The notes below the pieces were generated by a model that saw nothing but the letters and a program-made list of their open reading frames with translations, did no database searches and was not told the DNA's origin. Source: Chitinophagaceae bacterium (lineage in GTDB: Bacteria > Bacteroidota > Bacteroidia > Chitinophagales > Chitinophagaceae). From it: DNA of 64,000 nt. The translations under genes were made by a program, and so were the position numbers. Positions 1 to 64,000 of the stretch are shown one piece after another. Position 1 is the stretch's first letter, and every line of letters starts with the position of its first letter. Location of the stretch: NCBI GenBank assembly GCA_027486835.1, contig JAIXOJ010000133.1:1-64000 (forward strand). Direction: 5' to 3'.

Positions 1-26
1 AGCCCTATTTCTAGGGCTTTTTTTGT
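1..26 (+). terminator. Intrinsic terminator of a gene left of the window
   Basis: Inverted repeat AGCCCTA / TAGGGCT with a 4-base loop, followed by a run of T on the + strand. It fits the end of a rightward transcript that begins outside the window. No coding sequence is seen between here and position 255. Confidence 0.7.
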
Positions 27-193
27 ATCATCAATATCGCTTACTTTATATTTTTTGTCTACCTCTAATTTATGTACGGTTTGCTATAATTTTATGCTCG
101 AATTGTTTTTGCGTTTTTACAAATATTGACCTAGAAATATTGAGCCTGATGGAATTATTGGTTGTCGCTTAATCAGCGTTAGATAACCAACAT

Positions 194-229
194 AAAAAAA
201 GCGGTTTCAAGGTTGAAACCGCTTTTTTT
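194..229 (-). terminator. Bidirectional-type terminator after the first T9SS gene
   Basis: Perfect 17-base inverted repeat with a 2-base loop (A7-GCGGTTTCAA and its complement). It carries T runs in both directions. It lies 27 bases beyond the stop of the leftward gene ending at 256 and probably ends that transcript. Confidence 0.85.
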
Positions 230-255
230 ATGTTATGGATAATGCTTCATTCCCA

Positions 256-3200
256 TTATTGAATCACTACCTTTTTCATTTCCACACCTGTAGCTAACCC
301 TTCTACTTTCAGGTAATACACCCCAGCAGCCAATTTACCCGATTGGTTAAAGTTGAGTGGCCATTGGTTGTTGCCGGCATTGGCCGTTAATCGTTGGGTA
401 AACACTGTTTTGCCAGTTGTTGTCATCAAACGGCAGGTGAGTAATGCACTTTCGCTTGCATTGTATTGAAGCACCGTTTTGCCTGTTGATGGATTGGGTG
501 AAATATTCCAAGCAATTGGTAGTGGTTCTGCACTTACCAGTCGGCCAGAAGTTTTTTCCATGCTGTGTAAACGCATATCTGAGTCATAAGCTTCTACAGG
601 TGTAATATCCGATGTAATGGTGAGCGATTCGGATTCAAAATCTTGCTTTTTCTCCAAGATTAGATTCACCAACAAGCTGCCATCGGCCAAGGTTTCGCCC
701 ACCAATTGCGGGTTTGCCCATAAGAAACTGATGTTTCCTGCTGCTGCATGATTGATGCCGTATTCTAATGACGACAATCCTTTTTCTACCCCTACCAAGC
801 GCAACGCTTCTGGGTTAAAATGCAGCGTGAACTGCCCACCTAATAATTGGCGGAAATTCCGAACTCGGATGGGTACGATAATGCGAGATTGGTATTTACC
901 TACTTTGATGTCCTCGTGGTACAATTGTACTGGCTGGGTTTGTTTTGAAGTGCCTAAAGTAGCTGGGTTCCAATCCCAAGTTACATCGCCGAGTTTATAT
1001 GCGATAAAGCTTTGTTTCAGATGAGCGGTATCTGCACCTGAAATAATAATGCTGTCTTTATTTGGAAATGGATTTAAACTGTCTGTAATTGTAAAAGAGC
1101 TATCCGTAAAACCCCATAGTCCTCCAGAAAAACTACTATCGATATTTAGCACCAGCCGTTTCAACAACAATAAATCCAAGGCTGTCACGCTTCCATTTTT
1201 GTTTACATCAGAAGCAAGAATTTTATACGGGGAATTAAATAAAAACTTTTTGAGTATATAACCCTGAATTTGAATCACATCAATTACAGATACCCCGTTG
1301 GTTTTAATAATATCATTGTTCTTTATTGGGCGAATCAAATAACTAGTATCGGGACTTAATGCTAAACTATAATGGCCCGCAGTGTCTGAAATGGTCCTCT
1401 TAAAACCATTAAACTGTACATCAACCCTTGAAATGGGATAGCCTTTTGGATGATAAAACCTTCCTACTAGGGTATTAAGAATGCTAGTTGATCCTACTTT
1501 CACCAATAAAGGACTGGATGTAGCCGTACAATTTTCTTTATCGGTTATTTTTAAAGTAAATGTCTTGGTACTATCCAGCGTAATGGTAGTTGGGTTCGAT
1601 TTGGTTGAATCATCTAGTAAAGACTTTGGCGACCACGCATATACAATTGGACTCGTAGCATTAGATACCACTGCCGATAGTTGAATACTAGACCCAGCAG
1701 CAACCGTTGTATCTTTTGTTACAATAGAGGGCAATGAAGTTCTATTCGCTTTAACCATCTTTTTGCCTATTAAAGTAATGTCATCTATCGCCCACAACTC
1801 GTTTATCCGATTATTAGTAGCGATGACCCTGAACTTGAATTGAGTAATACCTACAGGCAGATTTACTTTGAACGCACTGGAAGAGTCATTGACAGCGCAA
1901 AGTTTATTTTGACCTAGCGTAAGGTTGGTTACTGGTGTAGCTTTAAAAGGAAATAACTTATTGTTTCCTCCTGATTGGGTTACTAATGTTTGCCATGTTG
2001 TACCATCATTGAGGGAAGTTTCTACTATTAAGTTTTCATCTACATCGGCCCCTGATCCTCCTGAACTTATTGAAGCTAATCCACTCTGATCTAATGAAGC
2101 TACTTTAAATTCGAAAGTTAAAGAGTCATATGCATTTAAGCCCGTAACATTATCAAACGTAAACGTATTTACAGATGTTTTTCCACCATTGGCACTATTG
2201 ATAGAAAAACTTTTCCTAAGAAAATAATTGCCCTTGAGATTCACTACTCCTGATACATCTGTTCCTGTAGTACTTGATGAATTGATGTACACCACAGGTC
2301 CATAATTAACTGGAGTCCAAGGCTTTGGAGCAGTTGGACTAAAATCATCCTGCTTAATCATGGTAGTGGCAATCGTGTCTTTTGGTTCTATAATATCAAA
2401 AGAGTCACTCAAGGCACTGGAGAATCCTGTGGCAGAAGCGGTTAGTTTTATATTGTTTTGAACACCACGTGTAAAAATTATACTATCAAAAGTGGCAAAC
2501 CCGCTTATGAATGTCTTGTTTTGGGCTACGAAACCACAGGCATTTCCTACAGCTTTTAGGGTAACTGTTCCTGTTTTAATACCAAATTGACCCGTCGCCT
2601 TGCAATAGGCCACCACCTTTACTGCCTTCATGAGGCTGCCTTGGTTGGTTTTTTCTGGTTGAGTGAAAAAACCCAGTGCGTCAGGCGCTGTGCAAGCGGC
2701 AGCAGTGGTTACGGTTACTTTCGCTATATCACTTGTCAATGGAGTACATGTACCACTGCTTACTACGCAGTAATAATAGTAAACGCCATTCGTACTGTTT
2801 GGTGGTATATACACTGAGTCAGTTGCTCCTACAATTAATTTACCCCCAGTTGTATTATTGGTAGTGTTGGAGTACCATTGAAAAGTTGCTTGTTTATTGG
2901 CAGTGGAAATCTTAATGGGTGAAACAATATTACCAAAACCTTTTAATACATTTTGGTTATTTGGGTAGGGTTGTTTTGCAATAGATGGAGGAGCTACCAC
3001 TTGTATTGTATCATAAAATACATTACCGCATCCTGAAGGTAACCCAACACCAGTTATTGTATACACGTATGTACCCAATGGCAATACCGATGTATTTATT
3101 TTAACCGTATCCCCAGAATAAGATACATTTTTATCTAATCCAGATGGCGAGTAAGAACCACTCCATAAAAATGAGTCAATTCCAATACTTGATGTAGCTA

Positions 3201-4278
3201 AACTAACAATTTCATTTTGGCATACTTTAGAAGAGCTAGGACTTATATTAACATCAAAGAAAGAAACGCCCGATTCTGGTGCAATAGTATAATTGCAAAC
3301 GTCCCCCGCAAACCCATCGAACATAATATAATAAGTATTTCCTGGTACTAATCCGCTTACTGTAATCGCGGCACTGGCATTGGATGGCAATAACTGGTTA
3401 TTACAGTACTTTGAACTGATCAAACCAGAATTACAGCTTCCCTCATAAACAAATATTTGTATGCCGCCTCCACCGCTCCCAGGTACATTGGGAGTCGCGG
3501 AGGAAGCGTCAAAAAAACTGTTATATACCCATACATTAAACTTAACAGTACTAGCCCCAGCTACAAATTTTACAAAAGAGTTATTGTCAATACTGCCGCA
3601 AAATGCATTAGTAAGTGCTGCCCATGTGTGGGTGGGTGAATAATCTGCGGAAGTATTACCACACAATCCTGTGAAATTACAGATTAAGGGTGCATCTGAA
3701 CAAGAAGCACTAGCTTTATTGAAGCTGGTGCATAAAGGCTTAAAGGGTACATAGGTATAGGGGGCTGGGGTGTTAGAAAATTTAATCGACCAATTTTTGA
3801 CAATTCCAGTATCCCCCCCGTAAGAATCAATTACAATTAATTTCCAAACGCCGTTTGCACTCTTCCCATTGTTCACCTGACCGAGCGGATCTTCTGGCTT
3901 AAATTTTCCAGTTATTGTTGAATAACCCACCACAGTACTTATGGATTGTGTCGCGGTTTCTATAAAGATGGTGTTTACAAAGTTGCCTACCTCCCTATTT
4001 TGAAACAAGCGTGCCATTGTGCCATCTGGTGATTTTAAATAGATGGTTAAATCCTTAGAAAATGAGTGATCGAGATTTAAGGTTAAACTTTCTAAACCAT
4101 AACTGTTGTTAATTACTCCCACCCCAGAAACAGTTAAAGGAAATGAAGTAGTTGCACTATCTGCAATGGCACCTATAGATGCACCTGAGCTACCTGTGAA
4201 AACTTGGGCTTGCATTCGATTACTTACCAATAAAGCCAACATTAAAACAACCACGAAAAATGACACCTTCTTTTTCAT
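256..4278 (-). CDS. Giant secreted T9SS cargo protein with P-domain, dockerin-like and cohesin-like modules
   Basis: A 1340-residue secreted multidomain protein. It opens with a signal peptide (about residues 1-25, ending MQAQ), then a proprotein-convertase P-type beta domain (about 28-170) and a Cys-rich CUB-like region (about 185-345). Ig-like stretches follow. A dockerin-like pair of Ca-binding loops comes next (DVNKNGSVTALD near 1023 and KLGDVTWDWN near 1096), then a cohesin-like beta domain (about 1116-1240) and a T9SS type A sorting tail (about 1259-1340, starting ISPNPSTGKTVL). The tail predicts export through the outer membrane by the type IX system and surface attachment or release. 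No catalytic domain was recognised, so adhesion or scaffolding is an inference. It is a tandem paralogue of the gene at 4307, 28 bases upstream; the last 245 or so residues of the two are almost identical. Confidence 0.88.
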   Translation of the reverse strand: MKKKVSFFVVVLMLALLVSNRMQAQVFTGSSGASIGAIADSATTSFPLTVSGVGVINNSYGLESLTLNLDHSFSKDLTIYLKSPDGTMARLFQNREVGNFVNTIFIETATQSISTVVGYSTITGKFKPEDPLGQVNNGKSANGVWKLIVIDSYGGDTGIVKNWSIKFSNTPAPYTYVPFKPLCTSFNKASASCSDAPLICNFTGLCGNTSADYSPTHTWAALTNAFCGSIDNNSFVKFVAGASTVKFNVWVYNSFFDASSATPNVPGSGGGGIQIFVYEGSCNSGLISSKYCNNQLLPSNASAAITVSGLVPGNTYYIMFDGFAGDVCNYTIAPESGVSFFDVNISPSSSKVCQNEIVSLATSSIGIDSFLWSGSYSPSGLDKNVSYSGDTVKINTSVLPLGTYVYTITGVGLPSGCGNVFYDTIQVVAPPSIAKQPYPNNQNVLKGFGNIVSPIKISTANKQATFQWYSNTTNNTTGGKLIVGATDSVYIPPNSTNGVYYYYCVVSSGTCTPLTSDIAKVTVTTAAACTAPDALGFFTQPEKTNQGSLMKAVKVVAYCKATGQFGIKTGTVTLKAVGNACGFVAQNKTFISGFATFDSIIFTRGVQNNIKLTASATGFSSALSDSFDIIEPKDTIATTMIKQDDFSPTAPKPWTPVNYGPVVYINSSSTTGTDVSGVVNLKGNYFLRKSFSINSANGGKTSVNTFTFDNVTGLNAYDSLTFEFKVASLDQSGLASISSGGSGADVDENLIVETSLNDGTTWQTLVTQSGGNNKLFPFKATPVTNLTLGQNKLCAVNDSSSAFKVNLPVGITQFKFRVIATNNRINELWAIDDITLIGKKMVKANRTSLPSIVTKDTTVAAGSSIQLSAVVSNATSPIVYAWSPKSLLDDSTKSNPTTITLDSTKTFTLKITDKENCTATSSPLLVKVGSTSILNTLVGRFYHPKGYPISRVDVQFNGFKRTISDTAGHYSLALSPDTSYLIRPIKNNDIIKTNGVSVIDVIQIQGYILKKFLFNSPYKILASDVNKNGSVTALDLLLLKRLVLNIDSSFSGGLWGFTDSSFTITDSLNPFPNKDSIIISGADTAHLKQSFIAYKLGDVTWDWNPATLGTSKQTQPVQLYHEDIKVGKYQSRIIVPIRVRNFRQLLGGQFTLHFNPEALRLVGVEKGLSSLEYGINHAAAGNISFLWANPQLVGETLADGSLLVNLILEKKQDFESESLTITSDITPVEAYDSDMRLHSMEKTSGRLVSAEPLPIAWNISPNPSTGKTVLQYNASESALLTCRLMTTTGKTVFTQRLTANAGNNQWPLNFNQSGKLAAGVYYLKVEGLATGVEMKKVVIQ

Positions 4279-4306
4279 AAAATCTTGTACTTTTTTTAAT
4301 TAATTA

Positions 4307-7300
4307 TTATTGAATCACTACTTTTTTCATTTCCACACCTGTAGCTAATCCATCTACTTTCAGGTAATACACCCCTGCCGCCAATTTGCCTGATTGGTTA
4401 AAGTTGAGCGGCCATTGGTTGTTGCCGGCATTGGCTGTTAATCGTTGGGTAAACACTGTTTTGCCCGTTGTGGTCATCAAGCGGCAGGTGAGTAATGCAC
4501 TTTCGCTTGCATTGTATTGAAGCACCGTTTTACCAGTGGATGGGTTGGGTGAAATATTCCAAGCAATTGGTAGAGCTTCTGCACTTACAATACGCCCTGA
4601 GGTTTTTTCCATACCGTGTAAACGCATATCTGTGTCATAGGCTTCAATCGGTATTAAATCTGCCGTAAGACTGAGCGATTCTGATTCAAAATCTTGCTTT
4701 TTCTCTAAAATTAGATTCACCAACAAGCTGCCATCAGCCAAGGTTTCGCCCACCAATTGCGGGTTTGTCCACAAAAAACGGATGTTTCCTGCTGCTGCAT
4801 GGTTGGTGCCGTATTCCAATGACGACAATCTTTTTTCTACCCCTACCAAGCGTAATGCTTCTGGATTAAAATGCAGCGTGAACTGCCCTCCTAATAATTG
4901 ACGGAAATTGCGTACTCGAATGGGGACGATAATGCGAGATTGGTATTTGCCTACTTTAATATCCTCGTGGTACAATTGTATGGGCTGGGTTTGTTTTGAA
5001 GTGCCTAATGTAGCTGGGTTCCAATCCCATGTTACATCACCTAACTTAACCCCGATAAAACTTTGCCCCACTAAATCTTGGGTAAGATTGGATAACAACA
5101 AGCTGTCTTTGAAAGGAAAAGGATTTAAACTGTCGGGGAATTGATACGCACTGTCAACGAACGCCCATGTTTTATTTTTCGGGAAGATGGTATCTATTCC
5201 TAGGCACATCCTTTTGATCAACAATAGGTCAAGCGTAGATATATCGCCGCTGCTGTTTACATCTGCCGCAATGATTTTATACGGAGAATTCAACTTCGTT
5301 TTGCCAAGGATATGGCTTTGTACTATCAATACATCTATCACCGAAATGCCGTTGGCTACTGTTGTTTCATTGTGTTTCTCGGCTTTTACAACATAATCGG
5401 TAGCACTGAATGCTGAGAATCCATAGAGGCCATCGGTGCTGGTTGTCTGGCTGCTACCATCACTCAAATTAAGTGTCACATTCGGAATTGTATATCCTTT
5501 CGGATGCCTAACACTTCCATTAATACTGTAAAGAGCAACTACCCGAATAATGATTTTATTGGAAACGGCATTGGGCGTTACTGAACAAAGTGCATTGCTG
5601 GTTAATTGTACACTTATGGTATCAAAATCCTGTAGCAGATTTGATTTATAAATTCTGTTGGTTGCACCGGTTATGGCTACGCCGTTCTTGTACCATTGGT
5701 AGGTTGGCGCACTTCCACCGCTGCTAGCATTGGCAATAAACGTAACCAAAGCACCTGAAGGTATGTAGCTAGACGAAGCCGTAATTTTCACTTTGGGCGT
5801 TACCTGACTTGAGGGTAATAATTCGAGCGTAGCCGCACTGTCGCAACCAAGGGTGTTGGTCAAATGAACAATATAAGTACCGGGTTGGGTAAACGTGCTA
5901 TCGTTAAACAAGTAGGTATCTCCCGTACAGATATAGTCTGTGGTAAACGAACTAGTCGCTTTAACGGGAGAAATTAATAGGGAATCTTTTGCCACACAGT
6001 TGTCGCTATCGCTAATGGTAAGCTTGAACCATTTGGGGGAACTAATGACTAAACTGGTGGGTGATAATGTGGAACTATCTGCTGGATTAGCCAATAAACT
6101 ACTTGGCGACCAATTGTACCGAACAGGATTGTGTACACTACTAATTGATGCAGAAAGAGAAGCTACACTTCCTACACAAACCAGATTTGGACTGACCAAA
6201 ACCTTGGTTTTAGGTGTGGAATCAGCTGCAACATCAACAAATTTTGACCCTATTAAATATATGTCGTCTATACACCAATTTTCATTTACGTGATTATTTG
6301 TAGCAGTAAAGCGGAACATAAACTGGCTGGTGCCCCTTGGTAATTCTACGATGAAAGAACTCGTTTTGTCTAAGGAGCTAAATACTTTATTGCTGTTAAC
6401 TGACAACCTAACTGCACTACTAGCGGAGAAGGCGAATAATTTATTCAATCCACCAAAATGAGTTAACAATGGCTGCCATGTTTTTCCGCCATCTGTTGAT
6501 GTTTCTACGAAAGCATTTTCATTTGTATCTGCCCCACTGTTTACTGGGTTACTAATTGTCGTTCCATTTGGATTAAGTGAAGCCAGTTTAAACCCAAACA
6601 ATAGAGTATCATAAATACCTAGTCCTAAGTTATTATTGAAGGTGATGGTTCTTTTTGTTCCCCACCCCACTGATGCGGAGTTACTCGCGGAATAGCTTTT
6701 CCTGAAATAATAATTACCAACCTTAAATACAAGCCCAGATACATCAAAACCTTTAGTTCCTGTTGAACCAACAACAATAGGCGAATCAAGAGTAGGAGGA
6801 GCCCAAGCTGCTTTAGGACTAGGGCTAAAGTCATCATAACGGAGGGTATCTCGTTTTGGCACAGGTTTCTTGCCTAACACTGCAAAAGGAACACTTTCCG
6901 TTGCTGCAATGCCTGCGGTTGTTGCTATCAATTGGATATTCTTTTGATCTGCCCTTGTAAACAATAAGCTATCAAAAACCGCTAATCCATTTGTAAATTT
7001 TAAGGATTTAGGTGCAAAACCACAGGCGTTTTTGGCAGTGATAGTAACTGTGGTTGTAGAATCTGAACTATTGGCACCAGTGGATTTACAAAACTTTCTT
7101 ACCACTATAGATGGTTGAATAAAACTGCCTTCATACACTTTATCTGGGTCGTTTACGAATGCAATGGTATCAGGATTGGGACAAGATGGAGCGTTGGAAA
7201 CCACTACCGATGCAATGTTTGAATAAGCCTTGCAGCCCCCATTATTAATTACACAGAAATAATAAGTAGACCCAACAACAGAACTAGATGGCCAATAACT

Positions 7301-8722
7301 TGACTGTGTAGCTCCTCCTATAGGCGAAGCACCAGACCAACTGTTGGTGGTATTACTGTACCACTGGTAACTGATGATGCTGTCAGCGGCAGCTTTTACC
7401 GAAATTGCTTTTACCGGATAGCCGGTATAAACTTGCTGAAGGATGGGTGCTGTTTGTTGGATAAACTTGGGCGTATCAACAATGTTTACGGTGAAGGATT
7501 TAATAGTTGAATTACAAGTAGAAGTAGAATTTAAGGTTGCTTTATAAACATAACTACCAGCTGGCACAACAGCAGTATTAACAATTGCAGTATCACCCTT
7601 TGCATTGGTATTAATGCCACTTGGACTTGCAGTACTCGTCCAACTATATGTTGAACTAGCAATTGAAGAATTGGCAATAAATTGTATTGGGCTTCCTTTA
7701 CAGATATTGGGCGTTGACAAACTCGTTAAAAAATTAACCAACTCGATTCCAGAAACGGCCTGCACAGTATAATCACATACATCTCCTGCAAATCCGTCAA
7801 ACATTAAATAATAAGTTTGACCAGGAGTTAGACCAGAAGCAGAAACCACGTAAGGATCGGTGCTAGGTAGCAATTGATTATAACAACCAAAAGAATTAAC
7901 AGACCCATTGCATAAACCAGAAAAGAAGAACATCTGTATTCCTTCCCCATAAGTACTATTATATACCCATACGTTTAACTGCACACTTGATTCACTGGCT
8001 ACAAACTTGATGAAGGAATTATTATCCATGGAACCACAAAAAGCATTTGTCAATGCAGGCCATGTGTGAGTAGGGGAAAATTCCACCGAAGTATTACCAC
8101 ATAAAGAGTTTCCAGAACAAAATAGCGGAGCTGTGCTACAGGTACTTGTGGCTAGTCCAGAAAAAGAACAAAGCGGTTTTATTGGAACTGGTGGGGCGGG
8201 GGTGGTACTGAATTTTAACGACCAATTCAGTACACTCCCAATTTTTGTTGCTGTAGCGTCTTGAACACAAAGAGTCCAAGTACCATCTGCATTTTGGCCA
8301 TTATTAAACTTTCCCAATTTTTCTTCGGGAAGAAAAGTACCTGTAAATGGCGCAGACCCAGTAACAATGGATGGTGTAGTTATTGGTTGTCCTACAAATT
8401 CGGTATTTGTAAAATTTATACCTGACCCACCATTTTTATTTGAAAGTAGGATTGTTGTACCATCTGGACTCACCAGTTTAATCACTAGATCACCAATATA
8501 AGGATGCTTAATGTTGATTTTAATGCTTTCTAAGCCATAATTACCATTGATAGTACCTACACCAGACACCGCTAAGGGGAAACAAGTGGCAGTAGCTCCA
8601 TTGTCAGGTATTACACCAATAGATGCACCCGAAAACCCCGTGAACATCTGGGCATTGGACAAGTGGCTGTTGAAAAAAATCATGGCAAATGCCGTTAGTA
8701 GAACTGCTGTAAACCTTTTCAT
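4307..8722 (-). CDS. Giant secreted T9SS cargo protein, paralogue of the neighbouring gene
   Basis: A 1471-residue protein with the same plan as the gene downstream: signal peptide ending SNAQ, P-type domain (about 28-175), Cys-rich CUB-like region, and PKD/Ig-like segments. It has one extra Ig-like insertion (about 1000-1110) that accounts for most of its extra length. Dockerin-like loops lie near 1152 (DVNSSGDISTLD) and 1227 (KLGDVTWDWN), a cohesin-like domain at about 1247-1370, and a T9SS type A tail at about 1390-1471. The N-terminal two thirds differ clearly from the paralogue, while the last 245 residues have only about 16 differences. Likely a surface or extracellular protein; substrate unknown. 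The 28-base gap to the next gene suggests one transcript. Confidence 0.88.
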   Translation of the reverse strand: MKRFTAVLLTAFAMIFFNSHLSNAQMFTGFSGASIGVIPDNGATATCFPLAVSGVGTINGNYGLESIKINIKHPYIGDLVIKLVSPDGTTILLSNKNGGSGINFTNTEFVGQPITTPSIVTGSAPFTGTFLPEEKLGKFNNGQNADGTWTLCVQDATATKIGSVLNWSLKFSTTPAPPVPIKPLCSFSGLATSTCSTAPLFCSGNSLCGNTSVEFSPTHTWPALTNAFCGSMDNNSFIKFVASESSVQLNVWVYNSTYGEGIQMFFFSGLCNGSVNSFGCYNQLLPSTDPYVVSASGLTPGQTYYLMFDGFAGDVCDYTVQAVSGIELVNFLTSLSTPNICKGSPIQFIANSSIASSTYSWTSTASPSGINTNAKGDTAIVNTAVVPAGSYVYKATLNSTSTCNSTIKSFTVNIVDTPKFIQQTAPILQQVYTGYPVKAISVKAAADSIISYQWYSNTTNSWSGASPIGGATQSSYWPSSSVVGSTYYFCVINNGGCKAYSNIASVVVSNAPSCPNPDTIAFVNDPDKVYEGSFIQPSIVVRKFCKSTGANSSDSTTTVTITAKNACGFAPKSLKFTNGLAVFDSLLFTRADQKNIQLIATTAGIAATESVPFAVLGKKPVPKRDTLRYDDFSPSPKAAWAPPTLDSPIVVGSTGTKGFDVSGLVFKVGNYYFRKSYSASNSASVGWGTKRTITFNNNLGLGIYDTLLFGFKLASLNPNGTTISNPVNSGADTNENAFVETSTDGGKTWQPLLTHFGGLNKLFAFSASSAVRLSVNSNKVFSSLDKTSSFIVELPRGTSQFMFRFTATNNHVNENWCIDDIYLIGSKFVDVAADSTPKTKVLVSPNLVCVGSVASLSASISSVHNPVRYNWSPSSLLANPADSSTLSPTSLVISSPKWFKLTISDSDNCVAKDSLLISPVKATSSFTTDYICTGDTYLFNDSTFTQPGTYIVHLTNTLGCDSAATLELLPSSQVTPKVKITASSSYIPSGALVTFIANASSGGSAPTYQWYKNGVAITGATNRIYKSNLLQDFDTISVQLTSNALCSVTPNAVSNKIIIRVVALYSINGSVRHPKGYTIPNVTLNLSDGSSQTTSTDGLYGFSAFSATDYVVKAEKHNETTVANGISVIDVLIVQSHILGKTKLNSPYKIIAADVNSSGDISTLDLLLIKRMCLGIDTIFPKNKTWAFVDSAYQFPDSLNPFPFKDSLLLSNLTQDLVGQSFIGVKLGDVTWDWNPATLGTSKQTQPIQLYHEDIKVGKYQSRIIVPIRVRNFRQLLGGQFTLHFNPEALRLVGVEKRLSSLEYGTNHAAAGNIRFLWTNPQLVGETLADGSLLVNLILEKKQDFESESLSLTADLIPIEAYDTDMRLHGMEKTSGRIVSAEALPIAWNISPNPSTGKTVLQYNASESALLTCRLMTTTGKTVFTQRLTANAGNNQWPLNFNQSGKLAAGVYYLKVDGLATGVEMKKVVIQ

Positions 8723-9267
8723 GTTTGTTACATTTTATTGATGCTATTAAAATATTTTTTCTGGAATAATTATAACTATTGACAATTGCTGTTTAACGGT
8801 GATTCGATTCCTATTGGTTGAATAGGGTACTGAAAAACTTTGACAACTTGTTAAAACCGTTTGGCTAAAGTAGGGGTTTAGCGTATATATTTTAATTGGT
8901 GCTTGCTTTTTTTTTGATTAATCGGTAAAAAGGGTGTTTTTTTCTGAAATAAATCGATTTCTGATCAAAAAATCTAGTCGAGAACGCATCTTTTTGTTCA
9001 ACTTGTGGGTTTTTGCTTCAGTAACATGTATATCTTTTGTGGTTCTATAAGTAAATGAATGATTTAGGTAGTGGAAAAATCGGGTTGCTGATTTATCCTT
9101 CAACCACAAAAAGATGTTTTCCTAAAACTATTTAGTAGATATAGTTGACGGGTGTTTTAAGGAAATAGTACAAATAAGATGTTGCAAATAGAAACAAGCA
9201 AAAACTGATGACAAAAGGTAAGTTTTCCCATTCAAGCGTATGGTATAACCTGATTTTGTCACCATAA
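8723..9267. other. Gene-free AT-rich leader region
   Basis: About 550 bases between the second T9SS gene and the terminator of the small secreted protein. It is AT-rich with scattered T tracts. A basic 63-codon reading frame (8918-9109, minus) has no recognisable start context or family and was not called. I see nothing else here; it presumably holds the promoter of the leftward T9SS genes. Confidence 0.4.
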
Positions 9268-9307
9268 AAAAAGGGCAAACACCCAGAAATAGATGTTTGC
9301 CCTTTTT
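9268..9307 (-). terminator. Intrinsic terminator of the small secreted protein gene
   Basis: Perfect 14-base inverted repeat (AAAAAGGGCAAACA and its complement) with a 12-base loop and a T run in the leftward direction. It lies 21 bases past the stop at 9329. Confidence 0.85.
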
Positions 9308-9328
9308 AAGTAAAAGGATTAAACGAGA

Positions 9329-9559
9329 TTAACCTTTTTTTGGAGCTGCAGCTGGTGCTGGTGTTGCTGCTGGAGTTGCAGTAGCAGTTGCTTCGGCTTT
9401 TTTTCCTTTGCTGTCACTACAACTTTTTCCTTCTTTCTTGCAGCAATGGCTACCTTTTTTACATTTTTTTTCGCCTTTTTCCGCTTTTTCATCTTGCTGG
9501 GCAAAAACTGTAGTTCCCATTACCAATGCAGCTACTGCTAAAACAAATACTTTTTTCAT
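9329..9559 (-). CDS. Small secreted Cys/Lys-rich protein
   Basis: The start is taken at the internal ATG giving MKKVFVLAVAALVMGTTVFAQ, a clean signal peptide; an upstream in-frame ATG would add 13 residues ahead of it. The mature part is about 55 residues: a Lys/Glu-rich stretch with four cysteines (KKCKKGSHCCKKEGKSCSD) followed by a low-complexity Ala/Pro/Thr tail. The Cys/His cluster could bind metal or form disulfides in the periplasm, but that is inference. Small Ala/Lys-rich secreted proteins of this kind are common in Bacteroidota and have no known function. It is a single gene with its own terminator. Confidence 0.7.
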   Translation of the reverse strand: MKKVFVLAVAALVMGTTVFAQQDEKAEKGEKKCKKGSHCCKKEGKSCSDSKGKKAEATATATPAATPAPAAAPKKG

Positions 9560-9649
9560 TTTCGTTATTTTTTTATTTTTAAAATTAAAGGTTACCAAAT
9601 GTAGGCAGGATTACAATAGAAAAAATGATGCCGCAATGTTAAAAATGAA

Positions 9650-10309
9650 TTACCAGGTGGCCAAAACTGTAACTCCGCCTTTTACTACTTGATTTAAAGC
9701 CACATTCACTTGTGTTCCAACTGGCAATAACACATCAACCCTACTTCCAAATTTGATGAATCCGTATTCTGCTGTCTGGTGCACCGATTCTCCTACTTTG
9801 GTGTAGTTGCAAATTCTTTTGGCCAATGCGCCTGCTATCTGTTTGTAAAGTATAACACCTTTTTGGGCATGTTTCACGGCCACACTCCATCGCTCATTTT
9901 CTGTGGAGCTTTTAGGATGCCAGGCTACTAAGTATTTGCCCTTGTGGTATTGATTATATACTACTTGGCCATTGATAGGATTTCTATTTACATGAACATT
10001 AGCTGGACTCATGAAAATACTCACTTGGATGCGCTTGTCTTTAAAATATTCTTCGTCAATAATTTCTTCAATTACCACCACTTTACCATCGGCGGGACAA
10101 ATAATCTGGTTGTCATTTAGCGTTAGCTGCCTGTTGGGAATTCTAAAAAAAGAAATGATAAACAGCAACAAAAACAAAGTGACAAAAAACAATACTAGAG
10201 AAACCGCTGGGTAACTCCCGCTTAAAAAACTAAAGGAAAGGACATTGATGATACCGAATACTAAGGCAGTAATTCCGATAGTTTGAAAGCCTTCTTTGTG
10301 TACAGTCAT
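9650..10309 (-). CDS. psd: Phosphatidylserine decarboxylase proenzyme (short form)
   Basis: Decarboxylates phosphatidylserine to phosphatidylethanolamine, the last step of PE synthesis, at the inner membrane. The 219 residues match the short class of the family. Two N-terminal hydrophobic segments (about 10-55) are followed by the catalytic domain with PADGKVV, the FMSPANVHVNR motif and a C-terminal KFGSRVD. In this family the chain self-cleaves at Gly-Ser to make the pyruvoyl group, so Ser of FGS is the expected pyruvoyl precursor. It is the last gene of a leftward group with the CPBP protease, DUF2007 and cdsA genes. cdsA makes CDP-diacylglycerol, the precursor of phosphatidylserine. Confidence 0.93.
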   Translation of the reverse strand: MTVHKEGFQTIGITALVFGIINVLSFSFLSGSYPAVSLVLFFVTLFLLLFIISFFRIPNRQLTLNDNQIICPADGKVVVIEEIIDEEYFKDKRIQVSIFMSPANVHVNRNPINGQVVYNQYHKGKYLVAWHPKSSTENERWSVAVKHAQKGVILYKQIAGALAKRICNYTKVGESVHQTAEYGFIKFGSRVDVLLPVGTQVNVALNQVVKGGVTVLATW

Positions 10310-10468
10310 GTAAAAAATTTAGGTGGCAAATATAGCGGATAGGGATACCCGAAAATGGTGGGATGCTGTGCTAATTAGAAGGCCTAGTTTGTGGTAAGTA
10401 ATAAATGATTTGGGTGAAAGCCTAATACATTCAGCTTTTGATTTCGATATTCATGGCGTGAACATCAT

Positions 10469-11347
10469 TTATGAAAAACAACTTACTGCCCACATCAGCA
10501 ACCAAACAAATGGTGTAGCTAGGAGCAAAGAATCGAATCGATCTAAGAAACCACCATGTCCTGGCATTATCTGCCCACTGTCTTTTACACCCGCCATTCT
10601 TTTTAATTTACTTTCTAGCAAATCGCCAAATGTGCCTACTACAGCAGCAATCGAACTAATTCCCAACACCAACCAAACTTTATGCAAATGAAAAATAGCT
10701 TCACATCCTAAGGTTACTAACCCAACTGCCAATACGGCTCCTCCGATGGTTCCTTCCCAAGTTTTTTTGGGTGAAATAACGGAAAGTGGTGTTTTACCTA
10801 TAAATGACCCAACGAGGTAGGCCATCGTATCGTTGATCCAAATGCCTGCAATAAGAATACAGGGCAACACCCAGCCAACAGTTATGGAATCGCCCAACGA
10901 ATAGGAATACTCATATAATCGCAGCATCAAAGCCCAACTAACGGAAATATACAATAGCCCCCCCAGTGAATAGCCCAATGTTTTGATATTTAAATCTTTC
11001 TTGAGCAAAATTTCGTTCAAACAAAAGATGATGGTACACAGTAACATACCATACCATCCTATTCCTTTTAATGGAGTAGTGCCTAAGCGCAAACTAAGTT
11101 GACTGCCTAATAACATAAAGGCCCATCCAATGAGCATGATGATGTTTCGATGAATAGATGATATATTTAGATAGTCGGGGTCTATTTTGGCTATCAACTT
11201 AAAATACTCTATCCAACATCCGAAATGAATCAGGCTAAAGAGCAGGAAAAAACTCCACTCATTCCACAGCAATCCCGTGAGCATAACTGCTACAAAAACA
11301 ATGGCTGTGAGTGCCCTTGTTTTAAATGTTTGAAAGTGAAAAGCCAT
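10469..11347 (-). CDS. cdsA: Phosphatidate cytidylyltransferase
   Basis: Makes CDP-diacylglycerol from phosphatidic acid and CTP at the inner membrane, the entry to all phospholipids. The protein has 292 residues with about eight membrane segments. The CDS signature is near the C-terminus (SPKKTWEGTIGG around residue 195, then KRMAGVKDSGQIMPGHGG and LDRFDS around 250-270), including the Asp residues that bind metal and substrate. It lies between the DUF2007 gene and psd in a phospholipid operon. Length and motif order are normal. Confidence 0.96.
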   Translation of the reverse strand: MAFHFQTFKTRALTAIVFVAVMLTGLLWNEWSFFLLFSLIHFGCWIEYFKLIAKIDPDYLNISSIHRNIIMLIGWAFMLLGSQLSLRLGTTPLKGIGWYGMLLCTIIFCLNEILLKKDLNIKTLGYSLGGLLYISVSWALMLRLYEYSYSLGDSITVGWVLPCILIAGIWINDTMAYLVGSFIGKTPLSVISPKKTWEGTIGGAVLAVGLVTLGCEAIFHLHKVWLVLGISSIAAVVGTFGDLLESKLKRMAGVKDSGQIMPGHGGFLDRFDSLLLATPFVWLLMWAVSCFS

Positions 11348-11438
11348 AAAGGGCGGGGTTAAATTGTAAGGTTATAGAAATTTATGGTAGGTTCCTGTAG
11401 AAATTGAGGCGCTAAGCAATTCTGGAATTATCAATTAT

Positions 11439-11645
11439 TTAGTTGAGCAATGATTGTTCGAGTAGTGCTGTGGCAATGTCTTTTAACATTATGGGCACAT
11501 ACACTTCTATTTCGCCAAAAATGAGGTAACTGCTGTCTTGCTTGTTGAGCAACTGTACGGGAATTTGGTTTTCGGCCAGTACCCCTTGCAGTATTGTTGC
11601 TTCTGCATAATTCTTCGTTTTCAATAACAAATGCCACTGGTTCAT
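11439..11645 (-). CDS. DUF2007-family small protein
   Basis: A 68-residue soluble protein starting MNQWHLLLKTKNYAEATILQG. It has the beta-alpha-beta pattern of the DUF2007 (signal-transducing PII-like fold) family: a short strand, a helix that reads as a choice between alternative sequences, then a LLNKQDSSYLIFGEIEVYVP strand. In Bacteroidota this family often sits beside cdsA and a CPBP protease, as here. Function unknown. It starts 3 bases after the stop of the upstream CPBP gene, which suggests translational coupling. An overlapping frame on the same strand is a shadow. Confidence 0.8.
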   Translation of the reverse strand: MNQWHLLLKTKNYAEATILQGVLAENQIPVQLLNKQDSSYLIFGEIEVYVPIMLKDIATALLEQSLLN

Positions 11646-11648
11646 GGT

Positions 11649-12668
11649 CTATTTTATAATGGCTTTTGCAGAAAAATTTTGTGCTAAAATCGATTCGCTT
11701 TTCTGTTTAAAGCTTACCAGAAACCATACCAACAATGCCCCAGCTGACAAGCCCACCCAAAGTGGGAAATGATCATCTTTTAGTGCTTCTTTCATTGGTT
11801 TTCCCTGAATACTGAAAATATACAAGGAGGTAACAGCGATGGCATTATTAAGAAAATGCGCTAAAATGCTTAACCAAATATTCTTGCTATAGTAAAACAA
11901 TAAGCCCAACACAATACCAAGACTGGTGCGGGTTAAAAAACCGAAGTAGCTCATGTGGATGGCACTAAAAATGATACTCGTAATAATAATACCCACCCAA
12001 GCATTTCCAACTATCTTAATAAAAAATTGCTGCAAAGTGCCTCTAAAAAAGGTTTCTTCCACTATGGCAGGCATTAATGCTATGATGAATAAGGCAATTA
12101 AATAGTCCAATGCATTGTTCATCTTAGCCATTGACAAAATCTGATCATTATAAGCGTCTTCTGCTTTTTTAAAACTGTCGTAAAGGCTTTTAGAAATAGG
12201 TATTCGCTCATTTAATTCTGCCAATCCCCCGCCTACGAAAATCGCCATAAAGGCAATGCCCGACACCAATAGTAATTGCTGCCAAGAAACGGACACGTTT
12301 TTAAACCCTAGGTGTTGCAAGGGATTGCCAAAAGCAAAATGGGCAAACAAATAAGCGGGCAGAAAAAACATAATAACCGTTGATACTAACTGGATTACCT
12401 TACTCGCACCCGCATATGCTGGATTACTCATCAACGATTCTAAGTTTAATATGCTTAATCCAGGTGCCATTAATTTGGCAATGAGCAGTGTTGCTACAGT
12501 TGCTGCAATTATTCCGCAGCCAATAAAGGCTAACAACATACCAAATTGGGTAAACGAATTCAGTTCTATTGGGTGGGAGGATGGTTGGTTAGCAGTAGGG
12601 GCTGCATCCTGTTCAGCATGGTTTCCGTTAGGCGATTCTGGTTGAATTAATTCTTCTTGTTCTTCCAT
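11649..12668 (-). CDS. CPBP-family intramembrane glutamic protease
   Basis: A 339-residue polytopic membrane protein of the CPBP (Abi/CAAX protease) family. A hydrophilic N-terminal 35 residues is followed by about eight membrane segments. The family motifs are all present: EETFFRG (about residue 205, catalytic Glu pair and Arg), then SAIHMSYFG (motif 2 His) and a late LAHFLNNA (motif 3 His/Asn). The substrate is unknown; members process or mature membrane proteins and peptides. It is first in the leftward group with the DUF2007 gene, cdsA and psd, and is divergent from dusB across 99 bases. Confidence 0.92.
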   Translation of the reverse strand: MEEQEELIQPESPNGNHAEQDAAPTANQPSSHPIELNSFTQFGMLLAFIGCGIIAATVATLLIAKLMAPGLSILNLESLMSNPAYAGASKVIQLVSTVIMFFLPAYLFAHFAFGNPLQHLGFKNVSVSWQQLLLVSGIAFMAIFVGGGLAELNERIPISKSLYDSFKKAEDAYNDQILSMAKMNNALDYLIALFIIALMPAIVEETFFRGTLQQFFIKIVGNAWVGIIITSIIFSAIHMSYFGFLTRTSLGIVLGLLFYYSKNIWLSILAHFLNNAIAVTSLYIFSIQGKPMKEALKDDHFPLWVGLSAGALLVWFLVSFKQKSESILAQNFSAKAIIK

Positions 12669-12701
12669 AAATAATTAAGCTAGTAAGTTTGTGGCTTCCG
12701 C

Positions 12702-12709
12702 CAAATATA
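12702..12709 (-). promoter_or_regulatory. Candidate -7 box for the CPBP-cdsA-psd operon
   Basis: On the minus strand this reads TATATTTG, a perfect match to the Bacteroidota -7 consensus TAnnTTTG, 33 bases before the start codon at 12668. The expected TTTG at -33 is not present, so this is a moderate call. Confidence 0.45.
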
Positions 12710-12767
12710 AAGGGGCATTGCTGAAAACTTGATTCCCTATTGCATAATAAAATAACCAACCTATTTT

Positions 12768-13805
12768 ATGGTTTTGATTGATAAAATTGAATTGCCCGAT
12801 TTCCCGTTATTACTCGCTCCTATGGAAGACGTGAGCGACCCTCCTTTTAGGGCAGTTTGTAAAGACAATGGTGCCGACCTGATGTACACCGAATTCATTA
12901 GCAGTGAGGGCTTGATTAGGGATGCCATCAAAAGCCGTCAAAAGCTGGACATATTTGATTATGAACGCCCGATTGGCATTCAGATATTTGGTGGAGATGA
13001 AGATAGTCTGGCACTTGCGGCCAAAATTGTAGATGTAACTAACCCCGACTTGCTCGACATCAATTTTGGTTGCCCTGTGAAGAAAGTGGCCTGCAAGGGC
13101 GCGGGTGCGGGGGTGTTGAAGGACATTGATTTGATGGTGAGGCTCACTACCGCCGTAGTAAAATCAACCAGTCTCCCCGTAACGGTAAAAACACGTTTGG
13201 GTTGGGATGATAATACCAAAAACATTGAGAAAGTAGCTGAACGTTTGCAAGATTGTGGCATCAAAGCGTTGGCCATCCATGGCAGAACTCGGTGCCAGAT
13301 GTACAAGGGAGAGGCTGACTGGACATTGATTGGCAAAATCAAAAACAACCCTCGAATACAAATTCCCATTTTTGGAAATGGTGATATTGATAGCCCCCAA
13401 AAAGCATTGGAATACAAAAACAGGTATGGGGTTGACGGTATTATGATTGGCCGTGCCGCCATTGGATACCCTTGGATTTTTAGGGAAATCAAACATTTTT
13501 TACAAACAGGTACCATAATGGACGGCCCTACGTTGGAGGAAAGAATTGAAGTAAGTAAAAAACATTTACGCAAGTCGGTGGAATGGAAGGGGCCTGTAGT
13601 GGGCATCAACGAAATGAGGCGACATTATGCCAATTACCTAAAAGGATTGCCCAACATTAAAGAGTTTAGAAATCGATTGGTTACGATCAAAGAAATGGAG
13701 GGGGTAGAAGCGGTGCTAGACGAAGTGAAACAATATTATCAAGGCATTGAAATAGAAAGAAGCCCTATTGAACTAATTGATTACCACGAAAAATGCCCAG
13801 TGTAG
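12768..13805 (+). CDS. dusB: tRNA-dihydrouridine synthase, DusB type
   Basis: FMN-dependent reduction of uridine to dihydrouridine in the D-loop of tRNA. The 345-residue TIM barrel starts with LLAPMEDVSDPPFRAVC. It has the catalytic cysteine in NFGCPVKKVACKGAGAG (about residues 90-110), KTRLGWDD, IHGRTRCQMYKG, FGNGDI and MIGRAAIGYPWIF, all typical of the family. The C-terminal RRHYANYLKGLP region is the tRNA-binding helical domain. The gene stands alone, divergent from the CPBP operon, with a repeat-rich gap after it. Confidence 0.95.
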   Translation: MVLIDKIELPDFPLLLAPMEDVSDPPFRAVCKDNGADLMYTEFISSEGLIRDAIKSRQKLDIFDYERPIGIQIFGGDEDSLALAAKIVDVTNPDLLDINFGCPVKKVACKGAGAGVLKDIDLMVRLTTAVVKSTSLPVTVKTRLGWDDNTKNIEKVAERLQDCGIKALAIHGRTRCQMYKGEADWTLIGKIKNNPRIQIPIFGNGDIDSPQKALEYKNRYGVDGIMIGRAAIGYPWIFREIKHFLQTGTIMDGPTLEERIEVSKKHLRKSVEWKGPVVGINEMRRHYANYLKGLPNIKEFRNRLVTIKEMEGVEAVLDEVKQYYQGIEIERSPIELIDYHEKCPV

Positions 13806-13883
13806 AGGTGCTTGTATGTTTTGTGGATTTGGTTGGAAAGCAAATGAATGCCAGCTTTCGTAGATTTATACTTTAAACGGGTT

Positions 13884-13977
13884 AAAATGATGCGCTCGGA
13901 ATACTAAGCAGTTCAACTTCCTGAAAGTTTAATACTTTCGGGAAGTTGATGCACGGCTACCTCCCATTTTGAGTATA
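13884..13977 (+). repeat. Dispersed structured element, copy A
   Basis: A 94-base element that recurs at 35144-35225 (inverted) and 36232-36331. Shared blocks are TGATGCGCTC at the left, CAGTTNAACNTCC, then GAAGTTGATGCACGG and ATTTTGAGTATA at the right. In this copy CAACTTCC-t-GAAAG and CTTTC-g-GGAAGTTG form a hairpin. It sits 18 bases before the 42-bp tandem array. Not a known family to me; it could be a MITE-like element or a small RNA gene. Confidence 0.65.
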
Positions 13978-13995
13978 GCACCGATAACTAATACA

Positions 13996-14037
13996 ACAGC
14001 CAAGAGCAGTTTTTAATTAAGAACTGCTCTTGGCTGT
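13996..14037. repeat. Perfect 16-base inverted repeat at the head of the 42-bp array
   Basis: ACAGCCAAGAGCAGTT and its exact complement flank a 10-base centre that contains TTAATTAA. The right arm is also the start of the first array unit, so the array begins with a cruciform-capable cap that the other units lack. Confidence 0.8.
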
Positions 14038-14440
14038 TTGACTAACCCCAATTTTTAATTAAGAATTAGTCTTGGCTAGTTGACTGACCCCAGTTTTTAA
14101 TTAAGAATTAGTCTTGGCTGTTTGACTAACCCCAATTTTTAATTAAGGATTGGTCTTGGCTGTTTGACTGACCCCAATTTACAGTTAACAATCGGTCTTG
14201 GCTGTTTGGCTGATCCCAGTTTGCAGTTAACAATCGGTCTTGGCTGTTTGACTCACCCCAGTTTGCAGTTAACAATTGGTCTTGGCTGTTTAACTGACCC
14301 CAGTTTGCAGTTAACAATCGGTCTTGGCTGTTTGACTCACCCCAGTTTGCAGTTAACAATTGGTTTTGGCTGTTTGACTGACCCCAATTTGCAGTTAACA
14401 ATTGGTTTTGGCTTTTTGACTGACCCCAATTTGAATTAAT
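14022..14440. repeat. 42-bp tandem repeat array, about 10 units
   Basis: About ten head-to-tail units of 42 bases. Each has the core GTCTTGGCTGTTTGACTGAC, then CCCA and an AT-rich centre that is TTAATTAA in the first four units and GTTAAC in the rest. Units differ by a few transitions. Because 42 is a multiple of 3, long frames stay open on both strands: the minus-strand frame 14126-14494 would encode repeats of LLTANWGQSNSQNQ, and the plus-strand frame 14164-14439 a LQLTIGLGCL repeat. Neither has convincing translation signals, so I treat this as non-coding repeat DNA, with the minus frame the likelier gene if either is real. Confidence 0.9.
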
Positions 14441-14633
14441 TAATTGCTTTTTTTCAACAACCGATGTTTTTAATTGGCATAGATACTCCTGCATTAGCTG
14501 GTAAAATAATTTCTGGTTTAAATGTTTTCATATACCCCTTCAAAGCATTTCGAATTCTATAAACTTTGCAAAAGGGTACATTTATTTTATGCCCTCCTTC
14601 AAATCAATTTTTCACAAAAAGAATATTTGGTTC

Positions 14634-16403
14634 ATGTATAAAAAATTGGCATTTCTGTTGATAGTGGTGCTCTTTCATTACCATACTTCTGCACAACATT
14701 TTTACCAAAAAAACCGAGCTGCAAAAAAATGGGTTCGTGCTGCATTTAAGGCAATGTCAAATGATGATAAAATAGCACAGCTAATGGTGGTGAGGGCGCA
14801 CAGCAATCTTGGGGCAGAGCATGTTGCCGCTGTTACTAACCTTATTCGACAATATCATGTTGGCGGACTTTGCTTTTTTCAAGGAGGCCCAGTGAGGCAG
14901 GCACAACTTACTAATTATTACCAAAGCCTTTCTTCCACTCCTTTGATGATTTGCGTGGATGCAGAATGGGGGCTTGGAATGCGACTGGACAGTGTAATAA
15001 ACTATCCTCACCAGATAATGATGGGCGCTACCCAAGACCCGCACCTATCTTTATTACTTGGACAATACATTGGACAACAATGCAAGCGCATGGGCGTGCA
15101 GGTGAATTATGCCCCTGTGGTAGATGTGAATAACAACCCCAACAACCCCGTAATTAACGACCGCAGCTTTGGGGAGAATAAACAATTAGTGGCTAGCAAC
15201 GGCTTGTCTTACATGCAAGGCATGCAGCAAGAAAACGTGATGGCCTGTGCCAAACATTTTCCTGGGCATGGGGATGTGGCGGTGGACAGCCATTTAGATT
15301 TACCAATAATTAATAAAAGTCTTCACCAATTAGATTCGATGGAGTTAATGCCTTTTCGCACCCTAATCAAAGCAGGTGTTGGTAGTGTGATGACGGCTCA
15401 TTTGTTCCTTCCTGCTATTGATTCCACTGCTCATTTGGCTGGCTCCTTATCACCAAAAAATGTTACCGGCTTACTCAAAAAGTCACTTGGATTCAAAGGA
15501 ATTGTATTTACTGATGCCTTAGAAATGAAGGGCATCACCAATTATTTCCCCGCGGGTGAAGCCGCAGCCCAAGCTTTGATAGCTGGAAACGACATGCTTT
15601 GTCTGCCAGGCGATGTGACCGAAGCCATCCAAAAAGTGAAAGATGCCATTGCTCAAAAGAAATTAACATGGAGGTCTATTGATAGGAAAGTAAAAAAAGT
15701 ATTACTGGCTAAATACCAATTAGGTCTTCCTACCCAACAACCTATTGACACCAATCATTTGGTGGATGATTTAAATATACATACCCTAGCCTTTAAACAA
15801 CAAATAGCCAATGAATCCATTACCCTAATCCAACCGAGTACCACACATCCTAACCTGCCTTTATCATCAGGCGAAAAGGTGGCTTATGTGGCTATTGGCA
15901 CTAGTATTGCCAACGACATCACGCAACCATTGTCAGCCTCCACCAATTGCGATACCTACTATTTTAATGGCAGTAACATTTTGGCATCCTCCATTAAGGA
16001 AACCATTGAACCAGAGCCGGGCAAAAAAATTACGGACAGTAAAGACAACCTTTTGCTGGCGCAACAAATCATCACCGCTATAAAATCAAAATCCTATCAA
16101 GCGGTGGTTATCGGCATGCATCAATACAACCGCAGACCCGCCAATAATTTTTCTATCTCCCCAAGTAGCCTTTATCTGTTAGAACAGCTAAGCCAATTGC
16201 CCAATGCTATTACCGTTTTTTTTGGCAATCCTTATGCGCTCAAGTTTGCAAATCCATCTTCTACTTTAATTGCCTGTTACGAAGACGATGCTTTCACCCA
16301 AAGAGCGGCGGCAGAATTGCTATTAGGCAACAGAAAAGCCAAAGGGAAATTACCAGTTACCGTATCTGAAAGTTTAAAAGTGGGTATGGGGGCGGGTGAG
16401 TAG
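14634..16403 (+). CDS. Secreted glycoside hydrolase family 3, beta-N-acetylhexosaminidase type
   Basis: Exo-acting beta-glycosidase exported to the periplasm or surface. The start is set at the ATG giving MYKKLAFLLIVVLFHYHTSAQ, a signal peptide; an upstream in-frame ATG at 14589 would add 15 residues. The GH3 barrel shows AEWGLGMRL, NPVINDRSFGE, the KHFPGHGDVAVDSH motif that marks NagZ-like members (His/Asp acid-base pair) and the nucleophile Asp in FTDALEMKGI. After residue about 370 comes a C-terminal GH3 domain (ANESITLIQ onward). The motif predicts removal of N-acetylglucosamine from muropeptides or chitin fragments. The protein is longer than cytoplasmic NagZ because of the C-terminal domain. 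A second secreted hydrolase gene follows in the same direction. Confidence 0.9.
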   Translation: MYKKLAFLLIVVLFHYHTSAQHFYQKNRAAKKWVRAAFKAMSNDDKIAQLMVVRAHSNLGAEHVAAVTNLIRQYHVGGLCFFQGGPVRQAQLTNYYQSLSSTPLMICVDAEWGLGMRLDSVINYPHQIMMGATQDPHLSLLLGQYIGQQCKRMGVQVNYAPVVDVNNNPNNPVINDRSFGENKQLVASNGLSYMQGMQQENVMACAKHFPGHGDVAVDSHLDLPIINKSLHQLDSMELMPFRTLIKAGVGSVMTAHLFLPAIDSTAHLAGSLSPKNVTGLLKKSLGFKGIVFTDALEMKGITNYFPAGEAAAQALIAGNDMLCLPGDVTEAIQKVKDAIAQKKLTWRSIDRKVKKVLLAKYQLGLPTQQPIDTNHLVDDLNIHTLAFKQQIANESITLIQPSTTHPNLPLSSGEKVAYVAIGTSIANDITQPLSASTNCDTYYFNGSNILASSIKETIEPEPGKKITDSKDNLLLAQQIITAIKSKSYQAVVIGMHQYNRRPANNFSISPSSLYLLEQLSQLPNAITVFFGNPYALKFANPSSTLIACYEDDAFTQRAAAELLLGNRKAKGKLPVTVSESLKVGMGAGE

Positions 16404-16688
16404 AGGAAATTTTCGTGTTGATTGAAACGCACAAATGTTTCAGTGATTTCTAATGAGTAATCATTCATTGGAGTGGCTTATGTTGAGTTTTAATATAGTT
16501 GTACAATTACCAACGATACCCTCTTTTTTTATGAACTGATTGATATCGAAGACTCTGGAACTCGTTACAACAATAAAAATTAGCCATTAAAATTGAATTT
16601 GGTTTGTAGGAAACAATTAATAAGCATGCTTTTATAAAAAATATTTGCTAAAAAGTACATTTACTTTCAGTCAAGTTATCTTCGGCGC

Positions 16689-18161
16689 ATGAAAAATAGC
16701 TTGGGGCTGCTATTCGGCTTAATATGGTGTGTGTGTTTTCATGCAAATAGTCAGATAAATTATGAGTTTAGAGGTGTTTGGATAGCTACGGTAGAAAATA
16801 TCGATTGGCCCAGTCAAAAGAATCTTTCGGTTGAAAAGCAAAAAGCTGAGTTCATTCACATATTGGATGCTCACCAACGCAATGGAATCAATGCCATCAT
16901 TATGCAAATACGCCCCGCAGCTGATGCTTTTTATCCGTCTGCATTAGAACCTTGGAGCGAATACCTAACGGGTAAACAAGGACTTGCGCCAACTCCCTTC
17001 TACGACCCATTGGCCTTTATGATTGAGGAAACCCACCAAAGAGGAATGGAATTTCATACTTGGATTAATCCTTACAGAGCCGTTTTTAATGTTTTAAAAT
17101 CTTCTGTTGCCGACAATCATATTACCAAGGTTCATCCCGAATGGTTTTTAACTTATGGTACCATAAAATATTTCAATCCCGGCCTACCCGAAGTAAGGAA
17201 TTACGTAACTGAAATAGTACACGATTTGGTAAAAAGATATGATATCGACGGACTGCACATGGACGATTACTTTTATCCTTACCGCATCACAGGAAAAGAA
17301 TTTCCCGATGATCAAGCGTTTAAAATTTTTGGCAATGGCATGACCAAAGATGCTTGGCGCAGAAGCAATTGCGATAGCATCATCAAAAACATTTATGACA
17401 TTATTTGCCTTACCAATATCAGGGTAAAATTTGGAATTAGTCCCTTTGGCGTTTGGAGAAATCGCACGCAAGACACGTTAGGTAGTAACACCAAAGCTGG
17501 CACTACCAACTATGACGACCTTTATGCCGATATACTTCTGTGGCTAAAAAATGGATGGATAGACTATGTGGTACCTCAGCTTTATTGGGAGTGTAACCAT
17601 AAGCTCTGCGACTACAATGAATTAGCAGAGTGGTGGGCAAAACACAGTTATGGTAAGCATTTGTACATAGGTCATGGGGTTTATCGAGCTGGTACCAATA
17701 ATGCATGGCGAGATAAAAACGAATTGCCCAACCAAATAAAACAGGCTAGAAACTATTCCACCATTCAGGGAAGTGCTTTTTTTAGTAGTAAAGATTTAGT
17801 AAGAAATGGCAATGGATGGGGCGATAGTTTACGAAACAATTACTACGCATTACCAGCCATCGTACCACCAATGGGCTGGATAGATAGTGTTCCGCCGCTT
17901 GCTCCAGAAGTTACAAGGCTTCCCTCCGATTCTTTTCAAGTGAACTATTTGGGTAAAGACAGAATTAAAGGTTTTGCGGTTTTTGCTTTGCCTCCCACAG
18001 GAGATGCTACTATACAATACGCACAACTCGTGAAAATATTCATTGCAAAAGACTCGGTTATTTTTACAAAAATCAATTGCCCTGCACCAGCCGACCATCG
18101 GTTGTTTGTTGCCTCGCTTAGTATAAACAATGTCATTAGCGAATGGGTCGAAATAAAATGA
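16689..18161 (+). CDS. Secreted GH10-like glycoside hydrolase (DUF187/GHL10 family)
   Basis: A 490-residue protein with a signal peptide (residues 1-21). It then has the GHL10 barrel: EFRGVWIATVENIDWPS at the N-terminus, QIRPAADAFYPS, WINPYRA, the DGLHMDDYFYPY motif with candidate catalytic acids (about residues 188-200), FGISPFGVWRN and VPQLYWE. These are the hallmarks of the family that includes YngK of Bacillus. It probably cleaves a cell-wall-type or extracellular glycan; the true substrate is not known. A small C-terminal beta domain (about 400-490) follows the barrel. It lies downstream of the GH3 gene and ends at a strong hairpin. Confidence 0.9.
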   Translation: MKNSLGLLFGLIWCVCFHANSQINYEFRGVWIATVENIDWPSQKNLSVEKQKAEFIHILDAHQRNGINAIIMQIRPAADAFYPSALEPWSEYLTGKQGLAPTPFYDPLAFMIEETHQRGMEFHTWINPYRAVFNVLKSSVADNHITKVHPEWFLTYGTIKYFNPGLPEVRNYVTEIVHDLVKRYDIDGLHMDDYFYPYRITGKEFPDDQAFKIFGNGMTKDAWRRSNCDSIIKNIYDIICLTNIRVKFGISPFGVWRNRTQDTLGSNTKAGTTNYDDLYADILLWLKNGWIDYVVPQLYWECNHKLCDYNELAEWWAKHSYGKHLYIGHGVYRAGTNNAWRDKNELPNQIKQARNYSTIQGSAFFSSKDLVRNGNGWGDSLRNNYYALPAIVPPMGWIDSVPPLAPEVTRLPSDSFQVNYLGKDRIKGFAVFALPPTGDATIQYAQLVKIFIAKDSVIFTKINCPAPADHRLFVASLSINNVISEWVEIK

Positions 18162-18189
18162 TGAGCTAAAAAAGTGCTTTCAAAATACA

Positions 18190-18226
18190 CAAAGGGGGTG
18201 TGAAAAATTTTTTCACACCCCCTTTG
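18190..18226 (+). terminator. Strong palindromic terminator after the GH10-like gene
   Basis: Near-perfect palindrome with arms CAAAGGGGGTGTGAAAAA and TTTTTTCACACCCCCTTTG, starting 29 bases after the stop at 18161. The T run is inside the stem, so it may work as a processing or 3'-protecting hairpin rather than a classic terminator. Confidence 0.7.
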
Positions 18227-18300
18227 TAATAAATCGATACTGCAGCATACTCACCTTATGGCAACAGTTTTTTCTACACATCAATTAAACCTAAATGATA

Positions 18301-18561
18301 ATGAAGCAATATCAAAAATTATTCCTCCCCAACAAAGCCCCTATATTTTATATTGGGTCTTTTATTATCGGCTTGGCCTACCTAGTATTAGGCAATCATT
18401 CAGAAGCAATTATATTCTTAGGACTTGCCTTCATATTTGATCCATTTGATAGCCAAATTCCATTCCCCCGCAGAAGCATGGCACAAAAAACATGGCTAAT
18501 CATCCATTTAGTAATTGTGCTTTCAATTATTGCTTACGAGCTATTTGAAAAAATATTTTAA
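18301..18561 (+). CDS. Small integral membrane protein, unknown function
   Basis: About 86 residues starting MKQYQKLFLPNKAPIF; a start two codons earlier is possible. It has two or three hydrophobic segments (about 15-45 and 65-82) and the linker FDPFDSQIPFPRRSM. Small proteins with this layout are common hypothetical genes in Bacteroidota. The stop codon overlaps the last 4 bases of the convergent ABC transporter gene. No function can be assigned. Confidence 0.65.
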   Translation: MKQYQKLFLPNKAPIFYIGSFIIGLAYLVLGNHSEAIIFLGLAFIFDPFDSQIPFPRRSMAQKTWLIIHLVIVLSIIAYELFEKIF

Positions 18562-20336
18562 GCATTTTTTCTTTCTCCAATCTGCTGCCGCCACATGGCA
18601 TAATACAACCCCTTCTCGGCTAACAACTGTTGGTGGTTTCCTTGTTCCACAATAGACCCCTTTTCTAATACATAAATGCAATCTGCGTGCATAATGGTAC
18701 TCAACCGGTGTGCAATCAATATGGTAATTTGACTTTTTGCAGCAGAAATAGCCCGTATGGTGTTAGTAATAGCCTCCTCAGTAATTGAATCTAAAGCAGA
18801 AGTTGCTTCGTCAAAAATTAGAAGGTGTGGTTTCCTTATCAATGCTCGTGCAATTGATAGTCTTTGCTTTTCACCTCCACTTAGCTTTAAGCCCCCTTCA
18901 CCAATCACGGAATCCAACCCATTCTCTGCTCTTTTCAATAAGTTATCACAACTGGCTTTGTGTAAAGCTTCCAATAAATCAGATTCAGTTGCGTTGGGTG
19001 CTACGAACAATAAATTCTCTCTTATGGTACCACTAAATAACTGCGTATCCTGCGTCACAAACCCAATTTGACTTCTAAGTTCATCAAAATCAATATCAGC
19101 ACCTTCTTTATCATTAAAAAGTACTCGTCCGCTTTGTGGTTTGTATAAACCAACCAAAAGTTTAACCAGCGTACTTTTACCAGCACCACTTGGGCCAACA
19201 AACGCAATAGATTCCCCTTTTTTAACACTAAAAGAAATATTCTCTAGTGCTTTATACTGAGCAGTTATATGTTGAAAGGTAATAGCATCAAAAGAAAGCT
19301 CATTAATTGCTCCTACTTCGATAGGTATCAAAGGTTTTTCGTCAACTGGTTTATTCATTAATCGGTCAAAATTATTAATCGATGTTTCCGCTTCTCTATA
19401 GGAAGTAATAACAGAACCCAACTCTTGTAACGGACCAAAAATGAAAAAGCTATAAAACTGCATGGATATTAATTGTCCAGTAGTTAGCTTTCCATTAAAA
19501 ACTATAAAAGTTAGAATGGACAAGATTAGAATCCGGATAAAATGCACGGTAGTTCCTTGTAAGAAAGCTATACTTCTTACCCGTTTCACTTTTGATAATT
19601 CTAAACCGAGTATTTTATAGGTATTCTTATTAAGCCTTTGTACCTCCTGTTGCGTTAATCCCAAGCTTTTAATTAACTCTATATTCCTCAAGCTCTCTGT
19701 GGTGCTTCCCGCCAATGAAGCGGTTTCCTTAACTATATTAGATTGAATTGTTTTAATTTTTTTGCTTAAAGCGCCAACCAAAGAGGATAAAATAATAATT
19801 CCAACAAAATATACCACTAATAAACTCCAATGTATCGATATAGCAACCACAACAAGAAAAATAACACCAACTAGAATTGGAAATAGAAGGTTAATAAAGT
19901 ATCCTATAAATTGTGAGCAATCTTGACGGACTTTCTGTAAAATCGACAAGGTTTCACCACTTCTCTGATCGGCAAAATCTTGATAAGGTAAGCGCATAGA
20001 ATGTTGAAGACCATCCGTGAATACTTTAGCTCCAAATTTCTGGACAACTACATTCACCATATAGTCCTGAAAAGATTTAGCAATTCTTGAAACCATTGCA
20101 ACACCAATTGACATAGACATTAACAAGAGTATATGCCTAAAAAAATCAGCAAAAGGAACAGAAGGATTTAATAAATAGCCTTTCTTGCTTAAAGTACCAG
20201 TAGTATTTAAATAATCAATTATTTTACCAAATATGGTAGGATCTAGCAAAGAAAAAACTTGGTTTATTGCAGCCAAAAGCATGGCAACAAATAATTGAAG
20301 TCTATAAGGAGATAAATATTTTAATAAAATTTTCAT
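18558..20336 (-). CDS. ABC exporter, fused membrane and ATPase domains
   Basis: A 592-residue half-transporter of the MsbA/multidrug type, working as a homodimer or heterodimer in the inner membrane. The N-terminal exporter domain has six membrane segments (about 15-320). The ATPase domain follows with Walker A GPSGAGKST (about 380), Q-loop FVTQDTQLFSG, signature LSGGEKQR, Walker B LLIFDEATSALD and the H-loop IAHRLSTI. The substrate cannot be read from the sequence; lipid, peptide or drug export are all possible. It lies in the place where rpoB would normally follow rplL, separated from rplL by a terminator. Confidence 0.92.
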   Translation of the reverse strand: MKILLKYLSPYRLQLFVAMLLAAINQVFSLLDPTIFGKIIDYLNTTGTLSKKGYLLNPSVPFADFFRHILLLMSMSIGVAMVSRIAKSFQDYMVNVVVQKFGAKVFTDGLQHSMRLPYQDFADQRSGETLSILQKVRQDCSQFIGYFINLLFPILVGVIFLVVVAISIHWSLLVVYFVGIIILSSLVGALSKKIKTIQSNIVKETASLAGSTTESLRNIELIKSLGLTQQEVQRLNKNTYKILGLELSKVKRVRSIAFLQGTTVHFIRILILSILTFIVFNGKLTTGQLISMQFYSFFIFGPLQELGSVITSYREAETSINNFDRLMNKPVDEKPLIPIEVGAINELSFDAITFQHITAQYKALENISFSVKKGESIAFVGPSGAGKSTLVKLLVGLYKPQSGRVLFNDKEGADIDFDELRSQIGFVTQDTQLFSGTIRENLLFVAPNATESDLLEALHKASCDNLLKRAENGLDSVIGEGGLKLSGGEKQRLSIARALIRKPHLLIFDEATSALDSITEEAITNTIRAISAAKSQITILIAHRLSTIMHADCIYVLEKGSIVEQGNHQQLLAEKGLYYAMWRQQIGERKNA

Positions 20337-20371
20337 AGATGATGTATCACTATAATCAAATTGGGATAAAA

Positions 20372-20408
20372 ATAAAAAAGGCTATCTTGAATTACCAAGA
20401 CAGCCTTT
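20372..20408 (-). terminator. Terminator at the end of the ribosomal operon
   Basis: On the minus strand AAAGGCTGTCTTG and CAAGATAGCCTTT pair around a 6-base loop, followed by a T-rich tail (TTTTTTATTTTT). It lies 21 bases past the rplL stop and ends the tuf-to-rplL operon. Confidence 0.88.
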
Positions 20409-20429
20409 GAATTATGTACTATAGATTAC

Positions 20430-20804
20430 TTAAGCTATTTCAACTTCAGCACCTGCTTCTTTCAACTTAGCAGCGATGTCATCAGCTTCAGCCTTAGCAA
20501 CACCTTCTTTAACTGGTTTTGGAGCTGCATCCACTAAATCTTTTGCTTCTTTCAAGCCAAGCCCAGACAATTCTTTAACCACCTTAACTACTTGTAATTT
20601 GTTAGGACCTGCTGCCTTTAAAATAACATTGAAAGATGTTTTTTCTTCAACAACTGCTGCTGCTGCTGCTGGAGCTGCTGCAACTGCAACTGCTGCTGCT
20701 GCTGGCTCAATGCCATACTCATCTTTTAAAATTTTTGCTAACTCGTTAACTTCTTTTACTGTTAAGTTAACTAACTGCTCTGCGAAAGCTTTTAAATCTG
20801 CCAT
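20430..20804 (-). CDS. rplL: Ribosomal protein bL12 (L7/L12)
   Basis: Stalk protein of the large ribosomal subunit that recruits translation GTPases. Normal length (124 residues). It has an N-terminal dimerisation helix, an Ala-rich hinge (about residues 35-52) and the conserved C-terminal domain [14 protein letters not shown] to the end, with [20 protein letters not shown]. It is last in the operon, 93 bases after rplJ, and is followed at once by a terminator, so rpoB is not co-transcribed. Confidence 0.98.
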
Positions 20805-20897
20805 AATATAAATTTTTCCCGTCTTCTTAGTTAGTACTCCGACGGATTGATTAAAAAAATTGTTCCAAAAAACCTGGAACTAAGGTTAAAAATATAA

Positions 20898-21434
20898 TTA
20901 CTCTTGTGGTGCATGTCTATCTTCAAGCGCCTTAACAAGAGATGCTAATTTATTACCAGCGTTAAGTCCAGAAATAACATTTTTAGCAGGAGATTGTAAC
21001 AATCCAATTAATTCACCCAACAGCTCTTGTTTGCCTTTAAGGGTTTTCAATACATCTAATTGGTCGTTACCGATAAAAACTGAACCATCAATATACGCTG
21101 CTTTCAAAACTGGTTTATCAGATTTGCTATCAGTTCTAAAGCTAGATATGATTAATGCAGGTTCCTTAGAATTTTCGGAGAACATCAATGCAGTTACATT
21201 ATTCAATGAACCAAATAAACCCGCATATTTATCTGCATCAATACCTTCAAGCGCCTTGCGAATGAGTGTATTTTTTGCAACTTTAACTTCAACATTTTTT
21301 TCAAAACAATTTCTTCTCAACTTATTAACCTGAGCAACAGAAAGTGATTGAGTATCGGCAACGTAAAAATTATTGTATTTGGTAAACTTTTCTTTTAAGG
21401 CTTCAATTACCTCGTTTTTTTGATTCTTAGTCAT
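20898..21434 (-). CDS. rplJ: Ribosomal protein uL10
   Basis: Base of the L12 stalk. 178 residues with the N-terminal rRNA-binding domain (MTKNQKNEVIEALKEKFTKY, VKVAKNTLIRKALEG) and a C-terminal helix that binds L12 dimers. It lies 39 bases after rplA in the standard L11-L1-L10-L12 order. Confidence 0.98.
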   Translation of the reverse strand: MTKNQKNEVIEALKEKFTKYNNFYVADTQSLSVAQVNKLRRNCFEKNVEVKVAKNTLIRKALEGIDADKYAGLFGSLNNVTALMFSENSKEPALIISSFRTDSKSDKPVLKAAYIDGSVFIGNDQLDVLKTLKGKQELLGELIGLLQSPAKNVISGLNAGNKLASLVKALEDRHAPQE

Positions 21435-21473
21435 TCATTTAGTTTTTTCACCCATTGGGTCGAAGTAAATAAT

Positions 21474-22166
21474 TTAGTTAATCAAAGCCTTGGTATCAAC
21501 AGTAACACCAGGACTCATACTAGTTGCGAGACTTACACCTTTAAGATATGTTCCCTTGGATGTCGAAGGCTTCAACTTCAATATTACATTGATTAATTCA
21601 ACACAATTCTCAGATAACTTAGTTGGTGTAAATGATACCCTACCAATAGATGCATGTACTATTCCTGACTTATCCACTTTGAAGGCAATTTTTCCACCTT
21701 TTACCTCTGTAATAGCAGCAGCTACATCATTTGTAACTGTTCCAGTCTTTGGGTTTGGCATTAGGTTACGAGGACCTAATATCTTACCCAATTTACCTAT
21801 TTTAGGCATTACAGATGGAGTCGCAATTATTACATCAATATCAGTCCAACCAGATTCAATCTTTGTAATAAATTCATCCAACCCTACAAAATCAGCTCCT
21901 GCATCTTTCGCAGCTTGCTCTTTATCAGGAGTACATAAAACCAAAACTTTTTTGGTTTTACCAGTTCCATGTGGTAATGAAACAGTTCCACGAACTTGTT
22001 GATCTGCTTTCTTTGGATCAACACCCAATTTTAAGTGGATGTCAACAGAACTATCAAACTTTGTACAATTAATTTCTTTTAACAATGAGGTAGCATCAGC
22101 CAAGGAATAAAATTTATTTTTATCAACCTTAGCGTTAGCAATTTTTCTTTTTTTAGTCAATGACAT
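21474..22166 (-). CDS. rplA: Ribosomal protein uL1
   Basis: L1 stalk protein, which helps release deacylated tRNA from the E site and in many bacteria represses the L11 operon. 230 residues, with the signature region [25 protein letters not shown] (about 122-145). It starts 23 bases after rplK. Length and motifs are ordinary. Confidence 0.98.
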
Positions 22167-22189
22167 TAGTAGCTAATTTTTAGAGTTGA

Positions 22190-22633
22190 TTAATTTTCCC
22201 AAGGGGCTTTTCCTTCAATTAAAATTCCCATACTTCTTGCAGTACCTGCAACCATTTTCATGGCACTATCCAGTGTAAAACAGTTCAAATCGGGCATTTT
22301 ATCTTTTGCAATTAGCTCTACTTGTTGCCAATTTACTTTGCCATTTTTTGCTCTGTTCGGTTCCTTACTTCCTTTAGCAATTTTTGCAGCATCTAAAAGT
22401 TGCAGAGACGCAGGTGCTGTTTTAACAACAAAATCAAAGGATTTGTCTGTATAAACAGTGATAAGTACAGGAACAATCTTCCCAATCTTATCCTGAGTTC
22501 TTGCATTGAATTGCTTGCAGAACTCCATAATATTTACGCCCTTAGAACCAAGTGCAGGTCCAACCGGGGGTGCAGGATTGGCTTGGCCGCCTTTCACCTG
22601 CAATTTGACATACGTCGAAATTTCTTTTGCCAT
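22190..22633 (-). CDS. rplK: Ribosomal protein uL11
   Basis: Binds the GTPase-associated centre of 23S rRNA with L10. 147 residues with the Pro-rich linker [15 protein letters not shown] (about residues 15-29) and the C-terminal rRNA-binding domain ending [13 protein letters not shown]. It lies 53 bases after nusG. Confidence 0.98.
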
Positions 22634-22686
22634 TCTAAAATTTAATTTGGTGATAACGTTTAAAACAAACTCCCAAGTGTAAAGTC

Positions 22687-23298
22687 TTACACTATTTTTT
22701 CAACTTGTACGTAATTCAACTCAACAGGTGTACTACGTCCAAATATTTTTACAGAAACTTTTAATTTTTTCTTTTCGTCATGAATCTCTTCGATTACACC
22801 GTTAAAATCATTAAAAGGTCCTTCGATAATCTTGATAACTTCACCTATGATAAATGGTTCATTGATTCCTTCACCTTTATCATTAATCTCATCAACTTTA
22901 CCGAGCATTTTATTAACCTCGGATTTTCTTAATGAAATTATATTTCCTTTACTCCCTTTACCATCAGTAAGGAAATGCATGACATTTGTAACATTACTAA
23001 TATATTGTACAATGTCATCTTGTAATTTTCCATTAAATACCTCAAGAAAAATGTAACCAGGATAAAGATTCTTTTCCCTTATTTGCTTTTTGCCATTTTG
23101 AACTTTATATATTTTTTCGGTAGGCAAAAAAACCTGTTTGATAATGGTCGTCCACGAATTCCTACTTATATCCTTGTCTAAATATTCCTTAACACTTCTT
23201 TCTTTACCACTCACTACCCTAAGTGCGTAGTATTTTGTGTTATCTACTACTTCTGGTACTAATGCATCATCGACTATAGTATTGCTCGCTTCTGACAT
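22687..23298 (-). CDS. nusG: Transcription elongation/antitermination factor NusG
   Basis: Binds RNA polymerase and couples it to the ribosome or Rho. The 203-residue protein has an NGN domain ([29 protein letters not shown]) and a C-terminal KOW domain ([22 protein letters not shown]). A short acidic N-terminal extension of about 20 residues precedes the NGN domain. It starts 6 bases after secE, as in most bacteria. Confidence 0.97.
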
Positions 23299-23304
23299 AA
23301 AAAT

Positions 23305-23499
23305 CTACTTAAAAAATGAATAAACTAATTTAAGCAGTTGGATACTACTGAAATCCATTAACCAAACAATTGCAGTGATAAAAAGGGTAGCGACTAACAC
23401 AATCACAGTACTTTGCTGTAATTCCTGCCAAGTAGGCCAAGTTACCCTTTCTACTAGCTCTTGGTAACTCTCTTTAAAATATCCAGTAATTTTATTCAT
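23305..23499 (-). CDS. secE: Preprotein translocase subunit SecE
   Basis: Essential single-pass subunit of the SecYEG channel. The start is the ATG at 23499 giving MNKITGYFKESYQELVERVTW (64 residues). A longer upstream frame would run into tRNA-Trp and is rejected. The amphipathic helix with the conserved VTWPTWQEL motif (about residues 17-25) precedes one membrane helix. It lies between tRNA-Trp and nusG, the classic arrangement. Confidence 0.95.
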   Translation of the reverse strand: MNKITGYFKESYQELVERVTWPTWQELQQSTVIVLVATLFITAIVWLMDFSSIQLLKLVYSFFK

Positions 23500-23547
23500 G
23501 ATTGAAAATATTTTATCTATCAACCAAAGCTGACAAAAAGTTAGTAG

Positions 23548-23618
23548 CACGGGCACTAGGATTCGAACCCAGATCAAAGGTTTTGGAGACCTGCATGCTA
23601 CCGTTGCACCATGCCCGT
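23548..23618 (-). tRNA. tRNA-Trp (CCA anticodon)
   Basis: 71-base cloverleaf. The acceptor stem ACGGGCA pairs with TGCCCGT and the discriminator is G. The anticodon loop CTCCAAA gives CCA, and the T-arm holds GGTTCGAATCC. The 3' CCA is not encoded. It lies between tuf and secE. Confidence 0.96.
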
Positions 23619-23679
23619 TAACAAACTAGCTAATTGATATAAAACCAATTAGCTAGCAATAAAAAGAATTTGTTATAAA

Positions 23680-24870
23680 TTATTTGATAACTTCTGTAAC
23701 TTGACCAGCACCTACTGTTCTACCACCTTCTCTAATGGCGAATTTCAGACCTTTTTCCATCGCTATCGGTTGTATAAGTTTGACTTGAAGAGAAACATTA
23801 TCACCAGGCATAACCATTTCAGTTCCTTCAGGTAATACAACTTCTCCTGTTACATCAGTAGTTCTAAAATAAAACTGCGGACGATATTTGTTAAAGAATG
23901 GGGTATGACGACCACCTTCATCTTTTGAAAGCACGTAAACTTCACCTTTGAATTCAGTGTGAGGTGTAATAGATTTTGGTTTGCAAATTACCATACCCCT
24001 ACGAATTTGGCTCTTTTCAATACCTCTCAGTAGCAATCCAGCATTATCACCAGCTTGACCTTCATCAAGTAATTTTTTGAACATTTCAACTCCAGTTACA
24101 GTAGATGTAAGAGGAGCATCCATTAATCCAACTATTTCAACGCCTTCACCTACTTTAATGATCCCTCTTTCAATTCTACCAGTAGCAACTGTACCACGGC
24201 CAGTAATTGAGAATACATCCTCTACGCTCATTAAGAAAGGTAAATCAACTGGACGAGGAGGCAATGGAATGTAGCTGTCTACAGCTGCCATTAATTCTTC
24301 AATTTTTGCAACCCATTGTGGATCCTCGGCCATTGCGCCAGTTGCAGAACCTTGGATAATAGGAGTATTATCACCATCAAAGCCATTTTTAGTCAGAAGT
24401 TCTCTGATCTCCATTTCCACAAGTTCAAGTAATTCTAAGTCATCAACTAAGTCTACTTTATTCATGAAAACAACCATACTAGGAACACCAACCTGACGTG
24501 CAAGAAGGATATGCTCTCTTGTTTGTGGCATAGGACCATCTGTCGAAGCAACAACAAGTATTGCACCATCCATTTGAGCAGCACCAGTAATCATGTTTTT
24601 AACGTAATCAGCGTGTCCAGGACAATCAACGTGTGCGTAGTGTCTATTTGCTGTTTGATATTCTACGTGAGCTGTGTTAATTGTTATACCCCTTTCTCTT
24701 TCTTCAGGTGCACCATCAATTTCATCGTATTTTTTAGCTATGTTACCCATTCCTTTCTTAGAAAGAATCATAGTAATAGCTGCTGTCAAAGTTGTCTTAC
24801 CATGATCCACGTGACCAATAGTACCAATATTTACGTGAGGTTTATCTCTTTGGAAGCTTTCCTTAGCCAT
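23680..24870 (-). CDS. tuf: Elongation factor Tu
   Basis: Delivers aminoacyl-tRNA to the ribosome as the GTP form. 396 residues, normal length. G1 is [10 protein letters not shown], with [12 protein letters not shown] (G3) and NKVD (G4). The three-domain layout ends [14 protein letters not shown]. Four tRNA genes lie upstream and tRNA-Trp/secE/nusG downstream, probably all one transcript. Confidence 0.99.
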
Positions 24871-24943
24871 TTTAAGTTATTTTAAAAGTTTATTTAATCT
24901 ATTTTGATGTAAAAATTAACAACTCAATGTTAGATTCATTATG

Positions 24944-25015
24944 AGCCGTTAGTGAGAATCGAACTCACGACCTCTTCCCTACCAAGGAAGTGCTCTACCC
25001 CTGAGCTACAACGGC
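24944..25015 (-). tRNA. tRNA-Thr (GGT anticodon)
   Basis: 72-base cloverleaf. The acceptor stem is GCCGTTG with TAACGGC (one G-U pair). The anticodon stem CTTCC/GGAAG encloses a loop with anticodon GGT. CCA is not encoded. It is the last of four tRNA genes before tuf. Confidence 0.95.
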
Positions 25016-25042
25016 ACAAAGTAACCTAAAAAAGAAAAAAAG

Positions 25043-25115
25043 AGCGAGAGACCAGCTTCGAACTGGCTACCTGAAGCTTGGAAGGCTACCGCTCTACCAA
25101 ATGAGCTACTCTCGC
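25043..25115 (-). tRNA. tRNA-Gly (TCC anticodon)
   Basis: 73-base cloverleaf. The acceptor stem is GCGAGAG with CTCTCGC, the D-arm GCTCATTTGGTAGAGC, and the anticodon loop CTTCCAA gives TCC. The anticodon stem has one T-T mismatch (GTAGC/GCTTC), which is unusual but leaves four pairs. CCA is not encoded. Confidence 0.93.
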
Positions 25116-25131
25116 TAATGTTTCAAAAAAG

Positions 25132-25214
<83 letters not shown>

Positions 25215-25218
25215 AAAG

Positions 25219-25291
25219 AGCCGAAAACTGGAGTCGAACCAGCGACCTACTGATTACAAATCAGTTGCTCTACCAACTGAGCTATTTCGGC
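25219..25291 (-). tRNA. tRNA-Thr (TGT anticodon)
   Basis: 73-base cloverleaf. The acceptor stem is GCCGAAA with TTTCGGC, and the anticodon stem ACTGA/TCAGT has a loop with TGT. It is the first gene of the tRNA-tuf-ribosomal operon, 4 bases before tRNA-Tyr. Confidence 0.95.
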
Positions 25292-25324
25292 ATAACATTT
25301 GACCAATTCATCAAATTCGGATTG

Positions 25325-25355
25325 CAAATGTAGGGTTTTAGTTTTCACAAACAAA
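25325..25355 (-). promoter_or_regulatory. Consensus Bacteroidota promoter of the tRNA-tuf-ribosomal operon
   Basis: On the minus strand this reads TTTG, 19 bases, TACATTTG. That is a perfect fit to the Bacteroidota -33 TTTG and -7 TAnnTTTG boxes at the standard spacing. The -7 box ends 34 bases before the first tRNA. It presumably drives the whole leftward operon to the terminator at 20372. Confidence 0.8.
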
Positions 25356-25722
25356 TAATTTTGAAAAAATTTTTTTTACTACCCAATTATTCCAAATGAA
25401 TGCTTCACCGCATTTGATTGAGAATTTATTCATTTCCCCTTTGAAACCAAGAAAAAAGCTAATCTTTAAACAAATTTTTCTTGCTATATAATTTTCATAA
25501 CAACTTGTTTAATAGTTGTAAATAACTTATAGTCACTTCATTGGAATTTCATTTTAATTCATTAATAGCAGGAATTACAATATCTAAACCATTTCAATTG
25601 ATTAGAGAATTTGTTTTACTTCATTATTTTTTCATCCATTCTGCATGACATTCGTTATTCTCTATGACCATTTTAAAACTTAGAAAAACCCTTCACCCTA
25701 TCCAATGTTTATTTATGATTTC
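25356..25722. other. Gene-free AT-rich spacer
   Basis: About 370 very AT-rich bases between the ribosomal-operon promoter and the end of hutI. No gene, RNA or clear hairpin is seen. Confidence 0.4.
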
Positions 25723-26958
25723 TTACACCCTCCTCCCCTTTTTCCAAACACCAAAAGCCTTCATTTTGCCTTGGTAATACAATATCTCTCTGTAATCTGC
25801 ACAAGGAAATGCTTGCAAATCAGCTAATTGTTGGGGGGCAATCATGCCTCTATCTGATAGATTTAATGCTTTGGCAGCACGGAAGGTGAGGGCAGCTAAT
25901 GTTTCGGTAGTAGAAAGTTTTTCAGCGGCACTAATGATAGCTGCTTGTGCAAGCAAATCGCCCATCGGCGCAGAACCTGGATTCCAATCGCTTGCAATGG
26001 CTACACAAGCTCCTGCATCTAATAGTTTTCGGGCTGGTGCATATTGCATTCCCAATCCCAAGGATGCTCCAGGTAATACCACCGCTACAGTATCAGAATT
26101 GGCTAATAATTGAATTTCTTTTTCTGTACTTGCTTCTAAATGATCGGCTGAAACTGCACCAAGTTCAACTGCCACAGCAGAACCACTTGTAGTAAATTGA
26201 TCGGCATGAATGGTAATATCAAAGCCCATTGCTTTTGCTGCTTGTAAGTAAGGAATTGCATCTTCAGAACAATAAGCACTTTCTTCAATGAATATGTCTA
26301 TTCGCTTTGCCAGATTTTGTTGTTGCAATTGGGGCAATAATTCCTTTACAATCATTTCCAAATAGCTTTTGGCATTGCCCTGAAAATCTTTGGGCAAAAT
26401 GTGTGCTGCCAAACAAGTGGGGATTAAATCGGCAGCAACTGATTGATTGGCTATTTGGATGGCAGTCAATTGTTTCAATTCTTGTTCTACTGACAATCCG
26501 TAGCCTGATTTTACTTCGATAGTGGTTACTCCCTCGCTTAAATGTCTATTTGCTCTTTCTTGAATGGCATTTACAAGTGCGTCAGTATCTGCTAATCGGG
26601 TTTGAGTAACCGAATCCCATATTCCACCACCAGCTTTTGCTATCTCCAAATAACTTTTGCCTGCAATGCGCAGGGCATAGTCTTTTGCTCGGTTACCACC
26701 ATAACAAATATGTGTATGGCAATCAACAAAGCCAGGCAAAAGCACAGCTTGTTTTTCTATTCTTTCTAGTTCAACTTGGGGATATTGGTGTATCAGTTGG
26801 TGGTAATCGCCAACGGCTACTATCAAACCGTCAGCAACAATAACACCCCCATTCTGAATAATGGTGAGTTGTTCATCTTTAATAGCCCCCTTCATTGGCA
26901 AGCCAGAAAGGGGAAGTATTTGGGTGAAGGGACCGATTAATTGCATACTACCAAACAT
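25723..26958 (-). CDS. hutI: Imidazolonepropionase
   Basis: Hydrolyses 4-imidazolone-5-propanoate to N-formimino-L-glutamate, step three of histidine breakdown, in the cytoplasm. The metal-binding motif [17 protein letters not shown] is near residue 75 and the later histidines are in TIHADQFT and ADHLEAS. The start is set at the ATG giving [13 protein letters not shown] (411 residues, normal for the family, 11-base overlap with the hutU end). An ATG at 27006 would add 16 residues that fit no family start. It is third in the hutH-hutU-hutI operon. Confidence 0.93.
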
Positions 26959-28627
26959 TGATATTAAATTTCTCTCCCCATTCTTTTGCTTTGTCATATC
27001 CAGCATCGGTATGGCGGAAGATGCCCATGGCAGGGTCGTTGAATAATACTCTTTTTAAACAAGCATCTGCTCGGTCGGTACCATCTGCCACAACCACCAT
27101 TCCAGCGTGTTGTGAATAACCAATGCCTACTCCGCCACCATGATGGAAGGATACCCATGTAGCACCACCAGCAGTGTTGGACATCAAATTGAGCAATGGC
27201 CAGTCAGAAACCGCATCGGTGCCGTCTTTCATGGCTTCTGTTTCTCTATTGGGAGAAGCTACAGAACCGCAGTCTAGGTGGTCACGACCAATTACTATCG
27301 GGGCTTTTACTTTTCCGGTACGCACCAAATCATTAAATATCAACCCTGCTTTTTCTCTTTCGCCCATCCCTAACCAACAAATACGGGCTGGCAACCCTTG
27401 AAAATGTATTTTCTCTCTAGCTTTTTTCAGCCACACATGCAAGGCTTTGTTTTCAGGAAATGCATCAATCAATGCTTGGTCTGTGGTGTAAATATCTTCT
27501 GGGTCGCCAGAAAGTGCCACCCAACGGAAAGGGCCTTTTCCTTCACAGAATAATGGACGGATATAGGCTGGGATAAATCCTGGAAAACCAAAAGCATCTT
27601 TTTCACCACCCTGACGAGCAAACTCACGAAGGTTGTTGCCATAATCAAAAGTGATAGCACCTTTTTTCTGCAATTCCAACATCAAATGAATGTGCCTAGC
27701 CATACTTTTCAAGGAAAGTTCTTGATAACCTTTCGGATCTTTCTTACGCAAATCCAATGCTTCTTCTAACGTTAATCCATTAGGTACATAGCCATTAATA
27801 GGATCGTGAGCAGAGGTTTGGTCAGTAAGCATATCAGGAATAAAGCCATCGGCTAATAACCTTTCTAATAAGTCACCTGCATCGCCTACCCAACCAATTG
27901 AAAGGGCTTCGCCAGCTTGCATAGCCGCTTTTGTCCATTCGATGGCTTCTTGGTAATCGTAAGTCATTTTATCAATATAGCCTGTAGCCAATCTTTTTTC
28001 AATTCTGCTAGCATTTACATCAGCACCTAAGAAAACAGCACCCGCCATAGTAGCTGCTAATGGCTGAGCTCCACCCATGCCCCCTAATCCACAACTTACA
28101 ATCAACCTGCCCTTTAAATCGGCATTGAAATGCTGTCTGCCACATTCCATAAAGGTTTCGTAAGTGCCTTGCAAAATGCCTTGCGTGCCAATGTAAATCC
28201 AACTGCCAGCAGTCATTTGCCCATACATCATGAGTCCACGCTCACGCAATTCATTGAAATGTTTCCAATCTGCCCAAGCAGGAACTAGGTTGCTATTGGC
28301 AATCAATACCCTTGGTGCTTCCGGATGGCTGCGCACAATTCCTACAGGCTTACCTGATTGTACTAACAGAGAATGATGGTCATCAAGCTCCAATAATATT
28401 TCAATGATTTTTTGCAATGACTCTTGGTTTCTCGCTGCCTGACCAATGCCGCCATACACCACCAATTCTGCTGGATTTTCGGCAACATCATCATTCAGAT
28501 TGTTCAGAAGCATTCTTAAAGGTGCTTCGGTCTGCCAACTTTTGGCGTTTAAAGTATTTCCCGTTGGGGCTTTGTAATGCGGATGAGCCGCATATTGCTC
28601 AATAAATGCTGAATTGGGCATTTTCAT
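26948..28627 (-). CDS. hutU: Urocanate hydratase
   Basis: Converts urocanate to imidazolone propionate using tightly bound NAD as an electrophile. 559 residues, normal length. The dinucleotide region [14 protein letters not shown] lies near residue 180, and [16 protein letters not shown] with the conserved catalytic cysteine region is near 440. [26 protein letters not shown] follows. It overlaps the end of hutH by 29 bases and the start of hutI by 11, so the three genes are translationally coupled. Confidence 0.97.
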
Positions 28628-30161
28628 TAAATTTTATATGGTTAGTAAAAGCAGCTTCATTGGCGGTAGCCAAAAAAGAGCCATTGATTAATAACTGATG
28701 GAGATTTTCTATGTCGGTAGCAAAGATTCTGTCTGAAGTAGCAAAAGAAACTTGGCTACGCACAAATTGATGACAAGCTTCTATAATGGGGGTGGATTGT
28801 AATGGCCGCCTAAAATCCAATGCTTGTGCGGCATACAACAGTTCAATAGCTTGGATATAAGCTAAGTTGTCCAACACTTGATGCAACTTTCTACCACTAA
28901 TACTACCCATGGACACATGGTCTTCCTGACCCATTGAAGTAGGAATGCTATCAGCACTTGCAGGAAAACATAGGGTTTTGTTCTCCGTAACCAAGGCGGC
29001 TGCGGTGTATTGAGGAATCATAAAGCCGGAATTAAGTCCCGCTTCTTTTATCAAGAGTTTGGGCAGTCCGAAACGCCCTTCCAACATCAAATAACATCTG
29101 CGGTCGGCAATATTGCCCAATTCAGCCGCAGCAACTGTGGCATAATCCAATGGAATTGCCAACGGTTGCCCATGAAAATTACCCCCACTGATGGTATCAT
29201 CTGCACTGAAAATGATGGGATTGTCTGTTACCGAATTGAGTTCTGTTTCAGTGAGTTCCTTTAAATGCAACCAAGCGTGACGAGAAGCGCCATGCACTTG
29301 TGGCATACAACGCAAAGAATATGGGTCTTGCACCCGCTCACAATTCACATGTGCTTGGAGTATTTCCGAATCTTTCAATAGGATTGACAATCTTTCTGCT
29401 ACTCTTATGCAGCCTGCAAAGGGACGCAATTGGTGCAATCTTGGGTCAAAAGGTCGAGCAGAACCCATTAAACCTTCTAGTGACATCGCCCCAATAATAT
29501 CAGCCGTCTCTAAAGCTTGGTGCATTTTAGCCACGGCTGCTACAGCAAATGATAAGATAAATTGGGTGCCATTAATCAATGCCAATCCTTCTTTTGGGCC
29601 CAATGCTATCGGTGCTAATTGGTTAGCTTGAAATACCTCAATCGTTTCTTTTTGCTCACCATCTACCCATACTTTACCCAATCCAATCAGTGGCAAAAAC
29701 AAGTGCGACAATGGTGCTAAATCGCCCGAAGCACCTACAGAACCTTTTTCGGGTACTACAGGAATAATATCTTGCTCAATATGCCAAATAATTCTTTCAA
29801 GCGTAGCTAATGAAACACCTGAAAAGCCTTGTGCAAGGGCATGAACTTTTGTAATGAGCATCAATTTCGCCACCATCGTTGGGATGGGATTTCCAACCCC
29901 TACACTATGGCTTTGCAATAAATTATGTTGTAATTGCCTTGTATCAGCAGCAGAAATTTGGGTGTCACACAGCGAACCAAAGCCTGTATTGATGCCATAA
30001 ACCGTTTGGCTACTCGCCACAATTTCCTCCACATAAGCCTTAGACTGCTGCACTTGTTCTATTGCCTTTGGAGAAAGTATTGCCTTTGCAACACCATTGG
30101 CAATGTCCATACAAATGCCCACAGTAAGTTTGTCTATGCCATAATGAAAAGGCTTCTGCAT
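28599..30161 (-). CDS. hutH: Histidine ammonia-lyase
   Basis: Removes ammonia from L-histidine to give urocanate, the first step of the pathway. 520 residues. The Ala-Ser-Gly tripeptide that cyclises to the MIO cofactor is in [15 protein letters not shown] (about residue 142). The substrate-binding Tyr in GINTGFGSL and the STPIIEA and [10 protein letters not shown] motifs are present. It is first in the operon. A degenerate promoter-like pair (CATATTTG on the minus strand at 30196-30203, TTTG about 16 bases further upstream) lies ahead of it. No hutG or hutF is nearby; the final step is probably made by ftcD at 56.4 kb. Confidence 0.96.
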
Positions 30162-30365
30162 GAAATTAAAAAACTTTGTTTAATTGTGATGTTTACAAAT
30201 ATGCCATTTTAAAGTTGGGCAAAATGAGATAATTGCTGGAAATGCTCAAGGAAAATGAGAAAGAATGAGAAGTTCCGGTTAGACCATTGATATACCTCTT
30301 AGCTATTGAACTTCAAGCAACAATTAGTGTAAAAAGAAAGATTTAAATAAGCATTTCAAAGTTCT

Positions 30366-32090
30366 TTACTCTATCTGCTTTACCAACCCGCTTTTAGTAA
30401 TCTCATTCTCACTAAATACATCTATAGTAAACCAATACCCATAGCCTTTATTCAAAGAACGTATGGTAACTTCCGATTTATCATACACCATATAGTTATG
30501 GTAAAGCTTATCCTTTGTGTTGCCATAACGGATATTGTATCCTGTAGCACCTTCAATTGCTTTCCAACTAAGTTTTACTACCCTGCCATCATTTTCATCT
30601 CTTTTTAACTCAAATTCATTCAAAGCCCCAGGCTTTTTTACTACTCCCTTTCCAAAAATTCTTAGTCCAGAAATGGCAAACTTTCCATCAGGTGTATTCA
30701 CGTTTAGCACCTTAATATATCGTGCCTTTATGGGCTTTCCAAGTTCAAAATATGGATGTGGCAAATCTTCATTGCTATTAGATTTATCAATTACTGTTTT
30801 CCAATTAATATTATCCTCGCTTGATTGTATAATATATTGATAACCTCTTTGCACTTGTGGCCTTCCTAAGGTTTTGGTTTCTACATCAGCAAAGTTTATT
30901 TGGATGGCATTGATGGTGGGTTTGCTTTCTAAATCAATGGTAATAAACTCCCCTTTATCACCTGTTTTTGCACTCCACCAATCTCTTATTTCTTCGTTAA
31001 CAGCAAAAATTGGTTTTGTTTTTTCAGTATCTAAGGTGGAGGAAACAATCACAGGCTTATTGTATGACAAGAGCATCCAACCTTTAAAATAGCTTTCTAC
31101 TTTCTGTTCTTTTTTTGTGGGAAACAAATAGGGATAATCGCCAAAACCAGTATAAGTGCGCATTGTTCCATCAGCATCAAAAGTGGTAGGAAACAAGCCT
31201 AGTCTGCGTTCGAACATATGTTTCTTACTGATCGTCATCGTAACAATATGCCAGTAATTACCAAATTTATCTTGAAAGGTGCCGCTGTGCCCCGCACTTG
31301 CTATAAAGCCTTGTGGTTTGTAAGAAAACGGATTAAATGCTTGAAAAGTATAAGGCCCATAAGGCTTGTCTGCCACATACACTCCGTCGCAGTAACTCTT
31401 AAATTGAGTTCCAGGAGCGGCATATTGTAAGTAATATTTGCCTCCGTATTTGGTCATCCAACAACCTTCAATCCAAGGATTGGTGTTTTTAGTGTTGTCA
31501 TCACCCCCCATTTCAAAGCCATGATTGTCTCGATCAGGATAAATGATCGGCTGGGGTGTTCCTATAAAATGAAACCGATTGTTTTTATCTAGCTCTACCA
31601 CTTTTGTGGGAGTTTTATTGGAGCAACCATAATAGAGATACAATTTTTGATCATCATCTAAAAACAAACAAGGATCAATTACACTACTATCTATTTCGCC
31701 ATAATGCTCCCATTTTCCACCTATTGGGCTAGTAGATTTATATATCTTTTTACCTCCAGAAGCTAGGAAATACAATGCATTATCAATGGCAACTACAGTT
31801 GGTGCATAATCTTCCCAAGGCAGTGTTTGATTGGTAATAAATTTCCAATCTTTTAAATCATTAGACATCCAATAACCTCCTGATTTAGAAGCAAACAAGA
31901 AGTAGTTATCTTGAAATAACACCACCATTGGGTCGGCTGCTTCTCTGCGCGAAGGAGCATCTGGCCTAAAACGATAACTAATATTGATGGGGTTGCAAAA
32001 AGTAGTGGGTACTTTTTTTTCTTGGGCTACCGTATCAGCTACTACAGCTAACATCAATAAGTAGAAAAGCAATCTCTTTTTATTCCACAT
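30366..32090 (-). CDS. Secreted GH43-family glycosidase with F5/8 type C and fibronectin III domains
   Basis: 574 residues. A signal peptide (about 1-22) is followed by a five-bladed beta-propeller of the GH43 type (about 30-330; EAADPMVVLFQDNYFLFAS with the catalytic-base Asp region, then IDPCLFLDDD and WIEGCWMTKYGGKYYLQYA). A discoidin/F5-8 type C carbohydrate-binding domain (about 350-480) and a fibronectin III-like domain (about 490-574) follow. GH43 enzymes remove arabinose or xylose from plant polysaccharide; the exact substrate is not readable. The gene is alone, with no SusC/SusD pair nearby. Confidence 0.85.
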   Translation of the reverse strand: MWNKKRLLFYLLMLAVVADTVAQEKKVPTTFCNPINISYRFRPDAPSRREAADPMVVLFQDNYFLFASKSGGYWMSNDLKDWKFITNQTLPWEDYAPTVVAIDNALYFLASGGKKIYKSTSPIGGKWEHYGEIDSSVIDPCLFLDDDQKLYLYYGCSNKTPTKVVELDKNNRFHFIGTPQPIIYPDRDNHGFEMGGDDNTKNTNPWIEGCWMTKYGGKYYLQYAAPGTQFKSYCDGVYVADKPYGPYTFQAFNPFSYKPQGFIASAGHSGTFQDKFGNYWHIVTMTISKKHMFERRLGLFPTTFDADGTMRTYTGFGDYPYLFPTKKEQKVESYFKGWMLLSYNKPVIVSSTLDTEKTKPIFAVNEEIRDWWSAKTGDKGEFITIDLESKPTINAIQINFADVETKTLGRPQVQRGYQYIIQSSEDNINWKTVIDKSNSNEDLPHPYFELGKPIKARYIKVLNVNTPDGKFAISGLRIFGKGVVKKPGALNEFELKRDENDGRVVKLSWKAIEGATGYNIRYGNTKDKLYHNYMVYDKSEVTIRSLNKGYGYWFTIDVFSENEITKSGLVKQIE

Positions 32091-32299
32091 AGCTCTGGTT
32101 TAACGGCTTTTATTTTTCAATCTCTTGCAAAATGATTGAGTTGTAAATGTTATTTTGGTCAATTCTTATTTTAAACATCCAAACACTGCACTTTTTCATT
32201 GGATTCTATTTTGATTTAGAAGCAAGTTTTGAATAGTACCATGGGTGCATAAAAATCTAACTTCTTTCACTTTTTTTAGAAGTACCAACCATTAATTAG

Positions 32300-33100
32300 C
32301 TACGGTGCAGTAATTTTTCCGGTAATTTTTGTTTGTACAGGTGTTCCTCCAAAACTCCCTCCTAAGGTTACATCACAAATGCTTACTTGTATTTTACCAT
32401 TTTGATGTGTTACATAAACTTTTTCAGAAGTATTATTTGATGAATAGTAAATGCTTTGAGATATCGTAGATATAAATACAGAATAAACACTAAATACACC
32501 ACTGAAAGAAATACTATTAGCAATATCATATACACCATCTTCAGGTTCTTTTGTGTTCCAATATTGATTAAAATAAACACCAAAACTTCCACTTGAACCA
32601 GATAAACTCATTCGATTCCAAGTTGGACTTAAGTTCCAATATGTATTTGTAAAATTAAGATCTGGTAGTGTAGAAAATTGAATTACATTGTTTGTTGGTG
32701 AACAAGGAGGGGTTACAGGTACATTTACAATATTCAAATAAACACTATCAATGTTTGTTGTACACTTGTTGTTGCTCGCTACAACATAAATCCATCCTTG
32801 ATCATTTTTAGTACAGCTCCTCAGGTCAAAGGTGGTACCATTAGATACAGAATTTACTTTATTCTCTTGTGTCCACTTATACGCAATATTTGGTACATTA
32901 CTAACACTAAGTGATATTGAATCGCCTACATAATATGAGGACTTTACTCCCCGAATTTTAATTTTAGCAATTGAGTCGCAAACCGAACCATCGTCATTGT
33001 TAAGAATTTCTTCAACAGCATTAGCTGCTTTTTTTGAACACGACTTTACACTTAACGCAACAACGAATAACAACGCAAACCGAAATAGATTTTTTACCAT
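32300..33100 (-). CDS. Putative lipoprotein with Ig-like segment
   Basis: The start at MVKNLFRFALLFVVALS puts a lipobox-like LSVKSC at about residues 16-21, predicting lipidation on Cys21; an upstream ATG would add 12 residues ahead of the signal. The mature protein has about 245 residues, rich in Ser/Thr/Asn. An Ig/PKD-like stretch (GDSISLSVSNVPNIAYKWTQE) resembles the repeats of the giant T9SS proteins, and the C-terminal half is unassigned. Function unknown; probably surface or outer-membrane attached. Confidence 0.7.
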   Translation of the reverse strand: MVKNLFRFALLFVVALSVKSCSKKAANAVEEILNNDDGSVCDSIAKIKIRGVKSSYYVGDSISLSVSNVPNIAYKWTQENKVNSVSNGTTFDLRSCTKNDQGWIYVVASNNKCTTNIDSVYLNIVNVPVTPPCSPTNNVIQFSTLPDLNFTNTYWNLSPTWNRMSLSGSSGSFGVYFNQYWNTKEPEDGVYDIANSISFSGVFSVYSVFISTISQSIYYSSNNTSEKVYVTHQNGKIQVSICDVTLGGSFGGTPVQTKITGKITAP

Positions 33101-33281
33101 GGTGTATTTTTTATTTTTATAAAAATGAATTCTCAAACCCTAAAATGATTCAAAAAGATTAATCCCAATTGGGTAACGCTTAATAATAGTAAGACAATAT
33201 TAGCAATGAAGGAAAATCCCTCTACAAATTTTCCTGCAATTCAAGTAACCTATACACCATTTTTTAACCCCTCCATCAATG

Positions 33282-34445
33282 CTAGCAAGCTGCCAATGCC
33301 TGCTGAATGTCGGCAAGAATATCTTGTACATGTTCTAGCCCTACAGAAATACGAATGAGTCCTGGTGTAATGCCTACACCTAATCTTTCCGCTTCGGTTA
33401 GTTTGGAATGGGTGGTGCTGGCTGGGTGCGAAGCAATGCTTCGGGTATCTCCCAAATTGGGGGTCATCGAAAGTAACTGCAATGCATCAAGGAATTTTCT
33501 ACCACTTTCTAGTCCGCCTTTTAGCTCAAAACATACAATTCCTCCGCCTTTGGCCATTTGTTTAATGGCAATGGCATATTCGGGGTGCGAAGGCAGGTGC
33601 GGATATTTTACCCATGCTATTTTTTCATGCGACTCGAGTGCCGTGGCTAAAGCAAGGGCGTTGGCGCAATGCCGTTCCATGCGTACATCCAATGTTTCTA
33701 GGCTTTTGGTCAATACCCAAGCATTAAAGGCACTCATAGTGGGTCCCGTATTGCGGCAGAATAAATAAATTTCTCTTATTAATTCGGCTTTGCCTACAAT
33801 CACCCCGCCTAATACACGGCCTTGTCCATCTATCCATTTGGTAGCACTGTGGCTTACAATGTCTGCCCCATAAGCAATCGGGTTTTGTAAAATAGGAGAG
33901 GCAAAACAATTGTCCACATTCATTATCAGTCCATGCTTTTTGCAAAAAGCACCTGCCCATTCTAGGTCTATGATTTCAAGTTGTGGGTTGGTGGGTGTTT
34001 CTAAGTACACCATTTTGGTGTTGGGTTGCACGGCGGCCTCCCATTCTTCGGGTTGATTGGCTTTTACCAAGGTGCAAGCAATGCCATACTTGGGCAAAAA
34101 CTTGGTGGCCAGTGCATAGGTACTGCCAAATACCGAGCTGCTACAAATGAGGTGATCCCCCGCTTGCAACAGTGCAAAAATGGAATTGAACACCGCTGCC
34201 ATTCCTGAGGCGGTTGCAAAACCAGCTTCTGCTCCTTCGAGTACACACATTTTATGCACAAATTCATCTACCGTAGGGTTGCTATATCGGCTGTAAATAT
34301 TATAGTCATTTTCTTCGGCAAAGGCGGCCCGCATGTCTTCCGCTGAGTCAAACGTGAAGCTGCTGGTAAGATATAAGGGGGTTGAATGTTCCATTTCATT
34401 CGATTGACCCGTTTGTAGCCGGATGGCTGCTGTTTGTTTATGCAT
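33282..34445 (-). CDS. metZ: O-succinylhomoserine sulfhydrylase-type PLP enzyme
   Basis: Cys/Met metabolism PLP enzyme making homocysteine (or cystathionine) from an activated homoserine. 387 residues, family length. SGMAAVFNSIFALLQAGDH (cofactor phosphate site), YLETPTNPQLEIIDL, NVDNCFASP (PLP-binding Asp) and the lysine of SHSATKWIDGQGRVLGG that forms the Schiff base are all present. Sulfhydrylase is favoured over cystathionine gamma-synthase or gamma-lyase on general resemblance only; the reaction cannot be fixed from the sequence. A 7-bp repeat tract lies in the leader directly before the start codon. Confidence 0.85.
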   Translation of the reverse strand: MHKQTAAIRLQTGQSNEMEHSTPLYLTSSFTFDSAEDMRAAFAEENDYNIYSRYSNPTVDEFVHKMCVLEGAEAGFATASGMAAVFNSIFALLQAGDHLICSSSVFGSTYALATKFLPKYGIACTLVKANQPEEWEAAVQPNTKMVYLETPTNPQLEIIDLEWAGAFCKKHGLIMNVDNCFASPILQNPIAYGADIVSHSATKWIDGQGRVLGGVIVGKAELIREIYLFCRNTGPTMSAFNAWVLTKSLETLDVRMERHCANALALATALESHEKIAWVKYPHLPSHPEYAIAIKQMAKGGGIVCFELKGGLESGRKFLDALQLLSMTPNLGDTRSIASHPASTTHSKLTEAERLGVGITPGLIRISVGLEHVQDILADIQQALAAC

Positions 34446-34446
34446 A

Positions 34447-34505
34447 TTTTAGGTATTAAGTTTTAGGAGATAGGTGGTAAGTTTTAGGTGATAAGTAGTA
34501 GGTAA
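34447..34505 (-). repeat. Degenerate 7-bp tandem repeat in the metZ leader
   Basis: On the minus strand this is eight successive heptamers of the form ACYTANN (ACCTACT, ACTTATC, ACCTAAA, ACTTACC, ACCTATC, TCCTAAA, ACTTAAT, ACCTAAA), ending about 3 bases before the metZ ATG. The same heptamer type occurs before the gene at 45119-47044. Confidence 0.75.
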
Positions 34506-34622
34506 TTGGTGTCGAGCTTTCAAACGATACTTAATCAATTTTTACACAATAAAATCAACACAATTGTCCGTTCGATTCCTTCTAGTTTCCTATTTCCTTT
34601 CACTTACTACTTGCTATGGTAA

Positions 34623-35045
34623 CTACGGATGTACAAATGTTTCTGTGGTAATAGTTGCGCCAGCCGCTACCAAAGTAGCTGAAACCGAACAGTATTTCTC
34701 TAGCGATAAATCCACTGCTTTTTGGGCTTTTTCAGCATCCACTTCACCATAAAAATGAAATTCAATTACAATGTTTTTCCAAAGGGAGGGTTCTTTGCCC
34801 GCTTCTCTATCGCCTTTGATGGTCATGGTATAATCTCGTACTTGTTGGCGTTGTTTTTTTAATATCATGAGTACATCAATGGCACTGCAACCGCCCAAGG
34901 CTGTGAGCAACAACTGCATGGGTCTTGCTCCATAGTTTTGACCGCCCGATTCGGGGCTGCTGTCCATTTTTACTACATGTCCGTTTTCGTCGGTGGCTTC
35001 AAAACCAAAATCGTTTTGTACCCTTTTAAGTTCTATTACTGGCAT
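34623..35045 (-). CDS. OsmC/Ohr-family peroxide-reducing protein
   Basis: 140 residues starting MPVIELKRVQNDFGFEATDENGHVV. It has the two family cysteines, one in LGGCSAIDVLMIL (about residue 53) and one in EKYCSVSATL (about 118). These form the thiol pair that reduces organic hydroperoxides. The sequence fits the OsmC branch rather than Ohr. It is leftward, 177 bases upstream of metZ; co-transcription is uncertain. Confidence 0.9.
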   Translation of the reverse strand: MPVIELKRVQNDFGFEATDENGHVVKMDSSPESGGQNYGARPMQLLLTALGGCSAIDVLMILKKQRQQVRDYTMTIKGDREAGKEPSLWKNIVIEFHFYGEVDAEKAQKAVDLSLEKYCSVSATLVAAGATITTETFVHP

Positions 35046-35143
35046 ACACTTGAATTTTTTTCAGAAAGGGGCGAAGGTATCTGAAAAAGATGAGTGAACA
35101 GATGCGCCGCCCTGTTGAATATTGACCGCTTGCTTTTTAATAT

Positions 35144-35225
35144 TATACTCAAAATAGCATAGAATGGTGCATCAACTTCCTATAAGCTTACAGCATTTGG
35201 GAGGTTTAACTGCCTAGTATTTCTA
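35144..35225 (-). repeat. Dispersed structured element, copy B (inverted)
   Basis: Reverse-strand copy of the element at 13884. On the minus strand it has AATACTAGGCAGTT, AACCTCCC, GGAAGTTGATGCAC and ATTTTGAGTATA, matching copy A closely at both ends while the middle differs. Part of the hairpin is kept with changed bases in both arms. It lies about 390 bases before the 21-bp array at 35616. Confidence 0.65.
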
Positions 35226-35615
35226 GTACCTCTTTTTTCCTGATAAAGTATAATGGAGTACATATTATCACGGTTTGGGTAGTTTTTCTCCCGTTTTGGT
35301 TGTAAATCTTATCATTCTAACAGAATTTATTAGCCTATTTACCTCACTTGCGGTGATACATCAGTAAATCCAAGACTCCTACCCTTTTGTAATAGTTGAT
35401 TGGCGTGTCCATTTGCCTAGCTGTTATACTTCCTTTTGATATCATTGGATTTAAATTAAACTCCTTGGCTTCATTTTGCGAAGCTGAAAAAAATATCTAG
35501 TGTGAGTAGCAATAATTTATTCATCCAATTAACTGCTTTCTTTCCTCAAAATTTTATCTTCTTAGTCCTTTTTACAGATATTTTGATAATGCCTGATGAT
35601 TATTTTGTTGGATAT
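35226..35615. other. Gene-free stretch before the 21-bp array
   Basis: About 390 AT-rich bases with no supported gene. A GTG-initiated frame from 35502 runs into the array and would encode a hydrophobic start plus SRFGVVH repeats. It has no good translation signals and was not called. Confidence 0.4.
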
Positions 35616-35783
35616 AGCCGTTTTGGCGTAGTGCATAGCCGTTTTGGCGTAGTGCATAGCCGTTTTGGCGTAGTGCATAGCCATTTTGGCGTAGTACATA
35701 GCCGTTTTGGCGTAGTACATAGCCGTTTTGGCGTAGCGTATAGCCGTTTTGGCGTAATGCATAGCCGTTTTGGCGTTATCTAT
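35616..35783. repeat. 21-bp tandem repeat array, 8 units
   Basis: Eight exact-length units of AGCCGTTTTGGCGTAGTGCAT (one more base than 20 if written in full: AGCCGTTTTGGC then GTAGTGCAT). The first three are identical; later ones carry one to five substitutions, and the array decays into CGCCTTGTTAGCG. GCC and GGC inside each unit are inverted. Both strands stay open as heptapeptide repeats (SRFGVVH or YAKTAMH), which is expected for a 21-base unit without stops. Confidence 0.92.
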
Positions 35784-36231
35784 CGCCTTGTTAGCGTTTT
35801 TTGTGGACTAATGCTCATCATTACCCGGGTAATCCCTAAATTTTAAACTTGATGAGCTAATTCAACCCGCTAGCTGTAGCTCATTATCCCCTTCAATAGT
35901 TTTGAAGTTGCTCTATAATAGTTTAATACTTTTTCCCTAATTAAAAAGAGGGCGTATTGTTTTTTCCTAAGCTGATAGAAGCGGGAATGTATGGGGGTCG
36001 ATTGCTGTGGAAATTACCCCATAACTAGAAAATTGATGCCCTTAATAATAATAGACTTGCTTTGGTTTATCCCAATTTGCATTGGAATTGACGGTATGTA
36101 TGGGCATTCATACATAAACAAAATACTTGTTTTTAGTGGGGGATTAAATACCCACCCTACCTAAATGATTTGGTGGACAACCGGTAACTATAAAGCCAGA
36201 TTGCATCAATAGGTGCTGCGTTTTAATTTTT
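35784..36231. other. Gene-free stretch after the 21-bp array
   Basis: About 450 bases without a supported gene. It contains an 8-base inverted repeat (TATGTATG at 36095-36102 with CATACATA at 36109-36116) and a smaller CCAAT/ATTGG hairpin just before it. I see no family match. Confidence 0.4.
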
Positions 36232-36331
36232 AAATGGGATAAACTGATGCGCTCAAAAAACGCAGGAGTTAAGCCTCCCAAAAGTTTTAACCTTCGGGAT
36301 GTAGATGCGCGGTTTTATCCCATTTTGAGGG
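36232..36331 (+). repeat. Dispersed structured element, copy C
   Basis: Third copy. It shares TGATGCGCTC at the left, GTTAAGCCTCCC, TTCGGGATGTAGATGCGCGG and CCCATTTTGAG at the right with copy A. Here the outer ends AAATGGGATAAAC and GTTTTATCCCATTT also pair as a 13-base stem, so the whole element can fold as one long hairpin. Confidence 0.65.
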
Positions 36332-36453
36332 TAAAAATCATCTCTATTTTGAACTTAAAAGGTTGTTTTACGAAAATTAAGGGCAAAAAATTAGGTTGTT
36401 TGATGGATGTTTCTACAAACAATGATGCAACACATTTTTGTCGTTTCAACACA

Positions 36454-37194
36454 TCAACCCAAAGGAAAAGGATATATCACTTGCTCTAAAAAAAGACCGG
36501 TAGCAGGGGTGCTAAAATTGGCTTGCGTGCAATCTTTCTGCTCAATAATTTCTATAAAACGATTCATATCAATGCTTCCTCTGCCCACCAATAGCATGGT
36601 GCCCACCAATGCGCGAACCATCCCCCGCAAAAATCGATTCGCCTTTACGGTAAATACCAAACAGTCCTCGTGTTCCGTCCATTGTGCGGTGTCTATTTGG
36701 CAGAAAAAAGTTTTTACTTGTGTATGTCGCTTAGAAAAACTGGTAAAATCAGTTTGGTTTAATAGGATGTCGGCGGCTGCTTGCAAAAGGTCAACCTGTA
36801 ATTTATAAGGATAAAACCAAGCCGTTTCGGTAAGAAATGGGTTCTTCTGCTTGGTTATGTAATATTTATATTGTCGGTGTGTGGCACTAAAACGAGCGTG
36901 CGCATCTGGTGCTACAGGTACAATGCTTTTGAGTACAATATCGTGCGGCAGCAGGGCGTTTAGGTTATACATTTTTCTTTCGAAGGCGGGTACGTCTATG
37001 TCCACATGAAAAAAATTTTGCCTTGCATGAACACCCGCATCGGTGCGTGAAGAACAAGCGAGTGGATACTTATTTTTAAACAACACCTGCATGGCATACT
37101 CCACTTTGCTTTGGATGGTCACCGCATTTTGCTGTACTTGAAAACCGCTGTAGTGCGTGCCTTTATAAGCCACTTCTAAGAAATATCGCTGCAT
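36454..37194 (-). CDS. truA: tRNA pseudouridine(38-40) synthase
   Basis: Isomerises uridines 38-40 in the tRNA anticodon stem. 246 residues with the N-terminal KGTHYSGFQVQ motif, the catalytic Asp in SSRTDAGVHARQNFFHVD (about residue 57) and the C-terminal FTVKANRFLRGMVRALVGTML. Family length is normal. It starts 10 bases after the DUF4476 gene and is probably in the same transcript. Confidence 0.96.
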   Translation of the reverse strand: MQRYFLEVAYKGTHYSGFQVQQNAVTIQSKVEYAMQVLFKNKYPLACSSRTDAGVHARQNFFHVDIDVPAFERKMYNLNALLPHDIVLKSIVPVAPDAHARFSATHRQYKYYITKQKNPFLTETAWFYPYKLQVDLLQAAADILLNQTDFTSFSKRHTQVKTFFCQIDTAQWTEHEDCLVFTVKANRFLRGMVRALVGTMLLVGRGSIDMNRFIEIIEQKDCTQANFSTPATGLFLEQVIYPFPLG

Positions 37195-37204
37195 CAGAAA
37201 CTTA

Positions 37205-37972
37205 CTATAATGCTTTGAATTGTTGAAGAATGGAGGGAGATTTGAACTCCGAGTCTAATGAACCAAAATTATTTGCATCTACTAAATGCGTTTTTGCTGC
37301 TTTAAACAAGGCTAGTTTATTGTTTTCATCCAACATCAAAAAACTGATTTTCCTTATCTGCAAAACAGAATAACATTTTTGGGCAAATGCCTTTTGGGCA
37401 ATCTGCAACCCTCTTTGTTCAGTAGCGGCGAGGGTTATTTGCTGCCGAAGCTGTTGAAAATCTTGATCGGTGGCCACGATGCAATCATTTGCCGTAGGCT
37501 TAACTGCTTTTGAAGTGGCAGTAGGGGTAGGTAGTTCAGGTTTAATTGGGTCGATGGTTAATGCTTTTTGATTAAACTCTTGCTGTAATTTATTTAATTG
37601 TTCTAGGGGCGAAAGGCCAAAAGCCTTAATTGGTATCAGGGTTTTATAGGTTTGAAGATTGAGCAACCCAAAAACAGTATCGTGCAATTGACGCAATTGA
37701 AAGCCTTTGTCTGTGGTATCTACATTCAGTAGGAAATGTTGCTCAGGATACTTATTGCCCACAAAACCGATGTCGGCTTGGTAGCTACCCATGGGCAATT
37801 GAGCAATGGTGAGGTATCCTTTGGCAGAAGAACTGTAATTGGTTTTGCCATCAAGCATCACATAAAATGGTTCGCCATTAGCAGATTCTATGTAAACAAA
37901 GTAATTTCTTTGGGCATTTGCCTTAATAGAAAAGAACAAAAAGCTTAGGAGAATACAAAAAGTATAACGCAT
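37205..37972 (-). CDS. Secreted DUF4476-domain protein
   Basis: 255 residues. A signal peptide (about 1-20, ending ANAQ) precedes an N-terminal beta region (RNYFVYIESANGEPFYVMLDG). A Pro/Thr-rich linker follows (about 145-160). The C-terminal part (CIVATDQDFQQLRQQI to the end) has the DUF4476 pattern of alternating small helices. Such proteins are widespread in Bacteroidota and their role is unknown. It is upstream of truA with a 10-base gap. Confidence 0.8.
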   Translation of the reverse strand: MRYTFCILLSFLFFSIKANAQRNYFVYIESANGEPFYVMLDGKTNYSSSAKGYLTIAQLPMGSYQADIGFVGNKYPEQHFLLNVDTTDKGFQLRQLHDTVFGLLNLQTYKTLIPIKAFGLSPLEQLNKLQQEFNQKALTIDPIKPELPTPTATSKAVKPTANDCIVATDQDFQQLRQQITLAATEQRGLQIAQKAFAQKCYSVLQIRKISFLMLDENNKLALFKAAKTHLVDANNFGSLDSEFKSPSILQQFKAL

Positions 37973-38149
37973 TTAGGGGGGATATTTATTGGCGCAAACA
38001 TACACCATGGATTTTAAGCAGATGTAGCACTTTGCAGCATTAATGGTTTTAAACTCATTTTATTGGTTGAAAAAACGATAGGATTCCTGTGGGCTTAAAT
38101 TGGTATGACTATATCATGCTGCTTATGCAATCACTAAAAGGTAAAAAAG

Positions 38150-38191
38150 CAAAAAGCCTTTATAGGGTTAAGTTGTCTATAAAGGCTTTTG
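38150..38191 (-). terminator. Terminator of the POT transporter gene
   Basis: Perfect 9-base stem GCCTTTATA/TATAAAGGC with flanking A and T runs. Leftward it ends in TTTTTGCTTTTTT. It lies about 50 bases past the stop at 38240. Confidence 0.85.
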
Positions 38192-38239
38192 CATTTGCGG
38201 AAGCTTGCTATACTATATATATTATAGTATGCGGCCCCA

Positions 38240-39787
38240 TTATGATTGCATCATCTTTTGCAATTGCTTGGTAAGCAAAAATAAAATCAGCGCTGCAATG
38301 CCCGACATGGCTACAAACAGCATAAAGAAGCTGTACAAATCTGTCATTTCATAGATGCCGAGAAAATTAGTGGTTCTATTATCTGGATAAAGGGCACTAA
38401 GCACACCAGCAAACTTGTTGGCAAATGCATTGGCAGTAAACCAAACGGCCATTAGTAAAGAGGCAAATTTTACCGGAGCCAATTTATTTACCAGCGATAG
38501 GCCAATGGGTGATAAACAGAGTTCGCCGCAAGTGTGTAAAGCATACATGCCTGTTAGCCAAATCATACTCACTTTAATGCCAGGCTGCACATTCTTAACC
38601 CCAAAAGCAATCCAGAGATAGCCTATGCACAACAGTAATAAACCCCAAGCCATTTTAGTGGGCGATGAGGGATCATTTTTGCCCAACTTAACCCAAAGCC
38701 ATGCAAACAAAGGCGCAAAAGACACTACAAATACAGAATTGAGTGACTGAAAGAAACTAGCCGGTACTAGAAAACTGCCTAGGTTTCTATCGGTTTGTTC
38801 GTCTGCAAAAAAACTTAGCGAAGCACCCGCTTGCTCAAACGCACTCCAAAAGAAAATAACGAAGAAGGATACAATAAATACAACAGACACTTTTGATTTT
38901 TCTCTGCCAGAAAGTGTTTTGTCAGAAAAAATTATAATAGCGATAAATGTTACTGCCGCTATCAACAAATAGAATAGATAATTAAAAATGTTAGCATCTA
39001 CATAAATAAGTACAATGGCCAAAAAGGCAAAAGCCAATAAGCCCCCTACTATCATAATTGGGCTGGTTGATAACTTAGTAGAAGTGGCTGGGGTAAGTCC
39101 AATAACCTCCCCATCTGATCCTTTTACATATTTGTGATGAAACAACACCTGTACTAATACACTTAATAGCATACCAATGCCGCCAATTAAAAATGCCCAT
39201 TTAAAATCTGCGGGGTTGCCCGTATCGCCAAAAAAGCCACAGGCCAACGGCCCAAAGGCACCACCAACATTGATTCCCATATAAAAAATGGTGTAAGCAG
39301 AGTCAATTCTGCGGTCGCCTTTCGGATACAATTGACCTACTAAAGAAGAAATATTGGGTTTAAAAAATCCATTGCCAGCAATCATGAACCCCAAACCAGA
39401 GAAAAATAGCAGCGAAGTAATTTGTGGCGCCGCCGAATGATACATGGAGCCGCAAAAGAATAATATAAACTCGCCAATGGCCATTATCAATCCTCCAGCA
39501 ATGATGGATCGTCGGTTTCCCCAGTATCTGTCTGAAATATACCCTCCTACTAATGGTGTGATATACACTAATCCAGTATAACTACCATAAAGATTAGAGG
39601 CAAAAGCCTTATCAAACAGTAAGGCTTTGGTCATAAACAGTATAAGTACTGCCCTCATACCATAATAGTTAAATCTTTCCCACATTTCTGTGGCAAACAA
39701 TACATACAAACCCTTTGGATGCCCAGTCTGGGCCTTTGGTACATTCATTTCTTTCATTTGTGTCGTAATCTTTTTCAAGTAGCCCAA
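38240..39787 (-). CDS. POT/PTR2-family proton-coupled di/tripeptide transporter
   Basis: Imports small peptides with protons across the inner membrane. About 515 residues with 12-14 membrane segments. It has the proton-coupling motif EMWERFNYYGMR (about residues 33-44), the loop SDRYWGNRRSI, and the PTR2 signature FYMGINVGGAFGPL (about 165). The true start may be an inner ATG (MKEMNVPKAQ or MNVPKAQTGH), shortening the N-terminus by 10-13 residues. It stands alone between two terminators. Confidence 0.93.
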   Translation of the reverse strand: MGYLKKITTQMKEMNVPKAQTGHPKGLYVLFATEMWERFNYYGMRAVLILFMTKALLFDKAFASNLYGSYTGLVYITPLVGGYISDRYWGNRRSIIAGGLIMAIGEFILFFCGSMYHSAAPQITSLLFFSGLGFMIAGNGFFKPNISSLVGQLYPKGDRRIDSAYTIFYMGINVGGAFGPLACGFFGDTGNPADFKWAFLIGGIGMLLSVLVQVLFHHKYVKGSDGEVIGLTPATSTKLSTSPIMIVGGLLAFAFLAIVLIYVDANIFNYLFYLLIAAVTFIAIIIFSDKTLSGREKSKVSVVFIVSFFVIFFWSAFEQAGASLSFFADEQTDRNLGSFLVPASFFQSLNSVFVVSFAPLFAWLWVKLGKNDPSSPTKMAWGLLLLCIGYLWIAFGVKNVQPGIKVSMIWLTGMYALHTCGELCLSPIGLSLVNKLAPVKFASLLMAVWFTANAFANKFAGVLSALYPDNRTTNFLGIYEMTDLYSFFMLFVAMSGIAALILFLLTKQLQKMMQS

Positions 39788-40105
39788 AATAGGGGATAAT
39801 CACAGAATCAGCATCAATAAAAAACCCTTCAACACCAAAAACGCTGAACATCCTAATTATTTTAGGCCAATACTAGCGAAGGCAAGCATGAATTTTCTTT
39901 CCAAACCTTGCACGAGAAATTATAAACGTATTGGTTTGTGAGGGTATTTAATACCAATGATTTCACTTGCGTATTTTGAAAACAAGATTGACTAGTGTGG
40001 TAATGGGGATCGCTTGTTTTTGGGAAATTGATGTTGCCGCTAAAAAATATGGTTGTATTGCTTTGTTTCCACCTTCTTGGAGAAGTGTTTCCTTGGTTAG
40101 TACCC
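39788..40105. other. Gene-free stretch upstream of the POT gene
   Basis: About 320 bases between the POT start and the terminator of the hibernation factor. Small frames on both strands have no family resemblance. No other structure is seen. Confidence 0.35.
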
Positions 40106-40155
40106 AAAAAAAATGTTCAGTACAAAATGTAGATTACCATTCTTGTACTGAACAT
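40106..40155 (-). terminator. Terminator of the hibernation-factor gene
   Basis: Perfect 13-base inverted repeat ATGTTCAGTACAA/TTGTACTGAACAT with a 17-base loop. A run of eight T follows on the minus strand. It lies 13 bases past the stop at 40168. Confidence 0.88.
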
Positions 40156-40167
40156 CCTTAATTTCAT

Positions 40168-40467
40168 TTAAGCGGTTAACTTTTCTTTTTTTCGCTTTAT
40201 TTGACTAATAATAGAATCTAACGCCGCATCATAAGATTCTTCAAAAGATTTCGATGTTGTTTTCACAAAGAACTCATGCTTGGGTACATGCACTTTTATT
40301 TCTACAATCTTGTCTTTAATGTTATGGACTACATTGTCTAATTTCAAATACACCTCCACTTTCACAATACTATCATGGAATGTATTGAGCTTTAATAACT
40401 TTCTGGAAACCAATTCTAACAATTTTTCATCCGCTTCAAAATGTACGGACTGAATGTTTACGTTCAT
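40168..40467 (-). CDS. Short ribosome hibernation-promoting factor (HPF/RaiA family)
   Basis: 99 residues starting MNVNIQSVHFEADEKLLELVS. It has the single beta-alpha-beta-beta-beta-alpha domain of the short HPF/YfiA type and the Lys-rich C-terminus SQIKRKKEKL. It binds the small ribosomal subunit in slow growth and inactivates or protects ribosomes. It lacks the C-terminal dimerisation domain of long HPF. It is divergent from tsaB. Confidence 0.88.
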   Translation of the reverse strand: MNVNIQSVHFEADEKLLELVSRKLLKLNTFHDSIVKVEVYLKLDNVVHNIKDKIVEIKVHVPKHEFFVKTTSKSFEESYDAALDSIISQIKRKKEKLTA

Positions 40468-40822
40468 AGCAATAAAATTTATGGTTAAAAAATAATCGTC
40501 AATTTCTTTTTTCGTTTCAGTACATGTTTCGTCTAAAGCACTAATGTAGCGGTTTTATTAGTTACGGCAAAAAAATTTGAACAATAATTGATTGCAACAA
40601 TCAAAAATATTTTCTTCAATAGAAACTACTACCGATAGCAGCTTACAAATTTCTGTTTCAGCCACGCCTCTGAAGCAGCATTAAAGTCAAGAACTACAAT
40701 ATTTTTTACTGACTTTCATCAGTAATGTTATCCTTTGTCAGTCTTCACCACATCGTTACTTCACATTAAACCTGTATCCAGCCCTTTATCTTTTCTAAAC
40801 TATTATGCACCATATTTGCTTT
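40468..40822. other. Divergent control region
   Basis: About 355 bases between the hibernation-factor and tsaB genes. It is AT-rich on the left and contains TGATTGCAACAATCA, a small inverted repeat at about 40580. Promoters for both directions must lie here, but I cannot place them with confidence. Confidence 0.35.
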
Positions 40823-41527
40823 ATGCCTTTGTTACTTAATATAGATACTGCCACAAATAATGCATCGGTTGCCATATTTAATGGTGACAAGCTTCTTATA
40901 CAAGACGCGCATCAGGAATCAATTAACCATGCTTCCTTTATCCAACAATCCATTCAAGAAATGCTCATCAGTTTAAAGCTAAAGTTGGTGCAGTTAGATG
41001 CAATTGCGGTTACCATCGGCCCAGGTAGTTATACTGGGGTTCGAGTAGGATTAGCAACAGCAAAGGGACTTTGTTATGCCATTAATAAACCCCTTATTGC
41101 AATAAATAAACTTACTGCAATGGCTAAAGCATCTTTTGAAGCTATTAATCCTGATAATATTTATGATGCACAACTCCCCACACTGCTTTGTCCAATGATA
41201 GATGCCAGAAGAATGGAAGTATTTACTGCATTATACAACCATGATTTGTCACCCGTTATGTTGCCCACCGCTTTAATACTCACTGAAAAATCATTCGAAG
41301 AAGCAGTAAAAAACAATAAAGTTATTTTTTCTGGTAGCGGAGCGTCTAAATTTCAAAACTTGATTTCTAATGAACATACAATCTTCTTAGATAAAGTAGA
41401 GGATATTGGAGCATTTGCAGCACTCGCATACCAAGATTTTATACAAGAAAAATTTGCCGATATCGCCTATTTAGAACCTCTTTACCTTAAAGAAGTGCAT
41501 TTTACCGACAAAAAACAGCTTTTTTGA
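40823..41527 (+). CDS. tsaB: tRNA threonylcarbamoyladenosine biosynthesis protein TsaB
   Basis: Partner of TsaD in making t6A37 on ANN-decoding tRNAs. The start is set at MPLLLNIDTATNNASVAI (about 234 residues); an ATG six codons earlier is possible. The ASKHA fold is seen in LNIDTATN and IAVTIGPGSYTGVRVGLATAKGLCYA (about residues 60-85), the TsaB signature. The C-terminal part is about family length. It stands alone, rightward, before the arsR-type gene. Confidence 0.93.
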   Translation: MPLLLNIDTATNNASVAIFNGDKLLIQDAHQESINHASFIQQSIQEMLISLKLKLVQLDAIAVTIGPGSYTGVRVGLATAKGLCYAINKPLIAINKLTAMAKASFEAINPDNIYDAQLPTLLCPMIDARRMEVFTALYNHDLSPVMLPTALILTEKSFEEAVKNNKVIFSGSGASKFQNLISNEHTIFLDKVEDIGAFAALAYQDFIQEKFADIAYLEPLYLKEVHFTDKKQLF

Positions 41528-41627
41528 AAGAAAATATCTGAATTTAAATATTTAATAGCGTTGGTTTATGTGAAATAAACTACTTTTATCGAGTTGTATA
41601 ATTTTTTAACCCACAATTTTATTTTTT

Positions 41628-41963
41628 ATGACACAAGGATTGTCTACGTTAACCGTAACAAACGGTGAAATTTCCGTGAAACTTGACTTTGTACAAACAA
41701 AGAAAACAGCTGCTATTTTGAGAGCCTTAAATCACAAATTAAGGCAGCACATGTTGAAGCTTTTGAATGAAAACAAGAAAATGACGGTTACAGAAATGTA
41801 CGTTAAGTTGAGAATTGAGCAATCAGTTGCTTCTCAGCATCTTGCTATTTTACGTAGAGCTAATTTAGTTACTACAAAAAGAGATGGTAAATTCATCTTT
41901 TATTCTGTAAACTATCCTAGAATTGAGGAAGTGAACAAATTTGTTAGAGAATTAGTAGCTTAA
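41628..41963 (+). CDS. ArsR-type winged-helix regulator without cysteines
   Basis: 111 residues, all in one winged-helix domain: RALNHKLRQHMLKLLNENKKMTVTEMY, then IEQSVASQHLAILRRANLVTTKRDGKFIFYSVN. No cysteine is present, so it cannot use the thiol sensors known from metal- or persulfide-sensing family members. A TACTTTTA -7-like box lies at 41581, 39 bases before the start codon. The next gene, 78 bases on, is a sulfur-handling enzyme that may be its target; this is inference. Confidence 0.88.
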   Translation: MTQGLSTLTVTNGEISVKLDFVQTKKTAAILRALNHKLRQHMLKLLNENKKMTVTEMYVKLRIEQSVASQHLAILRRANLVTTKRDGKFIFYSVNYPRIEEVNKFVRELVA

Positions 41964-42041
41964 TTTCCCATTCGAATGCTTTAACAATCTATGTTTTTAT
42001 AAGCAAACTTTGGAAATGCTATTTTCGCCCGAAACGATAAG

Positions 42042-43457
42042 ATGTTTATTGAACAATTATATACGGGATGTATTAGCGAGTATGCTTATTATATAGAAAG
42101 TGATGGCGAAGCGGCGGTTATTGATCCACTAAGAGATTTTGAAGTTTATTTAAATTTAGCTAAAAATAGAAATGCTACAATAAAATACATTTTTGAATCT
42201 CATTTCCATGCAGATTTTGTTAGCGGACATCTTGATTTGGCCGAGGCTACAGGTGCTACCATCGTTTATGGACCCCACACACAAACGAAGTATCCAGTAC
42301 AAGTAGCTGAAGACAATTCAATTTTTACCCTCGGAAAAGTTTCCATTAAATTAATTCATACCCCTGGCCATACATTGGAAAGTAGTTGTTTTCTACTTTA
42401 CGATGAAAATGGCGAGGGGTATTCTGTTTTTACAGGTGATACCCTTTTTGTGGGTGATGTGGGTAGACCTGATTTGTCAGTACAAAATGAAGAGCTAACA
42501 ACAAGAACTCTAGCAGGAATGCTATACGATAGTATATATCAGAAACTTGTAACGCTGCCAGAAAATATCATTGTTTATCCTGGTCATGGTGCTGGTAGCA
42601 GTTGCGGCAAAAACCTAAGTAATGAACGGTATAGCACAATTGGCAATGAAAAACTTAACAATTATGCATTAAAACAAGCTAACAAAGAAGACTTTATCAA
42701 AGCAATAATTGCAGATTTAACACCTGCACCTGCCTATTTTTCAGTCAATGCGCAAATAAACAAAGACGGTTATTCCAGCTATCATTCTATACTTGACAAA
42801 GGAATGACCCCGCTGAACATTGATGCTTTTAAAGAATTAATGACAAAAGAAAATCTGGTGTTGCTTGACACAAGGTCCTCCCAGATGTTTGTAGATGGAT
42901 TTATTCCTAACTCATTGTTCATAGGATTGGAAGGTCGCTTCGCTGAATGGGCCGCTAGTTTAATCGGGTTTGATAAAGATATTGTACTTATTACCGAACC
43001 TAGTAAAGAACAAGAAACAATTACTCGCCTAACAAGAGTTGGTTTCGAAAAAATAATCGGATACCTTGATGGTGGATTTGAGGCTTGGAAATCAGCCTCA
43101 TTACCAATAGACCTAGTAATTGAGGTGGAAGTAGATGAATTAGCTATGGACATTCCTTTCGATGATAAGCTAATTGTACTAGATGTAAGAAAAGAAACCG
43201 AATTTGGAAACGATCATCTAAATATTGCAGTTAATATCCCATTAGAAACGCTTACGGACCCAGGAAGTATGGCTGATTTGGATGAAGACATCAATATTTA
43301 TGTGCAATGCGCTGGTGGTTATAGAAGTTTAATTGCTTGCTCTATATTAAAACAACAGGGCATTCACAATATTAGAAATGTTGTGGGAGGTTGGAAAGCC
43401 ATTCAAGAAAGAAAAGAACTATTCTCATTTGATAAAACGGAAGCTGTTTTAAACTAA
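42042..43457 (+). CDS. Beta-lactamase-fold persulfide dioxygenase fused to two rhodanese domains
   Basis: 471 residues. The N-terminal ETHE1-like metallo-beta-lactamase domain (about 1-250) has ESHFHADFVSGH, HTPGHTLESSC, FTGDTLFVGDVGRPD and YPGHGAGSSCGK as metal ligands. The first rhodanese domain (about 265-355) lacks the catalytic Cys (its loop reads LITEPSKEQE). The second (about 370-465) has an intact loop VQCAGGYRS. The family oxidises glutathione or protein persulfides to sulfite and moves sulfur. A terminator overlaps its stop codon. Confidence 0.9.
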   Translation: MFIEQLYTGCISEYAYYIESDGEAAVIDPLRDFEVYLNLAKNRNATIKYIFESHFHADFVSGHLDLAEATGATIVYGPHTQTKYPVQVAEDNSIFTLGKVSIKLIHTPGHTLESSCFLLYDENGEGYSVFTGDTLFVGDVGRPDLSVQNEELTTRTLAGMLYDSIYQKLVTLPENIIVYPGHGAGSSCGKNLSNERYSTIGNEKLNNYALKQANKEDFIKAIIADLTPAPAYFSVNAQINKDGYSSYHSILDKGMTPLNIDAFKELMTKENLVLLDTRSSQMFVDGFIPNSLFIGLEGRFAEWAASLIGFDKDIVLITEPSKEQETITRLTRVGFEKIIGYLDGGFEAWKSASLPIDLVIEVEVDELAMDIPFDDKLIVLDVRKETEFGNDHLNIAVNIPLETLTDPGSMADLDEDINIYVQCAGGYRSLIACSILKQQGIHNIRNVVGGWKAIQERKELFSFDKTEAVLN

Positions 43458-43479
43458 AAACGGCTTCCGTTTTTTTTAT
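43434..43479 (+). terminator. Terminator overlapping the stop of the rhodanese gene
   Basis: AAAACGGAAGC at the very end of the coding sequence pairs with GGCTTCCGTTTT after the stop, then a run of T. It is near the end of the convergent methyltransferase gene as well. Confidence 0.8.
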
Positions 43480-43493
43480 TTCCAAATATTTTA

Positions 43494-44393
43494 TTACTGC
43501 TTTGTGAGAATGTAAATTACAGAACTACAAACCTTACTATCGTTAACTGCCTTTAAGTTGGAAACTAATCCAGCGACGCAGGCTTTAAATAGGTTTGGCT
43601 GCCCTGTTTTATATTGCTCACTAAGCATGCTTACATAAAAACTATCAAACCACATGGGTTTGTATTCTGCTACTGAAAAGCCATGCAACTGTGCCAAATA
43701 GGCCATACTTTTTGGCGAAAAATGATACAAATGCCTTGGAACATCGTAAGCTGCCCAATATTCTTGGTATCTATTTGCATCTCCGCTGGTATAATTAGGT
43801 ACAGCAATAACCAGTTTTCCATCTTGCTTTAACAACGAAAAAAATTGTTTGAGATATGCATGCAAATCATGTACATGTTCCAATACGTGCCACATCGTTA
43901 TTGCATCAAACTGATTGGGCATTAATTTGAACAATTCAGTAGGCTCGTCAAGGATAATTCCATATTTATTTTGTGCTACGGATCTTGCTTCCGTATCTGG
44001 TTCTAACCCTTTTACCTGCCAGCCTCCTTGGTGCATCGTATTTACAAATGCTCCAGTACCCGCTCCTACATCTAATAATACTCCGGTAGTTTTACCTGTT
44101 GTTTTCAGAATAAATTTATACTTGAGACCAAGTGTTATTTTCCTAACGGCATGATACGTTTTGTTAATGAGCCCTTTTTGTGAGTCTGTATGAGAAACAT
44201 AACTTTCTGCTTTATAGTAAGCCCCAATACCCTCTGAATCTGGAATCTGTTGTGTAAATCGAAGTGTACAAGTTTGGCAATGCCAAATGTCAAACATTTC
44301 TTTACTAACCGTATAGTCTTTTACGCTTAATACGGATGCTATTTGTTTGCTTCCACAGCAAGGACATTGCTGATAGGTAATTAATGCTGCCAT
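43494..44393 (-). CDS. Class I SAM-dependent methyltransferase with N-terminal zinc ribbon
   Basis: 299 residues. The N-terminal CPCCGSK and WHCQTC pairs (about 10-42) form a putative zinc ribbon. The Rossmann domain follows with motif I LLDVGAGTGAF (about 105-115), the acidic LEPDTEA and the ITMWHVLEHV helix that marks the UbiE/Methyltransf_23-like family. The substrate is unknown; relatives often modify sugars or lipids in envelope pathways. It is leftward, 122 bases after the HU-like gene, and may be the end of the envelope cluster to its right. Confidence 0.85.
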   Translation of the reverse strand: MAALITYQQCPCCGSKQIASVLSVKDYTVSKEMFDIWHCQTCTLRFTQQIPDSEGIGAYYKAESYVSHTDSQKGLINKTYHAVRKITLGLKYKFILKTTGKTTGVLLDVGAGTGAFVNTMHQGGWQVKGLEPDTEARSVAQNKYGIILDEPTELFKLMPNQFDAITMWHVLEHVHDLHAYLKQFFSLLKQDGKLVIAVPNYTSGDANRYQEYWAAYDVPRHLYHFSPKSMAYLAQLHGFSVAEYKPMWFDSFYVSMLSEQYKTGQPNLFKACVAGLVSNLKAVNDSKVCSSVIYILTKQ

Positions 44394-44515
44394 TTTAGAT
44401 TAAAGGGTTCAATGAAAAGTAATACGCTCGCCGAAAGTTTGGTATCAGCCAACCTTTTTCCAGTAAATTATATAATAAAAGATGTCTTAAAAAGGGATGC
44501 ACAAGTTTGCCATAC

Positions 44516-45100
44516 CTATATATAATAGTATAACAAAGCGCCTACACCAAATAACGATAAGATTAAGGCGTAAACCCACCAATAATCCTCGTCCTTTTGT
44601 TTAACTATCATTTCTAGCTTGTCTTCTTCTGTTTCTTCTGTCAATATCAGGTTTTCGCCTGTGGTGTATAGTTCCACTAGGTTTGCTCTTGTGTCGTTAG
44701 TATTACTCAGTTTTATGTCAGCAACAGCAGTTAAACCAAGACTAGTGGTGGGTGTGAAAACAATTTCCTGTTCTGAAGAACCCTTTTGTAATTTTCCAAT
44801 TCCAGGTAGTTCTACCAGTTTGTAGTCTTCAATATTATACTTGAGGGTAGAAACAAAAGATTTGAACTGCTCCACTACCTGCCATTCATCTAAGCGCATT
44901 TCTTTCTTTAAATACAAGAATAGGTTGCTGTCTTCTTGATTGGCATCAATTGGGGCAAATAGAATTTTCGATTGAGGCGCACGCAAAATCCCTTTCACAA
45001 AATCTAGCGATGCAGGAGTGTCTTGCAATATAAAATGGCCAATTCCAGGGAAAACCAGTTTCTTGTTTACTAAGAAATATTTGTATAACAAAGGGTACAT
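44516..45100 (-). CDS. CCDC81-type HU-domain membrane protein
   Basis: About 194 residues (MYPLLYKYFLVNKKL; a start two codons earlier is possible). Two small HU-like repeats lie at about 8-60 and 65-110, each with FPGIGHF or LPGIGKL, as in the CCDC81-like prokaryotic HU domains of Bacteroidota. The C-terminus has one membrane helix (VYALILSLFGVGALLYYY). Unlike DNA-binding HU it carries a membrane anchor, so an envelope or division role is possible but unproven. It starts 18 bases after the barrel gene. Confidence 0.7.
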   Translation of the reverse strand: MYPLLYKYFLVNKKLVFPGIGHFILQDTPASLDFVKGILRAPQSKILFAPIDANQEDSNLFLYLKKEMRLDEWQVVEQFKSFVSTLKYNIEDYKLVELPGIGKLQKGSSEQEIVFTPTTSLGLTAVADIKLSNTNDTRANLVELYTTGENLILTEETEEDKLEMIVKQKDEDYWWVYALILSLFGVGALLYYYI

Positions 45101-45118
45101 AAGCAAAAAAGTAAGTAG

Positions 45119-47044
45119 TTATCTGAACGAATATACAACCCCAGCTTGTAGTTGAAGGCCCAACACACGGTATTGATTCCATCGTTGGTATTGATTGTTG
45201 AGTAAATTATTTAAATCTGCCCACACATTTAACCGCTTCAACACATTGTATTCAACCCCCACGTTCACATCTGTGGCAAGGCTCATCGAGCCATTCTCTC
45301 CTTTACTGTCTATGAAATTACTTCCGCCAAAAAAACTTACATCGCTCTTCAGCAACAGTTTAGGCAACATGCGCCATTTCATTGCCCCGTTTACTTCTAG
45401 CGGTAATAATCCATACGCTTTTTCGAAAACATCCACTTTGGTAAAGGAGGTGTACGATAAACTCGCTAAAAGTGAAAACTTTTCTTGCAACAAGTAATTG
45501 GCTTCTGCTTTTAGGTTGAATGCCTGTATGGAAGGAGATTTTAGTACTAAGAAATTTTGATTTTTATCTAAAGAGGAAAGGTCATTAATAAATAGAGGCG
45601 CATCAACCATGCTCAAATAAGTTGCTCTTACATTTCCTACCAAATGTTTTGTAATGGTGCCTTTTAAGCCAACATACAATTCACTTGTTCGGGTATTAAA
45701 TTGCTCTTTAGGCGCTGTTATATAAGGATTGAACTTGGCCAAATACTGGTAATTGTTCTTTTGCAGTGTACCTACAAAACCAAATTCTACTAAGAATTTA
45801 GTTTTAGGTATGGAATGTTCTGCCCTTATTTGCGGTAGCACAAAAAATCCTTTGCTGTCGAATCCGGGCTGGATACCTAAGTATAATTTAAAATTCGGTG
45901 TACGGAATCTAACCCCCAAGTCTGCCGAAACCACTGTATTATTTACCGTAGCAGTGTCAGGTATTACTTTATTGGTATAGCGTGTATAATCTAGGTTTAA
46001 TCCCGCATCTAAAGCTAATAATCTGCTTACTGCTTTGCTAACGGGTAGTTTCACTAGCACATTCCATTCCTTGGTATTGGCCGTGTTTCCAAAATAATTG
46101 AGGTGCAACATGGGGTGGTAATACAACCCTTTGGTAGTGGGATTTTTGTTTTGAAGTCCCAATACCAAACCGAAGCTATTGTATCTAGCTCGTAAGCTGT
46201 CTTTCACAAAAACTTGGGTATCTGGTACATAGCCATAACGATAAGTAGTGTGGTTATCCCAATATGCTTTTACTCCCAATTCCTGATTGCTCATAGTAGT
46301 GATTACGCCTTGTACATCAACACCAGCTTTGCTAAATTCTTGATTTGGCAAACTGCCTTTTGCGCCCACATATTTCCCGTGGACAGACATTACAGACTTG
46401 GTGCCATTACCAAAAGAGGCCCCTCCTTCTAGGTAGGGGGATACATAGTTGCCAAAACCCACTTTTACATACTGATTCAAATCCCACACTAAGCTTGAAT
46501 CAATGGCTAAGGCTAATGGTTTGATAACGGCGGGTTCATAAGAAAAAAACAAGTTTTGCGATGGCACATTGTAGTTAAACACCACTTTGCTGGTATCAAC
46601 CAAAGGGGTAGCCGCTGTAAAATTTATTTTAGATGCATTGCGCAGCGTAGGCTTAAATGCCGAAGTGATGATTACTTCCGAAGGGGTGGTGGCCGTATCG
46701 CTTAGTACAATTGGCGCAGGAGTGGCCGTGTCTTTTCCTCCCGAAGTAATGCTTAATGTTTCGTCTCTTTTTGCATTGCCATTACCCTGCCTTGTCGTTT
46801 GGGGCAGTACAAAAGGCGCACTCGGGGGGGTAGGTAGCGGATTGGGTTTTGCCGTAGCTTTTCCCCTTTTGGGGGTGCTGGCTTTCCCTTGCCTACCTTT
46901 TGAAGCCGGCTTCTTGGCATTGCGAGCCGCAGCTGTAGTTTTGGTTGCGGCTTTTTTCTTTTTTCCTTTTTGCGCTTGGATAGCCCCAAAAGGCAGGCTA
47001 CCTATCAAGATGAATAAAAGTATTTTAGTTAGTCTAATCGTCAT
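45119..47044 (-). CDS. TonB-receptor-like outer-membrane beta-barrel protein
   Basis: About 641 residues from the ATG at MTIRLTKILLFILIG. Signal peptide to AIQAQ, then a very basic Lys/Ala-rich linker (about 25-70) and a Pro/Thr-rich spacer. From about 130 on it is a run of alternating strands ending YSFR, with DLNNLLNNQYQRWNQY as in TonB-dependent receptor barrels. The plug domain is missing, so it is not a normal transporter. Leftward between the TPR gene (127 bases upstream) and the HU-like gene. An envelope complex with them is inference. Confidence 0.75.
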   Translation of the reverse strand: MTIRLTKILLFILIGSLPFGAIQAQKGKKKKAATKTTAAARNAKKPASKGRQGKASTPKRGKATAKPNPLPTPPSAPFVLPQTTRQGNGNAKRDETLSITSGGKDTATPAPIVLSDTATTPSEVIITSAFKPTLRNASKINFTAATPLVDTSKVVFNYNVPSQNLFFSYEPAVIKPLALAIDSSLVWDLNQYVKVGFGNYVSPYLEGGASFGNGTKSVMSVHGKYVGAKGSLPNQEFSKAGVDVQGVITTMSNQELGVKAYWDNHTTYRYGYVPDTQVFVKDSLRARYNSFGLVLGLQNKNPTTKGLYYHPMLHLNYFGNTANTKEWNVLVKLPVSKAVSRLLALDAGLNLDYTRYTNKVIPDTATVNNTVVSADLGVRFRTPNFKLYLGIQPGFDSKGFFVLPQIRAEHSIPKTKFLVEFGFVGTLQKNNYQYLAKFNPYITAPKEQFNTRTSELYVGLKGTITKHLVGNVRATYLSMVDAPLFINDLSSLDKNQNFLVLKSPSIQAFNLKAEANYLLQEKFSLLASLSYTSFTKVDVFEKAYGLLPLEVNGAMKWRMLPKLLLKSDVSFFGGSNFIDSKGENGSMSLATDVNVGVEYNVLKRLNVWADLNNLLNNQYQRWNQYRVLGLQLQAGVVYSFR

Positions 47045-47045
47045 G

Positions 47046-47112
47046 ATCAAGTACTTTATTAAGTGGTAAGTTGTAAGTAATAGGTGGTAGGTTTTGTGGG
47101 TTTAGGTGGTAC
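47046..47112 (-). repeat. Degenerate 7-bp tandem repeat in the barrel-gene leader
   Basis: On the minus strand the run ACCTACC, ACCTATT, ACTTACA, ACTTACC, ACTTAAT lies directly before the start codon, with a further ACCTAAA unit about 15 bases upstream. This is the same ACYTANN heptamer as in the metZ leader. Confidence 0.7.
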
Positions 47113-47171
47113 GTTCTGAGTAAAACAGAAAACTACTCACCCTTTTTCTATACTGTTTCCCATAAAACCAA

Positions 47172-50100
47172 TTATTGAGGCGTACTTAAATTATTCGTTT
47201 TGCCTTTTTCTTCCGCCACCATAGCAAGCTTTGTTGCCGCTTCCTGTTTCAGCTCTGTAATAGTGCTGTTTTCCGAAACACTTTTGTAGGTGGCTTCTGC
47301 ATTAAAATAATCTTTCTTCTTAAAATATAAATCGCCCAGCAGCAAATAGCTCTTTGTAACCCAAACCACATAAGAACCATCTTTTTTAATTACTTCAAAA
47401 GCAGCATTCTCCGCATCGTCGTATTTGTCTTGCAAGAACAATATCTCTGCTATGCGGTAGCGCGCCTCAGCAGTGTATTCGCTTTTGCCCAATTCTATCA
47501 CCGATTTATAGGCCGAGGAAGCTTCGGTTAATTTATTATCAGCCTGATAGCCTTTGCCCAATATCATGTTGGCAATCATTTTATCATCGGTTGCCAACCC
47601 TGTTTCGGCTAATAGTTCTTTGGCATTATCCCCCGCCTCTTTAAATTTCTGTTGCTTAAACTGACAACGAAGCAAACCCCTCATGGCTTCTAGCTTCGTG
47701 TCTTGAAGGGTGGAAGCTGCCTTAAGCTGGGTAAAATATTTTTCTGCGTTGGGGTAATCTTTCAAGTTGAAGTAATAAATTCTTGCACATTGTAGCATAC
47801 TCCTCTCCGCAAAACGGTTGGGTGCCTTTGCTGCCACTGTGCCATAATATGCCAAAGCATCATTGGGTTTTTTAGCAACAATGTTTATTTCTGCTAAGAA
47901 ATAGTTGCTTTCCACGGCATATTTTCCATCGGGATATTGAGCCGTATATGCCATTAATCCTTTCTGTGCATTCTCATAATCTTTGGCTTCGTAGCGCAAA
48001 AAGGCTGCACGATAGGTTATTGAATCCGCCTCGGCAGAACTTACGGGGCGACCATTATCTCGCATAAATGTCAAATAAGCATCAGTGCGCTGGCTGCTGA
48101 TGTATATTTCTCTGATGTACTCCACCGCTTCTTCACTTTCCTGGGTGTTAGGATATTGTTTTACCAATGTTGTGAAGTTGGTCAAGGCTTCATCGGTCTT
48201 GTCGGTATTAAAATAAGACACCCCTGTTTTTAGCAATGCTTTGGGCCACCAAATTTTGGCATCCTCGTTTTTCAGCACTTGTTGTAGCGGTGGAAGGGCT
48301 TCATTGTATTTTTCATCGGCCAAATAACTATTGGCTATTTCCATGGCCGCTTCTGGGGTCAACTTAGAGTTGGGGTATTCTTTTATCAGCCCTTGGAGCA
48401 AATTAATTTTTTCGTTGTTTTTGTTGAGCGCACCTGCTATAGATGCTTTTTGAAACAAGGCATAATCAGCACTTCTTAGTTGGTGGCTGTAGATGTCGTC
48501 ATATATTTTCAAAGCGGGCTTGTACTGTTTGGCCATGTAATAACAATCTGCACTACGCAGGTAAGCATCCTGTTGCAGCGGTGTAGAATTAGCCGTTAAA
48601 ACACTGCCCACTTGCTCAAAATAGCGTTGAGCCGTTTTGTAATCATTCTTTTTAAGATAGCAATACCCGAGACTGTATTTGGCATTGGTGCCATTCACCT
48701 CGCCACTCACTGTGGGGTTTACTAAGTAACTGCTAAAATAAATAATGGCGCTGTCGTATTGGTCTGAGCGATAAGCAATTTCTCCCTTCCAGAAATAGGT
48801 AAAGAGTAGTTGTTGGTTATTGTAAGGCACCCCTATGAGGCGCGACAAGAGTGCATCTGCCTGTTGCAATTGTTGGTCGTTGATTAATTCTACAGAGCGG
48901 CCATAGAGAATTTTGGGGTATAGTTTCTTTACGTTTTCGCTTGGCATCCGCAGGTTTTCATACAGCTCTAGGGCATCTTTATGGTTACTGGTACTGGCCA
49001 ATACACCTACAAGTAATTCTTTGGCTTCCTGCGTATTGTTGCCTTTCGGGTGTTTGATAATAAACTTTTGTAGCTCCACAAGGGCAATGTCTAAATATCC
49101 CAACTCATACGATAGTTTGGCATAGCTAAAAGCCGAAATTTCTTGCTGCACCGCATTGCTTGAATTGCTTGCGCAAAACAAAAACGCACTGCGCGCATTC
49201 TCCTTTTGGTTGGTTTTCAAATAGGCATCGGCCAATAAATACATACTGTTTTGCGCCAGCGAATCTTCTTTACCCCCCAATTGTTTAAACCCTTCAATAC
49301 ATTTTGTCCACTCGCTTGCCTCGTAATAGCAGTAGCTCAATTGGTACAAATCGGTTCTGGTGGGCTTGCCACATTTCTCAACATATTCTTCCAAATAGGG
49401 CAAGGCTTTTTTAAACTGCCGCTTGTCCACATAAATATTACCTATCAATTGCTTCATCTGCAAATCGTAGTACTGTCCGCCAGCCTTCACCTTCGCTTCG
49501 GCATAGTTTAAAGCCTTGTCACGCTCGTTGTTGAAGTAATGAATCTCGGCAATATAAAAAGGTACAATGGTGGTGTAAGGCGCATTTTTTTCCGCAATGG
49601 CAAAGGCTGTGGAGGCGTCTTTATAGTTTTTTTCGGTAAATGAAATGAAGCCGTAATAATAATTAGCATCAATATAGTTCGAGTCGGTGGGTATTTGCCG
49701 AATGGCATTAAACATTGGCTTGGCTTCCTGAAACTGCTGTAGGGTAAAATGACTGTAGGCCTTGTGGAATTTCATCTGGGCAATTTCGGTATTACTCAGG
49801 TTGGCAATGGTGGCTTTGTTGTAATAAACAATTGCGTCCACATAGTTTTTATTCTTAAAAAAATACTCTGCTAAGTGGTAACACAACATCATCACCCTGG
49901 GTTGGTGATAGGCCAATTCAATAAAATCGAGGGCCTTGCTTTTGGCCACTTCATCGTTTAGCTTTAGGCCACAGAGTATGTTGTAGTATCGGCTTTCTAC
50001 CGCTTGTGTGTTGGTATAATGGCCGTCGGTAGCAGTTTCCTCTTTGCTGTCTAGGCGTTTAAAGAGCGGATAGGCCAAGCTATACTTGCCCTTCATATAA

Positions 50101-50222
50101 TATTCCTTTGCCAGTTTATACGTAGCATCTTTATCGTTGTTAACGGCAGTTGACTGTGCGTGCAGCGAGCCAGACGCAACAAACGCCAGCATCACTAACA
50201 CTTTCTTTAAAGGTGTGTACAT
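47172..50222 (-). CDS. Large secreted tetratricopeptide-repeat protein
   Basis: About 1016 residues from MYTPLKKVLVMLAFVASGSLHAQ, a signal peptide; an ATG ten codons earlier would bury it. The rest is almost wholly TPR helices, for example YKLAKEYYMKGKYSLAYPLFKRL, DAIVYYNKATIANLSNTEIAQ and KYDDAENAAFEVIK, giving at least 20 repeats. No enzyme domain is seen. Large periplasmic or outer-membrane TPR proteins in Bacteroidota often serve as scaffolds for secretion or gliding. Start of a leftward group with the barrel and HU-like genes. Divergent from a thioesterase gene across about 180 bases. Confidence 0.88.
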   Translation of the reverse strand: MYTPLKKVLVMLAFVASGSLHAQSTAVNNDKDATYKLAKEYYMKGKYSLAYPLFKRLDSKEETATDGHYTNTQAVESRYYNILCGLKLNDEVAKSKALDFIELAYHQPRVMMLCYHLAEYFFKNKNYVDAIVYYNKATIANLSNTEIAQMKFHKAYSHFTLQQFQEAKPMFNAIRQIPTDSNYIDANYYYGFISFTEKNYKDASTAFAIAEKNAPYTTIVPFYIAEIHYFNNERDKALNYAEAKVKAGGQYYDLQMKQLIGNIYVDKRQFKKALPYLEEYVEKCGKPTRTDLYQLSYCYYEASEWTKCIEGFKQLGGKEDSLAQNSMYLLADAYLKTNQKENARSAFLFCASNSSNAVQQEISAFSYAKLSYELGYLDIALVELQKFIIKHPKGNNTQEAKELLVGVLASTSNHKDALELYENLRMPSENVKKLYPKILYGRSVELINDQQLQQADALLSRLIGVPYNNQQLLFTYFWKGEIAYRSDQYDSAIIYFSSYLVNPTVSGEVNGTNAKYSLGYCYLKKNDYKTAQRYFEQVGSVLTANSTPLQQDAYLRSADCYYMAKQYKPALKIYDDIYSHQLRSADYALFQKASIAGALNKNNEKINLLQGLIKEYPNSKLTPEAAMEIANSYLADEKYNEALPPLQQVLKNEDAKIWWPKALLKTGVSYFNTDKTDEALTNFTTLVKQYPNTQESEEAVEYIREIYISSQRTDAYLTFMRDNGRPVSSAEADSITYRAAFLRYEAKDYENAQKGLMAYTAQYPDGKYAVESNYFLAEINIVAKKPNDALAYYGTVAAKAPNRFAERSMLQCARIYYFNLKDYPNAEKYFTQLKAASTLQDTKLEAMRGLLRCQFKQQKFKEAGDNAKELLAETGLATDDKMIANMILGKGYQADNKLTEASSAYKSVIELGKSEYTAEARYRIAEILFLQDKYDDAENAAFEVIKKDGSYVVWVTKSYLLLGDLYFKKKDYFNAEATYKSVSENSTITELKQEAATKLAMVAEEKGKTNNLSTPQ

Positions 50223-50405
50223 ACAATTAAAATAGTCCTTTTTATGTAACAATATTGTAGCTGAATTTCAAAACAAAATGGGGTACAGTCCACAAAACTA
50301 GCGAATCACAAATATTGGTTTAGTTAAATAAACGTTGATGTATTTGTTTGTGGATAAACAACCAGCACCAATAACTTTACCAACAACCAAAAGCCCCCCC
50401 CGCCC

Positions 50406-50813
50406 ATGTTTACCACCACCACCACCGTAAGGGTACGATACGCCGAAACCGACAAAATGGGTGTTGTTTATCACGGCAACTACGCCCTCTATTTTGAAAT
50501 AGGCCGAACCGAAGCCATTCGCCACCTCGGCTATTCTTACAAAGACCTCGAAACAAGCGGCATCCTAATGCCCGTGGTAGAGCTGCATACCAAGTTTTTA
50601 CGCCCCGCCCTATACGACGACGTACTCACCATAAAAACCACCTTGCCCCTGCTGCCCACCAACCACCTCATTGCCTTCCACTCCGAGATATACAACCAAG
50701 CCGGCAAACTACTCACCACGGGCGAAGTAGTACTTTGCTTCATAAAAGCAGACACCCGCCAAAAAACCAATATGCCCGATGATTGGCTGGAGAAGCTGGC
50801 TGGGTACTATTAG
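50406..50813 (+). CDS. Hotdog-fold acyl-CoA thioesterase, YbgC/4HBT type
   Basis: 135 residues. The family motif RYAETDKMGVVYHGNYALYFEIGRTE (about residues 9-34) contains the catalytic Asp, followed by VVELHTKFLRPALYDDVLTIKT. Substrates are short acyl-CoA or acyl carriers; the exact one is unknown. Codon use is markedly C-rich (long runs of ACC, CTC, GCC) compared with both neighbours, so the gene looks compositionally foreign or under different bias. It stands alone, with a gene remnant after it. Confidence 0.88.
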   Translation: MFTTTTTVRVRYAETDKMGVVYHGNYALYFEIGRTEAIRHLGYSYKDLETSGILMPVVELHTKFLRPALYDDVLTIKTTLPLLPTNHLIAFHSEIYNQAGKLLTTGEVVLCFIKADTRQKTNMPDDWLEKLAGYY

Positions 50814-50961
50814 TAGATGTTGCCAAAAGGGTTGCAGTTTTAATTGGGGGTCTTGTTCTTGTTCATAGGAATAGCATGGCGGCATGTAGGTGTACAAACA
50901 AGAATTGGGAAATTATTAGCCTACGGCAAATGATACGCAGGTGGTCAGTAAAAGGGAATAG

Positions 50962-51156
50962 CCCAAAAACATAAAGATTTCCAATCAATTTGGGCAGTTT
51001 TATGTCAGCTATTTGTTTAATGACAACAGCATTAAGCTGATAAGAACCTATAAAAGAAATGAGGGCCGTTTTCCAGCATCTGATTATGAAGCCTTTGCAA
51101 AATTTTATGAACAGATGAATAGAGCAGACTTGGAGAAGCTGGTGTGGGTGAAATAA
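50962..51156 (+). pseudogene. 3' fragment of a DUF3857/transglutaminase-type gene
   Basis: An open frame without a start codon encodes about 64 residues, ISNQFGQFYVSYLFNDNSIK and then RTYKRNEGRFPASDYEAFAK, ending LEKLVWVK. This is the typical C-terminal end of Bacteroidota DUF3857-domain transglutaminase-like proteins, with the rest missing. An in-frame stop lies just before (50959). The fragment is followed by a strong hairpin at 51175-51217 that may be the old terminator. Confidence 0.6.
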
Positions 51157-51174
51157 TGGGTGGGAATAGTTAAT

Positions 51175-51217
51175 CTTAGATAATCCGTAAAGCTGTTTGG
51201 TTACGCATTATCCTAAG
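51175..51217 (+). terminator. Hairpin after the DUF3857 remnant
   Basis: CTTAGATAATCCGTAA and TTACGCATTATCCTAAG pair with one mismatch and one bulge around a 10-base loop. No T run follows, so termination is uncertain. Confidence 0.45.
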
Positions 51218-51477
51218 CTCATCAGCTTTTGTCAGCTCATTTTTTCACTTTAATAATGGGTTTGTGCCAGTTGTTTAATATTCCGACTACGGTAATTACC
51301 ACATCGGGTAATTGACCAATAAAAAAAACAAATCTTGTCAACGAACCGATTGTCCGTTTACACCTTCAAACCATCAGATTAATGAAACAAATGCAAAGGA
51401 TAAAGCATCCGGGGTGCCCGATAATGAAAACGAGACACAGAACACACAAAAAAGCTGTCAGATTGTCCACCCCAAGC

Positions 51478-51792
51478 GTCGAAATGTTCTCCCGTGTAGT
51501 CGGAACGTTCTCCCGTGCGGTCGGAATGTTCTCCCGGGTGGTCGGAACGTTCATCTCGTCGGCCAGATTGTCAGTTTCGGTGGTCGGAATGTTCTCCCGT
51601 GCGGTCGGAACGTTCTCCCGTGTAGTTGGAATGTTCTCCCGTGTGGTCGGAACGTTCTCCCGTGCGGTCGGAATGTTCTCCCGTGCGGTCGGAATGTTCT
51701 CCCATACAGTCGGAATGTTCTCCTACAGAGTCGGAAGGTTTACCCTTGTGTTCGGAAGATTCTCCTACACGGTCGGAAGGATCTCTCAGAGA
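51478..51792. repeat. 21-bp tandem repeat array, 15 units
   Basis: Fifteen 21-base units of the form GTCGGAATGTTCTCCC plus GTGCG. Units in the middle are nearly identical while those at both ends (units 4-5 and 12-15) have decayed. All three plus-strand frames and part of the minus strand remain open, giving heptapeptides NVLPCGR, SRVVGMF or ECSPVRS. That multiplicity argues against any of them being a selected protein. Confidence 0.92.
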
Positions 51793-52005
51793 GTTGGAAA
51801 GGGCAAACTACTTATAGAAAAGAAGTACATTAATATTCACTTGTTTTGCTGTAATTAGCTGCTTAATTAACTGCAACTATTACCGTATTACCACACAAAA
51901 AATCATTTTGGGAAGAAAAAAACTGATGTAATCCTATAGAAAGGTAATTGTCCAAAAAAGAGAATAACAATAGCAAAAAATGGTTTTTCCAAATTTTTAA
52001 AATAT
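51793..52005. other. AT-rich leader before the orphan gene
   Basis: About 210 bases with no gene between the array and the promoter of the next gene. Nothing else is seen. Confidence 0.35.
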
Positions 52006-52038
52006 TTTGTTGTGGTATAAATCAATTTCCTACTTTAG
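52006..52038 (+). promoter_or_regulatory. Bacteroidota-type promoter of the orphan gene at 52081
   Basis: TTTG at 52006-52009, 21 bases, then TACTTTAG (7 of 8 to TAnnTTTG) at 52031-52038, 42 bases before the start codon. It fits the class well. Confidence 0.6.
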
Positions 52039-52080
52039 CCTCGCTAAATATTATTATAGAACTATCAATTTTATTAATTT

Positions 52081-53046
52081 ATGGACGCTAATAACGATGA
52101 ATTAAAATTTAAAACTTCGTATGGTGAGTTTTATAACCGAACACTAGAAAGAGAAGCCATAGCAAGACGAGATGAACCAATTTTACTGCAAAGGGGGATT
52201 ACTAAAGCAGAATTAGACAGCTATCCCATCCTAAGAAAGGCATTTGGTGAAGTACAGAGCGATGAGACGATGAAGGGCTTGATAACGGTGGAAGTAATCA
52301 AGAAAGATGATCATTTGGCTGAGGCCATTATTTTAATAAGAGAAATACAAGGTATTGCCGAAATAACTTTTGGCGAAGACAGTGGTGAATTAAAAACTTT
52401 TGGCCCTTTTAATTTAACTGAGTTAACTGTTGGGGATATCTTAAACCTAATACCTGTGGTCGTCAGTAGGGGTACTACCTATTTAAATGAAATGAAAAGC
52501 TATGGGCTTACGGCTGATGCGCTCAAAGAATTGGAGGACAAAAAGTTGCTAATTGAAGATCAAGTAAAAAAAATAAGCCTAGCAGAAGGAAACAGGAAGT
52601 TGACCACTGCAGATCGTCGCAAAAAGGCCAACGCCTTGTATGATTTAGACAAAAGAATTTGTGATGTTGGGTACATCTATTTCCGCAACCGCGACGCTGT
52701 GAAGGCCGATGATTACCTAATCAATGATATTCCTGGAAATGTGCAAGTTCGCAACGGCACGGTGGAAAAAGGAACTGCCATTAGCCGCGAATTGCTTGGA
52801 GTGGGCGATGACACCCAATTTGAATTAAAAGTATCAGCAGGCAAAAGCCTTGAATTTTATTTCAGCCGCACCGAAGGCGGCCCCGTAGGCCCCAAAAGCG
52901 TAACCATTCTCTATAACCCCAATAATTTCTCCGAGGTAAAAGCTTCCGATTTGGGCTATAACAAAGACGAGGGCTATATTTTCTTCTGTATCAAAAACCC
53001 TAGCGTGGATGAAGATGGGGTTTATCGGGTAAGGGTGACTGGGTAG
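52081..53046 (+). CDS. Orphan protein of unknown function, no recognised domain
   Basis: 321 residues, MDANNDELKFKTSYGEFYNRTLERE. It has no signal peptide or membrane segment, so it is probably cytoplasmic. The middle (about 160-200) is helical and charged (KELEDKKLLIEDQVKKISLAEGNRKLTTADRRKKANALYD in part). The last 100 residues look like a small beta domain (TQFELKVSAGKSLEFYFSRT, GPKSVTILYNP). I do not recognise the family. It has its own promoter and a clear terminator, so it is a real single-gene unit next to the 21-bp array. Confidence 0.75.
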   Translation: MDANNDELKFKTSYGEFYNRTLEREAIARRDEPILLQRGITKAELDSYPILRKAFGEVQSDETMKGLITVEVIKKDDHLAEAIILIREIQGIAEITFGEDSGELKTFGPFNLTELTVGDILNLIPVVVSRGTTYLNEMKSYGLTADALKELEDKKLLIEDQVKKISLAEGNRKLTTADRRKKANALYDLDKRICDVGYIYFRNRDAVKADDYLINDIPGNVQVRNGTVEKGTAISRELLGVGDDTQFELKVSAGKSLEFYFSRTEGGPVGPKSVTILYNPNNFSEVKASDLGYNKDEGYIFFCIKNPSVDEDGVYRVRVTG

Positions 53047-53093
53047 GAAGAGCTTAGCGAATAGTAGGAGGGAAAAGCTCGTGTTGGTTGGGA

Positions 53094-53132
53094 ATAGCCA
53101 TCGGTTATTTGTGTAGCCGATGGCTATTTTTT
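53094..53132 (+). terminator. Terminator of the orphan gene
   Basis: Perfect 11-base stem ATAGCCATCGG/CCGATGGCTAT with a 12-base loop and T6. It begins 48 bases after the stop at 53046. Confidence 0.88.
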
Positions 53133-53190
53133 AATGCAAAATAAAGTGTTACAGAAAAAACAGGATTTGGAAATCCCAGTTATCTGTTTA

Positions 53191-53245
53191 GACGAGATGC
53201 GCTTCGCTAACAGCTCGTCCAGCTGGCTAACATCTAGCCCAGCTG
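53191..53245. repeat. Tandem REP-like hairpins upstream of the SanA-like gene
   Basis: Two adjacent hairpins: GACGAG...CTCGTC (53191-53219), then CAGCTGGCTA...TAGCCCAGCTG (53220-53245). They are GC-rich in an AT-rich region, as REP-type elements are. No transposase is near. Confidence 0.5.
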
Positions 53246-53343
53246 AGAAATTTGGATATTTATATTTTCATCGCCAATACCAATTTTGTTTAAAATGATT
53301 ATTATGTTTTTATTAATCCAACTTATTAAATAACCAACCCATA

Positions 53344-53985
53344 ATGTCAAAAAAGAAAATTCTCATAACCCTTACTCTTTTAATAATAGCAACTTGTTTG
53401 ACAATATATTATTGCAACAAACTAATTGTAGATATTGCGAGTGAGAAATTGTATTCGGAAACTGCATCAATACCATACAATAAAGTTGGGCTGCTATTGG
53501 GTACATCAAAATATATTGGTGATGGATATGTTAATGCGTATTACTCCTATCGAATAGATGCAACTATAAAATTGGTGAAAGATGCTAAAATTAAATACGT
53601 AATTATCAGTGGCGATAATGGTAAGAAAGATTATAATGAACCCGAAATGATGCGAGCCGATTTAATTAAAGCAGGAATGGATTCATCGCGTATTTATTTG
53701 GATTATGCAGGTTTCAGAACGTTTGACTCGATGGTTAGATTGAAAGAAATTTTCGGGCAGCAATCAGTTGCCATCATTTCACAGCAATTTCACAATGAAA
53801 GGGCTATTTATATTGCTTCAAAACTTGGCATCAATGCAGTGGGTTTTAATGCAAAAGATGTATTAATAGCCTATGGTTTTAAAACACAATTAAGAGAGAA
53901 ATTTGCAAGAGTAAAAGTAATCCTCGATTTTCTTTTTGGAAAGAAACCAAGGTTTTTAGGCGAGAAAATATTGATACCTGCTTAG
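53344..53985 (+). CDS. SanA/YdcF-like DUF218 membrane-anchored protein
   Basis: 213 residues. One N-terminal membrane helix (about 5-27) is followed by a DUF218 domain with LLLGTSKYIGDGYVNAYYSYRIDATIKL and YVIISGDNG, MMRADLIKAG, and AIISQQFHNERAIYIASKLG. These are the SanA-branch motifs. Family members affect envelope permeability or peptidoglycan-linked sugars. It stands between two sets of REP-like hairpins. Confidence 0.88.
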   Translation: MSKKKILITLTLLIIATCLTIYYCNKLIVDIASEKLYSETASIPYNKVGLLLGTSKYIGDGYVNAYYSYRIDATIKLVKDAKIKYVIISGDNGKKDYNEPEMMRADLIKAGMDSSRIYLDYAGFRTFDSMVRLKEIFGQQSVAIISQQFHNERAIYIASKLGINAVGFNAKDVLIAYGFKTQLREKFARVKVILDFLFGKKPRFLGEKILIPA

Positions 53986-54014
53986 AAAAGAATGATCGAT
54001 GCAAGAATATTCTT

Positions 54015-54097
54015 CCCAGCTGGTGCGCGCTTGTAGCGCGTACCATTCGCATAGGTCTTCGCTACAATTCTCCTAAGTAACTTTTCCGCTGGGCAAG
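54015..54097. repeat. Structured REP-like element
   Basis: CCCAGC (54015-54020) pairs with GCTGGG (54088-54093) and encloses an inner hairpin GGTGCGCGC...GCGCGTACC (54022-54044). The GC-rich, nested layout resembles REP/RAYT-type elements. It lies 30 bases after the SanA-like gene. Confidence 0.55.
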
Positions 54098-54349
54098 TCT
54101 CAAAAATAGAAACCTGATATTTCCGAATACTAGTTATGTGTTTTGTCCAGATACAATAAGCAAAAAATCTGAATTGAGGAAGAAGCAAACATGCTTTTGC
54201 ATTTAACAAATGAATCGAAACGAGTTGCGAATATTATGGACGTAAATTACAACCCTCAAAATCGTTTAGTGAACATAAAAATGTACTTCTCTATTTGTTT
54301 TTTTGAATTCAACTGTTACCAAAACTTTCTAACTTCACCGTGTAAAAAA

Positions 54350-54475
54350 TTATGCACAGTTCATTCAAATTAATGTAGCTACAAAATGTTTTCAGACAGC
54401 AATTGGCATTGATAATCAATGTGTTTTAGTTTGCTCGCCTTATTCACAAGGTGAGCAATCAACAACTTATCCACA
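54350..54475 (+). promoter_or_regulatory. Three same-strand TTATNCACA motifs upstream of the Doc module
   Basis: TTATGCACA (54350-54358), TTATTCACA (54440-54448) and TTATCCACA (54467-54475) all match the DnaA-box consensus exactly and point the same way within 126 bases of AT-rich leader. DnaA binding is inference; no replication gene is near. Confidence 0.4.
54407..54458. promoter_or_regulatory. Two palindromes, candidate operators of the Doc module
   Basis: CATTGAT-A-ATCAATG (54407-54421) is an exact 7-base palindrome around one base. TTGCTCGCCTT (54431-54441) and AAGGTGAGCAA (54448-54458) form an 11-base inverted repeat with one G-T mismatch, 29 bases before the start at 54488. Their place is right for autoregulation by the DNA-binding protein encoded next. 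Confidence 0.55.
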
Positions 54476-54487
54476 AATTTTAGGAAC

Positions 54488-55555
54488 ATGAGAGATTTAA
54501 CCACATCACCCATCGACAGACAGAACATACTAAATAATCTTGATGCTGTTATGAATATACAAGAGTATTTGGGCGTTAAAGGTTTGCTGTTTGAAGGTGA
54601 ATTTAAATTTACTACCAAAATGGTAGCAGCGTTTTATAAAATAGATATAAAAACTGTAAAAAGATATGTTGAAAATAGCCACAATGAAATAGCACATAAT
54701 GGTTACGAAGTAATTAAGGGGCAGAAACTAAAATTATTTAAAGAACAATTTGGTTATTTTATAACCAATCTAGACGACATTGAACAGAGGGACATCAATG
54801 TCCCTCTGTTAACTGAAACGCTTGAAAATCAATCAAAAAGTCGTATTAAAGCATTAGCGCTTTTCAACTTTCGCTCATTTCTCAATTTAGGTATGTTGCT
54901 TGTAGAAAGTGAAATGGCAAAAGCTATTCGTAGCAAAATGCTTGATATAGTTATTGATACACTCAATAAGCGTTTAGGAGGCTCTACAAAATACATTAAT
55001 CAACGTGATGAAGATTTTTTTCACAGTATCATAAAAGAGCCAATGTATCGCAAGGAATTTACATCTGCATTGCATAAACATCTAAATATGGGCAACTATA
55101 AATATGCCTATTATACCGATGCTATATATAAATGTATTTTCCAAGAAAACGCTAACGAATATAAGCAAATATTAAAGTTAGAAGAGCAAGAAAACCCAAG
55201 AGATACCATGTATGCAGAAGTGCTAAATCTAATTGCATCTTTCGAAACTGGCTTGGCTTATGAAATGGAAATTAAAGTGGGTGTTTTAGGCAGAATGCTA
55301 GAAAAAAACGAGATGGATGAACTGATAAAAACATTTGCAAATCATCCTTCTCATAAGCCACATATTGAAAATGCAAGAATAAAAATGGCTTCAAGAGATT
55401 ATGGCTTTAGACAAGTATTGCACGAAAATTTAAAAACCTATATCAGCAGTATTGACTTTTCAGATTATCAACGTTTTCTTGGAGATAAAAGCAAAGTATT
55501 ACAAGATAGAATTGAAGATAGTATTGATGTTTTTAAAAGATTAAAAGACAGATGA
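54488..55555 (+). CDS. Putative DNA-binding partner (antitoxin candidate) of a Doc toxin
   Basis: 355 residues. The N-terminus (about 35-75) reads EGEFKFTTKMVAAFYKIDIKTVKRYVENS, a helix-turn-helix-like segment of the kind seen in RhuM/phage-antirepressor-type DNA-binding proteins. A GYEVIKGQKLKLF beta hairpin follows. The rest is helical and unassigned, with GTGLAYEMEIKVG-like helices and a charged C-terminus. It is far larger than Phd or YefM-type antitoxins. The Doc gene starts 4 bases after its stop, so the pair is surely co-transcribed. Antitoxin function is inferred from gene order only. Confidence 0.65.
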   Translation: MRDLTTSPIDRQNILNNLDAVMNIQEYLGVKGLLFEGEFKFTTKMVAAFYKIDIKTVKRYVENSHNEIAHNGYEVIKGQKLKLFKEQFGYFITNLDDIEQRDINVPLLTETLENQSKSRIKALALFNFRSFLNLGMLLVESEMAKAIRSKMLDIVIDTLNKRLGGSTKYINQRDEDFFHSIIKEPMYRKEFTSALHKHLNMGNYKYAYYTDAIYKCIFQENANEYKQILKLEEQENPRDTMYAEVLNLIASFETGLAYEMEIKVGVLGRMLEKNEMDELIKTFANHPSHKPHIENARIKMASRDYGFRQVLHENLKTYISSIDFSDYQRFLGDKSKVLQDRIEDSIDVFKRLKDR

Positions 55556-55559
55556 TACT

Positions 55560-56003
55560 ATGGAAGAAGTATATTACTTCGATACGGTTCATGCTATTAT
55601 TGTTCACGATGACATTATATCTAAATCGGGTGGTCTTCAAGGAATTCGTGATTTGGGGCAGTTAGAAAGTATTTTGATGCATATCCAGAACGATTTATAT
55701 TATCCTAATTTTGAAGACAAACTAACGCATCTGTTTTATGCAATAAATAAAGGACATGCATTTTCAGATGGAAATAAACGTTCTTCTATTGCTCTATCGT
55801 CATACTTTATGGAAATAAATGGGTACGATTTTGTAGTACGCAAATTCATTAGTGAAACGGAAAATATTGCAGTAGATGTTGCAGATAATCGAGTAGATAA
55901 AGAACTTTTATCGGAGATAATTTACTCGCTCCTTTATGAATATGATTACAGCGATGAACTTAAACTTAAAATTATTGAAGCAAAGCAAAGACAACTTTAT
56001 TGA
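55560..56003 (+). CDS. Doc/Fic-family death-on-curing toxin
   Basis: 147 residues. The Fic motif is HAFSDGNKRSS (about residues 64-74), close to HxFx[DN]GNKR with catalytic His and the Asp-Gly-Asn-Lys-Arg loop intact. The N-terminal HDDIISKSGGLQGIRDLGQLESIL matches the Doc subfamily. Doc enzymes phosphorylate EF-Tu and stop translation; other Fic proteins add AMP. The protein lacks an obvious inhibitory [ST]xxxE[GN] helix, so control is probably by the upstream partner. Confidence 0.88.
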   Translation: MEEVYYFDTVHAIIVHDDIISKSGGLQGIRDLGQLESILMHIQNDLYYPNFEDKLTHLFYAINKGHAFSDGNKRSSIALSSYFMEINGYDFVVRKFISETENIAVDVADNRVDKELLSEIIYSLLYEYDYSDELKLKIIEAKQRQLY

Positions 56004-56281
56004 GACTGAAATTGCAAAAAAGACCTGCTTATAAATACTTGTGTTTTCATTGCACCTAAAAGGCATCTTACAATCGCTTAGGTCTCAACAAATAATCTTC
56101 TACACACCATGTTCCCCATGGCATTTCCCCTACAATTCTTTATGGCAAAATGTCCACCTAATGGATGTATATTTTTGCTCTAATTATTGCAGAATCAATT
56201 GTAGCCCCATTTTATAAGTCTACAGCAAACACAATGGCACTACCTCGAAAAAAGTTTTACCCTAGGTACTGACTTTCAAAC
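56004..56281. other. Gene-free spacer after the Doc gene
   Basis: About 280 bases with no gene or structure of note before the hairpin that ends ftcD. Confidence 0.35.
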
Positions 56282-56321
56282 AAGTTGGGGCTGTCTAACA
56301 CAATATAGACAGCCCCAACTT
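56282..56321. terminator. Perfect hairpin between doc and ftcD
   Basis: 16-base exact inverted repeat AAGTTGGGGCTGTCTA and its complement with an 8-base loop. It lacks a strong T run on either strand but lies 33 bases past the ftcD stop, where a terminator is expected. Confidence 0.6.
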
Positions 56322-56354
56322 AAGAAACACAACAAAATCTTAATCCCCTATACG

Positions 56355-58037
56355 CTACAACTTCTCCTCCACTATCCTCAAAATTTCCTTTTCCATTGCA
56401 ATAGCTTGTTGCTCCATAGCAGTCGCACGAGTAAGTATGGTGTCGGTAAAAGATTTATCCTGATAACCAGCAGCATTAATGCGCACATTTAAAAAAGCCC
56501 CCCTAACGGCAGTGGTGGCGCAAAGCGCAGCAACCCCCGCATCGCTAATTGAATTTGGATTGCCGATTGCCGCCATTTCTTTAATCACTTCCATACTACC
56601 CAAAGCAGCTTCCATCACCTGAAAAGGTATTTCTATGGCATACTTAGTAGCAGCCTGAATGGCTTGGCTGCGGGCGCTTTTTTCGGCATCCGAATTTTTC
56701 GGCAAGCCAAATGCAGCCATAATTTCATTAAAAGCCAAGGTGTCTAAGTCCACCAGCCTAGCTAATGTTTGTTTTGCCGCTTGCGCTTTTTCTGCCCATT
56801 GGCTAAAAATTTCCCATTGGTCGTCCCATCCTTTTTTATGAGCCGATAAGTTGGCTACCATTCCCGCCAGCGATGCACCCAATGCCCCCACATAAGCCGA
56901 GATAGACCCACCCCCAGGCGCAGGACTTTCGCTTGCCGTTTCATCGGCAAAATCTGCTAGACTCCTGTTGATTAGTTTGGCATCCGCAGGATTATTGAGT
57001 AAGTATTCAATAATTCGCTCTTCAGGTTTAAAAGGTGTAAGCTCATCAAGCCCCATGGTTTTAATAGCCAAGCGAATAAGTTCTTTGTCGCTCACACCGG
57101 CGGAGCGTTGCTGTTTTCGCAGAAAATATTTACCCGCTTCTAAGAGTGATTGCAAAGGCACCAGCCCCACCAATTCGCTACCTGTAACCCGAATGCCTCT
57201 AGCTGCCGCTTTGTTGCATACTTCATCAAAGGCAATGTGTAGAGGCGTTACGCTAATATTGGTCAAGTTCATAGAAATCTGGGCAATACCATATTCCTCA
57301 ATATACCAACCTATCGCTTTTACCGATTTTAAACTTCCCGGCACGTTCACGGCCTTTCCATATTCGTCTTTTACAATTGGCCCATTGATAGGGTCGCCAG
57401 TTCTCAATACCCTTCCAGCCTCTCTCACATCAAAAGCAATAGAATTGGCCCTGCGGGTAGAAGTGGTGTTAAGATTTACATTGTACGCAATTAAAAAATC
57501 CCTCGCCCCAATTACGGTAGCACCTCGCTGTGCATCAAAAACGGCTGGGCCACAATCGGGTTTCCATTCGGGCAATACAATTTTTTCGGCAAAGCCTTCA
57601 TACTCTCCTGCACGGATGATAGATAGGTTGCTGCGCTTTTTGTTGGGCTGAGCGTGTTCGTACAAATAAACAGGTAAGTTCAGTTCCTCGCCCACCCGTT
57701 GAGCCAGTTGTTGGGCATAGCCAGCACATTCTTCCATCGTTACCCCCGAAATAGGGATTAGTGGGCATACGTCCGTTGCGCCCATCCTAGGGTGTTCGCC
57801 TTTGTGAAGCCGCATATCTATTAGTACGCCTGCTTTTTTTATTGCCCTAAAAGCAGCCTCAATTACTTTTTCTGGTTCTCCCACAAAAGTTACTACGGTT
57901 CTGTTAGTAGCTTTTCCTGGATCTACGTTCAACAACTTTACCCCTTCTACAGTGGTAATTTCTTGCGTAATCTCGTGTATAATATGGGCATCCCTACCCT
58001 CGCTAAAATTGGGTACACATTCTATAATTCTATCCAT
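56355..58037 (-). CDS. ftcD: Glutamate formimidoyltransferase fused to formimidoyl-THF cyclodeaminase
   Basis: 560 residues. The N-terminal formiminotransferase (about 1-325) starts RIIECVPNFSEGRD and has HKGEHPRMGATDVCPLIP. The C-terminal cyclodeaminase (about 345-560) has ESPAPGGGSISAYVGALGASLAGMV. Together they move the formimino group from formiminoglutamate to tetrahydrofolate and release ammonia, giving glutamate and methenyl-THF. This completes the pathway begun by hutHUI, whose operon lies 26 kb away. Both domains look complete. Confidence 0.95.
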   Translation of the reverse strand: MDRIIECVPNFSEGRDAHIIHEITQEITTVEGVKLLNVDPGKATNRTVVTFVGEPEKVIEAAFRAIKKAGVLIDMRLHKGEHPRMGATDVCPLIPISGVTMEECAGYAQQLAQRVGEELNLPVYLYEHAQPNKKRSNLSIIRAGEYEGFAEKIVLPEWKPDCGPAVFDAQRGATVIGARDFLIAYNVNLNTTSTRRANSIAFDVREAGRVLRTGDPINGPIVKDEYGKAVNVPGSLKSVKAIGWYIEEYGIAQISMNLTNISVTPLHIAFDEVCNKAAARGIRVTGSELVGLVPLQSLLEAGKYFLRKQQRSAGVSDKELIRLAIKTMGLDELTPFKPEERIIEYLLNNPADAKLINRSLADFADETASESPAPGGGSISAYVGALGASLAGMVANLSAHKKGWDDQWEIFSQWAEKAQAAKQTLARLVDLDTLAFNEIMAAFGLPKNSDAEKSARSQAIQAATKYAIEIPFQVMEAALGSMEVIKEMAAIGNPNSISDAGVAALCATTAVRGAFLNVRINAAGYQDKSFTDTILTRATAMEQQAIAMEKEILRIVEEKL

Positions 58038-58298
58038 TGCTGTAATTAATTGTTGATGACAAAAAGTAGTACCCCGTACTAATTGATGCTATTGGTTACT
58101 AACCAGTTAATAGGAGGCACTACCCAAATAAAGGGATTCATTTTCTAATTGCAATAAAATCACCGCGAAAGGGTGCATAAAAGTTTTTCGTACTCATTTT
58201 TCTTCAACCGCTAATTTTACTAGCTACAACAAAAAAGATTTTGTTGTACAAACTTTTGAACTATAATTGTGATGACTTTATAAATTAAAATAGTAGCG

Positions 58299-58529
58299 AT
58301 GACCGAAAATAATTTTCAACTAACCGGGATATTTGTTCAAGATCCTATTGACAAGGGTTTTACTGCTTTTTTTGCTCAACTACCAAACATTATTGCCGAA
58401 GGAGATAATGAAGAAGAAGCAACTAGAAATCTGATTCAAACAGTTCAATCAGTTTTTGAACATCAGCAAAACAATGGTTATGATCAACCTAATGTGATAA
58501 AAAAACAGTTTAGTATTTCGATAGCATAG
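58299..58529 (+). CDS. HicB-like antitoxin-type protein
   Basis: 76 residues, MTENNFQLTGIFVQDPIDKGFTAFFAQLPNIIAEGDNEEEATRNL. It has the partial RNase H-like fold of HicB (strand, DKGFTAFFAQLP, then EGDNEEEATRNLIQTV helix). It lacks a separate DNA-binding domain, as in the short HicB class. The next gene starts 3 bases after its stop. Confidence 0.75.
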   Translation: MTENNFQLTGIFVQDPIDKGFTAFFAQLPNIIAEGDNEEEATRNLIQTVQSVFEHQQNNGYDQPNVIKKQFSISIA

Positions 58530-58532
58530 TTT

Positions 58533-58802
58533 ATGACAAGAGCTGATTTTTATGATTGGCTAATTGCACACAAGTGTACAATTGAGCCATTATCAGAGGA
58601 TACTAGAGGGAATATTATTAAAGTTAAAAGTCCACGAAGCAATACTTACGTATATCTTGACACCCCTATTAATAATAAGCAGATGAAATGCTTCACTGTT
58701 TGTCAAATGTGCCATCAGTTATATATCCCTATACCAGAAGTTTGTAAAGAATCAGAGTCGTTGGCTATAGAAATTAAAAAAACGCACTACCCAAATAAGT
58801 AG
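58533..58802 (+). CDS. HicA-like or unknown small partner protein
   Basis: 89 residues. A short N-terminal helix (TRADFYDWLIAHKCTIEPL) followed by strands (GNIIKVKSPRSNTYVYLDTP, CFTVCQMCHQLYIPIPE) suggests a dsRBD-like HicA fold. The usual HicA catalytic histidine in G-S-H-H is not seen; the only nearby ones are in the CHQLYIPIP region and the last helix. Activity as an mRNA interferase is therefore uncertain. The order is antitoxin first, the reverse of canonical hicAB. Confidence 0.5.
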   Translation: MTRADFYDWLIAHKCTIEPLSEDTRGNIIKVKSPRSNTYVYLDTPINNKQMKCFTVCQMCHQLYIPIPEVCKESESLAIEIKKTHYPNK

Positions 58803-59023
58803 TCTTAATAGTTACTGTAGTGTAGAGGAAGTGAAAAGCAATGGCGTATTGCAAAAAGAACAACGAACAATAAAGCTTTAAGCTCGGAATTAACACCTTT
58901 CATTATAGCAAGCCTTTTTTTTGATTAATGTCCATTATCATTTTTTGAATAAAACATTTTAACCATTAGCAATAGTCCTTCAATCAAACAGCCACAATCA
59001 GCAACGCTAAATAATCAAGTAAC

Positions 59024-61129
59024 ATGTCACATCAATATGGCTATTCATTCATCAAGCAATTTCCCATTCTCCGATTGTTGATTGGGTTGGTCTTGGGCAT
59101 TCTCCTAGATTATTATTTCAAGCTGCCACTCTTTGCCGTTTGCTTATTAAGTTGTGTTTCTTTCTTTTGCATGATTGTGTACAACCGGCTTGGCATTGTA
59201 AAGCAGTTTGCATATTACTGGTTAAATGGAGTGGCTATTACTGTTTTTTTTGTTTGTTTAGGATGGCTTACTTGCCATTTTCACAACCATCAAAACCATT
59301 CAAACTTCTTGGGAAAACATTACCATGTGGGTAATCCAGTTCTGGTAACTCTGCAAGAAACACCAATAGAAAAAGCAAAAACGTATAAGTGCTTGGTAAA
59401 AGCAGAAGCACTTTATAGAGATAAGAAATGGCAGCCTGTGGAGGGCACCATTATTTTATACATTAAAAAAGACTCCTCCCCTCCTACGCTTGCTTATGGC
59501 CAACAATTCATTATCAACAATGCCATACAACCAATTGAGTATAGAAACAATCCAGGAAGTTTCAATTTCCAACAATATTGTGCTTTGCAAAACATTCATT
59601 ACCAATGCTTTGCCCAATCGGCTACTATCATTAAAACGCCCTATTACCACAAAACTTGGTTATGGAATTGGATTGTGGTAATGAAACATCAAGTGCTACA
59701 AATTATCCGGAGCAACATACTTCAACAAGCATCTGCCAGCATTGCCGAAGCACTTCTGATTGGATACAGAGAAGATTTGGATAAAGATTTATTGAAGGCA
59801 TATAGCAATACAGGTGTGATACATGTTATAGCAATTTCTGGATTGCACATCGGTATGATTTATGGGTTAATGGTTTGGTTGTTTTCGTTTGTAAAAAGCA
59901 GTAAATGGAAGAAATTACTAAAACCCGTCTCCATTTTAGTGGTCATTTGGGGGTTTAGCCTCATTGCTGGTGCTGCACCGTCCATTCTTCGTAGTGCCGT
60001 CATGTTTTCGTTTATTGTTTTGGGTGATGTGGTTTCTAGGAAATCTTCCCTCCTAAACAACCTAGCCCTTTCCGCTTTTTTCATCCTGCTCTTTAATCCC
60101 TATAGTTTGTGGGATGTTGGCTTTCAGCTTAGCTATACTGCGGTACTAAGCATTATTCTTTTCTCCCCTTACGTAAAATCTTGGCTGTTCATTCAAAACA
60201 AATTGCTAAACAAAATCTGGTCTTTATCGGCCATCACCATATCCGCCCAAGTCTTAACCCTACCTATTGTACTCTACAACTTCCACCAATTTCCAACCTT
60301 GTTTTTCATTACTAATTTCTTGATTGTGCCTTATTCCGGCCTCCTTATTTATGCTGAAATTGGTTTATTGCTGGTGAATAAAGTCCCGATGATTGGGCCT
60401 CTCTTCGGGTCAATGATTAGTAAAGCAATAGATCTAATGAACGATTACATCATTCACATGAATCGTTTGCCTTTTGCTGTGTGGGAAAATATCAGCATTT
60501 CATCGGTGCAAACTTGGTTACTATTTATAGCTATCTGCTTCACAATTGCTTGGCTAATACGTGTGAAGCATCAATGGTTATTAATCGGCCTAAGCGCATG
60601 GCTATTGTTAACCATGTTGCTTACCCTTGATAAAATTAGTCACAAAAAACAGTTGAGTCTAGTAGTGTACAACCTAGCAAAAGTGAAAGCAATTGATATT
60701 TTCTGTGGAAATCGAGCGTTCTTTTTTGGAGATAAACCCAAAGAAATAAAACGATACACAATGGAAACCCAAATAAACCCCGCAAGATTGCTGAACCGTG
60801 TGGACAAAATAGAAAAACTAAAATTTGCCTCAACCCAATCAGGAACTATTTTATCAGCAGGAAACCGTAAAATTTGTTTGATTGATTCAACCACAATGAT
60901 TCCAAAAATAAAGTCTGGAATAAAAAAAATCAAAGTCGATTATATCATTGTATCCCACAACCCGAAGATGATGCTCTCAGATCTTGCCTCAGTTTTTGAA
61001 TTCAAGCACATTATTATAGATGGTTCAAACTCAAGATGGCGAATCAATAGATGGAAAGAAGAAGCAGTTTTAAATAAGTTGAACCTTTTTATCGTTACAG
61101 AAAATGGGGCTTTTGTTGCTCAATTATAA
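59024..61129 (+). CDS. comEC: ComEC/Rec2-family DNA-uptake channel
   Basis: 701 residues. Three or four N-terminal membrane helices and an OB-fold-like periplasmic part (about 100-220) are followed by the competence domain with LIGYREDLDKDLLKAYSNTGVIHVIAISGLHIGMIYGL (about 250-285). That domain marks the family, and about ten more helices follow. The C-terminal 170 residues are shorter than the beta-lactamase domain of full ComEC and have no metal ligands, as often in Bacteroidota. It moves single-stranded DNA across the inner membrane. Start of a rightward group with the methyltransferase gene. Confidence 0.9.
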   Translation: MSHQYGYSFIKQFPILRLLIGLVLGILLDYYFKLPLFAVCLLSCVSFFCMIVYNRLGIVKQFAYYWLNGVAITVFFVCLGWLTCHFHNHQNHSNFLGKHYHVGNPVLVTLQETPIEKAKTYKCLVKAEALYRDKKWQPVEGTIILYIKKDSSPPTLAYGQQFIINNAIQPIEYRNNPGSFNFQQYCALQNIHYQCFAQSATIIKTPYYHKTWLWNWIVVMKHQVLQIIRSNILQQASASIAEALLIGYREDLDKDLLKAYSNTGVIHVIAISGLHIGMIYGLMVWLFSFVKSSKWKKLLKPVSILVVIWGFSLIAGAAPSILRSAVMFSFIVLGDVVSRKSSLLNNLALSAFFILLFNPYSLWDVGFQLSYTAVLSIILFSPYVKSWLFIQNKLLNKIWSLSAITISAQVLTLPIVLYNFHQFPTLFFITNFLIVPYSGLLIYAEIGLLLVNKVPMIGPLFGSMISKAIDLMNDYIIHMNRLPFAVWENISISSVQTWLLFIAICFTIAWLIRVKHQWLLIGLSAWLLLTMLLTLDKISHKKQLSLVVYNLAKVKAIDIFCGNRAFFFGDKPKEIKRYTMETQINPARLLNRVDKIEKLKFASTQSGTILSAGNRKICLIDSTTMIPKIKSGIKKIKVDYIIVSHNPKMMLSDLASVFEFKHIIIDGSNSRWRINRWKEEAVLNKLNLFIVTENGAFVAQL

Positions 61130-61209
61130 TAGAGTGATGATAATTTGCAGTATTAAGCATGGTTTCAATCTGCATTCCGTTTCTTTACCGATTTACCAAA
61201 AACCAAAAG

Positions 61210-61914
61210 ATGTCAACATTAGGTACAACCTTACTTCTTCCCATTTTTTTACATGAAGAAGCTATTGAAACTATACCCGTTTACGTAGTGGATGCTGTGA
61301 AAACATGTCAAGTTTTTTTTGTGGAGAATGAAAAAACAGCACGGAGATACCTGAAAAGAATTTGGCGCGAGATGGTCATTGACAATTACCAATGGTACAC
61401 TATTCATAAAGCCGAGCATCAAGTAATGGATGCTTTTGTTCAACAATTAAAAGAAGGGAAAACCATCGGCATCATAAGCGAGGCGGGATGTCCAGGAATT
61501 GCTGATCCAGGGCAAATTTTAGTAGCCAAAGCCCAACAAATAGGCGGAAAAATAATACCCTTTGTTGGGCCAAGTTCTATTTTGCTGGCATTAATGGCAA
61601 GCGGATTGAACGGCCAACACTTCCGTTTCAACGGCTATTTACCAATTGACCAAGTAGAAAGGCGTAAAGCAATTAAGGATTTGGAAACTGCTTCTGCCCG
61701 CAGCCAATGCACGGAGATCTTTATAGAAACCCCTTACAGAAATAATACGCTCATTAAAGAATTACTACAGACTTGTAAGGATCAGACCCTGCTTTGCATT
61801 GCTATTGATATAACATCCCCTTCAGAATCCATTGTTACTAAAACTATTGGTCAATGGAAGCAGACACCCATTGATTTTCATAAGCGATTGGCCATTTTTT
61901 TATTCCAAGGCTAG
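61210..61914 (+). CDS. Tetrapyrrole-methylase-family (RsmI-like) methyltransferase
   Basis: About 234 residues from MSTLGTTLLLPIFLHEEA; an ATG 17 codons earlier would add a non-conserved leader. The methylase signature is GIISEAGCPGIADPGQILV (about residues 85-105) and FVGPSSILLALMASGLNGQHFRFNGYLP follows. This matches a second RsmI-like paralogue group frequent in Bacteroidota rather than canonical RsmI, so the RNA target is not certain. Confidence 0.85.
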   Translation: MSTLGTTLLLPIFLHEEAIETIPVYVVDAVKTCQVFFVENEKTARRYLKRIWREMVIDNYQWYTIHKAEHQVMDAFVQQLKEGKTIGIISEAGCPGIADPGQILVAKAQQIGGKIIPFVGPSSILLALMASGLNGQHFRFNGYLPIDQVERRKAIKDLETASARSQCTEIFIETPYRNNTLIKELLQTCKDQTLLCIAIDITSPSESIVTKTIGQWKQTPIDFHKRLAIFLFQG

Positions 61915-62052
61915 TAGATGCAATTAATTTTTTGGAAGTATTCTATTGTTGGAAAGTGACAGTTATATTGTCATTAACTATCGCTGTAGCTCTATTATAT
62001 TCAAATAGTTTAGTCACACAAATTAATCAACAATAGAACTACCTAACTTTCC

Positions 62053-62060
62053 TACTTTTG
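62053..62060 (+). promoter_or_regulatory. Candidate -7 box of uppS
   Basis: TACTTTTG matches TAnnTTTG exactly, 31 bases before the start codon. No TTTG is found at the expected upstream spacing. Confidence 0.45.
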
Positions 62061-62091
62061 ACCGCTCAACCTCACAGCGTAACAAAACCCC

Positions 62092-62859
62092 ATGCAACAA
62101 TCAACCAACGAAATAAATCTGGACAAATTGCCGCAACATATTGCCATCATCATGGATGGAAATGGCCGTTGGGCTGAAGAAAAAGGGCAAGAACGTTTAT
62201 ACGGCCATTACCATGGTGTGGAAAGCGTGCGAAATATTGTAGAGGGTTGCGCAGAAATAGGCATTAAATATCTAACCCTTTACGCATTTAGCACCGAAAA
62301 CTGGGATCGGCCAAGAAACGAAGTTGATGGTTTAATGACACTGTTAGCCGATACTTTGCGAAAAGAAGTGCCGACCCTAAATAAAAACAACATCCGCATG
62401 AACGTAATCGGCGACATGGAAATGCTTCCTGAATATGCCGTAAACGCGCTTCAAGAATCATTAGACCTAACCAGCCAAAATACCGGATTAAACCTCATTA
62501 TGGCTTTAAGCTATAGCAGCAGGTGGGAACTGGTGAATGCCGTTAAGAAAATAGGTGTTGATGTTTCTTTAGGGAAAATAGAGCCAAATGACATTAATCA
62601 AGAACTACTACAAACCTACTTGACCACCAGTAAATTCCCAGATCCAGAATTGATGATTAGAACAAGCGGGGAGTATAGAATTAGTAATTTTCTATTATAC
62701 CAACTGGCTTATGCAGAGCTTTACTTTACCAATACAAGGTGGCCAGATTTTAGAAAAGAAAACCTGTATGAAGCAATTTTAGATTTTCAAAATAGGGAAC
62801 GCAGATTTGGAAAAACGGGCAATCAAATTCAGCAAGTAGAAACGGTAATAAGTGTTTAA
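62092..62859 (+). CDS. uppS: Undecaprenyl diphosphate synthase-type isoprenyl transferase
   Basis: Makes the C55 lipid carrier precursor for cell wall and surface glycans by cis-prenyl transfer. 255 residues. IIMDGNGRWAEEKG (catalytic Asp), YAFSTENWDRP and PELMIRTSGEYRISNFLLYQ are all present. The next gene is bamA, the usual Bacteroidota order. Confidence 0.96.
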   Translation: MQQSTNEINLDKLPQHIAIIMDGNGRWAEEKGQERLYGHYHGVESVRNIVEGCAEIGIKYLTLYAFSTENWDRPRNEVDGLMTLLADTLRKEVPTLNKNNIRMNVIGDMEMLPEYAVNALQESLDLTSQNTGLNLIMALSYSSRWELVNAVKKIGVDVSLGKIEPNDINQELLQTYLTTSKFPDPELMIRTSGEYRISNFLLYQLAYAELYFTNTRWPDFRKENLYEAILDFQNRERRFGKTGNQIQQVETVISV

Positions 62860-63008
62860 CAATATATGGCTCGAATACATTAGTGGTTTATTTAACAAAC
62901 ACTTTTAAATTATGCCGTTAATTTGCCCACTTTTAAGCGGTCTATAGCAGTATATAAGAAGTTGATTCCAACCATCATTCTTCGAGCCGATAACAAATTC
63001 ACCACCGG

Positions 63009-64000
63009 ATGCAGCAAGTGTACAAATCTTTATTTTTTGCTTTTACCACTCTTTTCATTTCCTATTTATCCGCTGCCCAGGAAAATCAATCTGATACCAC
63101 CATTACTTCAGTTGATGCTGATTTGGTGAGCATTTTTACTCAAAAAGTACCTAAAAAATATAAGATTGCCGCAATTAAAGTGGCTGGTAATCATTTTTTT
63201 GATGAAAACTTATTAGTTTCTATTTCTACACTAAATGTTGGTGATGAGGTTTCTATTCCTGGTGGCGACAATTTTGCAAAAGCCATCAACAAGCTATGGG
63301 CACAAAACTATTTTAGCAATGTAGAGATATACCTAACCAAGTTGGAGGGCAAAAACATTACCGTAGAAATCAATGTTACCGAGCGACCAAGATTGGCAAA
63401 ATTTTATTTTACAGGTATCAAAAAGGGCGATGCCGATGATTTAAATGCCAAAACTGGGTTAATAATTGGACGAGTTGTTACGGAAAACATGAAACGTTCT
63501 GCCTTAGAAGCAATCAAAAAATACTATGCTGAAAAAGGATTCCAAGACGTAAAAACCAAAATTGAGGAGAAGAAAGATAATAGTATACAGAATTCACTTC
63601 AAATCAACTTCATTATCGACAAAGGAGGCAAAACAAGAATAAATGATATCAATTTTGCTGGGAACACAATTGATGGATTGAAACTTAAAAAACGTTTTAA
63701 AGACACCAAGGAACAATCAAGACTTACTTTATTTCCTCCTGATAATAGTGGCGGATTTATTACCCCCCATCGTTACACTTTTCAAGACTATTTAGCAGAA
63801 AAAGGGTATTTAACCTATACCTTGTCAAGAAAATTACTAGACCCTTATGTGAGGATTAAACTGTTCACTTCTGCCAAGTTTAACGAGAAAAAATATATCG
63901 ACGACAAGGAGAAATTGGTAGAGTACTATAATTCATTAGGCTATAGGGATATTGCTATAGAGAAAGACAAAGTGTTCAAGAATTCTAAAGGGTCGATGAA
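63009..64000 (+). CDS. bamA: Outer membrane assembly factor BamA, 5' part
   Basis: Start ATG at 63009 giving MQQVYKSLFFAFTTLFISYL, a signal peptide ending SAAQ. About 330 residues are in the window and the gene runs off the right edge. POTRA repeats are seen: KIAAIKVAGNHFFDENLL, INVTERPRLAKFYFTGIKKG, GKTRINDINFAGNTI and so on. The barrel part is outside. BamA folds outer-membrane proteins, including the barrel of the 45.1-kb gene. Confidence 0.9.
   Translation, partial: MQQVYKSLFFAFTTLFISYLSAAQENQSDTTITSVDADLVSIFTQKVPKKYKIAAIKVAGNHFFDENLLVSISTLNVGDEVSIPGGDNFAKAINKLWAQNYFSNVEIYLTKLEGKNITVEINVTERPRLAKFYFTGIKKGDADDLNAKTGLIIGRVVTENMKRSALEAIKKYYAEKGFQDVKTKIEEKKDNSIQNSLQINFIIDKGGKTRINDINFAGNTIDGLKLKKRFKDTKEQSRLTLFPPDNSGGFITPHRYTFQDYLAEKGYLTYTLSRKLLDPYVRIKLFTSAKFNEKKYIDDKEKLVEYYNSLGYRDIAIEKDKVFKNSKGSM

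Follow-up and report, generated by a model that had tools for sequence, protein, structure and literature searches.

What is a gene for a Doc/Fic-type protein doing directly behind a gene for a 355-residue protein, when Phd, the partner of Doc in phage P1, has about 73 amino acids? The pair lies in the window analysed here, a stretch of 64,000 nucleotides from a Chitinophagaceae bacterium (contig JAIXOJ010000133.1). The original prediction took it for a self-contained, autoregulated and undescribed toxin module whose large first protein carries an N-terminal helix-turn-helix (HTH)-like segment, and pointed to an intact Fic motif in the second, two palindromes in front of the first gene and a REP-like element further upstream. 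We refer to the two genes as A and D. Their coordinates were confirmed, with a gap of 4 nt between them, and the motif, both palindromes and the REP-like element are present (Table 1); the element has 13 other partial matches in the same genome (G000), at 80-87% identity. The strongest palindrome of the region had been overlooked: it lies inside gene A.

Table 1. Features of the A-D locus, in positions of the window
Feature	Position	Strand	Basis
Gene A (PDC-M59A), 355-aa DNA-binding partner	54488..55555	+	ORF; PADLOC PDC-M59A match
HTH of A, residues 41-63; recognition helix 54-63 with K55, K58, R59	54608..54676	+	model; covariation with dyad
Intragenic dyad AACAGAGGGACATCAATGTCCCTCTGTT, linker codons from residue 99; predicted cognate site of A	54783..54810	.	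inverted-repeat scan, covariation, codon shuffles
Upstream dyad TTGCTCGCCTTATTCACAAGGTGAGCAA, type seen upstream of A in L007/L008; probably older operator	54431..54458	.	L007/L008 counterparts
Second upstream palindrome CATTGATAATCAATG	54407..54421	.	inverted-repeat scan
Gene D (PDC-M59B), 147-aa Doc/Fic protein	55560..56003	+	Pfam, TIGRFAM, PADLOC, fold
Fic/Doc active-site motif HAFSDGNKR, residues 66-74 of D	55755..55781	+	invariant positions in 45 sequences
REP-like interspersed repeat, upstream of module, not part of module	54005..54098	.	partial copies in G000; inverted repeats I2 and I4

Several other features of the surroundings were recorded. Between D and a convergent FTCD gene (56355-58037) there is a strong, terminator-like inverted repeat (AAGTTGGGGCTGTC...GACAGCCCCAACTT, 56282-56321), and upstream, at 51312-51858, an ORF built from RNVLPCG-type repeat units, where repeated DNA occurs on both strands. 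The FTCD gene went unmatched when the 12 other genomes of the genus were searched, for which reason the region may be accessory; with that result, and with one close match for a DUF218 gene, an empty site was not demonstrable. The genome holds twelve Fic-domain places and four RhuM matches.

Gene D encodes a Doc/Fic protein. It matched Pfam Fic (3.4e-11) and TIGR01550 (8.8e-15), PHROGs likewise returned Doc/Fic, and its AlphaFold model (pLDDT 95) has the Doc fold, with P1 Doc (3dd7) at a target TM of 0.78. Within the motif H66, F68, D70, G71, N72, K73 and R74 are invariant in 45 sequences, and D has both the Fic fold and the HxFx[D/N][A/G]NKR motif by which Doc/Fic toxins are recognised. We also considered a Fic AMPylase (HxFx[D/E]GN[G/K]RxxR) and rejected it: HAFSDGNKRSSIAL has I77, without the second Arg three residues after the motif. 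In lacking this arginine D resembles Doc rather than AMPylases.

Protein A could not be placed in a known, well-studied antitoxin family by these comparisons. It gave no useful match in Pfam, NCBIfam or PDB sequence searches, nothing was found in the PDB with a profile of A either, and at 355 aa without a Phd match it is not the small Phd/YefM-type antitoxin that defines Phd-Doc. The HTH-like segment of the original prediction is backed by the predicted structure, with helices at 43-50 and 54-63 followed by a strand at 73-77, in a model of moderate confidence (pLDDT 77, pTM 0.46), and by the covariation with DNA described below. Further likenesses, to ORF6N/KilA-N/Bro-type phage regulators and DdrC, are weak. 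Of 48 A proteins, 16 matched ORF6N weakly (best 1.4e-4), and window A had no Pfam match; a fold search returned KilA-N-type viral proteins and an unnamed viral protein (6.6e-7), as well as DdrC (3.4e-3), all with TM-scores of 0.3-0.45, too weak for DdrC or KilA-N to be taken as the family of A. Membership in RhuM (PF13310) was rejected as well, there being no profile match and an HHalign alignment of only the 32 HTH columns (E=0.008, probability 5%). A conserved Fic-inhibition motif in A was likewise not supported: [ST]xxxE[GN] at residue 216 occurs in 27 of 83 A proteins and is absent there in window A. As part of the reading that we consider probable, A would be a sequence-specific DNA-binding protein with an N-terminal HTH, a flexible linker and a helical core weakly resembling KilA-N/ORF6N.

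The system is not undescribed in the sense of the original prediction, as it is already listed in PADLOC-DB 2.0.0. A (profile PDC-M59A, E=4.6e-100) and D (PDC-M59B, E=1.1e-31) match both subunits of the candidate defence system PDC-M59 over most of their length, adjacent and in the same order. PADLOC candidates are reportedly attributed, going by the title of a preprint, to embedding inside known defence systems. A search of PMC, a partial coverage without bioRxiv and with few subscription journals, returned no paper on PDC-M59 by name.

The two genes belong together far beyond this genome. A scan of GTDB genomes for A gave 221 relatives, and the best 80 of these 221 loci, which were kept, come from Bacteroidota, Proteobacteria, Campylobacterota, Bacillota, Verrucomicrobiota, Spirochaetes and others. 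D lies directly downstream of A in 77 of the 80 by search and in 79 once contig ends and frameshifts are read; in the three remaining loci the contig ends within D, D is frameshifted, and D is absent (L045). The pair is thus conserved as the self-contained unit that had been supposed. In a sample of 395 Bacteroidota genomes, each of the 20 strong D homologues lies next to an A match, and one intact A stands without D (G283). The pair also occurs on 20 IMG/VR contigs. D is broken with A open in four loci (L019, L022, L046, L065), as expected if D is the harmful member; the 80 loci were chosen with A as query, and the reverse case, A broken and D intact, was covered in the Bacteroidota sample. 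Several genomes (G144, G166, G295, G307 and others) hold N-terminal remnants of A, and in G295 roughly one open frame separates the start of A from the end of D, as an internal deletion would leave them.

An inverted-repeat scan of the nearest relatives placed a dyad inside gene A in the window, L016 and L017, and 24-72 nt upstream of A in a Flavobacterium-type group. Most A genes carry such a dyad of 26-30 bp in the linker just after the HTH. Among 83 A genes less than 85% identical, 48 strong inverted repeats fall within a single 30-column stretch of the alignment, the linker that joins HTH and core; the remainder of all coding sequences together has 4. A looser scan, with a threshold calibrated on a different part of these genes, found a site in 75 of the 83; 65 of these sites lie at +270 to +329 and 10 upstream. 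When codons were shuffled synonymously, 66/83 linkers exceeded their own shuffles at p<=0.05 versus 2/83 for a control segment, so that in those 66 genes the dyad is not a by-product of the protein sequence. Of 627 pairs in its arms 592 are kept, and compensatory changes are frequent; the dyad is under selection at the DNA level. With up to 3 mismatches allowed, the window's internal dyad occurs at only this place in the 6.4 Mb genome. Viral contigs matched the dyad patterns mostly outside A genes, with 5 matched places inside them; in a collection of that size the short pattern by itself is therefore not diagnostic. Two unusual arrangements were seen: L010 has two copies of nearly the same dyad, centred at +312 (internal) and -136 (upstream) from the start of A, and L021 has a dyad of the window type (GACAGAGGGGCATTAATGTCCCTCTGTC) at about -560, outside A.

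The protein and the dyad change in step. When half-site bases were compared with protein columns by mutual information, the maxima fell in the recognition helix: base -4 scored highest with residue 59 (z=36.9; the next, 21.6, is a column encoded by the dyad itself), bases -8 and -7 with residue 58, and base -6 with residue 55. At position 59, R goes with C in 33 cases and with A in 1, and N with A in 18, that is, 51 of 52 clear cases fit (Fisher p=4e-13, a statistic that ignores relatedness). At position 58, E goes with CC (27/28), D with AC (14) and K with GG; at position 55, R goes with GA (42) and S, A or V mostly with CT or CG. Residues 55, 58 and 59 lie on one face of the helix, and the pairings are chemically usual ones. 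On 27 genes kept outside the derivation of the rules, themselves relatives of training genes, the residue-59 rule predicted base -4 in 46 of 50 half-sites and the residue-55 rule base -6 in 46 of 54, while the residue-58 rule was weaker (25/38); the misses were mostly in genes without an internal site. For the E. coli protein (L210:4858-5871; A55, E58, R59) the rule correctly predicts the half-sites, which are CCCTCAT at +282 within its own dyad GATGGTGCCCTCATTAATGAGGGTACCAAG. Independent contrasts on a tree of the core gave about 15 in the predicted direction over four tests, the rest neutral and none opposed; each of these tree-corrected tests is small (p 0.06-0.5) and the four are not fully independent. 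Taken with the position of the dyad, the covariation of helix and half-site strongly indicates that the dyad is the site of A, which we accordingly denote as its predicted operator. One locus, L064:1811-4977, carries two tandem A-D pairs whose recognition helices and dyads differ, as if kept separate.

The window gene itself looks like a mosaic. Its protein shares 83% identity with that of L007 over residues 1-30 and 81% over 118-355, but 45% over 31-88; against L009, L016 and L017 identity is 60-64% in residues 31-88 and 61-66% in the core. The helix of the window protein (K55, K58, R59) and its internal site (ACAGAGGGACAT) are of the L016/L017 type. The upstream dyad of the window is nearly the dyad found in operator position upstream of L007 and L008, and homologous to it, and the helices of those two relatives have S55 and D58. 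Taken alone the upstream dyad is not significant against shuffles (p=0.15), and the case for it rests on these counterparts. The simplest reading would be that HTH and linker of the window gene were replaced as one block and the older upstream operator was left behind.

What, then, does the pair do? We think it probable that this is a two-gene Fic/Doc module in which A acts both as a DNA-binding autoregulator at its own dyad and as the neutralising partner of the Doc-type toxin D. A would bind the 26-30 bp dyad in its own linker codons as a dimer, or in some lineages a dyad just upstream of the start codon, and this binding would feed back on the expression of A and D, by a block of elongation at the internal site or of initiation at the upstream one. 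Repression at the internal site might work as a roadblock or through an internal promoter for D; no Bacteroidota-type promoter (TTTG, 17-23, TAnnTTTG) was found near the module, and sigma-70-like promoters over the internal dyad of the E. coli copy did not go beyond chance numbers. As far as sequence can tell, A most likely binds its own gene and limits transcription of both genes, in agreement with the autoregulation originally proposed for it. From the order of the genes, D's dependence on A and the analogy with Phd-Doc, A most likely also holds D in check. We infer that in this antitoxin role A would silence a protein-modifying toxin, which infection or the loss of A would set free, and that freed D would stop growth, with phage defence as the outcome. 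The frequent restriction-modification neighbours of the pair also speak for this module. P1 Doc phosphorylates EF-Tu, and D would probably modify a translation factor in the same manner.

A toxin and its antitoxin may also be kept as an ordinary addiction or maintenance cassette, with no role in phage defence, and this is the strongest of the alternatives, possible if rather doubtful. It agrees with the association of the pair with mobile elements: in satellite phages of Streptococcus the pair adjoins the integrase, and in an Ilyobacter prophage it follows a Type III endonuclease. In E. coli it is limited to a patch of 20 out of 5,426 genomes, and its scattered distribution and the remnants in several genomes are also what a maintenance cassette would leave. 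The association with restriction-modification (R-M) operons and the PADLOC listing as a defence candidate speak against it, although neither is a proof of defence.

The same R-M association opens another possibility, namely that the pair works as a regulatory switch and not as a toxin-antitoxin system, A being a local regulator of its operon, often an R-M operon, and D a modifier of A or of another regulator, without growth arrest. The neighbours of the pair include Type I, Type III and Eco57I-type R-M genes as well as GmrSD, with an R-M gene at most 3 ORFs away in 39 of 78 loci and on both sides in 26 of 66; placed between modification and restriction genes as A often is, its internal operator would control the restriction gene downstream. 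As a single site in its genome, the dyad would have A act locally, and an unrelated small repressor, RptR, does control an R-M operon in which a toxin system is embedded (PMC12255303). We nevertheless regard a switch as improbable, since both genes are kept even where R-M genes are not close by, as in the window and in half of the loci overall, D has the full Doc motif, and the four loci with broken D beside intact A fit a harmful D.

That the palindrome is an RNA hairpin serving attenuation or translation control is very improbable: it lies within transcribed sequence and could fold, yet among the arm mismatches G-T pairs are no commoner than A-C ones (11 and 9, with 15 others), an absence of G-U excess that argues for a DNA site, the palindrome covaries residue by residue with the recognition helix, and the same type of dyad stands upstream of the start codon in other members.

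The known systems closest to the pair include RhuM. Like A, RhuM (PF13310) and the RhuM-Doc fusions (PADLOC PDC-S05, PDC-S23) are N-terminal DNA-binding-type proteins coupled to Doc, and coupling or fusion of RhuM to Doc, in or near R-M loci, has been reported (PMC3710099; PMC1626090). RhuM is often fused to a Doc domain. Among the RhuM genes of L087-L110 and L388-L410, 27 of 39 have a strong inverted repeat immediately after the HTH, at +209, with 4 elsewhere in the coding sequences, and classes of helix appear, by eye, to go with classes of site. RhuM thus shares with A an intragenic dyad just after the HTH and differs from it as a member of PF13310. With A outside that family, the shared arrangement would reflect either common descent too old to be seen or convergence. 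RhuM was proposed in 2013 as a toxin domain (PMC3710099); our data suggest a different role, that of a DNA-binding regulator whose operator is internal.

We lean towards the view that both PDC-M59A and RhuM carry their cognate operator in the coding sequence, that HTH and site would form an exchangeable specificity cassette, and that the window gene records one such exchange. As far as the literature covered shows, neither the internal operator nor its code nor the parallel with RhuM has been described. A listed and uncharacterised defence candidate would thereby gain a testable regulatory mechanism and a readable protein-DNA code. With the site inside its own gene, protein and binding site change and move together; an operator beside the segment encoding its reader would explain how a mobile module regulates itself in an operon without a promoter of its own, and how co-resident copies, such as the tandem pairs with different helices and sites, stay separate.

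Compared with Phd-Doc of phage P1, D has the same Doc fold and HxFxDxNKR motif, with G at residue 71 where P1 Doc has A; in both systems the small gene comes second in the operon, and an autoregulating partner is expected in both. The difference lies in A, with its 355 residues, HTH and helical core, and in a predicted operator situated inside the gene. The PDC-M59 entry is a candidate only, and the papers searched give no mechanism for it and do not mention an internal operator. A repressor site within a coding region has a classical precedent in lacO2, which lies in lacZ. In contrast to internal operators of that type, the predicted site of A stands in the repressor's own gene, beside the segment encoding its reader, and does so across most of the family.
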